From positions 1 to 43,925 of the forward strand of contig JALOQR010000003.1 of NCBI GenBank assembly GCA_025459365.1: DNA of 43,925 nucleotides. Direction: 5' to 3'. The first letter of the stretch is position 1, and every line of letters starts with the position of its first letter. Shown here piece by piece: positions 1 through 43,925 of the stretch. Position numbers and translations under genes: made by a program. The stretch comes from Fimbriiglobus sp. Its GTDB lineage: Bacteria; Planctomycetota; Planctomycetia; Gemmatales; Gemmataceae. Below the pieces are notes generated by a model. That model had not been told where the DNA came from. It did not search any database and was given only the letters and a program-made list of their open reading frames with translations.

Positions 1-1
1 A

Positions 2-457
2 AACACCATGACGGCCATCGACCAGGGCAACGGGCTGTATCAGGAAGCCACCTTCGAGAAAGGCGGAGTCGTGATTCGCACGCCCACGAAGGACCTCGGG
101 CTGCGGGTCGAACCGCACGACCTCCCCCCGCGGTCGGAATACCTGCGAAGCGAAGATCGGCTCATCGTGTCGTCGGCGAAACCGAAGAAGGAGGCCGAGG
201 CCGACCAGCGCTTGACCGCCACCGGCAACGCCGAATTCCGCGACGCCGCTCGCACCGGCCTGGGGCACAAGATCGTGTTCGACGGCACGCGGGTAACTCT
301 GGAGGCCAACCTGGGCGGGATGGCGTCGCTGTACTCCAACAAGCGGGCCGTCAACCAGCAGCAGGTGACCCGAGCGAAGAAGTTCATCTACAACAGCGTC
401 ACTGGTGTCGTCGAACTCTCCGACAGCAGCGGCGGCACCATCCTGCCGGGAAGGTAG
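2..457 (+). CDS. OstA/LptA-like domain protein, C-terminal part (cut by window edge)
   Basis: The frame is open from base 2, so this is probably the end of a longer gene; the ATG at position 8 is more likely an internal methionine. The last 85 or so residues have the look of an OstA/LptA-type beta-taco repeat: a stretch reading ATGNAEFRD, then an FDGTRVTLE strand, and finally a KFIYNSVTGVVEL strand, the 'unit read from a cell/encoded conversion table' pattern typical of these proteins. Such proteins carry lipopolysaccharide or bind envelope glycolipids in the periplasm. I see no signal peptide because the N-terminus is outside the window. The family assignment is inferred from strand pattern only, without a profile search. 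A GC-rich stem-loop follows the stop. Other beta-strand-repeat envelope proteins remain possible. Confidence 0.5.
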   Translation, partial: NTMTAIDQGNGLYQEATFEKGGVVIRTPTKDLGLRVEPHDLPPRSEYLRSEDRLIVSSAKPKKEAEADQRLTATGNAEFRDAARTGLGHKIVFDGTRVTLEANLGGMASLYSNKRAVNQQQVTRAKKFIYNSVTGVVELSDSSGGTILPGR

Positions 458-477
458 TGCGGACATGAAAATGCAAG

Positions 478-505
478 GGGCCGGCTCGAGTCATCGGGCC
501 GGCCC
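478..505 (+). terminator. Stem-loop after the first gene
   Basis: Eight bases (478-485, GGGCCGGC) pair perfectly with 498-505 across a 12-base loop, 20 bases after the stop of the upstream gene. There is no T-tract, so it would be a weak or factor-assisted terminator. Confidence 0.45.
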
Positions 506-762
506 GTGAGCAAGGTGTGTTTGCTTCACCAGTCGCCGAACACTTCGCCGCCGCCACGGGTTCGGACCCAGACTCGTTCTGTGTCGGGTTGTGTCAGGAT
601 CATTGCCCCGTGGAGAGAGGTCGAACGGGTTCAGCGTGGCCGACCAAGATCAACCACATATCTAACCGTGTGCAATACCAGGGCCAGCCTGTCCGGGGTC
701 GGTGGCCGTGGCCAAATAGAGCCAAAGGCTGATTGGCGCAACACTTAGGGTGACGGTGGCTG

Positions 763-810
763 AGGGGGGGTATGTGTGTGGCAGGTGGCAGTGTGGCAGA
801 GAGGGGGGGG
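763..810. repeat. G-rich dispersed repeat, copy 1
   Basis: Two runs of seven to eight G flank a GT/GGCAG-rich core. Bases 771-809 are identical to 43877-43915 at the other end of the window, in the same orientation. Both copies sit in intergenic DNA. The core repeats the unit GTGGCAG. This is too long and specific to be chance, so it belongs to a dispersed repeat family of unknown role. Confidence 0.8.
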
Positions 811-960
811 CCTGAGCCAGGCCCGGCGGTGCGAGGCATCCCCGGAACACCGAACACGCATTGGACACCCAAAGGGCGACCGACTCCGATCCGCCAGCGC
901 CGGTCCACCGATCCCTGTCCAGACCTCGGCGGCCCATCCCACCTTTGCCCGCGGTGAGCG

Positions 961-966
961 TACAAT
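961..966 (+). promoter_or_regulatory. Possible -10 box (TACAAT) for the Hsp70 gene
   Basis: TACAAT matches five of six bases of the sigma-70 -10 consensus and lies 41 bases before the ATG at 1008. No good -35 box is visible at the normal distance. The same hexamer occurs before three other starts in this window. Confidence 0.3.
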
Positions 967-1007
967 TGCAATTCAGACACTGAGCGTGACCTCCGGCGGC
1001 ATACCCT

Positions 1008-2984
1008 ATGGCAGACGTCATCGTCGGCATCGACCTCGGCACCACGAACAGCGAAGTGGCGATCGTGGAGAACGGTCGGCCGCGCGTCATCAACGTGGAT
1101 GGCGATCCTATCTTGCCCTCCGTGGTCGGGCTGGCCGACGATGGCCGATTGCTCGTCGGCAAACCGGCCCGCAACCAGTTCGTGCTCGCGCCGGATCGCA
1201 CGGTGAAGTCGATCAAGCGGAAGATGGGCCTCGATGTGAAAGTGCCGATCGGCGACCAGCAGTTCCGGCCACAAGAAATCTCCGCCATGATCCTGCGGCG
1301 GCTCAAGGAGGCCGCGGAGAAAGACCTCGGCAAGCCGGTGACGAAGGCCGTCGTGACGGTGCCGGCTTACTTCAACGACTCCCAGCGGCAAGCCACCCGC
1401 GAAGCCGGACAACTCGCCGGGCTGGAGGTGGTGCGAATCCTGAACGAGCCAACCGCCGCCGCTCTGACTTACACCCCCGACCCCAGCGGGACAGAGAAAT
1501 TCCTGGTGTACGACCTGGGGGGCGGGACGTTCGATGTGAGCGTACTGACGGCCGAAGACGGAGTCTTCGAGGTACTGAGTAGCCACGGTGATACTCAACT
1601 CGGTGGCGACGACTTCGACGAACTGTTCTTGAACGCCGTAGCCGACGAGTTCGAGCGGATGTACTGCGTCGATCTGCGGGCCAACAAATCGAGCCGGGCA
1701 CGGCTCCTGCGGGGGGTGGAGAACGCCAAGAAAGCGCTCTCCGATCATGCCTTCACCAAAATCGAAGAGGAATTCATCGCCGAGAAGGACGGGGTGCCGC
1801 TGCACCTGTCGCAGGAGTTCAGCCGCGGTGAATTTGAAGCACTCATCGCCCCGCTGATCGATCGCACCATGCAATGCGTGCAGAAGGCGCTCGACGACGC
1901 ACGCCTGACCGCTGCTCAGATCAAGCAGGTCGTGCTGGTCGGCGGTAGCACTCGCATCCCGATGATCGGCCGGTTGCTCGAAGAGCGACTCGGTCAGCCG
2001 GCACACCGCGAGGTTCACCCAGACTTGTGCGTCGCCCTCGGTGCGGCAGTGCAGGCGGCGATCGTGGCGGGCGAGAGCGTCGGGGCGGTGCTCGTCGATA
2101 TCACCCCGCACAGCCTCGGCATCAAGTCGTTGGAAATCCCGGATTCGTTCTCCCTCCATCCGAACGAGTTCAAGTTTACCCCCATCATCACCCGCAATAC
2201 CCCCCTGCCTGCCTCGCGGAGCGAGGTGTTCTGCACCGTGTCGGACAACCAGCCGACGGTGGAGATTGATGTCTTCCAGGGGGAAAGCGGGGACGTGCGG
2301 CGAAACCACCGCGTTGGTAAGTTCATGGTGGAAGGATTGGCCCGCGTCCCGGCCGGAAACCAACTCGTCGTGCAGATGGACCTGACGCTCGACGGCACGC
2401 TCAAGGTGAGCGCCCGAGAAAAAGGGACTGGTCTACTTCGCCAGGTGACGATCGAGAACGCGATGGCCCGGTTCGCAGTGGAGGAACGCGACGCCGCACA
2501 GCAACGGCTCGACCGCATGTGGGCGAATCCGAGTTGGGACGAAGAGGCGGAAGAGAACGGCGATCCGCTCAGCGTGTCGGACATCATCCCCGACGACGAA
2601 GAGGAGGACTTCGACGACATTCCGTTCGGCGGCGACGACGACGACGACGACGAAAACCCCTTCGCAGTGGACGACGAGGAGGAAGACGAACCGGAGCCAG
2701 AACCGGCCGAGCGTTCGCCGCAGCCGCAATCGCGGATCAGTGGGCTAACCGCTCCAGCCCCGACGCCGCCATCGGCCGCCGAGGGGAGCCGCGAGACTGC
2801 CCAGGCTGATAGTCTGCTGGCGAAGGTGGCACGAATCCGCGAGAAGGCGTCGGCGGAGGACCAGGCCGAACTCGACAAACTCACCGGGCGGTTGCGGGCC
2901 GCGGTTGACGACCGCCGCTGGGCCGACGTGCAAACCGCATGTACCGAACTGGCCGACGTGCTCTTCTACCTGGAAGACAGTTGA
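1008..2984 (+). CDS. Hsp70 (DnaK-like) chaperone with acidic C-terminal region
   Basis: This 658-residue protein has the Hsp70 ATPase domain: phosphate-1 loop GIDLGTTNS near residues 7-15, AYFNDSQRQATREAG near 120-134, phosphate-2 loop DLGGGTFDVSVL at 169-180, and the adenosine motif VGGSTRIPMI at 311-320. The linker region reads VLVDITPHSLGI, and a beta substrate-binding domain extends to about 485. Instead of the normal helical lid there is a short helix, then a strongly acidic low-complexity tract (about 511-566, many D and E), a proline-rich linker, and a final helical segment (600-658) ending in LFYLEDS. It is expected to be a cytoplasmic ATP-dependent chaperone. No grpE or dnaJ is next to it, so it is probably a paralogue rather than the main DnaK. 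The ATG at 1008 is chosen because the family motif begins within the first ten residues. Confidence 0.95.
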   Translation: MADVIVGIDLGTTNSEVAIVENGRPRVINVDGDPILPSVVGLADDGRLLVGKPARNQFVLAPDRTVKSIKRKMGLDVKVPIGDQQFRPQEISAMILRRLKEAAEKDLGKPVTKAVVTVPAYFNDSQRQATREAGQLAGLEVVRILNEPTAAALTYTPDPSGTEKFLVYDLGGGTFDVSVLTAEDGVFEVLSSHGDTQLGGDDFDELFLNAVADEFERMYCVDLRANKSSRARLLRGVENAKKALSDHAFTKIEEEFIAEKDGVPLHLSQEFSRGEFEALIAPLIDRTMQCVQKALDDARLTAAQIKQVVLVGGSTRIPMIGRLLEERLGQPAHREVHPDLCVALGAAVQAAIVAGESVGAVLVDITPHSLGIKSLEIPDSFSLHPNEFKFTPIITRNTPLPASRSEVFCTVSDNQPTVEIDVFQGESGDVRRNHRVGKFMVEGLARVPAGNQLVVQMDLTLDGTLKVSAREKGTGLLRQVTIENAMARFAVEERDAAQQRLDRMWANPSWDEEAEENGDPLSVSDIIPDDEEEDFDDIPFGGDDDDDDENPFAVDDEEEDEPEPEPAERSPQPQSRISGLTAPAPTPPSAAEGSRETAQADSLLAKVARIREKASAEDQAELDKLTGRLRAAVDDRRWADVQTACTELADVLFYLEDS

Positions 2985-3025
2985 TCCGCCAACACCGCCC
3001 GCCCCAGTTCGCTTAGAATTCGACA

Positions 3026-3088
3026 GCGAGCCGGGGTCCGTTGGGAACCGGTTGTCGAGCAACCGAGTCCTAACGGACCCCGGCTCGC
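3026..3088. repeat. Inverted-repeat (REP-like) element, copy 1
   Basis: Arms of 29 bases (3026-3054 and 3060-3088) pair at 26 of 29 positions around a 5-base loop. The outer half is GCGAGCCGGGGTCCGTT. It ends just before the start region of the next gene and could end transcription of the Hsp70 gene. A related element is at 33859-33927. Confidence 0.75.
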
Positions 3089-3106
3089 CGCTTGAGGATG
3101 CCTTCC

Positions 3107-5545
3107 ATGTCTCGCTCTGTTCTCCCCGTCGCTGCTCTGGTTGTGCTGTTGTTGCAGGTGCCTGGCCCCGTAGCAGCGGCCCCGCCGATTGACCCAGAGA
3201 TGGAAAAGGTCGCAGCGGTGAACAAGGCAATCGACGCCGGCGTGCAGTACCTTCGCCGCAACTGGAACGAGAAGGACCACTGGGAGAGTTTCCTCGTCGC
3301 CTCCCTCACCAGCATGGATGGCGGCATCACCGCACTCGCCACCCTGGCGTTGCTGAACAGCGGGGTGAAACCGACCGATGAGATCGTGGCCAAGCCGCTC
3401 GCCTACCTGCGGAGTATGACGCCGAAGAAAACGTATGTCGTCGCCTTGGCCAACCTGTGCTTCGCCGAGGTGCGAGATAAGGGCGACCTACCGCGGGTGC
3501 AGGAGAACACCGAATGGCTGCTGAAGACGGCAGTACGGCGGAACGGCCGGCTGATCGGATGGAGCTACCCGGACGGGAACATCCCGCGGGCCGACGCCTC
3601 GAACACCCAGTACGCCCTGCTCGGGCTGTACGCCGCCAAACAGTGCGGGGTGAAGGTTCCGGAGGAGGACTGGAAAGCCATCCTCAAGCTGTACACAGAC
3701 ACCCTGATCGAAGAGACGAAGGACACCGGCAATTGGAGCTATGTGGAGGAGCGGCGGACGGCGAGTTTCACGATGACGACCGCCGGGGTGTGCGGCCTGC
3801 TCATCGCCCGGATGGGGCTGGAAGATAGCGGTCAGGGCCTCGATCCAGATACCGGCAAGTCGGCTCGCTGCGGGGTCTACCCGGAGAACGAAGCGGTGCG
3901 GAAGGGGATGAACTGGATCGCCGGCCGCTTCGCCTTCGACCGGGCCGAGGCGTCCACCTCGACCTTCTACAACGTGTACGGCATCGAGCGTCTCGGGCGA
4001 TTGTCGGGTCAGCGGTTCATCGGGAAGTTCGACTGGTACCGCGAGGGGTGCGAATACTTATTGAGGACTCAAAAGAAACCGGATGGTTTCTGGTCGGCCA
4101 ACGAGGAGGGCGACTTCAAAGGAGTGAACGTGATCTCCACCTCGTTCGCGCTGCTGTTTCTGAGCAAGGGGCGTAGCCCGGTACTGATCAGCAAGATGGC
4201 CCACGGCCCGCTGAAGCTCGACGACAGCACGAAGGTGTACAAGGAGGGGAACGCCCGCGGCGGGGCGATCGACTGGAACCGCAAGCACAACGACGCCCGC
4301 AACCTGACCGACTTTGCCGCCCGCGAGTTGTTCAAAGGCCTGCCCCTCGGCTGGCAGAGCTACGACCCGCGGCGGGGCAAGGAGATGACGGAGGCCGATA
4401 TCCTCGCCGAGGCAGGGGTACTAGTGCAGTCGCCCATCCTCTACCTTACCGGGCACGAGGCTCCGACGTTGTCTGGCCAGCACCGCAAGTTGTTCAAGAA
4501 GTACCTCGAAGAGGGCGGGTTCGTACTCGCCGAGGCGTGCTGCGGGAGCAAGGAGTTTACCGATGGCTTCCGGGAGATGATCGCGGCTCTGTTCCCTGGC
4601 AGCGAACTTAAGCCACTGGCACCGAGTCACGCGATCTGGTCGTCGCACTTTCTCGTCTCTCCTGCCGAGTTTCCCAGGCTGGAGGGGCTCGAGGTCGGCT
4701 GTCGCACAGTACTGGTGTTCAGCCCAGAACCGCTCGCCGGGTACTGGGAAGAAACGCGATTCATCCCGAAGCCGGGGCAGGAGCCGAAGACCCACGGAGA
4801 GAAGGCGTTCCACCTCGCCGCCAACGTCATCGCCTACGCCACCGGCAAGGAGCCGCCAAAGCAGCGGCTGGCCCAGCGGAAGTTGGTGGAAGCCGAGCAG
4901 AAGTCGCCCCCACCGGGATTCGTGCAACCACTTCAGCTCGATGTTGGCGAACCGCCGCCGGCCACCGCCGCATTGCGGAACCTCTCCGGCTACCTGAAAG
5001 AAACTGCTCGGCTCGACGTTAGCCTAAAGAGCGAGCGGATGAAGCCGAACAACCCCGATCTGTTCAAGTACAAGTTCTTGTACATGCACGGAAAGAAGGG
5101 GTTTGAGGTCGACGAGAAAGGCGTGGAGAACATCCAGGCAACGCTTCAGAGCGGCGGGCTACTCCTCGCCGATGCCTGCTGCGGAAGCAAGGCGTTCAAC
5201 GATTCATTCAAGGTGCTGGCGAAGAAGCTGTTCCCCGACTCCGAACTGGCGACCATCCCGCCCGATGATCCGCTCTATTCCGAGAAGCTCAACGGCCGGC
5301 GGATCGACATGGTGGAACTGCGGGCGAAAGCGGGTGACGCAAAGGCGGGCAACGACTCCGGCTACGAGCGGGTGCCGCCGCAATTGCAGGGCATTAAGCT
5401 CGATGGGCGGTGGGTGATCATCTTCAGCGAGTACGACATCGGTTGCGCGCTGGAGAACCACAAGAGTACCGACTGTCTCGGTCACACGCCCGACAGTGCT
5501 CGCAAACTGGCCGGCGCGGCGGTGTTGTATTCACTCAAGCGGTAG
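3107..5545 (+). CDS. Secreted terpene-cyclase-fold protein with two DUF4159 domains
   Basis: An 812-residue exported protein. The ATG at 3107 is preferred over the upstream TTG/ATG because GAGGA lies eight bases before it and it yields a clean signal peptide (MSRSVLPVAALVVLLL, then cleavage near GPVAAAPP). The first half (about 40-330) has the alpha/alpha-toroid repeats of squalene/prenyltransferase-like proteins, with GGITALATLALLNSGV, TQYALLGLYAAKQCG and NVISTSFALLFLSKG. The second half has two DUF4159 units, each with a YLTGHE or YMHGKK strand, a long helix and the repeated motif EACCGSKEF / DACCGSKAF followed by FP-x-SEL. DUF4159 has a GATase-like fold and is common in planctomycetes; its function is unknown. 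The duplicated Cys-Cys-Gly-Ser motif could be structural or ligand-binding. It probably acts in the periplasm. Confidence 0.88.
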   Translation: MSRSVLPVAALVVLLLQVPGPVAAAPPIDPEMEKVAAVNKAIDAGVQYLRRNWNEKDHWESFLVASLTSMDGGITALATLALLNSGVKPTDEIVAKPLAYLRSMTPKKTYVVALANLCFAEVRDKGDLPRVQENTEWLLKTAVRRNGRLIGWSYPDGNIPRADASNTQYALLGLYAAKQCGVKVPEEDWKAILKLYTDTLIEETKDTGNWSYVEERRTASFTMTTAGVCGLLIARMGLEDSGQGLDPDTGKSARCGVYPENEAVRKGMNWIAGRFAFDRAEASTSTFYNVYGIERLGRLSGQRFIGKFDWYREGCEYLLRTQKKPDGFWSANEEGDFKGVNVISTSFALLFLSKGRSPVLISKMAHGPLKLDDSTKVYKEGNARGGAIDWNRKHNDARNLTDFAARELFKGLPLGWQSYDPRRGKEMTEADILAEAGVLVQSPILYLTGHEAPTLSGQHRKLFKKYLEEGGFVLAEACCGSKEFTDGFREMIAALFPGSELKPLAPSHAIWSSHFLVSPAEFPRLEGLEVGCRTVLVFSPEPLAGYWEETRFIPKPGQEPKTHGEKAFHLAANVIAYATGKEPPKQRLAQRKLVEAEQKSPPPGFVQPLQLDVGEPPPATAALRNLSGYLKETARLDVSLKSERMKPNNPDLFKYKFLYMHGKKGFEVDEKGVENIQATLQSGGLLLADACCGSKAFNDSFKVLAKKLFPDSELATIPPDDPLYSEKLNGRRIDMVELRAKAGDAKAGNDSGYERVPPQLQGIKLDGRWVIIFSEYDIGCALENHKSTDCLGHTPDSARKLAGAAVLYSLKR

Positions 5546-5557
5546 GATGGGAACGCC

Positions 5558-5601
5558 AATGCCGTGAGTGGGTGAGACTGCTGCCACCCACTCACGGCAT
5601 T
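5558..5601. terminator. Perfect 17-bp hairpin between convergent genes
   Basis: Bases 5558-5574 pair without mismatch to 5585-5601 around a 10-base loop. It lies between the ends of two converging genes and would work in both directions. T-tracts are absent, so the strong stem itself must do the work. Confidence 0.8.
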
Positions 5602-5622
5602 TGAGGTATCTGTCGACGGTTG

Positions 5623-6504
5623 TTAACGTCCGACGGCCGGTGTCACGGTCAGTGTCACCTCCTTGCCGTCCCGCTGTACCACCACCGGCACCGCCTTGCC
5701 GGCCTTCACCAGGCTGGTGGCAACCGCGGCATCACCGACGCTGTCGGTCCACCGGCCATCAACGGTCAACAATCGATCGCCCGCCTTCACCCCCGCCTTG
5801 GCGGCGGGTCCGTCGGCGAACACCGCCTTCACCGTCACTCCGTCCTTGTCGTCGTCCTTGTCTTTGGCCAATTCCAGCCCCCACACCCCGGCCGGCTTTA
5901 CCACTCGCGGCTTGTTCCGCTCTTCCAGATTCATAATGCCGGCCATCATGTCTTGCATGTAGTCGCCGGGCTTGTAGCCGTTCGGAGTGAAGGTCAACTC
6001 CTTCTTCTGGTAATCGACGGTCATCGAGTAGCGGGCAAAGAACGGGAAGCCGATCAGCCCCTCGACTGGCCCGTGATCCTTCTTGAAGGCATCGGAGATA
6101 GCCTGGACGGTCGGGTGGTCCATCACCATCGCGGGTGTCTTGTCGGCCTTGACGCTGCCGATCTCCATCGTCGGCACCTCCACCTGGTTGACCCCGCCGC
6201 CGAGCATGCCGAGTAACCCACCGCCGCCGCCCCCGCCTTTCTTCGTCAGCCCGGCGTCCTTGGCCGTCTTGCTGTTCATGATGGTCAGGGGAGCGCCAGT
6301 GTCGAGGATGAAGCGGTATGGTCCCTTGCCGTCGAGCATCACCTGCACCACGAAGTGCCGCGAAGGGAGAATCTCGATCGGCACAACAATCGGCGGGTCG
6401 GTCTTCTTCGGTTCGGCCTTGAGGTTCGGCTTGTCTTGGGCAACGGCTGGCACGCCGGCGAGCAAACCGATGAGGGCCGCGAACAGTTTGGCACGCATAA
6501 TCAT
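5623..6504 (-). CDS. Secreted retropepsin-like aspartyl protease with PDZ domain (second of tandem pair)
   Basis: A 293-residue protein with an N-terminal signal peptide (MIMRAKLFAALIGLLAGVPAVA). The first domain carries FILDTGAPLTIM at about 65-76, the Asp-Thr-Gly active-site motif of retroviral-type aspartyl proteases that work as dimers. After it comes a glycine-rich loop (seven consecutive G near 90). The C-terminal 90 residues form a PDZ domain with GVWGLEL, GPAAKAGVKAGDRLLTVDG and VVQRDGKEVTLTV. It should cleave or bind peptides in the periplasm; the substrate is unknown. Its ATG overlaps the TGA of the upstream paralogue (ATGA), so translation is coupled. The two proteins arose by duplication. 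Whether they are active proteases is an inference. Confidence 0.88.
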   Translation of the reverse strand: MIMRAKLFAALIGLLAGVPAVAQDKPNLKAEPKKTDPPIVVPIEILPSRHFVVQVMLDGKGPYRFILDTGAPLTIMNSKTAKDAGLTKKGGGGGGGLLGMLGGGVNQVEVPTMEIGSVKADKTPAMVMDHPTVQAISDAFKKDHGPVEGLIGFPFFARYSMTVDYQKKELTFTPNGYKPGDYMQDMMAGIMNLEERNKPRVVKPAGVWGLELAKDKDDDKDGVTVKAVFADGPAAKAGVKAGDRLLTVDGRWTDSVGDAAVATSLVKAGKAVPVVVQRDGKEVTLTVTPAVGR

Positions 6505-7355
6505 AGCCCCCCGCCGAGTTTGATGCCGAGCGTCTTCTTCTCACCGTTGCGTTCGATGGTCAGTTTTACCGTGTCGCCGACGCCGGCCTTGCCGAACGTC
6601 CGGGCAACATCGGCCAGACTCTCCAGCGAACTGTCCTTTACCGAGTCGAGCCGGTCGCCGGCTTTCACGCCAGCCTCGTCCGCGGGGCTACCCTTGAGCA
6701 CCGTCTTGGCGAAGAGTTTCTTCTCCCTCTCCTCGATCTCCATCCCGACGAACCCACCCGGCTTCACCTCGAAGTTCGGCTTCACGCCCATCATGCCGCC
6801 TAGCATCTTCATCATGCCGCCCATCACTTCCAACCCGCCCTGCCCACCGCCCTTCCCCACACCCACCGGGTCGGGCGGATCGAAGGCGAGGGGAACGAAC
6901 GCCAGTTTGTCGCCGGTGAAATCGTAGGTGATGCGAAACTTGGCCAGCACGTTGTAACCGATGACGCCGTGAAGTTCGACGCCGGCCAGGCCAAGTCCGT
7001 TCATCCCTTCCAGTTGAAACAGGTCTTCAACCCGTCCCTTGGCCTTGTCCACCTTCAACCCTCCCTCGATGACGAACGTGTCGAACATCCCCCATCCTTT
7101 GTCGTCTTCCTTCAGCCCGACCTTCTTGGCCACGGCCTTGGTGACAAACACGGCGGGCGCGCCGGTGTCAAGGATGAAGTTGAACGGCCCCTTGCCGTTA
7201 AGCTTGGCGCGCACAAGCACGTGTTTGGTGTCGGTGAGGCGGTACGGCACTTCGGCCGTCGCGTCGGGCTTGGGCTTATCGGCTTTGGGCGGATCGGCCG
7301 CCCACCCGAATAGCGGCAGGCAGGCCGCCGTCAGGGCGAGGAGTACTGGTCGCAC
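6501..7355 (-). CDS. Secreted retropepsin-like aspartyl protease with PDZ domain (first of tandem pair)
   Basis: The paralogue of the gene that follows it. I place the start at the GTG at 7355 because GAGGGA lies just before it and the protein then opens with a standard signal peptide (VRPVLLALTAACLPLFGWA); a TTG 33 bases upstream would add an unlikely extension. The mature part has FILDTGAPAVFV with the catalytic-type DTGA at about 63-66, then a long loop rich in G and M, then a PDZ domain containing GSPADEAGVKAGDRLDSV and LTIERNGEKKTLGIKLGG. The length is 284 residues. Like its partner it has no second aspartyl motif, so a functional site would need a homodimer or a heterodimer with the neighbour. 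The promoter must lie in 7356-7590, shared divergently with the SPFH gene. Confidence 0.88.
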   Translation of the reverse strand: MRPVLLALTAACLPLFGWAADPPKADKPKPDATAEVPYRLTDTKHVLVRAKLNGKGPFNFILDTGAPAVFVTKAVAKKVGLKEDDKGWGMFDTFVIEGGLKVDKAKGRVEDLFQLEGMNGLGLAGVELHGVIGYNVLAKFRITYDFTGDKLAFVPLAFDPPDPVGVGKGGGQGGLEVMGGMMKMLGGMMGVKPNFEVKPGGFVGMEIEEREKKLFAKTVLKGSPADEAGVKAGDRLDSVKDSSLESLADVARTFGKAGVGDTVKLTIERNGEKKTLGIKLGGGL

Positions 7356-7528
7356 GGTGTCCCTCGGGATGGTCGCTCCGCCGGGCAACGTGTCGGCGGA
7401 TGATAAGTGATTCTACCCGCCCTGGTTTCGGCGTGGAGGAAATGGCACTCGCCCATTCCAACGGTCGCCGGCAACACTTGCGGCGAGCGATTCCACGAAA
7501 TGCGTGGCAGCCGAGAGCGAACACCACC

Positions 7529-7558
7529 TTGACTGGCGGCATATTGAAGTGATATCAT
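7529..7558 (+). promoter_or_regulatory. Sigma-70-like promoter for the SPFH gene
   Basis: TTGACT (7529-7534) and TATCAT (7553-7558) each match five of six consensus bases and are 18 bases apart. Transcription would start near 7565, some 26 bases before the GTG at 7591. GGAGG precedes that start at normal spacing. The surrounding DNA is unusually AT-rich for this genome. Confidence 0.65.
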
Positions 7559-7590
7559 TTCGATATGCCGCTCCAATGGAGGGTTGATCC

Positions 7591-8526
7591 GTGAAAGACC
7601 GTGAACTGAAACTGCTGCCCGGTTTCCCCGTGCTGTTCGTATGGTTGCTGCTACTCGGCGGGGAGATTGCACTGGTCGGTCAGGCCATCGCAGCGAGGGA
7701 TTCGACTTGGGCCTGGGCATGGATTGGGCTGGGCGTGCTACTGCTGCTGATGTCGTTCGGATTCGTCGTCAACAACCCAAACCAAGCGAAGGTGGTTCAA
7801 CTCTTCGGCCGGTATGTCGGCACCCTCACCGACGTCGGCTTCTTTTGGGGCAACCCGTTCTACTGGCGGAAGACGGTATCGATGCGGGTGCAGACCTTCG
7901 AAACGGGAGTGCAAAAGACGCCGGAGGTGAAGGACGCAGCAGGCAAGGTGGTGCAACCGGCGAGCAGCCGGCGGGCGCCGAGCAAGGTGAACGACAAGGA
8001 CGGCACGCCGATTGAGATCGCCGCAGTGGTGACGTTTCAGGTGGTCGCTCCGGCCGAGGCAGTGTTCACCGTTGACGACTACGAAGAGTTCATCCACGTG
8101 CAGTCGGACGCTGCCCTGCGCAACCTGGCCAGCCAGTACCGCTACGACGCCCGCCAGGAGGACGAGTTCAGCCTGCTCGGGCACATCGACGAAGTGGCCG
8201 CCCGGTTGCAGGGCGAATTGCAGCAGCGGATGACGCAGGCCGGCATCAAGGTTCTCGGGGCGCAGATCAGCTACCTGGCCTACGCCGCGGAGATCGCCGC
8301 TGCCATGCTCCAGCGACAGCAGGCCGGGGCGATCATCGCCGCTCGCCGGGCGATCGTCGAGAACGCGGTGGGCATGGTCGAGCACGCCCTCGCCGACCTG
8401 ACAAGCAAAGGGTTGGTCGATCTCGACCCGGAGCGTAAAGCGGCGATGGTGAGTAACCTGTTGGTCGTGCTCTGCGGGCACAGCGTGCCCCAGCCGGTGC
8501 TCAACACCGGGACACTGCACAACTGA
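7591..8526 (+). CDS. SPFH/band-7 domain membrane protein
   Basis: A 311-residue protein of the stomatin/prohibitin/flotillin/HflK superfamily. Two hydrophobic segments lie near residues 12-35 and 41-60. The SPFH domain follows, with VVNNPNQAKVVQLFGRYVGT, the typical entry strand, and IEIAAVVTFQVV near 145-155. A long helical part contains AARLQGELQQRMTQAGIKVLGAQISYLAYAAEIAAAMLQRQQA, the conserved helix that packs into ring-shaped membrane scaffolds. The start is a GTG with GGAGG upstream. The next gene encodes a small RHH DNA-binding protein. SPFH and Arc-like genes also sit side by side in proteobacteria as far as I recall, which suggests a functional pair. The precise role is unknown; membrane microdomain organisation or control of a protease are family-based guesses. 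Confidence 0.92.
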   Translation: MKDRELKLLPGFPVLFVWLLLLGGEIALVGQAIAARDSTWAWAWIGLGVLLLLMSFGFVVNNPNQAKVVQLFGRYVGTLTDVGFFWGNPFYWRKTVSMRVQTFETGVQKTPEVKDAAGKVVQPASSRRAPSKVNDKDGTPIEIAAVVTFQVVAPAEAVFTVDDYEEFIHVQSDAALRNLASQYRYDARQEDEFSLLGHIDEVAARLQGELQQRMTQAGIKVLGAQISYLAYAAEIAAAMLQRQQAGAIIAARRAIVENAVGMVEHALADLTSKGLVDLDPERKAAMVSNLLVVLCGHSVPQPVLNTGTLHN

Positions 8527-8613
8527 CCGGACTTACACAAGCCACGAACGCCAGTGAGCGAAGTTGGGAAATCCGATCCCTGACGATCGCGACCGTCCGA
8601 ACGGGACCACCCC

Positions 8614-8814
8614 ATGCCGAAGAAGGAAGCGACCAAGTTCCTGCTGCGGCTCGACCCGACGGTTATGGCGGCGGTGAAGCGCTGGGCCGAGGCTGAGTTA
8701 CGGTCGGTGAACGGGCAGATCGAATACATCCTGCGAGACGCGTTGACACGGCGGGGGGTGAAACTGACCGACCCCGAAGCGGCGGAGGAGGAGCGACCGC
8801 CCGACGGCACGTAG
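8614..8814 (+). CDS. Arc-like ribbon-helix-helix protein
   Basis: A 66-residue basic protein. TKFLLRLDPTVMAAVKRWAEAELRSVNGQIEYILRDAL fits the Arc/MetJ pattern: a beta strand (residues 7-13), helix A (14-27), the turn at SVNGQ and helix B (32-45). Arc-type dimers insert the strand into the DNA major groove; here the strand residues K8, L10 and R12 would face the bases. The C-terminal tail is acidic and proline-rich. It lies 87 bases after the SPFH gene on the same strand and probably shares its promoter. It may autoregulate the cluster. No toxin gene is next to it, so an antitoxin role is not supported. Confidence 0.82.
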   Translation: MPKKEATKFLLRLDPTVMAAVKRWAEAELRSVNGQIEYILRDALTRRGVKLTDPEAAEEERPPDGT

Positions 8815-8840
8815 CCGCGTTCAACGGCTGCCGCCGCATG

Positions 8841-8850
8841 TGGTACAATT
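8841..8850 (+). promoter_or_regulatory. Possible extended -10 promoter (TGGTACAAT)
   Basis: TGG followed by TACAAT at 8845-8850 resembles an extended -10 box, 33 bases before the ATG at 8883. The -35 candidate TTCAAC at 8821-8826 is poor but correctly spaced (18 bases). Confidence 0.4.
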
Positions 8851-8882
8851 CATTCACTCCTTCCGCCAGAGTCCACACCCCC

Positions 8883-9332
8883 ATGTCCCGTAAACCGGCC
8901 AAGAAGACGCAGAAGTCAAACATCGTCGCCTTTAAGGTGGAAGACGACTTGGCCGAGTTCCTGAACAATCTGCCGAACAAGAGCGAGTTCATCCGCAAGG
9001 CGATCCTCGCCCAGTTCGGCATGACGTGCCCGCTGTGTACTGGTAGCGGGGTGGTTCCGCGAGGCGTCCACGAGCACTACCAGCCCGTCATCCGAGATAA
9101 CAACAAGCACCCGTGCGAGAAGTGCCGTACCCTCATCGAGATCCCGCTGAGCGTCGATGGGGTGACGGCCGGGCCGGACAAACCACGGCTCGAGCAGTTC
9201 CTCCGCGGCGGCCTACTGTATTGCTCGAAGTGCTACCCGACAGTGCCGGCGTGCGACGACTGCGGATGGCACGTGCCACACGAACGAGTGGCCGAACACT
9301 TTCGAGCCGTCCACGCCCACCACACCCATTGA
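8883..9332 (+). CDS. Ribbon-helix-helix protein fused to zinc-ribbon domains
   Basis: A 149-residue protein; the ATG at 8883 is preferred because the sequence before it has no conserved character. Residues 10-45 (NIVAFKVEDDLAEFLNNLPNKSEFIRKAILAQF) match the RHH fold of a CopG/Arc-type DNA-binding dimer. Then come metal-binding pairs: CPLCTGSG (like the DnaJ zinc motif) near 49-56, CEKC near 79-82, CSKC near 115-118 and CDDC near 124-127, ending in a histidine-rich tail HAHHTH. Four Cys-x2-Cys knuckles can hold two zinc ions. This is likely a metal-dependent or redox-sensitive regulator. It lies just after the SPFH and Arc-like genes. An RHH protein with this C-terminal part is not a family I can name. 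Confidence 0.8.
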   Translation: MSRKPAKKTQKSNIVAFKVEDDLAEFLNNLPNKSEFIRKAILAQFGMTCPLCTGSGVVPRGVHEHYQPVIRDNNKHPCEKCRTLIEIPLSVDGVTAGPDKPRLEQFLRGGLLYCSKCYPTVPACDDCGWHVPHERVAEHFRAVHAHHTH

Positions 9333-9389
9333 TGTTGATCGACCTGCTTCGTAGGAAGGCGGTACTTTCCCCCGTACTTCGAGGCGACC

Positions 9390-9767
9390 ATGGCCAACCG
9401 CGACGACGAGGATGACCGCCCCCGCCGCCGTGATCAGGACGACGATGACGACCATGATGATCGTCCGCGCCGCCGCCGCCGTCATCGCGAAGAAGGGGAC
9501 GTGACCGGAGGGCTGATCCCGTACAAGAACGGCATGGCCCTGGCGGCATACTACTGCGGGGTGTTCTCGCTCATCCCATGTGTGTGGGGCGTCCTGAGCA
9601 TTCTGGCCATCATCTTCGGTATTCTCGGTTTGTCGCGGGCAAAGGAGCACCCCGAGGCAAAAGGCAAGGCTCACGCGATCACTGGCATCGTCTTGGGCTC
9701 AATCACCCTACTGCTGGCCATCGCTGCAACGGTGTTCTTCGTAGTCACCGCTGCAAAAACCAGATAG
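9390..9767 (+). CDS. DUF4190-like small membrane protein with charged N-terminus
   Basis: A 125-residue protein. The first 40 residues are extremely charged, alternating D and R runs (DDHDDRPRRRRRHRE), and should be disordered in the cytoplasm. Two transmembrane helices follow (about 50-77 and 93-118), separated by the short loop GLSRAKEHPEAKGKAHAI. The pattern LAIIFGILGLSRAKE, a basic loop, and AITGIVLGSI is that of DUF4190, a small integral membrane family of unknown function. It is followed 14 bases later by a second protein of the same kind, so the two probably arose by duplication and are co-transcribed. Confidence 0.8.
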   Translation: MANRDDEDDRPRRRDQDDDDDHDDRPRRRRRHREEGDVTGGLIPYKNGMALAAYYCGVFSLIPCVWGVLSILAIIFGILGLSRAKEHPEAKGKAHAITGIVLGSITLLLAIAATVFFVVTAAKTR

Positions 9768-9781
9768 CGAGATGCTGAGCC

Positions 9782-10144
9782 ATGCCGGCTGCACCCGATC
9801 CGCAGACCGACTACGAAGACCCGGTCGACCGGTTGTTCAACCGACAGCCGGCCCGCCACAAACGGGGGAGAACCGCGGCTGCGGACGACACCCCCCAGAA
9901 GACACCGAGCGCGACGGCTGCCATCGCCTACGCATTCGGCTTGGTGAGTATGGTGCCATTCGTCGGGTTGGTGTTCGGCCCGCTGGCGGTGGTGATCGGG
10001 TGGATCGGACTGACCCGTACACGCAACCCAGGTGTGAGTGGCAAGGAGAAGGCGAGGTCTGGGGTGTGGTTCGGGTTCGTTGGTATCCTGATTAACTACC
10101 TGGTCCCGTTGACCCTCTACCTCATCTTCCGGATCCGCTATTGA
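9782..10144 (+). CDS. DUF4190-like small membrane protein, paralogue
   Basis: A 120-residue protein with a polar N-terminal 45 residues and two membrane helices at about 49-75 and 94-117. The DUF4190 loop is seen as VVIGWIGLTRTRNPGVSGKEKARSGVWFGFVGI. It lies 14 bases after its paralogue and 18 bases before the end of the converging esterase gene. No hairpin separates the convergent genes, so transcripts from both strands may overlap here. The function is unknown. Confidence 0.75.
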   Translation: MPAAPDPQTDYEDPVDRLFNRQPARHKRGRTAAADDTPQKTPSATAAIAYAFGLVSMVPFVGLVFGPLAVVIGWIGLTRTRNPGVSGKEKARSGVWFGFVGILINYLVPLTLYLIFRIRY

Positions 10145-10162
10145 AATACGGCGGATACCAGT

Positions 10163-11401
10163 CTACTTGAGTTTCACCTGCACCTCGGCGTCGAACACCA
10201 GTTCCGGGTCACCACGACCAGCGAGAGTCTTCGCCATCACTGCCACTGTCCGAGATGCCACACCGGTGTAGACTTGTTTGCCAGCGTGGGTCACCGTCAC
10301 TGGCTTATCGAGGTCAGCGAAGCGGTCATCGAACCGCACGATCAGCGTTTCTACCTTCTCGGCCGTTGTCACTTCCACCGACTGCTTGTCTCGCGTGGCC
10401 ACCACCAAAGAATCGACCTTTGCTTCCTTGGCTGGCACAGCCAGCCAGTAACTCCGATCGTGCGGGGTACCGGTCTGTTTCCACACCACTTTGGCCGGAG
10501 CGGGATCGCGGGTAAACTTGGCCATCCAGGGTAGAGCGGCCTTGTCTTCCAGTTCCATCCAGTGCCCCTTCCCCTCATGGATTTTCACAAACTGCTCGTA
10601 TCCGCTGGGATCGTCTTTGCGGTATTTCGCCAGTGTATCGCCGTATTCCTTGGCCACCGAGTTGCGGTTGTAGGCCGCATCCTTTCCCCCCACCTGAAGT
10701 GCGAACGGCACGTTCCGCAGCGAGAGCAGCGAGACCCCGTTCGGGTGCCCGGCCATCATGGCGGCGGCGGCCCAGTGATCGGCCATGCGTGGGGCGATCT
10801 GGTAGACGCCATCACCACCTGCCGAGTACCCCATCACGTACACCCGGTTCGGGTTCACCCCCTCCAGCACGATCAGGTCTTCGATAAGACGGGTAAAGAG
10901 GCGGTCGATGTGGGCTTCGTGCCAGAGGTTCCAGGTGTTCGTGGGTGCCCGTGGGGCAAGATAGATGCCCTCCTCCGGTTGGTAGAGTCGTTTCTGATTC
11001 TCCCACTGCTGGTCGTTAACCTTCGCGGGTGCTCCGCCGCCACCATGCAACGAGATCCACAGGCTCCAGCCGCCCTTCGGTTTCTTGCCGAAGGTCTTGT
11101 ACTCGAAGGGCATCTCGAGTTTGTCGTCCTTCAGCACTTTCGCCTTGACCTCGTCGGCGCGATCTTTCTTGATGAGGTCGGTGTGCAATCCCCAGAGTAT
11201 CCTACGCGCTTCAGCAGCATCCGCCTTGGTGAGCGGGACAGAGGCGAACGGCTGGTCGGTCAACTCGGCGATGGCCTTGGGTTTGGCATCGACGGCGGCC
11301 TTGAGTTGTTTGATCGCCTCGGCCGACTTGCCAGCGTCGGCGGCAAACAGCGGAGCCGTGCAGAGCAGAAGAGCGATCGTGTATCGCATAGTTTGGGACA
11401 T
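10163..11401 (-). CDS. Secreted alpha/beta hydrolase (esterase/PHB-depolymerase-like)
   Basis: About 412 residues. I place the start at the ATG at 11401 (or 11389), which leads into a signal peptide MRYTIALLLCTAPLFAADA. The hydrolase core has an oxyanion loop SLHGGGGAP (about 117-125), the nucleophile elbow GYSAGG with Ser193, a candidate acid Asp241 in GGKDAAYNR, and His280 in EGKGHWMELED. This matches the catalytic order Ser-Asp-His. The last 100 residues form a beta-rich domain of the type found after such enzymes in planctomycetes. The likely role is hydrolysis of an ester in the periplasm or outside the cell; the substrate cannot be read from sequence. It follows the transglutaminase gene by 118 bases on the same strand and may be co-transcribed. 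Confidence 0.85.
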   Translation of the reverse strand: MSQTMRYTIALLLCTAPLFAADAGKSAEAIKQLKAAVDAKPKAIAELTDQPFASVPLTKADAAEARRILWGLHTDLIKKDRADEVKAKVLKDDKLEMPFEYKTFGKKPKGGWSLWISLHGGGGAPAKVNDQQWENQKRLYQPEEGIYLAPRAPTNTWNLWHEAHIDRLFTRLIEDLIVLEGVNPNRVYVMGYSAGGDGVYQIAPRMADHWAAAAMMAGHPNGVSLLSLRNVPFALQVGGKDAAYNRNSVAKEYGDTLAKYRKDDPSGYEQFVKIHEGKGHWMELEDKAALPWMAKFTRDPAPAKVVWKQTGTPHDRSYWLAVPAKEAKVDSLVVATRDKQSVEVTTAEKVETLIVRFDDRFADLDKPVTVTHAGKQVYTGVASRTVAVMAKTLAGRGDPELVFDAEVQVKLK

Positions 11402-11519
11402 CTTGGAGTGGAATGGGGGAATACGAATGTCATGAAGTACGCATGGCTGAAGAGAATCCGATCGAATCATGACTGATCCGTGTCGCCCCATGCTGAACTT
11501 CACTCGTCCGGGCGCGGGT

Positions 11520-12653
11520 TTACTTCACCTTGAATTCGAGGAGTCTGCCATCGCCGGCTTTGCCGGTGGTGATGGTCTGTTTCTGGTCGCCGACGGTCAC
11601 TGTCACCTCAGCGTTCTCGGTCAACTCGAATGTGAGGTGATTATTGGCATCGGCGGTGTCATCATTCGACTTGCCAGTCAGTTCCTTCTTGGCGGCGTCG
11701 ATGACGGTCACGGAACGGACCAGTCGCTTACCGTTGGCGTCGGTCACCTTGACCATTAGCTTGAACGCCGCCGCCTTCGGCTTGGCGTATCGATCGGTCA
11801 CGTTCACCCCTGGCACGGTCTTGTCGCTCATGGCCCACACCAGCGGAAAGTGGGCTTCCGTTTTCTTGTAGCTGGCCGCGTAGATGGCGTGCTTCGGATC
11901 GTCTTTCTTCGCTTCACCCGCGTTGCCGACGAACCAACCGCGGTTCAGCCCGTCTTTGTCGGGCTCGCACGCCCCGGTGAATTTCCAGTCTTTGTCCCAG
12001 ACCTCCACCCAGGTGTGATTACCGCTCTTGTTGGCCCACAGCGCGGTGCCCACGAGACGGGCCGGCACTCCAACGGCACGGCAAGCATCGACCAGGATAA
12101 TGCTCAGCCCAGTACACGAAGCCATTTTGATGGCCCGTGATTCTGTCACGCTCTGGTTCGGCTTCTTCCGCTGGGTGGAGTACCGCACATCGACCAGTTT
12201 GAAGACCTCGGCATTCAGGGCCATGACCGCCTCGGTCGGCGTCTTGCAGTCCTTCACCAGGGGTTTGCAGAGGTCGTACATCTCCTGCCGCCAGGGGTCC
12301 CGCTTCTCATCAACGTTGGCGTAGGGGAGTACATCGTTCAGGAACAGGTCTTCGGGAATCTCTTTGCCCCACGGAAACTCGGCCCGTGCCGCATAGGCCA
12401 ACTTGGTGTTGGCGAGCAGGAAGTCGGCCTTTAGCCCCTTCAAATCAGCGTCGGGCATGTGCTCGACCAAGAAGGCCATACCCGCTCGTTGGTCCTTCGG
12501 CACGCTGTACAGTGCCTTCTCGATCTCACGGCGATTGTCCCCCGCCTTGCCGAGCGACTTCTCGATGGGATCAGCCCACCACTTCACAGGGTCGGCGGCG
12601 GCCGACGGTAAGGTGGTAAAGGCGAGACACAGCAGGGCGATTCGGGCAGTCAT
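11520..12653 (-). CDS. Secreted transglutaminase-like protein
   Basis: A 377-residue protein with signal peptide MTARIALLCLAFTTLPSAAA. The transglutaminase-like core (about 135-240) contains the catalytic Cys180 in MASCTGLSIILVDACRAVGVPARLVG, His213 in NHTWVEVWD and Asp232 in GACEPDKDG. These three residues are in the order and spacing of the papain-like triad. After a helical region follows a beta-sandwich domain (about 280-377) similar to a carboxypeptidase regulatory-like fold. The enzyme could crosslink or cut proteins in the periplasm; most bacterial members are proteases or amidases. The ATG is used because it directly starts the signal peptide. The divergent CheY gene begins about 200 bases away. 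Confidence 0.9.
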   Translation of the reverse strand: MTARIALLCLAFTTLPSAAADPVKWWADPIEKSLGKAGDNRREIEKALYSVPKDQRAGMAFLVEHMPDADLKGLKADFLLANTKLAYAARAEFPWGKEIPEDLFLNDVLPYANVDEKRDPWRQEMYDLCKPLVKDCKTPTEAVMALNAEVFKLVDVRYSTQRKKPNQSVTESRAIKMASCTGLSIILVDACRAVGVPARLVGTALWANKSGNHTWVEVWDKDWKFTGACEPDKDGLNRGWFVGNAGEAKKDDPKHAIYAASYKKTEAHFPLVWAMSDKTVPGVNVTDRYAKPKAAAFKLMVKVTDANGKRLVRSVTVIDAAKKELTGKSNDDTADANNHLTFELTENAEVTVTVGDQKQTITTGKAGDGRLLEFKVK

Positions 12654-12851
12654 GGGTGTCCCTCGGTGAGTGCGAGTCTAGTCCCAACCTACTCGGCTAG
12701 GCGGGTGTTGTCCGCCGACGAATCAGCCTCTCCCCCGCCCAATCGGACAGTTTCGAGCTCCGTGCCCGAGAAAACCGTTCCACAGTGTCAACTTTCCCAT
12801 CACCGCTTCGATCCTATCGAAGGGCGGTTCAGCCCCGACAGGAGCGACTTT

Positions 12852-13352
12852 ATGACTCCGAGACTGAAAGCGCTAGTCATCGACGACTCAGCGGTGATGC
12901 GGAAAATGGTGATGAAGGCCGTCACCGACTCTGGTCTAGGGCAATTCGAGTTTGTCGAGGCCGAAGACGGACAGGACGGGCTGAACAAGCTCGGCGGTGG
13001 CGAGTTCCACATCGCCTTCGTGGACTGGAACATGCCGAACATGACCGGCATCGACTTTGTCCGGGCCGTGCGGAAGCAAGAGCGAGAAAAGCGGCACGAG
13101 CCGATTGGAATCGTGATGGTTACCAGCGAAAAGACAATGGGCAAAATTCAGGAAGCGCTCGACGACGCGGGTGCAGACACATTCATCATCAAGCCGTTCA
13201 CCGCCGCCGAGATGGGCCAAAAGTTGAAGAAGGTGGTGGAGAAAGCAGAGGAAGTGTGCCGTTGGCACATCCGCAACCGACGTGAACAGGCAACCGGTGC
13301 GCCCGCCCCGACCGAGTCCGGCGGCGGATTCTTCAGCAAGCTGTTCGGTTAA
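12852..13352 (+). CDS. CheY-like response regulator
   Basis: A 166-residue single receiver domain. The ATG at 12852 follows AGGAG and starts the family-typical strand KALVIDDSAVMRK. Acidic pair D11-D12, phospho-acceptor Asp58 in VDWNMPNM, Thr91-Ser92 in MVTSEK and Lys114 in IIKPF are all present, so it should be phosphorylatable. About 40 residues after the domain form a helix and a linker ending in FFSKLFG, a small hydrophobic tail that could be a docking peptide. There is no output domain. It is followed 25 bases later by a CheX-like gene, so it is likely a partner phosphatase pair. No chemotaxis kinase is in the window. A longer open frame upstream is not used because it lacks similarity and a start signal. 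Confidence 0.92.
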   Translation: MTPRLKALVIDDSAVMRKMVMKAVTDSGLGQFEFVEAEDGQDGLNKLGGGEFHIAFVDWNMPNMTGIDFVRAVRKQEREKRHEPIGIVMVTSEKTMGKIQEALDDAGADTFIIKPFTAAEMGQKLKKVVEKAEEVCRWHIRNRREQATGAPAPTESGGGFFSKLFG

Positions 13353-13377
13353 CCCTACCCCCTCGTAATCTCCACCC

Positions 13378-13896
13378 ATGCCACCGCCCGACCCCAACGC
13401 CGACGGATTCCCACCCGCCTTCGCCGAGGCTGTCAAGGCGGCCGTCGAGAACACGTTCAAAGCCATCGCCGGCGAGAAACCGGTACCCAAGCCGGATGTG
13501 GCGCACCCGCCCACTCCGTGCGTCGCCGGCATCATCTCGTTCATCGGCGACTCACCATGGTCGCTCTCGTGGTTCCTGCCGTCCGACACGGCCCCTGCCC
13601 TTGCCCACAAGTTCACCGGCCTCGAACTCACCTTCGATAGCCAGGACATGGGCGACGTGGCCGGCGAATTGGTGAACGTACTGGCCGGTGAAGTAGTGGC
13701 CCAACTCGACCGTCGGCGGGTGAAAGTGAAAATGTCGCTCCCGACCGTCGCCCGCGGCAGCCCGCTCGAACTCATGCCCGAGAAGGGGGCCGGCGTGGTG
13801 CGGATCGACTATGCGTCCAAGTTTGGTTCGTTCTGGCTTCAACTGGCCACGCCAGGCAAAGGTGGATCGGCACTCGTGCGGTTGCCAGGGGCCTGA
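13378..13896 (+). CDS. CheX-like phosphatase-family protein
   Basis: A 172-residue protein. The helix DMGDVAGELVNVLAGEVVAQL has the CheC/CheX/FliY phosphatase signature E-x2-N, here Glu97 and Asn100, which in CheX attacks phospho-CheY. Surrounding parts, FPPAFAEAVKAAVENTFKAIAG at the N-terminus and PLELMPEKGAGVVRIDYASKFGSFWLQLA at the C-terminus, fit the CheX alpha/beta fold. The gene starts 25 bases after a CheY gene on the same strand. The pair would set the lifetime of a phosphorylated regulator. Only one E-x2-N motif is present, as in CheX and unlike CheC. The identification rests on the motif and context. Confidence 0.75.
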   Translation: MPPPDPNADGFPPAFAEAVKAAVENTFKAIAGEKPVPKPDVAHPPTPCVAGIISFIGDSPWSLSWFLPSDTAPALAHKFTGLELTFDSQDMGDVAGELVNVLAGEVVAQLDRRRVKVKMSLPTVARGSPLELMPEKGAGVVRIDYASKFGSFWLQLATPGKGGSALVRLPGA

Positions 13897-14406
13897 ACGC
13901 ACTCGATCCAGTGAGGCACGCATAGATAGGCGAACTCGAGCAACCGAGTTTGCATTGGCCGGGCTGAGTGTGGCGGCCCTCGGCCCAGTACGACCGTTCG
14001 GCTCGCATCGCCCGGTTCTCAGGCCGGGCGACCATTCAACCCCCTTCGTGTCAGGTCACATTTCGCATCGCAGACGTGAACCAGCGAGAGAGTCACCGCA
14101 ATAGTCGCTGGTTTCAATCGGCGGGACGGACCATTCATATCGTCTGAAAAGTGAAGCCGAGTCGAATGCGGGTGGTCTGGTGGAACGGAATTGAGACGAC
14201 CGAAGTGCGACCCATCACTGTGAAGACCACCCCATAGGAACAGCCTGCGGTCGACCGAACCGAGCGATCCGTTGATCCAAATCAAAGCTGGAGGTGTCAC
14301 ACATTGCAGTCTTCGTCGGAGGAGTCACTGGCATGGAGAATCCAGCAACCCGGGCAGCGTGACTGGCGAACTCTGGCCCGCCACGCCCCCGGCTCATCCG
14401 CCGTGC
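13897..14406. other. 510-base gene-free region
   Basis: Nothing here looks protein-coding on either strand, and base composition is less GC-rich than in the genes. There is a small hairpin, CGCCCGG (14009-14015) with CCGGGCG (14024-14030), after the CheX gene. No tRNA or known RNA fold was recognised. It could hold the terminator of the CheY-CheX pair and decayed sequence. Confidence 0.5.
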
Positions 14407-14727
14407 TTACTTGTCCTTTTCGTCGCCCTTCTCGACAGTGACCTTGGCCGAGGACAGAATGCTCTTGAGTTCTTCGATCGCTTCGCGAGCTTCCTTCTCT
14501 GTCTCGAATCCGTTGCCAGCGGTCATCAGCATTCCTTTGCCGTCCGCATCCTTGATGAGCAGCCGATAGCGGCCCTTGGCATCGGGCTTGATGGTGATGC
14601 TTCCCTTGGAAGCCGCCGGCTTGGTATCCGCCGGCTTCTTCGGATCCGCCTTGGGAGCCTGGGCAACGGCGAGTGGCGCGATCGCGAACAGGCCAGCCAG
14701 AGTGAGAACAGCGAACACTTTTTGCAT
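14407..14727 (-). CDS. Secreted single DUF1508 (YegP-like) domain protein
   Basis: A 106-residue protein. The start has GGAGG nine bases upstream and opens a signal peptide MQKVFAVLTLAGLFAIAPLAVAQA. A linker rich in K, P and A follows. The remaining part (about 43-95), with GRYRLLIKDADGKGMLMTAGNGFETEKEAREAIEELK, resembles one DUF1508/YegP unit, a small beta-beta-beta-alpha module. YegP proteins are normally cytoplasmic and carry two such units in tandem, so a single exported unit is unusual and may dimerise. The function is unknown. It diverges from the glycosyltransferase operon. Confidence 0.78.
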   Translation of the reverse strand: MQKVFAVLTLAGLFAIAPLAVAQAPKADPKKPADTKPAASKGSITIKPDAKGRYRLLIKDADGKGMLMTAGNGFETEKEAREAIEELKSILSSAKVTVEKGDEKDK

Positions 14728-14982
14728 GGACGGATCCTCCGCGTGGGGCGGAAAAGGGAGGCGAACCCGCTAGGTCCCGCGAACCCAGCGCAAACGCATT
14801 ATCCCGCGCTGCAACCCCTCACGCAACTCTCTGCCGTCACAGGCACCCTCACACCGTCCCGGAAAACAAGAACAATCGACCTGAACCACCTCAGTTCTTC
14901 GCCACAAGACTACACACTGCTCCCTTATTTCCACGAGTGGGCACAGTTGGTGACAGAGGCGTTCGTACCGGTGCCATCTCCC

Positions 14983-14988
14983 TACAAT
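14983..14988 (+). promoter_or_regulatory. TACAAT box just before the glycosyltransferase start
   Basis: TACAAT ends six bases before the ATG at 14995. If it is a -10 box the transcript would start at or next to the ATG, giving a leaderless mRNA. No -35 match is visible at the right distance, so this is weak. Confidence 0.3.
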
Positions 14989-14994
14989 CCGTGC

Positions 14995-15978
14995 ATGGCT
15001 TCCGTCCTCGCTCTGGTCGAGTCCGACACCCACGTTTGCTGTCGCTACCGCGTCCTGGCGTTTCGCCCTGCCCTTCAAGCTGCTGGCCACACGCTGACCG
15101 TCCGAGCGATCCCACGGGATATCGTCGCCCGGCTGCGACTGTACGCCGCCGCTCGTCAGTTCGATGTGGTGGTCGTGCAACGCAAGTTGCTCGCGTTCCC
15201 CGAGATCGTCATCCTCCGCCGCTTTGCTCGGAAGTTGCTATTCGACTTCGATGATGCTGTCTGGCTTCGCGACTCGTATTCCGCAAAAGGGTTCCACAGC
15301 GGCAAACGACAACGGCGATTCCGTGCCATCGTGAAAAACTGCGACGCCGTGACGGTCGGCAACCGCTTCCTGGCCGAACATGCCCAACCGCTCAACCGAA
15401 ACGTCGTTGTTATCCCGACTTGTGTTGAACCGACTGCGTACTCACTCGCCCGGCACGAACGGACATCCGGCACCGCCCGGATGGTGTGGGTTGGCAGTGG
15501 CAGCACCCTCCAAGGGTTAGAACGAAACCGGGAGATGCTCGATGCTATCGGCCGAGCGGTGCCCGGAGTGCGCCTAGCTGTGGTCTGCGACCGTTTCCCA
15601 ACGTTTGACTCCCTGCCTGTCGATCCAGTACGGTGGAACGCAACAACCGAAGCCGCAGAAATCGCCGACTCGGACATTGGGATCGGCTGGGTTCCCGACG
15701 ACCCCTGGAGCCGCGGCAAGTGCGGGCTGAAATTGCTGCAATACATGGCAGCGGGGCTGGCCGTGGTAGCGAACCCAGTGGGCGTACAGGCCGGCATGAT
15801 TACTCACGGCGAAACCGGATTGCTCGCCACAACCACGAATGAGTGGGTCAACGCGGTGCGTTCACTGACCAACAACCCGACGTTACGGAAACGGCTCGGG
15901 CGAGCCGGCCGGGAACGAGTGGAGCGAGAATACTCGGTCGCATGTGGCGGGCGGCGCTGGTTGGAGGTGTTGGCGTAG
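14995..15978 (+). CDS. Glycosyltransferase, GT4-like
   Basis: A 327-residue protein. A GT-B fold is suggested by an N-terminal Rossmann strand MASVLALVESDTHVCCRYRV, by LLFDFDDAVWLRDSY near 81-95, and by the C-terminal donor-binding part with LDAIGRAVPGVRLAVVCD, KCGLKLLQYMAAGLAVVANPVG and HGETGLLA. The last segment carries the E/Q-x-MAAG-P-type signature of family 4 enzymes, with a glutamine in place of the usual glutamate. It would transfer a sugar from an activated donor onto a lipid or polysaccharide at the inner face of the membrane. The ATG at 14995 is chosen because the family fold begins there. Its stop overlaps the next start by one base (TAGTG). A downstream kinase-like gene suggests lipid-linked glycan modification. 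Confidence 0.88.
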   Translation: MASVLALVESDTHVCCRYRVLAFRPALQAAGHTLTVRAIPRDIVARLRLYAAARQFDVVVVQRKLLAFPEIVILRRFARKLLFDFDDAVWLRDSYSAKGFHSGKRQRRFRAIVKNCDAVTVGNRFLAEHAQPLNRNVVVIPTCVEPTAYSLARHERTSGTARMVWVGSGSTLQGLERNREMLDAIGRAVPGVRLAVVCDRFPTFDSLPVDPVRWNATTEAAEIADSDIGIGWVPDDPWSRGKCGLKLLQYMAAGLAVVANPVGVQAGMITHGETGLLATTTNEWVNAVRSLTNNPTLRKRLGRAGRERVEREYSVACGGRRWLEVLA

Positions 15979-17633
15979 TGTTTTCCCACTTCCTACGCAA
16001 ACTCGGCTCGCTTGTCGCCCGGCCCGATCCTGCGGCGGTGCGGGTTGGGGGATTGGTCTGGCACCCATCACCCTCAGCCACCGACCTCCTCCCACTGCTT
16101 CCCACACTGTTCACTCGACCCTCAACGGTGGTGGTGAAGGAAAACCATCAGCGGACCATTCTGCGGATCGACCTCCCCGCCGGGGGAGTATTCATCAAGC
16201 GGAGCCGCGCGAACACCCCGCGTGCGTGGATGCGGGAGATTCTCCGCCCGCCCAAAGCACAACTGGAGTTTGAAAACGCCACCCGCCTTCGAGCTATGGG
16301 CATCGACTGTGCGGAACCACTCCTGTGGGCCGAGACCGATTCACTCTGGCCCGGCGAGAGTACCGTTGTTACCCGCGAGGTGGCCGGGTCGGTACCGCTC
16401 CAGGAGTACCTCCGCGACAGTCTGTCCACCGTGGACCGGCGGACAATCGCCCGGGAATTAGGTCAGTTGTTCGCGCGGATGCATGCCGTGGGAGTGGCCC
16501 ACCCCGATCCGCACCCTGGAAACTTCCTGGTGCGCCGGGACGACGGCCCGCGATTGGTGTTGCTTGATGTTCATGCCGTGCGATTCGGCCCACCACTCAC
16601 CTGGACCGAGACGACAGCGAACCTGGTGTTGCTCAACCGCTGGTTTCAACTCCGGGCAAATAGAGCCGACCGAGCAAGGTTCTGGCAAGCCTACCTGGCC
16701 GAGCGCACGCGGGGCGCTGACCCCTTGATGATCGTGTCAAACACAAGTGGGCCAAGGCCCGCTGCTCGCCTGGAATTGGCCACCGCCGCCTCGAACCGCC
16801 GGTTCTGGGCCACCCGCGACGACCGCTATCTCAGCACCAACCGCCAGTTCCGCAAGGTGAAGGCGAAAGGCATCCGCGGACACGTCGTTCGTGACTTGCC
16901 TGACGAACTTGTTCGAGCATGGCTCGCCGACCCCGATGCTGTCTTCACACGGGCCAACGTGGCGCTGCTCAAAGACTCCCCCAGTGCAACGGTGGTGATC
17001 GCCGACGGTTTTCTTTTCAAGCGGTTCCGCCTGAAAAGCCGTACAGACACGGTGAAAAACCTCTTCCGCCGCAGCGAAGCTGTTCGCTCGTGGGTGTTCG
17101 GCCATGCCCTACTCGACCGCCACCTGCCCACGGCCCGCCCATTGTTCGTCGCAGAGCGGTATCGTGCTGGTGTGCCACACGAAGGATACGTGGTCTTCGA
17201 ACTTGTACCTGGTGCGGTTGAACTGCCCGAGTTCGTTGGTTCGGCCAGTTTCGCCCAACTCCGCCGTTTGTGTGAAACCCTCGGCCGGCTCATTCGAATG
17301 CTCCACGATCGCGGGCTATCGCACCGCGACCTGAAGGCACCAAACATACTGTTGTCTGGTCCGGAGCGGATGCCGGTGTTCATTGACCTGGTTGGCCTCG
17401 CAGTTCACACAGAAGTGCCGGCCAAACTCCGACAGCGTGACCTCGCCCGGCTGAACGCGGGGTTCGTGCAGTCCCCGTATGTGTCCCGAACGGTACGCTT
17501 ACGGTTGTTGCTCGCCTATTTTCGCGCGTGGCCGGCGATGGCCGATGACTGGAAAACGTGGTGGCACGCGATCTCGGAGCGGACCGAGGCAAAAGTCCTG
17601 AAAAATTTACAGAACGGTCGGCCGCTCGCCTAA
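15978..17633 (+). CDS. Protein with two tandem LPS-kinase-like domains
   Basis: A 551-residue protein starting at GTG 15978, whose G is the last base of the preceding stop; GGAGG lies about ten bases upstream. Two kinase-like domains of the WaaP/Kdo-kinase type are visible. Domain 1 has Lys74 in GVFIKRS, the catalytic-loop variant HPDPHPGN at 175-182 and a metal Asp in LLDVHAVRF (197). Domain 2 has Lys348 in FLFKRF, a canonical loop HRDLKAPNIL at 449-458 and Asp470 in FIDLVGL. WaaP-family enzymes phosphorylate sugars of lipopolysaccharide cores. Domain 1 has Pro-Asp in place of Arg-Asp. The translational coupling with the glycosyltransferase suggests both act on the same glycan. Two active sites in one chain would allow two phosphorylations or one regulatory copy. 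Confidence 0.82.
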   Translation: MFSHFLRKLGSLVARPDPAAVRVGGLVWHPSPSATDLLPLLPTLFTRPSTVVVKENHQRTILRIDLPAGGVFIKRSRANTPRAWMREILRPPKAQLEFENATRLRAMGIDCAEPLLWAETDSLWPGESTVVTREVAGSVPLQEYLRDSLSTVDRRTIARELGQLFARMHAVGVAHPDPHPGNFLVRRDDGPRLVLLDVHAVRFGPPLTWTETTANLVLLNRWFQLRANRADRARFWQAYLAERTRGADPLMIVSNTSGPRPAARLELATAASNRRFWATRDDRYLSTNRQFRKVKAKGIRGHVVRDLPDELVRAWLADPDAVFTRANVALLKDSPSATVVIADGFLFKRFRLKSRTDTVKNLFRRSEAVRSWVFGHALLDRHLPTARPLFVAERYRAGVPHEGYVVFELVPGAVELPEFVGSASFAQLRRLCETLGRLIRMLHDRGLSHRDLKAPNILLSGPERMPVFIDLVGLAVHTEVPAKLRQRDLARLNAGFVQSPYVSRTVRLRLLLAYFRAWPAMADDWKTWWHAISERTEAKVLKNLQNGRPLA

Positions 17634-17754
17634 ACCCTCTTCGGATGAAGTGCCGGCATCGGCGGTGCCGACAATACGGGAGCGAACTCCGCTACCCACA
17701 TACTGGGACGGCCGGTATGTTCGCGGTCCCGACGCCCCCGCGGAACCGGAACTG

Positions 17755-18675
17755 ATGTCGGTCCGATCCTCCCGCACCCTCCGGTCTACGCTCGCCGGCT
17801 GGCTGGTCCTATCCGGTGTGATCGGCTGCGGGTCAGTGCCGTGGAAATCGGCCACACCGCGGCCGGCACCACCGGCCGAGGTACGCAACCCGGTCGCGAT
17901 CGGTCCGGCCGAGAAACGGCCATCGGTCCACGCCACCCGCGTCGGGCGGTATGTCTTCCACACCGACTTCGAGTTCGACACTCACTCGGCTCTATTGCGT
18001 GAACTGGAAGAACTGCCTGATCAGATCGAGGCCGAACTCCGGGTACCGGCGTCCGACTCGCTTATTCAGATCTATCTGTTCGACCGAGAAGACAAGTACC
18101 ACGCGTTTCTGCGAGCGAAGGACCCGAAACTGCCGTTGCGGAGCGCGTACTTCTTCGCTGAACCGGGCCGCGGCCTGGGCAGCCCGCCCGAACTGCACGT
18201 CTACACCTGGATGAGCGACCGGTTGCGCGTCGATCTGCGGCATGAACTCGCGCACGCCTTGTTGCACGGCACCCTCAAGACCGTCCCGTTGTGGCTTGAT
18301 GAGGGGTTGGCTGGGTACTTCGAACAGCCACCGACCAATGGTGGAGTGAACGCCGCACACCTCGAAGCGCTCCGGGCACCCGAGTCAGGGGGCCGCTTCC
18401 GTCCGGACCTGGCCCGGTTGGAGAAGCTCAAGTCGGTGGATCAGATGGGGCGGCCGGAGTACCAGGAGGCATGGGCCTGGGTCCACTTCATGTTGCACGC
18501 TGACGCCAACACCCGCCAGGTTTTGCTGAACCATCTCCAGGCCCTGCGAACGACCGCCACTCCGGGGTTGCTCCTGCCCAAATTGGAGGCAGCCGTCGGC
18601 GACGTGAATCCCTTGCTCGCCGCTCACCTAACCCGGCTGGATCAGTCGGGCAAGGTGCGGCACGCCGGCCGGTGA
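17755..18675 (+). CDS. Lipoprotein metallopeptidase, DUF1570-like (HExxH)
   Basis: A 306-residue protein. The start at 17755 gives a signal peptide ending in LSGVIGC, with Cys25 as the lipid-anchored residue. The catalytic motif is RHELAHALLHG, with His163, Glu164 and His167, and the downstream LDEGLAGYFE probably supplies the third zinc ligand (Glu183), as in gluzincins. The C-terminal helices include YQEAWAWVHFML. It resembles the DUF1570 family of planctomycete peptidases. The lipid anchor places it at a membrane, facing the periplasm. It lies about 120 bases after the kinase-like gene on the same strand and may be in that operon. Substrates are unknown. Confidence 0.85.
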   Translation: MSVRSSRTLRSTLAGWLVLSGVIGCGSVPWKSATPRPAPPAEVRNPVAIGPAEKRPSVHATRVGRYVFHTDFEFDTHSALLRELEELPDQIEAELRVPASDSLIQIYLFDREDKYHAFLRAKDPKLPLRSAYFFAEPGRGLGSPPELHVYTWMSDRLRVDLRHELAHALLHGTLKTVPLWLDEGLAGYFEQPPTNGGVNAAHLEALRAPESGGRFRPDLARLEKLKSVDQMGRPEYQEAWAWVHFMLHADANTRQVLLNHLQALRTTATPGLLLPKLEAAVGDVNPLLAAHLTRLDQSGKVRHAGR

Positions 18676-18690
18676 CGGGTCACTTGTTTC

Positions 18691-19008
18691 TCAACTGAAG
18701 CGGTAATGGTACACGCTGTCGGTCGCCTTCACTTCCTTCGGGCGGTCAGCGTCGGGTTTGGAGAAACTGACCCGTAGTTCATCCCCGTCCCACTCGGCCC
18801 ACCCCTTGAAGAGTTCCCTGCGGTCGCCCTCGACGAACAGAAAGTCGAGTTCATCTGGCCTACCGTCCTTAGGCTGGGCCAGGGTGACAGTGGCAGTAGG
18901 GGCAGCGACTGCGGTCGGCATGAACACGAACCCGACGAGTGGGACACGCAGGATCAGCCCGCCTCCGGAACCGAGTACTATGGTGCCCGATTTCACACAA
19001 GAATTCAC
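18691..19008 (-). CDS. Small hypothetical protein with possible signal peptide
   Basis: About 105 residues if the GTG at 19008 is used, which has a G-run just before it; a TTG at 19029, a GTG at 18996 or an ATG at 18921 are alternatives. The first part is hydrophobic (LILRVPLVGFVFMPTAVAA), like a signal peptide, and the rest is a small beta-rich domain with the pattern ELFKGWAEWDGDELRVSFSK. That pattern recalls the end of the planctomycete TIGR03067 domain, but this chain is shorter. It could be a truncated copy. The gene diverges from the DUF3754 gene. The start and the family are both uncertain. Confidence 0.5.
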   Translation of the reverse strand: MNSCVKSGTIVLGSGGGLILRVPLVGFVFMPTAVAAPTATVTLAQPKDGRPDELDFLFVEGDRRELFKGWAEWDGDELRVSFSKPDADRPKEVKATDSVYHYRFS

Positions 19009-19061
19009 CCGCCCCCCCGAAACCCCCAACGTAAACTGTCGGCACCTTCGGGAACCTCGCC

Positions 19062-20354
19062 ATGGCCATCCGCCCCGACCACGAAGCGTTCATCCCCGTC
19101 CGGGTGGCCGACCTGGTCGATATCCTTTGTCATGACACTGGCTCTGCCCTCGACTCGCCCCTCGCCGAGTCCGACCAAAAGGCGTTCCGGCGATTTGCTG
19201 ACGCGGTGGGCGAGCACGTCCACCACGACTACCTGCAACGGCTCAGACGACTCAAGGCCGACTACGACGCTTTCGATCCAGACTGCGACCTCCTCGCCCT
19301 CGCACCCGAACCAGCCAACGCCCCGAAGAAGTTGGACGACCTCTTCGATCAGTTTGCCCGACTGCTTCAGCAGGCCAACTACCGCCGGCTCAACCGCGAA
19401 GAACTCGAAATGATCACGCGGGGTGCAAGCCAGTGGGGAGTCGATATGCGGGTGGAGTGGGAGGCATTCGACAAACTGGACGTGTACGTCCGAGGGCTCA
19501 CCACCGGCACCCGCATCGTGCGGAACTGGAAGACAGTGTTCCGTAAACGTGAGGTACAGGTGCCGGTCTTTTCTCGGGTCGTTGTGATCCTTCGACAGCG
19601 GGAGCACAAGTCGCATGGCCCTGGAGCGGACACCAAAAACGTGTTCCTCAAGCTGTTCAAGGACATCCCACGAAACGACGTGGAGATGCTCCTGCCCGCG
19701 ACCCGAATCCGCTTCGCGTTGTTCGATAAGGTACGGTTGGGGGGCACCGGCCTGGGGTCACTCGGGTACGTTCTTTTCAAGCTGACATCGCTCTTCGCTC
19801 CGCTGCTCAAGGTGGGCACGATGATCACCACAGGGGCGATCTTCGCCGACTTGTTCGGCGAGCGGGGCTTGTTCGCTTTGCTGGCCGTGTATACCCCGCT
19901 GGCGCTCGTGGGAGGGTATGCCTACAAGACGTACGCCAACTACGCCACCACCCGCCAGAACTACCAGTTGCAGCTCTCGAAGAGCCTCTACTACCAGAAC
20001 CTGGACAACAACGCCGGGGTGCTATACCGCCTACTCGACTCGGCAGAAGAACAGGTCACCCGCGAGGTGCTTCTCGCGTACTACTTCCTCTGGCGGCACG
20101 CCGGGCGGGAGGGCTGGACGGAGGCCGAACTGGACCATCGCATCCAAACCGAGTTGCGCGAGAAGTTGGCCGTTGCCGTGGACTTCGACATCCACGATGC
20201 GGTGGGAAAGCTGGAACGGGCGGGGGTGGTGAAGCGAACCGGCGACCACTTGCGGGCTGTGCCTGTGGACGAAGCGACGACGCGAGTGGACGAGGCTTGG
20301 AACACCCCCGCCGAACCAGACGCCAAAATGACCAGCCGGGCGGCGGTAGGCTAA
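19062..20354 (+). CDS. DUF3754 (TMEM143-like) membrane protein
   Basis: A 430-residue protein. The soluble N-terminal region carries the DUF3754 hallmarks YRRLNREELEMI, followed by the stretch VFLKLFKDIPRNDVEMLLPATRIRF. Two or three hydrophobic stretches lie at about 230-285 (GYVLFKLTSLFAPLLKVGTMI, LFALLAVYTPLALVGGYAY). The C-terminal region has Tyr- and Asn-rich YQLQLSKSLYYQNLDNNAGVLYRLLDSAEEQ and a winged-helix-like end with EAELDHRIQTELRE. DUF3754 occurs in bacteria, plants and mitochondria (TMEM143) and its role is unknown. The start follows the divergent small gene by 53 bases. The gene ends at a hairpin shared with the transporter gene. Confidence 0.88.
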   Translation: MAIRPDHEAFIPVRVADLVDILCHDTGSALDSPLAESDQKAFRRFADAVGEHVHHDYLQRLRRLKADYDAFDPDCDLLALAPEPANAPKKLDDLFDQFARLLQQANYRRLNREELEMITRGASQWGVDMRVEWEAFDKLDVYVRGLTTGTRIVRNWKTVFRKREVQVPVFSRVVVILRQREHKSHGPGADTKNVFLKLFKDIPRNDVEMLLPATRIRFALFDKVRLGGTGLGSLGYVLFKLTSLFAPLLKVGTMITTGAIFADLFGERGLFALLAVYTPLALVGGYAYKTYANYATTRQNYQLQLSKSLYYQNLDNNAGVLYRLLDSAEEQVTREVLLAYYFLWRHAGREGWTEAELDHRIQTELREKLAVAVDFDIHDAVGKLERAGVVKRTGDHLRAVPVDEATTRVDEAWNTPAEPDAKMTSRAAVG

Positions 20355-20355
20355 C

Positions 20356-20420
20356 GAGGTGTTCCGCACCCTCCAGGCGCGAAGGTTGTGGAACCGCATC
20401 AGGAGATTGCGGAACACCTC
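20356..20420. terminator. Inverted repeat between convergent genes
   Basis: GAGGTGTTCCGCA (20356-20368) pairs perfectly with 20408-20420 across 39 bases. It overlaps the stop of the transporter gene and is probably a shared terminator. Confidence 0.65.
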
Positions 20421-22473
20421 ACGCCCCCGCGATGATGATGAGCGGGCGGCGGTCGGGGTTCGGCTCCGCCTTCTTGAGCAGCGATCGCACCATCCACGGC
20501 ACGTTCCCCTCGCCGAATAACAGGAACCCCAGCGTGCCGCTCATCGGGGATTCGTCCGTCCAGCCGAAGTGAATCTCCGGCGGGCGGCCCACCTTCGCCA
20601 TCTCGAGTGCGAGTGCCGCCAGGGTGTGCGAGATGCTCGCCGCCTGCGTGACCTTAATCACGTACCGCCCCTGCTCCTGGGCGACAGCGATTACTGGCTG
20701 CGGGGCGAACTCGCTCGCATCGGCCAGATCCACTTCTACAAACACAACCATGAGATCGCGAGGGATGCGATGCTCGCGGCGGATGGCCTGTTCCTTCTCG
20801 GCAAGCGTTCGCCGGCCAGGGCGGTGTGGCACCAGGATGGTCAAGTCCAGGTGACGGATGGCATCCCAGAGCAGGCGTGAACTGGCATCGGCCAGTTTGA
20901 ACCCGCCGAACCGCAACTCGCGGCTGCGGGCGAATCGCGACCAGAAACTGGTGAGCAGGATGGTGAGGATGAACACCGAGGCAATGAGTAGCCCCTTGAA
21001 CTGTTTCTCGACTTCGTTCACCACGAAGGTGTACACAAACACCAGGGTAATGAGCAGGAACGGCCACGGTACCCGCTTGTACCATGGCCCGGAACGCGAG
21101 CCGTACACGTCGATGAGCGCCGCCATGCACGCACTGGTGATGAGCGCGAGCACGCCAGTGGCATACGCCCCGCCCTGGGCGTCCACGTTCGCCTCGAACA
21201 CCAACGTCACGACAAAGTTGATGGCAGTGAACAGGAGGACCAACGGTTTTGTCGCCCGCGCCCACTCCGGGGCCATACCGTACTTGGGGAGGTACTGCGG
21301 CACCAGGTTCAGCAGACCGACCATCGCGCTCGCCCCAGCGAACCAGAGGATCACAATGGTACTCACGTCGTAGACCGTACCGAACACCTCGCCGAACAAC
21401 GAGCTGATCTGCTTCCCGTGTTCCCCCTCCCCATGCGCCAGATACGCGAGTGCCCGCCCAGCAGCCGGCTTCTTCGGCCCGGGCAGTTTCTGCCAGTCGG
21501 CTACTTCAGTGATCGGTTTGCCCGAGGCGTCTTCCGGCCACCCACCCTCCGCCTTCACTGGGGTGATATCGTGCGGCGGGATGAGAGTGCTCACCACCAG
21601 CGAGGACCCGAGCAGGAACACCGACATAATGGCCGCGGCGGTGAACAGCAGTTTTCGCCCGTTGGCGATCCGCCCGGCCGGTTGCTTGGGGTCGTCACCC
21701 GGCTTGCCTTTTACGTTCGGCAGCACGGCTACGCCCGTCTCGAAACCGCTCAGCCCGAGTGCCAGCTTGGGGAACAAGAGCAGGCTGACAGCAATGATCG
21801 GGAACAGACCACCGACTGCGCCGATAGGATTGTGCGGCAAGTGCCACTGCCCAGCCTGCACCTTCTCCCACCAAACACGGAACAAGTCGGGGTGTTCGGC
21901 CAAGTACTTCAGGCCTAAGCCGATCACCACTGCATTCAGAACCAAGTAGACGCCGACGATCGCCGCCGCCAGCCCGATCACCTCCGAGAAGCCCCGCATG
22001 AACATGCCGCCGAGGAGGGCGAGCAAGGTGATGGTCACGCCGACCTGCTGCCAGGTCGAGTGTGTTCCACCTTCACCTTTGAACGGCCAGAGTGGGTTCT
22101 CGATCAAGTGGACAGCGGCGTCGGCCGCAGACAGCGTCATGGTGAGCACAAATCCGGTGGCGGCGAATCCGAGCAACACCAGTACCAACACCTTGCCCGT
22201 CCACCCGGACACCTCCTCCGCCAGCATGCCGATGCTACCCTGGCCGGTGAAGGACTTGCCGGCCACATAGCGATAGATTGGCAGTGCGCCGAGAAGCGTC
22301 AGAAGTACCAGTACGACAGTGGCGAACGGGGCAAGCAGGCCGGCGTTCTGGAAGGCAATGGAGGGCTGGTAACCAAGTGTAGAGAAGTAATCGACGCCGG
22401 TCAGGCACATCACCCATAGCCAGAACGACTGGTGGTGTTTGCCAGCGTGGGCGGAGTCGGAAGAGGTACTCAT
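20419..22473 (-). CDS. APC superfamily permease
   Basis: A 684-residue protein with about 12 hydrophobic helices. Its N-terminus reads [33 protein letters not shown], a variant of the opening helix of amino acid/polyamine/cation transporters (APC superfamily), with the unwound helix region GYQPSIAF. Later segments include [18 protein letters not shown], another conserved APC region. The last 150 residues are cytoplasmic and contain [29 protein letters not shown], like nucleotide-binding tails of some APC members. Substrate specificity (amino acid or potassium) is not readable. The ATG at 22473 is used since sequence before it is unrelated and lacks hydrophobic character. No Shine-Dalgarno is clear. 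Confidence 0.85.
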
Positions 22474-22680
22474 GGAGGCTGGGCAGAGCCGCGGTTCGGG
22501 TCGCCGACGACGAGTCGGGACGCACCGCCACGGACCGGGGCGGCCTATCAGCCCGCCCCAAACGTGAAGCGGCATTCTAGCAAAAGAGGCGAGTCCAGGC
22601 AGGATTTCACACGGGCGATCAGCGATGGCCGAAAACAGAAATTCTGTGTCATGGTGGTTGCAGAATGATTCACTGCGACG

Positions 22681-22694
22681 GTGATTGCAATCAC
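22681..22694. promoter_or_regulatory. 14-base perfect palindrome
   Basis: GTGATTGCAATCAC is fully self-complementary and overlaps the stop codon of the ABC ATPase gene, 208 bases before the permease start. It could be an operator for the permease gene or a short terminator stem. There is no direct evidence. Confidence 0.35.
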
Positions 22695-23419
22695 GACACC
22701 AGCCCGAAAAAGATCTCTTCCAGATCATCGGAGCCGTAGGTGGCCTTCAACTCGGCGAGTGTGCCCTGGGCCATCAGTCGCCCTTTCGCGATGATGGCCA
22801 CCCGATCGCACAATTTCTGCACCTCGGCGAAGTAGTGGGTACTGAACAGGATCGTCTTCCCTTCTTCTCGCAACCGTGCGATGTTTTGCAAGACCGCTCG
22901 CTGGACCAGCACATCCAGCCCGGCGGTCGGCTCGTCGAAAATGAGCACGGGTGGATCGTGAACGAGGGCACGGGCAATGCTGACCTTCTGCTTCATGCCG
23001 GTGCTCAGTCGCCCACCGACGACGTGCCGAAACTCGGTCATCTGGAAGCTTTCGAACAACTGGCGGATGCGGTCGGTGAGTTTCGGCCCGCTCAGGCCCG
23101 CAAGTTGACCGTAGTACTCCACCATCTCCCACGCCGTCATGCGGTCGTACACGCCAGTGTTGGCACTCAGAAAACCGATGTGCCGTCGGACCTCGGCCGC
23201 CTGCTTGACCACGTCGAACCCTGCAACAGTAGCAAACCCGGCGGTCGGCTTCAGCACCGTGCAGAGCATTCGCAGAGTGGTTGTCTTGCCTGCCCCGTTC
23301 GGCCCGAGAAGCCCAAACACCTCGCCAGGCTTCACGATCAACGACACATCCTCGACCGCCGGCTTGGGTTTACCATCGGCACCGGGGAACGACTTGGTCA
23401 GGCCTTCGAGTTCGATCAT
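22691..23419 (-). CDS. ABC transporter ATP-binding protein (NatA-like)
   Basis: A 242-residue ATPase. Walker A GPNGAGKT is at 39-46, the signature loop is [15 protein letters not shown] (usual LSGGM replaced by LSTGM), Walker B with [13 protein letters not shown] follows, and the H-loop is in STHYFAEV. This matches the ABC-2/NatA exporter class. The ATG at 23419 has GGAGG six bases before it. It begins 34 bases after the stop of an unrelated conserved gene on the same strand. No membrane permease of an ABC system is adjacent; the next gene downstream is an APC carrier. The partner must be elsewhere or this ATPase acts in a different way. Confidence 0.9.
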
Positions 23420-23453
23420 CCATCCCCTCCGCATCCAGTGAGTGCGGAGTACC

Positions 23454-24326
23454 TTAGGCCGGCGGTGGGTCGTCGTCCTTGATGTCGCGAAACATGTCCG
23501 GCTTACCGAACTGCGTTGGATCGAAGGTACCGCGGGTTTCGGCCTCCAGGATGCGCAGTCGCGTGTCCATGTCCCGCACCTTCCGCTCCAGCAATTCAAG
23601 TTTGACCCCGGCGTCGTCCTTTTTCGCCGGCTTGGGCACTTCGGGGTAGCCCAACTGTCGCTGGAGGGCGGCGAACAAGAACAACGGGTCGCGACCACGG
23701 CTCGCCTTGGCAATCCGACCTTCCTTTTCGCCGAAGAGAGGTGAAAGGCTGGGCGAGTACTCTGGGTTCTCCCGACGGCGATCAACGACATACTGCTCCG
23801 ACCGCAGGTACACCAGTTCGGCGAACTCTACGATGCCGATCTGCCGTCGGGTGATGTTGGCATTCTCGCGCCAGTCGGCCGGGAAAAATGGTTCCTCACT
23901 CATCGCTACCAACCCATCGGTGTACCCAAGCCGGTTGCGGGTGATCGCCTCAATTTGGTAGACGAACAACCCGGCAGGAGTGGGAGTGGCCGACTTGTAC
24001 GTCGCCTCGCGTTCGAGTACTTGGAGAGCAATCAGAAATGGAAACTTCGACTTATCCAGTTCGGACTGCCGGATCACGAACCGCTGAAACGGTGTGAAGT
24101 AGTGCGGCAGCTTGGCGAATCCGGTGGCGAGTTGGCCGGTGTGCCGCAACTCGCTAGCCAAAAACTGGATGGCCATCGGCAAGCGTGTGGTCGTGAGCAC
24201 TTCCTCGGCGATGGCCGTGAGCGCGTCCTGGGCGGCGTTCTCGGACTGCACCCGCTCGCGGAGTGTGCGGAAGAAGTACGCCTGCTCGATGCACTCGTCT
24301 CGGTCGGGGGGCGTGCCGGCGGTCAT
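23454..24326 (-). CDS. Conserved hypothetical soluble protein
   Basis: A 290-residue protein with no signal peptide or membrane helix. It is mainly helical up to about 180 (TPPDRDECIEQAYFFRTLRERV, LPHYFTPFQRFVIRQSELDK), includes IEAITRNRLGYTDGLVAMSEEPFFP, and ends in a predicted coiled coil VKLELLERKVRDMDTRLRILEAE. I do not recognise a family. The ATG at 24326 is used because the part upstream, which overlaps an antisense gene, lacks coding character. It is 34 bases before the ABC ATPase gene and probably co-transcribed with it. It could be a scaffold or regulator for that ATPase, which is inferred from position only. Confidence 0.72.
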   Translation of the reverse strand: MTAGTPPDRDECIEQAYFFRTLRERVQSENAAQDALTAIAEEVLTTTRLPMAIQFLASELRHTGQLATGFAKLPHYFTPFQRFVIRQSELDKSKFPFLIALQVLEREATYKSATPTPAGLFVYQIEAITRNRLGYTDGLVAMSEEPFFPADWRENANITRRQIGIVEFAELVYLRSEQYVVDRRRENPEYSPSLSPLFGEKEGRIAKASRGRDPLFLFAALQRQLGYPEVPKPAKKDDAGVKLELLERKVRDMDTRLRILEAETRGTFDPTQFGKPDMFRDIKDDDPPPA

Positions 24327-24350
24327 GAAGGCATGGTACTCTGAGGCGGG

Positions 24351-24356
24351 TACAAT
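24351..24356 (+). promoter_or_regulatory. Possible -10 box (TACAAT) for the DUF2007 gene
   Basis: TACAAT lies 27 bases before the ATG at 24384, in the divergent gap with the 290-residue protein gene. No good -35 box is visible. Confidence 0.3.
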
Positions 24357-24383
24357 ACCAGCACTCACGCCGCGAGTCCGACC

Positions 24384-24710
24384 ATGAGTACCCAACTGGT
24401 GACGGTGGCAACATTCGACCTGCCGCACAAAGCCGACCTGGCGAAAGCGGCCCTGGAGGAAGCCGGCATCCGGGCCGAGGTGAACGATCGCGAAGTCGTC
24501 GCGATGGACTGGCTGCTGTTGAACGCGGTCGGTGGAATCAAAGTACAGGTCGCCGAGGAGGATGCCGAACAGGCGGCGACCGTGATCGAGCCGTTCACCC
24601 GACCAGGGGCGTTCGAGCAGGTGGTATCTGACGAGGAGTTGGAGCGACAAGCACTGGAGGCGGGTTCGCCGGACGAAGCGGATGAAGACCATCACGACCA
24701 ATCTCGCTGA
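24384..24710 (+). CDS. DUF2007 (putative signal-transducing) domain protein
   Basis: A 108-residue cytoplasmic protein. LVTVATFDLPHKADLAKAALEEAGIRAEVNDREVVAM and GGIKVQVAEEDAEQAATVIE follow the ferredoxin-like beta-alpha-beta pattern of DUF2007, a small module distantly like the PII proteins. The C-terminal 25 residues are acidic (DEADEDHHD). It begins a two-gene unit with mnmE, 12 bases upstream of it. The function of DUF2007 is not established. The pairing may reflect simple co-expression. Confidence 0.82.
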   Translation: MSTQLVTVATFDLPHKADLAKAALEEAGIRAEVNDREVVAMDWLLLNAVGGIKVQVAEEDAEQAATVIEPFTRPGAFEQVVSDEELERQALEAGSPDEADEDHHDQSR

Positions 24711-24722
24711 ACCGAGTTCGCC

Positions 24723-26045
24723 ATGACCCCGCACCCGGACGACACCATTGTGGCCCTCTCGTCTGCCCCCGGTGCGGGGTTGCGGGCGATCGTCCGCGTG
24801 AGCGGTCCCCAGACTGCTGAGGTGGTGAGGAGGGTGTTTGTTCCGGATGGTATGCCGCGAGACGGAGGCGAGCGCGGGCGGACCCTCACCCCCGGCCACC
24901 TCACCCTCTCCGGTGTCCACTCCCCGCTGCCGGCTGATCTGTACTTCTTCCGCGGGCCGAACACCTACACCGGGCAAGACCTCGCCGAACTTCACACCAT
25001 TTCCAGCCCCCCGCTGCTCGAACGGCTCATCGCTGATCTGCTCGCCGCCGGGGCACGCTCCGCCCAACCGGGCGAGTTCACCCTGCGGGCGTTCCTGGCA
25101 GGAAAGAAGGATTTGCCGCAAGCGGAAGCGGTGCTGGCCGTCATTGAATCGAAGACCGACGCCGACCTCCAAGAGTCGTTGAAACAACTCGCCGGTGGCG
25201 TCACACAGCCGCTCGCCACCCTTCGATCGGATCTGCTCAACTTGCTCGCGGACGTGGAAGCCGCCCTCGATTTTGTCGACGAAGATATCGAGTTCGTGTC
25301 GAAGCGGGACACACTCCTGCGGATCTCGGCCGCGCTCGCCCACCTGACGAACTTGAACCGTCAACTCGACGGCCGCACAGTCAGCGGCCGAACCATTCGC
25401 ATCGCCCTGGTGGGCGAGCCGAACGCTGGCAAGAGCAGCCTGTTCAACGCCCTGGCTGGGAACCCTGCGGCACTGGTGAGTGATATCCCCGGTACCACCC
25501 GCGACTACCTGACCGCCGTCATCGAGTTGAACGGGATTCAGGCCGAATTGATCGACACCGCCGGCTGGCAAACGGCCACCGACACCATCGAAGCCCAGGC
25601 GCAGCAACTCGGACGCGAGCAAGGCGATCGTGCCGATCTGGTGCTGTGGTGCGTGCCTGTGGGGGAAACGCCAGGGCAACCGCCCAGTGGAGACGTGATC
25701 CTGGTCCGAACGAAGGCAGACCTGGTCGCCGGAATTGCAGACAAAGGGTACGTGTCGGTTGTCACCGGTGCCGGGCTGTCGGAGTTCGAGGAACTCCTTG
25801 CCGAGAAACTCACCACCCTTGCCCGTTCGCCGCTCGCCCCGAGTCAGGCCCGTTGTCGGGCGCACGTCGCATCGGCCCTGACGCACCTCCGCTCGGCTCA
25901 TGCTCATTGTGTCGCCGACGACCCACCCGAGTTACTCGCACTCGCGCTCCGGGCCGCCCTCGATCAGATCGGCGAGATGGCCGGGGCGGTGTACACGAAC
26001 GACTTGCTCGACCGCATCTTCAGCCGCTTCTGCATCGGGAAGTGA
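24723..26045 (+). CDS. mnmE: tRNA modification GTPase MnmE
   Basis: A 440-residue protein, close to the usual 450-460. MnmE with MnmG adds the carboxymethylaminomethyl group at U34 of certain tRNAs. The N-terminal formyl-THF-binding domain opens with [22 protein letters not shown] and continues with [14 protein letters not shown] and [30 protein letters not shown]. The G domain, inserted in a helical domain, has G1 GEPNAGKS at 231-238, G2 GTTRDY, G3 DTAGW and G4 RTKAD in place of NKxD. The end is FCIGK, the conserved C-terminal motif with the essential Cys. The protein belongs in the cytoplasm. No mnmG is nearby. The G4 motif variant TKAD is within the range seen for the family. Confidence 0.97.
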
Positions 26046-26048
26046 ACT

Positions 26049-26738
26049 TCAGGCACAAAACGCTGGCAATTGCCGTGGAGGGCGATACTCGGTGAAGAAC
26101 ACCCCACGAATGTTCGGCCCTTCACAACTGTGCGACACCATCCGCGGTTCGTCGGGGTTCGCGACATTCCACTTCAACATCGCCGTATCGTCGCCGGGGT
26201 AGTTCGGGTCGTAGATGTGAACCGTCAATTCGTCGCCAACCAGGTCGTACCCGTAGGCAAGGACTTGATGATTCAGGCCGAGCTTCGCCACACTCCAGCC
26301 AGTCTGTTTGACAAGCCCCAGCGGAACGAGTTGCCCAGCCTCCAATTGCTCGCGGATCTTGGGCCACTCATTCTCGATCATCAAACTCGACACCCCACGT
26401 CGGACCCGCACACCACATACGAACATCGATCCATCCGGCCGGCGTTGCCAGTCCCAGTACTTCGCCCACGCGAATGGCAGCCCCCAACTGGTAAACAACC
26501 GCCGGCAGAAATGGCGGAACAACGGCTCGGTCGGCTCCTGTGGGATTGCCCTGACCCTGGCGTAAAACAGGTCGGCGGCGGTGAAAATCATGCCCCCACA
26601 CAGCCCACGGGTCGCGTCGGCGAACCGCACTGGCCCCAGCGGGGTGTCGAACAGGAAGAATGGCCGATCTGGGGGAAAACTGTTCGGGAACGGGAACCCG
26701 TTCTCGCTCGGGCGGAAGCCGGGGACGCGGACTCTCAA
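26049..26738 (-). CDS. C39-like cysteine-peptidase-fold protein
   Basis: A 229-residue protein without a signal peptide. ADATRGLCGGMIFTAADLFYAR places Cys47 at the start of a helix after a Gly-Leu, LNHQVLAYGYD supplies His157, and HIYDPNYPGDD (Asp177, Asn179) completes a papain-like arrangement. The GLCGGM plus NHQVLAYGYD plus YDPNYP pattern is widespread in bacteria and fungi in proteins of unknown role. The start is a TTG at 26738, which has GAGG close by; an alternative start inside is possible. It lies 41 bases after the acyl-CoA dehydrogenase and converges with mnmE with a gap of three bases. I infer a cysteine peptidase or amidase fold without knowing whether it is active. Confidence 0.7.
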   Translation of the reverse strand: MRVRVPGFRPSENGFPFPNSFPPDRPFFLFDTPLGPVRFADATRGLCGGMIFTAADLFYARVRAIPQEPTEPLFRHFCRRLFTSWGLPFAWAKYWDWQRRPDGSMFVCGVRVRRGVSSLMIENEWPKIREQLEAGQLVPLGLVKQTGWSVAKLGLNHQVLAYGYDLVGDELTVHIYDPNYPGDDTAMLKWNVANPDEPRMVSHSCEGPNIRGVFFTEYRPPRQLPAFCA

Positions 26739-26779
26739 GACCTCACCCCCTGGCCGCCTCTCCAGATTGAAGAGCGGAT

Positions 26780-27964
26780 TTACTTGAACGCCTCGAACTC
26801 TTTCCCGAGCAGGCTACTGGCAATCTTGAGTTTAAGGATTTCGTCAGTCCCTTCGTAGATCCGACAGACCCGCGTGTCCATCAGGTGCCGGCCGGGGCGG
26901 TACAGAGTACTCCACCCTCGTCCGCCGAACACCTGCACAGCACGGTCGGCGGCGTCCCAGGCCGCGTTGGTGATGTAGAACTTCGCCTTCGCTGCAAGGA
27001 TGTCGGCCTCGCTGGCCAGTTTTTTATCCGCTGGGTTCTCCTTGTAAGCTTGCAACGCCGCTGCAGCCTGTACAAGCAACGGCTCACTGCTGCACCGGGC
27101 CATCTCGATCATGGCGATGTGGTCCTGCACGAGTTGGTGCTTGGCGATCGGCTTACCGTGCTGGCTGCGAGCCTGCCCATATTCCAGCACCTCGGCCAAA
27201 CAATCTTCGATGACGCCGAGGCAACCGGCCGCCACGCTCAACCGCCCGCTCACCAGCGTTCCCATGGCGATGCGAAACCCGTCGCCCTCCTCGCCGAGCA
27301 GGTTTTCCCGCGGCACTGCCACTTCGGTCATTTCAAACATGGCCGTGTTACTGCTGTACATGCCCATCTTGGCGGTCAAGTTCTCGACGGTGAAGCCCGG
27401 TGTGTTCGTGTCGACCACGAACGCCGAGATCCGCCGGCCTGGTCCTTCTGGTACGTCTGCCGGGTAGGCGAACACCACGATGGCGTCGGCAATCCCGCCA
27501 TTGGAAATCAGGTACTTCACTCCACTCAGGCGATAGCCGTCGGCCGTCTTGGTGTAGGTGCTGGTCATCTCGCGGGGGTTGCTGCCGGCGTCGGGTTCGG
27601 TCAGTCCGAAGGCGAGGACCTTCTCTCCGCGAACCGCCGCGGGCAGGTACTTCCGCTTCAACCCCTCACTCCCCCACGTTTGGATGGGGTACGCCCCGAT
27701 GCTCAGGTGCCCGGAGAAGAACGTCCGCACCCCGGTGCCCTCGCGGCCGATGCGAACCAGTGCTTTGAAGTAACTCACGGCATCCGCACCACGGCCACCG
27801 AAGACCGGATCGATGTTCATGCCGAGAAGATTGTGCTGCTTGGCCAGCGGTACGAGTTGGTCGTTGAATCGGTGCTCGACGTAACACAATTCCTCGACTG
27901 GGCGAATGGCCTCGCAGAAGGCATTGGCATCGGCGGCGAGCGCCGCAGCGTCAAAGTGCGACAT
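26780..27964 (-). CDS. Acyl-CoA dehydrogenase
   Basis: A 394-residue FAD enzyme of the acyl-CoA dehydrogenase family, which oxidises an acyl-CoA at the alpha-beta bond. FAD-binding signature GLTEPDAGSN lies near 135, and the second signature RIYEGTDEILKLKIA near the C-terminus contains the Glu used as catalytic base in MCAD-type enzymes (YEGT). Domain order is all-alpha, beta, alpha. The ATG at 27964 follows GAGGG at five bases and agrees with family length; an ATG 36 bases upstream also exists. No other beta-oxidation gene is near, so substrate class (branched, short or glutaryl-like) cannot be assigned. It may be co-transcribed with the C39-like gene. Confidence 0.93.
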   Translation of the reverse strand: MSHFDAAALAADANAFCEAIRPVEELCYVEHRFNDQLVPLAKQHNLLGMNIDPVFGGRGADAVSYFKALVRIGREGTGVRTFFSGHLSIGAYPIQTWGSEGLKRKYLPAAVRGEKVLAFGLTEPDAGSNPREMTSTYTKTADGYRLSGVKYLISNGGIADAIVVFAYPADVPEGPGRRISAFVVDTNTPGFTVENLTAKMGMYSSNTAMFEMTEVAVPRENLLGEEGDGFRIAMGTLVSGRLSVAAGCLGVIEDCLAEVLEYGQARSQHGKPIAKHQLVQDHIAMIEMARCSSEPLLVQAAAALQAYKENPADKKLASEADILAAKAKFYITNAAWDAADRAVQVFGGRGWSTLYRPGRHLMDTRVCRIYEGTDEILKLKIASSLLGKEFEAFK

Positions 27965-28089
27965 GGCACCCTCGGGAAGAGTCGGTATTGCGATACCCAA
28001 ATTCTACCCGCTCACCCGAAGTCGTGTAACGGGTGCAAGAACTCGCGGCATCGATACGTAGGATAACCGTCCGCCTGGAGTCAGCTTGC

Positions 28090-28920
28090 ATGCCGACCTT
28101 TTCTGAACGGCTCACCGAGACCGTCTCGCGCTACGGCCCGCTCTGCGTCGGCCTCGACCCGCGGATCGACATGCTCCCCCGTGAGTACGAAGAATTGTCG
28201 CCGGTCGATGCCATTGAGCGGTTCTGCTTGAAAGTCCTCGACCTTGTGCGGCCGTACTGCGGGGTGGTGAAGCCGCAGGCGGCGTTCTTTGAACTGCTCG
28301 GCGGGGGCGGGTTCGAGGCGATGGACACGGTACTCAAGCTGGCCCGCGAGAAGGGGTTCGTCACCATCCTCGACGGCAAGCGAGGCGACATCGCCAGCAC
28401 CGCGACCGCCTACGCCGAGGCCGCCTTCGGCCCGACCTGGGACGCCGACGCGGTGACGGTCAACCCGTACATGGGGTATGACGCGGTCGAGCCGTTCCTG
28501 GCGGTTGGGCGGAAAGCCACGCCAGCCCGCGGGGTGTTCGCCCTGGTGCGGACGAGCAACCCGGGCAGTAGGTTGTTCCAGAACCTCCAGTGCGAGGGGA
28601 AGCCACTGTACCGCCACGTGGCCGAGGCGGTCGGCGAGTGGAACCACGCCTACGGCGACGTGGGAGCGGTGATCGGGGCGACCAACCCGGCCGAGTTGAA
28701 GGAACTGCGGGCGGCGGTTCCGGACGTTTGGTTCCTGGTGCCGGGGTACGGCGCCCAGGGCGGAACGGCGGCGGACGTGAAGGCGGCGTACTGGCCATCC
28801 GGCGGTGGGGCGATCGTGAACAGCAGCCGCGGGGTGGTGTTTCCCTACCACCGCGACGACCCCGACTGGGAGTTGAAGGTGATCAACGCCGCCATGAAGG
28901 CCCAGGCGGAGTTGAAGTAG
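28090..28920 (+). CDS. pyrF: Orotidine 5'-phosphate decarboxylase
   Basis: A 276-residue enzyme for the last step of UMP synthesis: OMP to UMP plus CO2. The catalytic segment is TILDGKRGDIASTATAY near 93-107, with the Asp-Lys-x-x-Asp pattern provided by D95, K97 and D100 as in type-2 OMPDC. Other conserved parts are CVGLDPRID at 19-27, KPQAAFFE at 61-68, NPYMG near 123, and the phosphate-binding VPGYGAQGG and NSSRGVVFP. The ATG at 28090 is used since family sequence begins there. The gene is transcribed alone and is convergent with the M48 peptidase gene. It is a long (type 2) form, common in planctomycetes and mycobacteria. Confidence 0.96.
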   Translation: MPTFSERLTETVSRYGPLCVGLDPRIDMLPREYEELSPVDAIERFCLKVLDLVRPYCGVVKPQAAFFELLGGGGFEAMDTVLKLAREKGFVTILDGKRGDIASTATAYAEAAFGPTWDADAVTVNPYMGYDAVEPFLAVGRKATPARGVFALVRTSNPGSRLFQNLQCEGKPLYRHVAEAVGEWNHAYGDVGAVIGATNPAELKELRAAVPDVWFLVPGYGAQGGTAADVKAAYWPSGGGAIVNSSRGVVFPYHRDDPDWELKVINAAMKAQAELK

Positions 28921-28927
28921 GTTGGCC

Positions 28928-28973
28928 CGCTCTCGGTGGCCGAGGGAGTTCGATCCACTGTCGTTGAGAGCGG
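28928..28973. terminator. Stem-loop between pyrF and the M48 peptidase gene
   Basis: CCGCTCTC (28928-28935) pairs with 28966-28973, and the interior has a second small stem CTCGG/CCGAG. The stretch after it, GCGGACCCCGGCTTGCC, resembles half of the inverted-repeat family at 3026-3088. Confidence 0.5.
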
Positions 28974-29010
28974 ACCCCGGCTTGCCATTTCCCGCATTGA
29001 CCAGAACACT

Positions 29011-31155
29011 TCACGCAGTCGGTTTGGCCTGTTTGAACCCCTTCGTGATCAAGAAGCGGGCAGCAATGTCGTCCTGAAGCGTCAGGATTTGCCCGAGGCT
29101 CTTGAAGTGCAGACGCGACGACTTGCGGGCCACCTCTGAGAGCTGGCGAAAGAGTTTATCAATCCACTTACCGCTCACCCCGCTCTCGCCAGCCTCGCGA
29201 ATCAAGTCTTCGTCGAGCAGGAACTCGGCCAAGCGCTCTCCTTCCTCGAAGTTCTTCATCGCCGGCATGTTGATCTCGCGGGCTTCGCGGAGCAGCACTT
29301 TCAGCCCCTTTCGGGCCTCGCGGAACACGTGTAATGTTTCGGTGGTGTGGGCGGCAATCACCTGTTGCGGGGCGTTGCCACTCTGCATGGCGTTGTAGAT
29401 CGCGAGGTACATCTCGGCCTCGTTGAAGTGCCCCTCGGCCGTCTTGCAGATGCCCTGTACCGCCATGTGGAAGCGGTAGCGGTTGGTCAACTCATAGTAG
29501 GCGTCGTGGTCCACCCGGTAGCTCATCTGCACGAACACGAGGTACACCCGCCGGTCGAATGTCCCGAACCAGTCATAGAGGTCTTCGCGGTCCCGCTCCA
29601 GGTCCTTGATCTTCCGCTTCATTTTCTTCGTCAGTTCGCCGTCGTTGTTCTTGCGGAGGCGGCGCAGTTCGTCGTTCACGTCCTTCAACTCATCCACCTT
29701 GTCCTGGAGGCCGCCGTACAGTTTCTCGTACACGTTCGCCAGCCGGGCGTCCTCCCACGGTTCCTTGCGGATCAACTCGTCGAGGTCGTCGAGGTCGCCC
29801 GGTCGCAGGTACCGCCCGCTATCGTAGGCTCCCTGATATCGCTCGTCGTAGGTGGTTTCGTGGTGTTCGTCGTCGATGAACTTCTGCACCACTTTCGGGT
29901 CGTCGAGCGGGGTACCTTTCTTGATCAGCCCGATCGCCCGGTACATCTTGTACGTGAGCCGTTCCCGTAACTCGACTGGGTTGTCGAACAGAATCCAGGC
30001 GCTACGGTTGTCGTCGTCGGCCGGTACGAACGGGCTTTTCACATGTTCCTCCCGCTCATGCATTGGCGGGTGGTAGTCGTCTTCCGGGTGGTCCTCCTCG
30101 GCGTCCTCGTCGAACACCTGCACGCGCTTGCCGTGGTGCGGCGTGTCGAGTTTTGGGGGCTTGCCGTACTCCGGGTCTTTTTTCTGCCGCCGCAAGATGT
30201 CGCCAGCGGCGTGCTGGTGATAGAAGAGGTCGGCGGTGAACAGCTTGTGATCGGCGGCTTTCGTCAGGTCGGAGAGGGCATGGCTGAATGTCTCGTCGGC
30301 CACGCGGGCGCGGAACAGGCCGTGGACGATGGCGTTGCTTCCGGCCATGGCCGCGGCCACCCGGTCGGCGTGAAACTCCGCCTCGCGGGCCAGTTTGTGC
30401 TGGAGATCGCCGTAGAACTTGGCGGTGAGCCACAGCGGGAAGCGGATGACCCAGACGAACGCGTACAGCAGTATGCCGAAGAGGTTGCCGTTTCGTTTCA
30501 GCCGCTCGGCGAATCGGTCGATGGTACCGTGCCCGCGGATCATATTCCCGAGGATCACCGCTGCCCGATTGGTGTACACACTCGCTCCGCCGTGTTGGGC
30601 GAAGTGCCCCAGTTCGTGGGCTAGTACCGCCTTGAACTCGCTCAAGGTCAGCAGGTTGATCAGCCCAATGCCGACCCGCAACTCCCGCTTCGGCTTCGCG
30701 AACAAGTTCACCAGCCCGAGCGGGGTGAGGGCGGCCGCATTCGCCTCCGGGAACACGTGAACCTTGTACGGTTCGTCCACACCCAGTTCGCTGCTCAACC
30801 GCTGGATGAAGGCGAACAACTTCGGGTGGTCGTCCTCCGTCACTTCGATCATCAATTCTTGCTTCTCCACCTCCGTCTTGGCGAAGAATCCGCTCACCAG
30901 GTAAACGAACACACCCAGGCTGAGCAGGGCCAACGGGAACCCCGCGCAACAGAACCAGCCCTTGATGCCAGCAGCGGTAAACCACACGACTGCCGTGCCC
31001 GAAGCGAACACCATCGCCAGATACACCATGAACACCACATACACCCACACCAACAGCCAGTTCTGCTTGGAGCGGTACTCGGGGGAGTAGTCGGTGTAGC
31101 CCTCGGGTACGTCGTCCGGGCTGGGTGGGTACGGCACGTCGGCGGACCGAGCCAT
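29011..31155 (-). CDS. Large M48-family membrane metallopeptidase
   Basis: A 714-residue protein starting at ATG 31155; the upstream part is antisense to another gene. Two or three membrane helices lie near 32-62 and 66-92. The zinc site is HELGH with His180, Glu181 and His184, and Glu260 in REAEFHADRVA is the third ligand, as in HtpX/Ste24-type M48 peptidases. The remaining 440 residues are largely helical and highly charged, with coiled-coil segments (for example LRRLRKNNDGELTKKMKRKIKDLERDREDL), and have no hit I can name. HtpX-like proteases clear damaged membrane proteins. The long C-terminal part is typical of planctomycete versions and may handle substrates. The gene is divergent from a class V aminotransferase. 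Confidence 0.9.
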   Translation of the reverse strand: MARSADVPYPPSPDDVPEGYTDYSPEYRSKQNWLLVWVYVVFMVYLAMVFASGTAVVWFTAAGIKGWFCCAGFPLALLSLGVFVYLVSGFFAKTEVEKQELMIEVTEDDHPKLFAFIQRLSSELGVDEPYKVHVFPEANAAALTPLGLVNLFAKPKRELRVGIGLINLLTLSEFKAVLAHELGHFAQHGGASVYTNRAAVILGNMIRGHGTIDRFAERLKRNGNLFGILLYAFVWVIRFPLWLTAKFYGDLQHKLAREAEFHADRVAAAMAGSNAIVHGLFRARVADETFSHALSDLTKAADHKLFTADLFYHQHAAGDILRRQKKDPEYGKPPKLDTPHHGKRVQVFDEDAEEDHPEDDYHPPMHEREEHVKSPFVPADDDNRSAWILFDNPVELRERLTYKMYRAIGLIKKGTPLDDPKVVQKFIDDEHHETTYDERYQGAYDSGRYLRPGDLDDLDELIRKEPWEDARLANVYEKLYGGLQDKVDELKDVNDELRRLRKNNDGELTKKMKRKIKDLERDREDLYDWFGTFDRRVYLVFVQMSYRVDHDAYYELTNRYRFHMAVQGICKTAEGHFNEAEMYLAIYNAMQSGNAPQQVIAAHTTETLHVFREARKGLKVLLREAREINMPAMKNFEEGERLAEFLLDEDLIREAGESGVSGKWIDKLFRQLSEVARKSSRLHFKSLGQILTLQDDIAARFLITKGFKQAKPTA

Positions 31156-31261
31156 CGGCGACCTCGACTGAACACGGGGCGGGAAACGGCGCCCGCAGCG
31201 ACGATCAAGATAAGTTAACCCGGCCCCCGCCTGCAAGGGGCGAAGCGTCACCGAGGTCCCC

Positions 31262-32479
31262 ATGCCCGACTGGTCCGCCGTCCGCCGACTCGTGCCGCTC
31301 GACCCGACCGTCACCATGCTCAACACCGGATCGTTCGGGCCGACCCCGGCGCCGGTGTTCGACCACGTGACCGAGCTACGCCGACAACTCGCCGCCGGGC
31401 CGACCGACTTCTTCATCCGCCGGGTGCCACCGCTACTGTGGGAGAGCCGCCACCGCACCGCCGAGTTCCTCGGCACCAACCCCCACCGCCTGGTGTTCAC
31501 AACGAACGTGTCGGTGGCAATCAACATCGTGGCCGGTTCGCTCGATCGCCTCGTCGGCACCGGTGGCGAGATCCTGATGACCGACCACGAATACGGAGCG
31601 ATGGAGTGGACATGGGAGCGAGCCGCGAAGGCGTGCGGCCTGACGATCCGCACCTTCCGACTACCAACGATGGCGACCGACCCGGCCGCGATCGTCGCCG
31701 CCGCCGAAGCCGCGTTCAGCCCGAATACCAAAGTGTTTTTCTTCAGCCACGTCCTCTCACCGACCGGCCTTGTACTGCCGGCGAAGGAGTTGTGTGCCGC
31801 GGCCCGCCAGCGGGGCGTGCTCAGTGTGGTGGACGGTGCCCACGCCCCGGCGATGCTGCCCCTGAACATCACCGATGTCGGGGCCGACTTCTACGCCGGC
31901 AACCTGCACAAGTGGCTCCTCGCGCCGATCGGGTGCGGGTTTCTGGTCTGGCATCCGGGGATGGGCGAAAGACTCGAACCGCCGTTCGTGAGTTGGGGGT
32001 ATCACCCCGATCGCTACCGACCAGGAACACCGAACCTCACCGACCGCCCCGATCAACGAGACGATTTCGGGAGTACCCCTCGCACCCGCTTTCTGGAGTT
32101 CGACGGCACACGCGACGTCTGCCCGTGGCTGAGTGTGCCAGCCGCGATCGACTTCCAAGCGGAGTTGGGTTGGGATGCCATCCGCGTGCGGATGGCGGAG
32201 TTGGCGGAGTACACCCGGCGAGTGATCGGCGAGCGGCACGGGTTGAATCTGGCAACCCCGGCGGTGCCGGGGATGCACGGGGCGATGACGGCGTTCGAAC
32301 TGCCGGGTGGCGTGAACGCGGGGAAACTGCGGGCGGCGCTGTGGGATCGGCGGATCGAAATCCCAATCGTCGACCGCCCGGACCGGCTACTGCTCCGGGT
32401 GAGCCACCACTTCTACACCACCGAGGCCGAGATCGACGTGCTGAGCGACGCGCTGCCGGAGGTGTTGGCGGCCGGCTGA
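31262..32479 (+). CDS. Class V aminotransferase (isopenicillin N epimerase-like)
   Basis: A 405-residue PLP enzyme of fold type I. Conserved stretches are YLNTGSFG-like MLNTGSFGPTP near 19-29, FTTNVSVAINIVA near 79-91, SVVDGAHAPAM with Asp191 that binds the pyridine nitrogen and His194 stacking near PLP, and GNLHKWLLAP with Lys217 as the Schiff-base lysine. The pattern NLHKW is that of CefD-like and cysteine-desulfurase-like relatives. The catalytic cysteine loop needed for desulfurase activity is not evident. The likely reaction is transamination, epimerisation or beta-elimination; the substrate is unclear. It is followed by the copper/cytochrome gene on the same strand 57 bases later. Confidence 0.9.
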   Translation: MPDWSAVRRLVPLDPTVTMLNTGSFGPTPAPVFDHVTELRRQLAAGPTDFFIRRVPPLLWESRHRTAEFLGTNPHRLVFTTNVSVAINIVAGSLDRLVGTGGEILMTDHEYGAMEWTWERAAKACGLTIRTFRLPTMATDPAAIVAAAEAAFSPNTKVFFFSHVLSPTGLVLPAKELCAAARQRGVLSVVDGAHAPAMLPLNITDVGADFYAGNLHKWLLAPIGCGFLVWHPGMGERLEPPFVSWGYHPDRYRPGTPNLTDRPDQRDDFGSTPRTRFLEFDGTRDVCPWLSVPAAIDFQAELGWDAIRVRMAELAEYTRRVIGERHGLNLATPAVPGMHGAMTAFELPGGVNAGKLRAALWDRRIEIPIVDRPDRLLLRVSHHFYTTEAEIDVLSDALPEVLAAG

Positions 32480-32536
32480 AACCTCCCTCGCCCCGCCAGG
32501 GTACTCCCGTCAACCATCTCGTTGGGGGAACTCGCC

Positions 32537-33847
32537 GTGAGCCGCACGCTCGTCGCCCTCCTGCTGCTGTCGTCGGTCGCCGTCGCCGCCGACCCGCCCA
32601 CGTTTCACAAGGACGTCGCCCCGATCCTGTTCTCGCAGTGCGCCACCTGCCACCGCGACGGCCAGATCGGGCCGTTCCCGCTCCTCAAGTACGACGACGC
32701 CAAGAAGCGGGCCAAGCAGATCGCCCGCGTGACCGCCGACAAAGTGATGCCGCCGTGGAAGCCGGATGCCGGGCACATCGACTTCCGCGACGCCCGCATC
32801 CTGACCGACAAGCAGCTCAACACCCTGAAAGACTGGGCCGCCGCCGGAGCACCCGAAGGCGACCCGAAGGACGGCCCGCCGGTGCCGAAGTTCAAAGACG
32901 GCTGGCAGCTCGGCAAGCCCGACATCGTGCTGAAGATGGCCGAGCCGTTCACCGTGCCCGCGGAGGGGCGGGACATCTACCAGCACTTCGTCTTCCCCCT
33001 CGACATCAAGAAGGAAATCTACGTCGTCGGGGTGGAGTGCCGGCCGGGCAACCCGAAGGTGGCCCACCACGCGGTCGGCATCCTCGACACCAGCGGCGGG
33101 GCGCGGAAGATGGACGCCAAGCACGCCGGGCCGGGGTATCCGGGGCTGGACGTCGGGTTCATCCCGGCTGGGTTCACGCCGGGGTACGTCCCCGGCCAGA
33201 CGCCCCGGCGGATGAAGGAGGGGAGCGCCATCACCATCAAGCCGGGCACCGACTTCGTGCTGCAAATGCACTACCACCCGAGCGGGAAGGAGGAGAAGGA
33301 CCAGACCGAGATCGGCCTGTACCTGAGCGACAAGCCGCCGACCAACAACTCGGTAGTGGTGGCCATGGCGTCGGACGAGATCGACATCCCAGCGGGGGAA
33401 AAGGCGTTCAAGGCGAAGGACGTGTTCACCCTGCCGGCCGACATGGAGGTGGAGAGCATTTGGCCGCACATGCACTGCGTCGGCAAAACGGTGAACGTGA
33501 CGGCCGAACTACCCGACGGCAAAACGAAGGACCTTCTCCGCATCTCGGACTGGGACTTCAACTGGCAGGACACCTACGTGTACGCCAAGCCGCTCAGCCT
33601 GCCGAAGGGGACGAAGATCGTCGCCGAGTTCACCTGGGACAACTCGGCGGACAACCCGCGGAACCCGAACAGCCCGCCGAAGCGGATCAAGCTGGGCGAA
33701 GGCAGCCTGGACGAGATGAGCGGGCTGATCATCGGCGGGCAGGTGAAGACATGGCAGGACTCGCTCGCCCACTGGGGGGCGGTCATCGGCCACTACGCCG
33801 AGGTGAAGACGAAGGGGTGGGTGTACCAGCAGAAGGTGAAGAAGTGA
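32537..33847 (+). CDS. Secreted cytochrome c / copper type II monooxygenase-like fusion
   Basis: A 436-residue exported protein. The GTG at 32537 has GGGGGA seven bases upstream and opens a signal peptide (VSRTLVALLLLSSVAVAA). A cytochrome c domain follows: heme motif CATCH at 35-39 and a likely Met71 ligand in KVMPPW. The rest (about 145-430) resembles the two domains of peptidylglycine alpha-hydroxylating monooxygenase (PHM): His177-His178 in VAHHAVG as CuA ligands, HYH at 245-247 as CuB ligands, and HMH at 311-313, which may supply the Met ligand. PHM-type enzymes hydroxylate C-H bonds using copper and ascorbate. The heme domain could deliver electrons in place of ascorbate. The combination is common in planctomycetes and acidobacteria, function unknown. 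Confidence 0.87.
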   Translation: MSRTLVALLLLSSVAVAADPPTFHKDVAPILFSQCATCHRDGQIGPFPLLKYDDAKKRAKQIARVTADKVMPPWKPDAGHIDFRDARILTDKQLNTLKDWAAAGAPEGDPKDGPPVPKFKDGWQLGKPDIVLKMAEPFTVPAEGRDIYQHFVFPLDIKKEIYVVGVECRPGNPKVAHHAVGILDTSGGARKMDAKHAGPGYPGLDVGFIPAGFTPGYVPGQTPRRMKEGSAITIKPGTDFVLQMHYHPSGKEEKDQTEIGLYLSDKPPTNNSVVVAMASDEIDIPAGEKAFKAKDVFTLPADMEVESIWPHMHCVGKTVNVTAELPDGKTKDLLRISDWDFNWQDTYVYAKPLSLPKGTKIVAEFTWDNSADNPRNPNSPPKRIKLGEGSLDEMSGLIIGGQVKTWQDSLAHWGAVIGHYAEVKTKGWVYQQKVKK

Positions 33848-33858
33848 GTTGGATCAGC

Positions 33859-33927
33859 GCGAGCCGTGGTCCGTGAGGACCCGGTTGAAAAGTCAACCCA
33901 ACCGAACCCTCACGGGGTCCGGCTCGG
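33859..33927. repeat. Inverted-repeat (REP-like) element, copy 2
   Basis: Arms of 29 bases (33859-33887 and 33899-33927) are imperfectly complementary around an 11-base loop, with about 21 matches plus two G-T pairs over 28 aligned positions. The sequence GCGAGCCG-GGTCCGTGAGGAC is close to the element at 3026-3088. It lies between converging genes, so it can act as a shared terminator. Confidence 0.7.
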
Positions 33928-33942
33928 ATCGCCGGACCCACT

Positions 33943-34452
33943 TCACCCCTTCCGTCGCTTGGCATTGGACGCCGCCCGGTCCATCTCGCGCTTGGCCTCT
34001 TTCGTCTTGAGCGTCTGCCGCTTGTCGTGGGCCTGCTTCCCTTTCGCGACAGCGATCTCCACCTTCGCCCGCCCGCCCTTGAAGTACAGCCGCAGCGGCA
34101 CCAGGGTGAAGCCCTGCTGGCTCGCCTTGCCGACGAGCTTGCCAATCTCTCGCTTGTGAGCGAGTAGTTTGCGGGTCCGCTTCGGCTTGTGGTTCATGCG
34201 GTTGCCGGCGGTGTATTCCGGAATCTCGCAACCGATGAGCCAGAGTTCGTCGTTCTCGACCTTGGCGTAGGCATCATCGAGCATGGCGTGGCCGTCGCGG
34301 AGCGACTTCACCTCGGTGCCGACGAGCACCAGCCCGCACTCGAGGGTGTCGTGAATGGCATATTCGTGGGTCGCACGGCGATTCCGACAGACCACCTCAA
34401 CGGCCGGCTCGGTGGTCTTTTCGTTCTTCTTCTTGGCGGGCTGTTTGCTCAT
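33943..34452 (-). CDS. smpB: SsrA-binding protein SmpB
   Basis: A 169-residue protein of the trans-translation system. SmpB binds tmRNA and brings it to stalled ribosomes. Conserved elements: RATHEYAIHDTLECGLVLVGTEVKSLRDGHAMLDDAYA, LWLIGCEIPEYTAGN, HKPKRTRKLLAHKREIGKLVGK, and the C-terminal basic tail GKQAHDKRQTLKTKEAKREMDRA. The N-terminal 17 residues are a lysine-rich extension. The gene lies 11 bases after a tiny lipoprotein gene and converges with the copper oxidoreductase gene. No ssrA (tmRNA) gene is visible nearby. The start ATG at 34452 fits family length. Confidence 0.97.
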   Translation of the reverse strand: MSKQPAKKKNEKTTEPAVEVVCRNRRATHEYAIHDTLECGLVLVGTEVKSLRDGHAMLDDAYAKVENDELWLIGCEIPEYTAGNRMNHKPKRTRKLLAHKREIGKLVGKASQQGFTLVPLRLYFKGGRAKVEIAVAKGKQAHDKRQTLKTKEAKREMDRAASNAKRRKG

Positions 34453-34463
34453 CCGTCGTCACC

Positions 34464-34577
34464 TCACTTGGGCCGGTCGGCGTCGGAGTGTTTGGCAGGA
34501 GTGCCGCCACCACCGCATCCGGCGACCAGTCCCAGCGTGATCACGGCCACCAGAACCAGCCCGATCAATCGACGCAT
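34464..34577 (-). CDS. Tiny lipoprotein (37 residues)
   Basis: A 37-residue protein beginning MRRLIGLVLVAVITLGLVAGC, with a lipobox LVAGC and Cys21 as the likely lipid-modified residue. Only a short Gly-rich, charged tail remains (GGGGTPAKHSDADRPK). It sits 11 bases upstream of smpB on the same strand, so the two could be co-transcribed. The ATG at 34577 is the only candidate. Small planctomycete lipoproteins of this type are common and have no known function. Gene finders often miss ones this short, so expression needs to be shown. Confidence 0.6.
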   Translation of the reverse strand: MRRLIGLVLVAVITLGLVAGCGGGGTPAKHSDADRPK

Positions 34578-34616
34578 AGATCATACCCCGAGGGGGAACA
34601 GCCCCCGGAAAAGCAT

Positions 34617-34647
34617 ACGAGCCGACCGGGCAACCCGGTCGGCTCGT
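34617..34647 (-). terminator. Rho-independent terminator for the 43-residue lipoprotein gene
   Basis: Arms 34617-34630 and 34634-34647 form a perfect 14-bp stem with a 3-base loop (CAA). On the minus strand it is followed by ATGCTTTTCC. The stop codon of the lipoprotein gene is 18 bases away. It is a textbook intrinsic terminator. Confidence 0.88.
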
Positions 34648-34665
34648 GGCTCGGCAGACACCAAG

Positions 34666-34797
34666 TTACTTGGTGGTCGGGGCGGTGGTGGCAGCGGTGC
34701 TCGGCTTGGCAGCGCCGCCGCTCGGCTTGGTTTCGCCGCAGCCGACGGCGAAGGTGACGAGGGCGGCGACGACGGCGAGGGTGAGCAGCTTCTTCAT
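34666..34797 (-). CDS. Small lipoprotein (43 residues)
   Basis: A 43-residue protein, MKKLLTLAVVAALVTFAVGC then a tail rich in Thr, Ala and Pro (STAATTAPTTK). The lipobox is AVGC with Cys20. AGGAGA stands six bases before the ATG at 34797, the strongest ribosome site in this region. Its own terminator follows directly, so it is a single-gene unit. A strong SD, a short coding region and a perfect terminator resemble abundant outer-membrane lipoproteins such as Lpp in other bacteria. Function and location are inferred. Confidence 0.78.
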   Translation of the reverse strand: MKKLLTLAVVAALVTFAVGCGETKPSGGAAKPSTAATTAPTTK

Positions 34798-34845
34798 CGT
34801 GATCTCCTGCGGTGCCCGGCGTGCGGGCCATACCGTGTGAATAGT

Positions 34846-34871
34846 TCCGCGGGGTTGTGATACCCCGCGGA
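34846..34871 (-). promoter_or_regulatory. Hairpin upstream of the small lipoprotein gene
   Basis: TCCGCGGGG (34846-34854) pairs with CCCCGCGGA (34863-34871) across 8 bases, 49 bases before the start at 34797. It may stabilise the 5' end of the mRNA or be part of the control region. Confidence 0.45.
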
Positions 34872-34967
34872 GGTGGTCGAGGACGACAAACCCGGCCGGT
34901 TGCACTCAGAAAGACCGGCCGCACCTGCGTCTTCACCCCACATGATCCCACCGACCACGATTTATTC

Positions 34968-34980
34968 CCGGAAATTCCGG
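34968..34980. promoter_or_regulatory. Candidate operator upstream of the ECF sigma factor
   Basis: CCGG-AA-A-TT-CCGG is a 13-base inverted repeat with one central base, about 110 bases before the sigma factor start, followed by further ATTCCGG-like units to about 34990. It could be an operator in the divergent region between the lipoprotein gene and the sigma gene. Confidence 0.4.
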
Positions 34981-35089
34981 ATTCCGGCCGGACGAATCCT
35001 TATCCGTGACTCACCCCCTATTGTGCGGGGGTGGCCGGGAATAATTCGCCCGGAGTTGGCTCTAGACTTCCCAGGGGAGGCAGTGCGGC

Positions 35090-35614
35090 ATGGGCACGCC
35101 GAGTGTGCGGGATCTGATCGACTCGCACTACGAATCCCTGTTCCGTTACGCTGTACGCCTGTCAGGGTCGGCCGCCGATGCCGAAGATCTGACCCAGGAA
35201 ACCTTCGGCAAGGCCCTCACTCGACTTCCCCAACTCCGGGACGCCGATCGAGCTAAACCCTGGCTGTTCCGCATCTTGCGGAACGAATACCTGCACCGAA
35301 AGCGGGACGATCGGCGGGCACGGGTGGTACCACTCGACGCCGTGGGCGAGCCGACCGCCACTCTGCCGGCCGATGGGTTTGAGATCGACCCGCAGGAGTT
35401 GCAGGCGGCGCTGGCTGAACTGGATGAGACGTTCCGCACGCCACTCATCTTGTTTTACTTCGAAGATTTTATTTATCGGGACATCGCCGATCAGATGGAA
35501 CTGCCGATCGGAACGGTGATGTCGCGGCTGGCACGGGCGAAGGCTTACCTTCGGGTCAAGCTCTCCCCTCTCCACCCCACCGCCAACAGCCAACGCCCCC
35601 CGGAGGGCGAATGA
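35090..35614 (+). CDS. ECF RNA polymerase sigma factor
   Basis: A 174-residue sigma factor of the extracytoplasmic-function type. Region 2 starts with LIDSHYESLFRYAVRLSGSAADAEDLTQETFGKAL (residues 8-42), the helix that melts promoter DNA, and LFRILRNEYLHRKRDDRR. Region 4 has LDETFRTPLILFYFEDFIYRDIADQMELPIGTVMSRLARAKAYLRVKL near 120-165, the helix-turn-helix that reads the -35 element. The region between them is long and Pro/Ala-rich. The ATG at 35090 has GGGGAGG upstream. It forms a two-gene unit with its anti-sigma factor, whose ATG is one base after this stop. It should direct a stress or envelope regulon. Confidence 0.96.
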   Translation: MGTPSVRDLIDSHYESLFRYAVRLSGSAADAEDLTQETFGKALTRLPQLRDADRAKPWLFRILRNEYLHRKRDDRRARVVPLDAVGEPTATLPADGFEIDPQELQAALAELDETFRTPLILFYFEDFIYRDIADQMELPIGTVMSRLARAKAYLRVKLSPLHPTANSQRPPEGE

Positions 35615-35615
35615 C

Positions 35616-36311
35616 ATGACCTGCAACCTTTCTCAATTACTACTCGCCGTCCCACCGGGCGAACTCGCTCCCGACGACCGGGCTGCGCTCGACGCCCACA
35701 CGCGATCCTGCCCGACCTGTGCCAGCCTCGCCGCCACCGATGCCGCTATCCGTAAGGCCATGATCGCCGTGCCAGTGCCCTCAGGATTGCGGGACCGACT
35801 TTACGCCCAGGCCGATTCCGCCCGCGCCGCCGCCTGGAAGAGGCGGGCCGGTTGGGTGGCTGCGGGGTTGGCCGCGTGCCTGGCCCTCGGCACTGGTTTC
35901 GGAGCATGGTCTTACTTCGCCCGCCCAGAACTCGATGCCGACCGGACCACACAGTGGCTCGAAAACGAACGGATGGCCAGGCAACAGGCTGTCGGTGAAT
36001 GGCTGACGGCCCAAGGGTTGCCGCCAGATCTGCCGGAGCCGTTCGAGTTCGGTTACCACGACTTCCACGGCACTGGCCCGCTGGGGTCGGCCGAACTGCC
36101 CTGTGTCGTGTTCCGCCATGATCGTGGGCAGTGCCGGGTGTACGTGCTCCATTCGGGAGCAGTGCGGCTACCAACCGGCCGATGGGGGGACGTCACCGGG
36201 AGCGAGTTCACCCACCGGACAATCGAGCGAAACGGGGTCACGTATTTGATCGCAGTCAGCACTGGCACGACGCTGGAAACGTTCCTCCGACGAACACCCG
36301 CAGCGATCTGA
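35616..36311 (+). CDS. Zinc-finger anti-sigma factor
   Basis: A 231-residue membrane protein. The N-terminal zinc-binding anti-sigma motif (ZAS) is DAHTRSCPTCASL with His28, Cys32 and Cys35, and an adjacent helix that clamps the sigma factor. One membrane helix lies at about 82-103 (WVAAGLAACLALGTGFGAW). The remaining 125 residues are outside the cytoplasm, beginning with a helix DADRTTQWLENERMARQQAVGEWLTAQG, and probably sense the signal. Its ATG begins one base after the stop of the sigma gene, so the two are translationally coupled. In this arrangement the anti-sigma holds sigma at the membrane until release by proteolysis or a conformational change. Confidence 0.88.
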   Translation: MTCNLSQLLLAVPPGELAPDDRAALDAHTRSCPTCASLAATDAAIRKAMIAVPVPSGLRDRLYAQADSARAAAWKRRAGWVAAGLAACLALGTGFGAWSYFARPELDADRTTQWLENERMARQQAVGEWLTAQGLPPDLPEPFEFGYHDFHGTGPLGSAELPCVVFRHDRGQCRVYVLHSGAVRLPTGRWGDVTGSEFTHRTIERNGVTYLIAVSTGTTLETFLRRTPAAI

Positions 36312-36321
36312 GCGCCGCTAC

Positions 36322-36347
36322 GCTCGCCGGACGCACCCCCGGCGAGC
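36322..36347 (+). terminator. Terminator after the anti-sigma gene
   Basis: GCTCGCCGG (36322-36330) pairs perfectly with 36339-36347 around an 8-base loop, 10 bases after the anti-sigma stop. A T-run (CATTTTC) follows after 14 bases. Confidence 0.65.
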
Positions 36348-36411
36348 CAGACATCGCACCATTTTCGGAACCCCAAACCCGAAACTCCGCACCCTGGCTC
36401 TTTCTTTCCCG

Positions 36412-36440
36412 TTGCACCTCCCAGCGGTCGTCCGCATAAT
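36412..36440 (+). promoter_or_regulatory. Possible promoter of rny
   Basis: TTGCAC (36412-36417) and CATAAT (36435-36440) are 17 bases apart. The -10 box matches five of six consensus bases but the -35 box only three. Transcription would begin near 36447, leaving a leader of about 270 bases before the GTG. Confidence 0.4.
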
Positions 36441-36716
36441 GCAAACATCGCCCGAGCCGGATGTTCGGGATTAACACCTCCGCCGTGGGGCAAGCGGCGA
36501 ACCCGCGGCGGCGGCCGTGGACCGGCCGACCCCTATCGCCATCACATACAGCCGACCCGTTGACCCGACCCGCCTCGGCGGATAACCCGTGCGCCGGCGG
36601 CCCACCCGCCCGCCACCCGGAGATTTCAGAACTGTGGCCGGGGTCGTAGCCCCCAGCAACAGCATCCCCCTGCTCTCCCCCCTCGGACAACGGGCCTCCG
36701 GCAGGAGTAGCCCGAA

Positions 36717-38441
36717 GTGGAGCCGTACATCTACGTTCTCGGAGCGCTGCTACTTGCGCTCCTCGGCATGACAGGGATCGGCCTGTTCCTCATCCTGAAG
36801 GTGCTCAAGAACCGCCCCGCCGTCCCCGCCTCCCTCCTCTCCCCCAACTCGGCCACCGTTGATTCAACGGTGATGAAGCAAGCCGTTGCCAGTGCCGAGA
36901 AGGTCGCCGAGCAGGCTCAGAAAGATGCGGATCGGCTCGTCGAACAGGCCCGCCGCGACGCCGAACGACTCGTGGACATCGGCAAACGCGACGCCGAACG
37001 ACTGGTCGAACAGGCCCGCCGCGACGCCGAACGACTGGTGAAAGAGGGCGAGTTGAAGGCGAAAGACGAGAGCCTGCGGCGACGCGAGGAGGTGAACCGC
37101 GAACTCGAGAAGACGCGAACCGAGCTACGGGAGTTGGAGCGAAAACTGGAAAAGCGCGAGGACACGATGGCCGCCGAGCAGAAAGCGCTCGCGGAGAAAA
37201 AGAGCCAACTCGACGCGGCCCAGAAGAAGGCCAGCGAGCAACGGGAAGCCCTGGAGAAGAAGGCGAAAGATCTCGACGCGGTCTTGGAAAAACAGATTAA
37301 CGCCCTCCACACCATCACGGGCCTGAACCGGGCCGATGCCGAGCGGATGTTGCTCGAACGTCTGGAACGGGACTTATCGGAAGAGGTAGCGGCCCGCATC
37401 CGCCGCGCGACCGAGCAATACAGCCAGCAAGCCGAGGGGAAGGCCCGCGAGATTCTGGCCACCGCCGTCCAGCGCTATGCGGCTTCGCACACCGCCGATG
37501 CCACGGTCAGTACCGTCGATATCCCTTCAGACGACATGAAAGGGCGGATTATCGGGCGAGAAGGGCGGAACATCCGAACGTTCGAGAAGGCCACCGGAGT
37601 CGACGTGATCGTGGACGACACCCCCGGCGTGGTGGTGGTGTCGGCGTTCGATAACGTCCGACGTGAGGTGGCTCGCATCAGCCTCGCCAAGCTGATCCAG
37701 GACGGCCGCATCCACCCGACGCGCATTGAGGAAGTGGTGGCCGAGACGCAAAAGGAGATGGACGCCACCATCCTCGATATCGGCCGGAAAGCCTGCCACG
37801 AGGTCGATATCCCGCTCCCCCACGAAAAGATTCTTCAACTCCTCGGGCGGCTCCAGTTCCGCACGTCGTACAGCCAAAACGTACTGCGGCACAGTATTGA
37901 AGTGAGCCACCTGTGCGGAATGATGGCCTCCGAACTGGGGCTGAACGCCGGGCTGGCCCGTCGCTGCGGGTTGCTGCACGACGTAGGCAAGGCGGCCGAC
38001 CACGAGATGGAAGGGGGGCACCCGAAGGTGGGGGCCGAGTTGGCCAAGCGGTATGGCGAGACGAACCCCGACGTGCTGCATGCCATCGTCGGGCACCACG
38101 ACGACATCACCGTCGATCACATCTACACGGTGCTGGTGGCGGCGGCCGATGCCATCAGTGCCAGCCGACCGGGTGCCCGCCGCGAAACGCTGGAAAAGTA
38201 CGTCAAGCGCATGGAGGCACTGGAGGCGGTAGCGTGCGGGTTTCCCGAGGTGGAGAATGCCTTTGCGATTCAGGCCGGCCGCGAGCTACGGGTGATCGCC
38301 AATGCCCACCGAACGACCGACGCCGATGCCCTGCGAGTGTGCCGGGATATCGCCCGCGCGATCGAGCAGCAACTCGACTACCCCGGTGAGATCAAGGTGA
38401 CGGTCATCCGCGAGACGCGGATGATGGAAATGGCGAAGTAG
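36717..38441 (+). CDS. rny: Ribonuclease Y
   Basis: A 574-residue membrane-bound endoribonuclease that starts mRNA decay. N-terminal membrane helix [24 protein letters not shown] at about 4-28. A long coiled coil runs from about 55 to 210 and includes four consecutive 11-residue repeats (70-113) based on [11 protein letters not shown]. The KH domain is at about 262-330 with [21 protein letters not shown]. The HD domain contains [21 protein letters not shown] (metal-binding His-Asp near 421-422) and HHDDI. These are the full set of RNase Y parts. The start is a GTG with GGAG about ten bases upstream. The hairpin after the stop is shared with the converging lipoprotein gene. Confidence 0.96.
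36924..37055 (+). repeat. Four 33-base tandem repeats inside rny
   Basis: Codons 70-113 form four copies of an 11-residue unit ([44 protein letters not shown]). At the DNA level the repeats share long identical stretches such as GACGCCGAACGACT. Hendecad repeats of this kind give a nearly straight or right-handed coiled coil and are apt to change in copy number. Confidence 0.85.
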
Positions 38442-38451
38442 GTGCCACAGG

Positions 38452-38480
38452 CTCGGCGACCCATCCGACGGGTCGCCGAG
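38452..38480. terminator. Hairpin between rny and the lipoprotein gene
   Basis: CTCGGCGACCC (38452-38462) pairs perfectly with 38470-38480 around a 7-base loop. The genes converge here, so it is probably a bidirectional terminator. Confidence 0.75.
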
Positions 38481-38484
38481 TGTC

Positions 38485-38877
38485 TCACTTCTTGGCCTTC
38501 GCCGTGGCGGCGAACTCCTCGGCGGTCATCTTCTTCACGGTTTTGCCGTCGGTCAGCAACACCCAGCCGCCCTTTTCGGTGGCCGTGGCCTCGTGCGCTA
38601 GGATGGCAGTGCCAGAGGCCGATAGCGATGTGCCCCAGAACACCTTGAGGCGGCCGTCGGTGGCCGAAACAGGTGGGTTGGCGGAGACGGCCGAGAGGTC
38701 GTCGAACTTGGCCGGTGGGCGTTTCATCTGTTTGGTGTGCAGGTCGTAGATCCCGCCCAGGTCTTGAAGGTCGGATTCAAGAGACACCTCGACCGACGGA
38801 CCATCGGAGGAACCGCCGCAGCCGATCAGGCCGAGAGGGAGTGCAAGCGTAACGAACATGAACAGGGTGCGAGACAT
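38485..38877 (-). CDS. Lipoprotein following DUF1559
   Basis: A 130-residue lipoprotein with signal peptide MSRTLFMFVTLALPLGLIGC; the lipobox is LIGC with Cys20. The mature part starts GGSSDGPSVEVSLESDLQDLGGIYDLH and includes FDDLSAVSANPPVSATDGRLKVFWG, with no recognised motif or catalytic residue. The chain ends in a charged helix (KKMTAEEFAATAKAKK). A lipoprotein gene placed after a DUF1559 gene is a recurring arrangement in planctomycetes, which suggests co-transcription or a related role in pseudopilus-like surface structures. A terminator-like hairpin lies between them, so expression may be partly separate. Confidence 0.8.
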   Translation of the reverse strand: MSRTLFMFVTLALPLGLIGCGGSSDGPSVEVSLESDLQDLGGIYDLHTKQMKRPPAKFDDLSAVSANPPVSATDGRLKVFWGTSLSASGTAILAHEATATEKGGWVLLTDGKTVKKMTAEEFAATAKAKK

Positions 38878-38906
38878 GGGGTGAACCGGAGTGTGCGAAA
38901 AGGAAA

Positions 38907-38931
38907 CCGCCGCGCCGGAGTGACGCGGCGG
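38907..38931 (-). terminator. Terminator after the DUF1559 gene
   Basis: CCGCCGCG (38907-38914) and CGCGGCGG (38924-38931) form an 8-bp GC stem with a 9-base loop, and on the minus strand TTTCCTTTT follows. It lies between the DUF1559 stop and the lipoprotein start, and could attenuate rather than fully stop transcription. Confidence 0.7.
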
Positions 38932-38950
38932 CGAAAGTGGAAGCCGCTGA

Positions 38951-39931
38951 TCAGTCCACGCCCAGCACTTCGCCACCGGCGCGGGTGCCGAAGGCCTGCC
39001 ACTGCTGGATGGTGATCGCCTGACGCACGAACTGCACCGATCCATCCACCCGACACACATTCACCCCACCGGTGTGACGACTTCGAGACGCAATGTGCCC
39101 GCGGTCGAACCCGATGTCGCGGATGCAGTCGCGGCCCGTCGTGTTGGGGAGGCTGGTGTGGGTGTACCAGGCGGTGACCATAAACGCCCGGTAGTATTGC
39201 AGGCCGGTGTAGTCGAGGAAGGTGGTGGTCGTCGTCGAGCAGATGTTGGGCGACACATCGTTGACCGCCTGGGCCGCGTCCCAGGTGGCGAACGGTACGC
39301 GGTGGACCGACAGCGGATCGGCCACCCCGTCCTGGTTACCGCGAAGGATCTCGGCATACAGGGCGGTGTTCGAGGTTCCGTCGGTCACGTCGGTGAACCG
39401 CACCCCGGGCGTGTTGGTGAGCGAGTTGAACGAGAACATCCCGGCAGTGGCCGGGTTGTTGTTTCGCCACCACCCGTTCGCCCCGAGGTTGGCCTGGTAG
39501 TTGGTCCGGCCGACCACCTGCGAACCCATTGAGGTTGTGACCATGAACTGGCCGCTACTCGGATCGGAGGGGCAGAGCAGAATGGGGATATCCAGCCCGC
39601 GGGCGTTCGCGTTGGTGGCCGAGGTGTTCACGTTGGAGTTGAAGTCGAACTGGTTGAACTTGTTCAACTGCTCGCTGTACGGAAGCATCTGCACCAGCGG
39701 CGACGCCTGGGCCGGATTCGTGCCGCCGTTCGGGAAGAAGCCGAGCGCCGACTCGTAGTTGTGGGCGGCGAGGCCAATCTGCTTCAAGTTGTTCTGGCAC
39801 CTCATGCGGGCCGCGGCTTCCCGCACCTTCTGCACAGCGGGCAACAGAAGCCCGATCAGAATGGCAATGATGGCGATGACGACCAGGAGTTCGATCAACG
39901 TGAAGCCAGTTCGTCGCGGCGAATGGAGCAT
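38951..39931 (-). CDS. DUF1559 protein with prepilin-type N-terminus
   Basis: A 326-residue protein. Its N-terminus is a type IV prepilin signal: [29 protein letters not shown], cleaved after Gly9 by a prepilin peptidase, leaving Phe at the start and Glu at position +5. The next part, [23 protein letters not shown], is the conserved DUF1559 entry. The end carries the H-x9-DG motif as [15 protein letters not shown]1559 is greatly expanded in planctomycetes (often dozens of copies per genome) and is linked to surface pseudopili, with function unclear. The ATG at 39931 has GGAG at nine bases and starts directly before the prepilin signal. Confidence 0.94.
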
Positions 39932-40074
39932 GTCAAGATCTCCGAGGATGAATGAGATGTCAGTGCCCCGATCGGGGCGGCCGACACCAAAAATCATACT
40001 CGGCGAGAGCCGAACTTCTCACCACTCCCTCACAATAACCTCGGAATTGTCCCATCCAGGCGAACATCCCACCA

Positions 40075-43000
40075 TCACTCGCCGTCCTGCTTCTGCTGCC
40101 CGCGTTTCTTCGCCTTCTTCATCCGGCTCATGAAGTCGTCGTCTTCTTCCTCCGTCTTGGTGCTACCGCGGGGTGGCGGAGGCGGCGGGAGTGCCCCGCC
40201 CTTCTTGCCCACGTCGGCCGCGTAGTCGTCGGCACCGGCGGGGGCGGCGTCGGCTGGTAGGTCGTCGGCCGCCTCGAACTTGCGAGCCGCCCGCTTGGCG
40301 ATGGCCGCCGCCGTCGCTTGCTTGCGCTGGCCCAGCCGCGAGAGCACCCCGTCTTCGTCCGGCGGAAGGTCTTCACCCCGCCGCAGCTTCGCCCAGAGCC
40401 GCCGTGCCCCGCTGCGTACCTCCTTGAACTCCAGCGAGATTCGCCGCACGCCGACGTCGAGGAAAAGGAGCAGGCCAGCGGCGAACACCAGCCAGAACCA
40501 GAACGGCAGCACCGACCGCACCACTTCCGGGCCGGGGCGGTAGAAGTCGTGCGCTTTCACCAGCGCCGAGGGGTCGTTCGGTTCGTCGAAGTACTGTCCG
40601 CCGGTCGCCTCGGCCAGTTTCTTCATCAGGGCGGTGTTCGACTCCAGATCGATGTACTCGGGCGAGTACGGCACCGTCACGCCCGCTCGCGCCCCGAATG
40701 CCCGCCGCTTCGGCACCATCACCGGCTGGCCGTTCTTGTCGAGCAGGGGCTTACCTTCCTTGTCCGTCTGGGGCACCAGGATCGGCCGGCCGTTCTCGTC
40801 CAGTTCGTCCACCTCGGCCTGCACGTTCAGGAAGTACGCCCCGGCCTCGGTGGCGTCGAACTCGGCCTCGTAGAACCCGTTCTTGTTCGGCTTGAACACC
40901 ACGCCGGGGGTCTTGTCGCCGGGGCCGGGCTTGTTCGGGGTCGAGACCCCGCCGCGGAGCGTCAGGCCGGCGAGCGGCAGCGGCTTGCCGTTCTTGTCCT
41001 TCGCCTGGTTCTCGGCGGTGACGGTCACTTTCACCTTACCGTCGACGTACCGGGTCGAGACGGCCAGTTCACCGCTCTCGGCCTCCCGCATGGCCCAGTT
41101 GACCACGTTCTCCCAGAACTTCTGAGCGATGCCGTCGGCCGCCCAGTTGCGGCCCCAGCCCTTGGCGTCGTTGCGGGCGTCGGAGGTGAACGCCACCGCC
41201 TTGCCGAGGCCGTACCGCCAGGTGGCGAGGATGGGGAACTCCTGCTCGGGGGCCTGCTTGTCCTTCGGCCCCTCGATCCACATGGTCTGGGTGGGGGACT
41301 GTTTGTTGGTGGTGCGGACGAACCCGAACAGGCTGGGGAGGTTGTCGGCCAGCCCGTCGGTTGGGGCGCCGCGGAAGCGGAGGTCGGGGCGGAACTCGCG
41401 ATCGAAAATGAAGCTCTGGGAGATCTTGCGCGTCTCCTTGATGTAGATGGCTGGCAGGTCTTTGCCTGTTTTGGGCTTGTGGAAGTTGCCGGGGTTACCG
41501 TTGGCGTCCTTGGTGCTCTCGGCGATCTGCCGCATTTTCTGGTCTTCGGGGGCGCCGTGGGTGGCCACCCCGATGGTCGTGCAGGTAGCCCCGTTGTCGG
41601 ACATCTTCTTGAGGGCCGCCTGGCCGGCGGCGGCAAACATCGGGTCGCCATCCGAGATGAGGATGCAGTGCTTGACCGACAGGTTGTGCTTGGGGTCGGT
41701 GAGGGTGTCGGCAGCGGCTTCCAGGAAGGGGTCGAAGTCAGGCATGTCGCCGGGGCTCATCTTGTCGATCTTGGCGTACAGCTCCGGCTTGCGGTCGCCG
41801 ATCACCTCGAACGGGATGATCCAGTTCACCTGCCCGCCGACGAACTGCCAGTCGACCACACCCACCATGTCGGCCGGGTTCAGCCGCTGGATGGCCAGCT
41901 TGGCCATCTCCTTCTGCCACTTGTTCCCGTCGGCCATCTCGGAGGCGTGCATGATGAGCACCAGCCCGCCCTTGCCCAGCGCCTTCTTCGCCTTGATCTC
42001 GCACTCGACCGGCAGGGCCGCCTCAATGGGCGTTTGCTGATACCCACCGGGGCCGTAGCTGTCCGGCCCGCCGAGCATCACCAGCCCGCACCCCTGGTCG
42101 TACACCTGAGTGCGGATCACCTCGGCCTGGTCCTCGGTGAAGTCGTCGTAGGGTACGTTGGCCAGGATGACGCAGTCGAAGTTGCTCAGGTACACGCCGA
42201 GGTCGGTCTTGTTCTTCGGCAGCCGCTCGGCCGGCTGGATCAGGAACTGGATCTTCGCCTTCCGCAGTTGTTCGAGGAGGAAGGTGTGCTTCGCCACCTC
42301 GTCGGCCTTGGCCTGGGTGAGGAAGAGCACCCGGCGGGTACCACGGGCGACCACCGCCGCGTCGGCTGTATTGTTGGCGATACGGTCGCCGGCCGATTGC
42401 CCCTCGTCGGGCACGAACTTCGCCCGGTAGGTGTATGAGGCGTCGGCCCGGGCCTGCTCACGGTCGCGGAACTTGAACACGTTCAGCCCCGGCTTCAGCC
42501 GCACCCGTGCCGGCTTCTCCTTCAGGTTCAGCACCTCGGGGCCGTCGTCGATGTCGATGGGCACCTCGCGGTCGGTTGGCTGGTCGGCCTCCTGTTGTCC
42601 GCCGATGCGGATCAACTCCAGGGTGCCAGTCACATCGCGGTTCGGGCTGGCGTTGCGGACATACACACGGATCGGCAACCGCGAACCCGTGGCCGCGACC
42701 GGCGGAGCCTCGACGGCCTGAACGAGCACATCCGACTCGTTCTTACCGTTCGGGGCGAGGGCGATGGAGTCGATCACCACGCCGTTTTTGCGGGCTAGCT
42801 CGGCCTGCTCCTCGGCGTTCCCCAGGTTCTGGTTGCCGTCCGACACCAGGACCACTCGCTTGCCGCTCCCCTCAGGAAACGACGCCAGCGCCAGCTTGAG
42901 GGCCGCTCCGATGTCGGTGTAGTTCTCGTCCAGAATGACGCCGGCTTCGTCGATGCGGTTCTTGAGGGCGAGAACCGGCGTCGGCGGGAAGGCGAGCTTC

Positions 43001-43773
43001 GGCCGCTTGGCGAACATCATCACGCCGAACTGGTCGCTGCGGTTCACGCCATACCGGGCCGACGTGCTCCCCTCGATCAACTCCTGAATCCGCCCCCAGC
43101 GACGGTCGATGGCATCGCCGCTGAGCGTCTTCTCCCGCTCTCGGGGCACGCTCGCCGAGCGATCGACCACGAACAGCACCGTCATGTTTTCGCTTGGCCG
43201 CCGCACCCGTGGCTCGGCCAGGGCAAGGACAATCAGCACCACCACCAGCGTGCGGGCGGTGATGGCCACCCACCGCCGCACCGGCCCCAACCCCGACAGG
43301 CTCTTGCGGCCGATGATGTACACCAGCGGGGCGAGCGCCAGCAGCAGCAACCACCACGGGGAGACAAATCGCGTGTAGAACACGCTCTTGCCCGCTTCGG
43401 CCAGGAACTCCGCCGTCGGCCGGCCGACCCACCCGCCGAACCCCGCCACCGCCACCACGCCGAGCAACCCAGCCAGGATGCCGTTCCAGAAGCGTACAGT
43501 CAGCACCAGCATGACGAGGGCGTACAGCATGGCGACCGCCGCCAGCATGACCCCGCCACCGAGCGACCACCGTTCCCCGCCGGTGGAGAGGCTCCACTTC
43601 CACCCGTGCAGGAACACCGACCCGAGCGCAAACGCCCCCATCCCGACGGCGAGAGTGACGAGCAGAGGCACGTTCCGCCGGCCGACAGCGGCAAGCAGGC
43701 CGCACACCCCGGCGGCGACGAGCAGCACCAGGGCCAGCCAGTGGGTGGCGAGCAGGTCGAGCAACTGGGTCAT
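40075..43773 (-). CDS. Large membrane protein with VWA and GATase-like domains
   Basis: A 1232-residue protein. Six membrane helices lie in the first 190 residues (9-30, 35-56, 75-95, 98-118, 140-155, 168-187), then a VWA domain (about 198-370) with the metal-ion site DRSAS (D204, S206, S208). It continues with a beta-rich part and a GATase1-like domain (about 510-760), into which a second, degenerate VWA domain is nested (HASEM in place of DxSxS near 606-610), and ends with a helix near 1085-1105 and a charged cytoplasmic tail. Proteins of this layout occur beside BatA-like genes in planctomycetes. A gluing or scaffolding role at the membrane is inferred from VWA. The ATG at 43773 begins the first helix; an upstream ATG at 43848 is an alternative. 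Its promoter region adjoins the repeat at 43866. Confidence 0.85.
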   Translation of the reverse strand: MTQLLDLLATHWLALVLLVAAGVCGLLAAVGRRNVPLLVTLAVGMGAFALGSVFLHGWKWSLSTGGERWSLGGGVMLAAVAMLYALVMLVLTVRFWNGILAGLLGVVAVAGFGGWVGRPTAEFLAEAGKSVFYTRFVSPWWLLLLALAPLVYIIGRKSLSGLGPVRRWVAITARTLVVVLIVLALAEPRVRRPSENMTVLFVVDRSASVPREREKTLSGDAIDRRWGRIQELIEGSTSARYGVNRSDQFGVMMFAKRPKLAFPPTPVLALKNRIDEAGVILDENYTDIGAALKLALASFPEGSGKRVVLVSDGNQNLGNAEEQAELARKNGVVIDSIALAPNGKNESDVLVQAVEAPPVAATGSRLPIRVYVRNASPNRDVTGTLELIRIGGQQEADQPTDREVPIDIDDGPEVLNLKEKPARVRLKPGLNVFKFRDREQARADASYTYRAKFVPDEGQSAGDRIANNTADAAVVARGTRRVLFLTQAKADEVAKHTFLLEQLRKAKIQFLIQPAERLPKNKTDLGVYLSNFDCVILANVPYDDFTEDQAEVIRTQVYDQGCGLVMLGGPDSYGPGGYQQTPIEAALPVECEIKAKKALGKGGLVLIMHASEMADGNKWQKEMAKLAIQRLNPADMVGVVDWQFVGGQVNWIIPFEVIGDRKPELYAKIDKMSPGDMPDFDPFLEAAADTLTDPKHNLSVKHCILISDGDPMFAAAGQAALKKMSDNGATCTTIGVATHGAPEDQKMRQIAESTKDANGNPGNFHKPKTGKDLPAIYIKETRKISQSFIFDREFRPDLRFRGAPTDGLADNLPSLFGFVRTTNKQSPTQTMWIEGPKDKQAPEQEFPILATWRYGLGKAVAFTSDARNDAKGWGRNWAADGIAQKFWENVVNWAMREAESGELAVSTRYVDGKVKVTVTAENQAKDKNGKPLPLAGLTLRGGVSTPNKPGPGDKTPGVVFKPNKNGFYEAEFDATEAGAYFLNVQAEVDELDENGRPILVPQTDKEGKPLLDKNGQPVMVPKRRAFGARAGVTVPYSPEYIDLESNTALMKKLAEATGGQYFDEPNDPSALVKAHDFYRPGPEVVRSVLPFWFWLVFAAGLLLFLDVGVRRISLEFKEVRSGARRLWAKLRRGEDLPPDEDGVLSRLGQRKQATAAAIAKRAARKFEAADDLPADAAPAGADDYAADVGKKGGALPPPPPPRGSTKTEEEDDDFMSRMKKAKKRGQQKQDGE

Positions 43774-43865
43774 CGATGGAGTGCCTGAGTCCCAGCGGGC
43801 AGTCAGTAACGCTCCCGTCAGGGTATCAGAAACCGGGCCGGAATGCACCGCGGGGGGTGCCCTGT

Positions 43866-43916
43866 CAGGGGGGGGATATGTGTGTGGCAGGTGGCAGTGT
43901 GGCAGAGAGGGGGGGT
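43866..43916. repeat. G-rich dispersed repeat, copy 2
   Basis: The second copy of the element at 763-810: bases 43877-43915 are identical to 771-809, in the same orientation, again between two G-runs. It lies about 93 bases upstream of the VWA gene start. Confidence 0.8.
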
Positions 43917-43925
43917 GGTATCCGT

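Follow-up and report, generated by a model that had tools for sequence, protein, structure and literature searches.

A near-identical, G-framed GTGGCAG core in a decayed MITE-like repeat family of a Fimbriiglobus genome

The 39-base G-rich repeat that lies near both ends of the window (the whole stretch of Fimbriiglobus sp. DNA analysed here, 43,925 nucleotides) is the centre of an intergenic element of about 205 bp. Its core has stayed near-identical from copy to copy while the remainder has decayed, a contrast that suggests some role for the core. We give roughly even odds (about 0.5) to the following chain as a whole: the element would have spread in the manner of a miniature transposable element (MITE), its arms would have decayed, and the G-framed core would have been selected as a putative protein-binding DNA site. 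We infer transposition, selection and protein binding alike from the sequence of one fragmented genome.

Repeat copies in the window

The window spans the whole of contig C408, one of 471 in an assembly of 5.0 Mb that is 89.8% complete. Sequence comparison within the window confirms the original prediction: bases 43877-43915 repeat bases 771-809 exactly and in the same direction. The pair is the longest same-strand repeat joining distant places of the window. The predicted framing by G-runs and the GTGGCAG unit are likewise present, with runs on both sides and three units in each copy, at 778, 785 and 793 in copy 1 and at 43884, 43891 and 43899 in copy 2. Copy 1 is located in the gap between the gene that ends at 457 and the start of the Hsp70 gene at 1008, and copy 2 lies 5' of a VWA gene on the minus strand (40075-43773; Pfam). 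With the contig ending at 43925, the far side of copy 2 falls outside the assembled sequence. Further contigs also end near a core (C52, C59, C315 and C350), and such contig ends probably account for the two copies at opposite ends of the window. Copy 1 runs from its left inverted-repeat end to a decayed right end, and copy 2 is truncated: what remains of its left end has fused to the G-run, with loss of the left arm. The features are as follows.

689-893, + strand: full-length element copy 1, about 205 bp (R1 left-arm match 683-763; R2 right-arm match 813-901)
689-705, + strand: left inverted-repeat end CTGTCCGGGGTCGGTGG of copy 1 (exact genome-wide pattern match)
764-770, + strand: left G-run (G7) of copy 1, from the window sequence
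771-802, + strand: conserved core TATGTGTGTGGCAGGTGGCAGTGTGGCAGAGA of copy 1 (core searches, conservation comparison)
803-810, + strand: right G-run (G8) of copy 1, from the window sequence
811-893, + strand: right arm of type A, copy 1 (R2 match 813-901, 68 bits)
877-893, + strand: decayed right inverted-repeat end CGACCGACTCCGATCCG of copy 1, within the right arm
43862-43875, + strand: left-end remnant (CTGTCAGGGG) of copy 2 joined straight to the G-run, the left arm being deleted
43868-43875, + strand: G-run left of the core, copy 2, from the window sequence
43877-43908, + strand: conserved core of copy 2 (core searches)
43909-43915, + strand: right G-run of copy 2, 10 bp before the contig end

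Pyrimidines and purines alternate over the first core bases (771-780, TATRTGYGTG), and the variants observed there are transitions that preserve the alternation; a Z-DNA-like tract at this place is only suggestive. The Hsp70 gene (window 1008-2984) is 81% identical to its closest same-genus counterpart. In the three same-genus genomes compared by synteny for an empty site, Hsp70 closely follows another gene, so that the comparison does not bear on insertion; the gene directly upstream of Hsp70 in three relatives (possibly grpE) differs from that found here, where a 151-aa frame without a Pfam match precedes it.

Copy number and taxonomic range

A 31-mer search with at most 3 mismatches matched 121 genomic places (64 forward, 57 reverse) and its reversed controls none, so that the repeat is not a product of chance. 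With a 23-mer and at most 2 mismatches, 146 places were found in the 5.0-Mb genome, again with no match for reversed controls, and a search for cores with variant spacing added 9, giving at least 155 in total. That the 39-mer belongs to a real high-copy repeat family is, in our judgement, practically certain.

The original prediction had made a functional family depend on copies beyond these two and on conservation in relatives. Copies number about 155, whereas neither the core pattern nor the left-arm model matched any of 94 further genomes from the family, among which three are of the same genus (for the model, filters were stricter when more than 40 genomes were searched); the repeat family is therefore confined to this lineage. 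No exact core match was present among IMG/VR viral contigs, and the literature on Gemmata and Gemmataceae yielded no repeats of such kind. The genome collection held one match beyond the records of the source genome, a GTGGCAGA octamer array in a Phycisphaerales metagenome-assembled genome (MAG). A pattern of two units occurred in 9 of 392 sampled genomes of the phylum, source genome included, mostly in one or few places. The GTGGCAG unit thus occurs in other genomes too, whereas the element, as far as sampled, is limited to this lineage.

Architecture of the element

Alignment of many copies placed inverted-repeat ends about 75-90 bp outward on either side of the G-framed middle, which corrects the earlier remark that no end-repeat is seen. 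From left to right, the element comprises a CTGTC(A/C)GGGGTCGG end, a left arm, G6-8, TATRTGYGTGGCAGGTGGCAGTGTGGCAGAGN, G6-8, a right arm and an inverted end, the last being the complement of the left end and decayed in many copies. The end pattern has 31 genome-wide matches, and those compared with fetched sequence are element ends. Among 25 copies with both ends detected, 24 measure 172-235 bp and the 25th 125 bp. The core between the G-runs is 32 nt long and the G-framed middle 47 bp; both runs reach at least G6 in 83 of 90 copies. The prediction of a non-autonomous or regulatory repeat stands in that the family is real, non-coding and probably non-autonomous, but the 39-mer is merely the centre of a larger element.

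All copies share one internal orientation, and copies without one or both recognisable arms still retain the core. The units are spaced 7 and then 8 bp apart in 94% of copies; minor core forms have two units (loci L178, L182 and L183) or 8-bp spacing. Left and right arms each fall into types A and B, classes that are approximate, and their combinations (29/6/15/7) show no significant association (Fisher p = 0.22), which makes the family modular around its core. Just past the right end of some copies (L060, L061, L064 and L074) there is a G-rich stretch that ends in GGGGGGTGAGGT or a sequence much like it; this stretch resembles a distinct second repeat adjoining the element.

Mobility

The arms look like those of a decayed MITE. 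The element is short (under 500 bp), non-coding, high in copy number and mainly intergenic, as MITEs are, and it has terminal inverted repeats. Inverted ends, modular decay and truncation are as in an ageing MITE; the centre is not. Most mobile repeats have constrained ends and a free middle, and ends less conserved than the centre are unusual for a MITE. We call the element MITE-like rather than a MITE because no target-site duplication was detected in 25 copies at lengths of 2-9 bp against re-paired flanks (smallest p = 0.066), a result that does not decide the matter since such duplications fade with age (PMC10969869).

No autonomous relative sharing the CTGTC(A/C)GGGGTCGG ends was seen in the fragmented, 89.8% complete assembly. 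The genome has seven Y1_Tnp (RAYT/IS200-like) genes, on contigs C267, C157, C386, C441, C278, C464 and C290; neither core nor arm was present at the four Y1_Tnp loci that were fetched, and we rejected an assignment to REP/BIME repeats moved by a RAYT. Nesting of the core into older arms was also rejected, as readable arm matches already hold the core in 80 of 81 cases and in one orientation. We propose that the element spread as a non-autonomous, MITE-like repeat mobilised in trans by a transposase since lost or missing from the assembly, and that its copies would then have aged in place while ends and arms decayed.

Core conservation and arm decay

Sampling by the left arm alone (profile R1; 95 matches) provided copies that were not picked by their core, although the arms used to train the profile came from copies with a core. 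We examined 85 of these matches; 4 lay too close to a contig end, and 80 of the other 81 carry the core, the sole readable exception being locus L188. In these copies core identity averages 98% and the core is exact in 57 of 80, whereas left-arm identity is 78% to the consensus and 67% pairwise. The nearest neighbour of a left arm is at a median of 84% identity, and none reaches 95%. The arm tree, built on no more than 78 columns and with poor resolution, has a mean terminal branch of 0.16 substitutions per site. In 36 gap-free A-type copies, a core-selected set for which the left-arm-sampled figure is the fairer one, per-site variation was 12.5% in the 40 bp beside the G-run versus 0.8% in the core. 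The ends are the worst-preserved part of the element and the centre the best-preserved. The exact conservation had been ascribed to recent spread, gene conversion or selection. Recent spread is not enough by itself: even among the copies most alike, the arms have diverged by 6% or more, with no change in the core.

Core changes are found almost wholly at three positions (R at 4, Y at 7 and N at 32). When the variants at positions 4 and 32 were placed on the arm tree they recurred on separate branches: the 9 variant copies of one set require 8 changes, and the 14 of the other require 14.

Homogenisation, in which the core would be kept identical by exchange among copies through recombination or gene conversion, or through some other copying process with both its limits in the G-runs, is a real though minority prospect. 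The boundaries of the conserved part are sharp and located at the G-runs, and the 7-then-8-bp spacing of most copies is derived relative to octamer forms. The free combination of two left and two right arm types round one core keeps this explanation alive, because exchange within the core would give it. On the other hand, conversion tracts limited to about 47 bp would be unusually short, and the recurrence of core variants at the same three sites, with the two that were tested lying on separate branches, looks like tolerated degeneracy.

We regard as rather unlikely that the core is constrained at its source only, being needed for movement without any host function, with several diverged, long-lived source lineages. 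CORE-SINEs offer an analogue, a conserved core required for movement. Near-universal presence of the core in arm-bearing copies (80/81), its sharing by several arm types and the uniform internal orientation are all consistent with such a constraint. Recent movers should, however, give near-identical arm pairs, of which none reaches 95%, and truncated copies without recognisable arms retain the core.

Selection at each site is the reading that we prefer over both, because each arm has decayed on its own course, the core survives in truncated copies, and the changes that it tolerates turn up repeatedly at the same positions. The G-framed unit (G6-8, TATRTGYGTGGCAGGTGGCAGTGTGGCAGAGN, G6-8) may have been retained by purifying selection as a DNA-level site and is probably a constrained, putatively protein-bound one. 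The most likely candidate would be a binding site for a protein recognising the three direct repeats of GTGGCAG, with the G-runs possibly assisting the binding.

Genomic placement and candidate functions

All 73 copies with enough context are intergenic, as claimed for the two window copies, according to a simple codon-usage gene caller, whose calls are approximate; of the sequence in which they lie, 84% is coding. Tandem, divergent and convergent gaps are occupied about as in the background (p = 0.2). Core orientation had no relation to local GC skew (p = 0.29), indicating no replication-strand rule. Because gap classes are close to background and orientation relative to genes is nearly free, placement argues against a main role as leader, promoter or terminator, and the earlier doubt about a simple leader role is borne out by copies in all three gap classes and both orientations. 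For the same reason of orientation, a chromosome-scale role (nucleoid or domain organisation, recombination) or non-directional regulation would fit better.

That the repeat is transcribed as a structured RNA or acts as a directional regulator is very improbable. The downstream gene is co-oriented for 46 of 73 copies, a weak excess (uncorrected p = 0.03) that would agree with it, but the occupation of convergent gaps would not; Rfam gave no matches in the window and 7 loci, and copy 1 folded no better than shuffled sequences on either strand (z 0.62 and 1.09).

The G-runs had also been put forward as possible quadruplex formers. A canonical motif of four G-tracts with short loops occurs in only 1 of 94 copies, but pairs of GGG-N-GGG on both sides make an unusual long-loop form possible in 67 of 94. 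A repeat acting through its folded G-strand, like the intergenic GGGNATC repeats of Xanthomonas and Nostoc, could draw on this and on the runs of at least six G that flank most cores. We find it improbable, as the 32-nt sequence between the runs is conserved as much as the runs, which the loop of a quadruplex would not need.

Comparison with known repeats

The element belongs, as a variant, among the known modular, MITE-like intergenic repeats. The closest described case is BrickBuilt, a MITE of Porphyromonas gingivalis with a minisatellite centre (PMC4596501), although the resemblance is architectural and the repeat units differ. Both are species-limited and intergenic, with a tandem-repeat centre between distinct arms and small inverted ends, and in both copies may miss an arm (leader or tail in BrickBuilt), no leader-to-tail version of BrickBuilt lacking the repeat (PMC4596501). 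BrickBuilt has 19 copies against about 155 here, and its 23-nt unit is repeated imperfectly from 1 to about 23 times, whereas the present triple is fixed at 7/8-bp spacing and barely varies (PMC4596501); the G-run boundaries are a further difference.

The GGGNATC heptamers are G-rich direct repeats of about 7 bp, dispersed and mainly intergenic, as here, but they form free tandem arrays of variable unit number with canonical G4 motifs (PMC4692102), in contrast to units of near-fixed number inside an inverted-end element that almost lacks such motifs. By description, Correia elements (204 bp, more than 120 copies) are comparable in size and copy number, and Correia and ERIC repeats share intergenic location and inverted ends (PMC10969869); here the ends are worst preserved and the centre best, and neither a target-site duplication nor a promoter role emerged. 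The GTGGCAGA octamer arrays of a few other planctomycetes (for example at L200, in the Phycisphaerales MAG) are intergenic and have GTGGCAG at 8-bp spacing but are plain, without G-runs, arms or inverted ends. The Phycisphaerales genome has 67 pattern matches genome-wide, with the array at L200:5803-5832 directly 3' of a gene, and one of the few other planctomycete genomes with similar arrays has GTGGCACA/GTGGCGCA variants.

Implications

The usual pattern is reversed in this family: the arms decay and the 47-bp G-framed middle does not. If homogenisation were the cause, the conversion unit would be unusually short and also worth describing. As a tentative extension that we hold to be doubtful, a decayed MITE may have seeded about 155 G-framed triple-GTGGCAG sites which the host has kept under strong purifying selection, in one lineage, as a chromosome-organising or global regulatory network with a putative cognate protein. 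If selection is indeed at work, a selfish repeat would have given its host an entire network of putative binding sites, and this in a phylum where little is understood of how chromosomes are organised.
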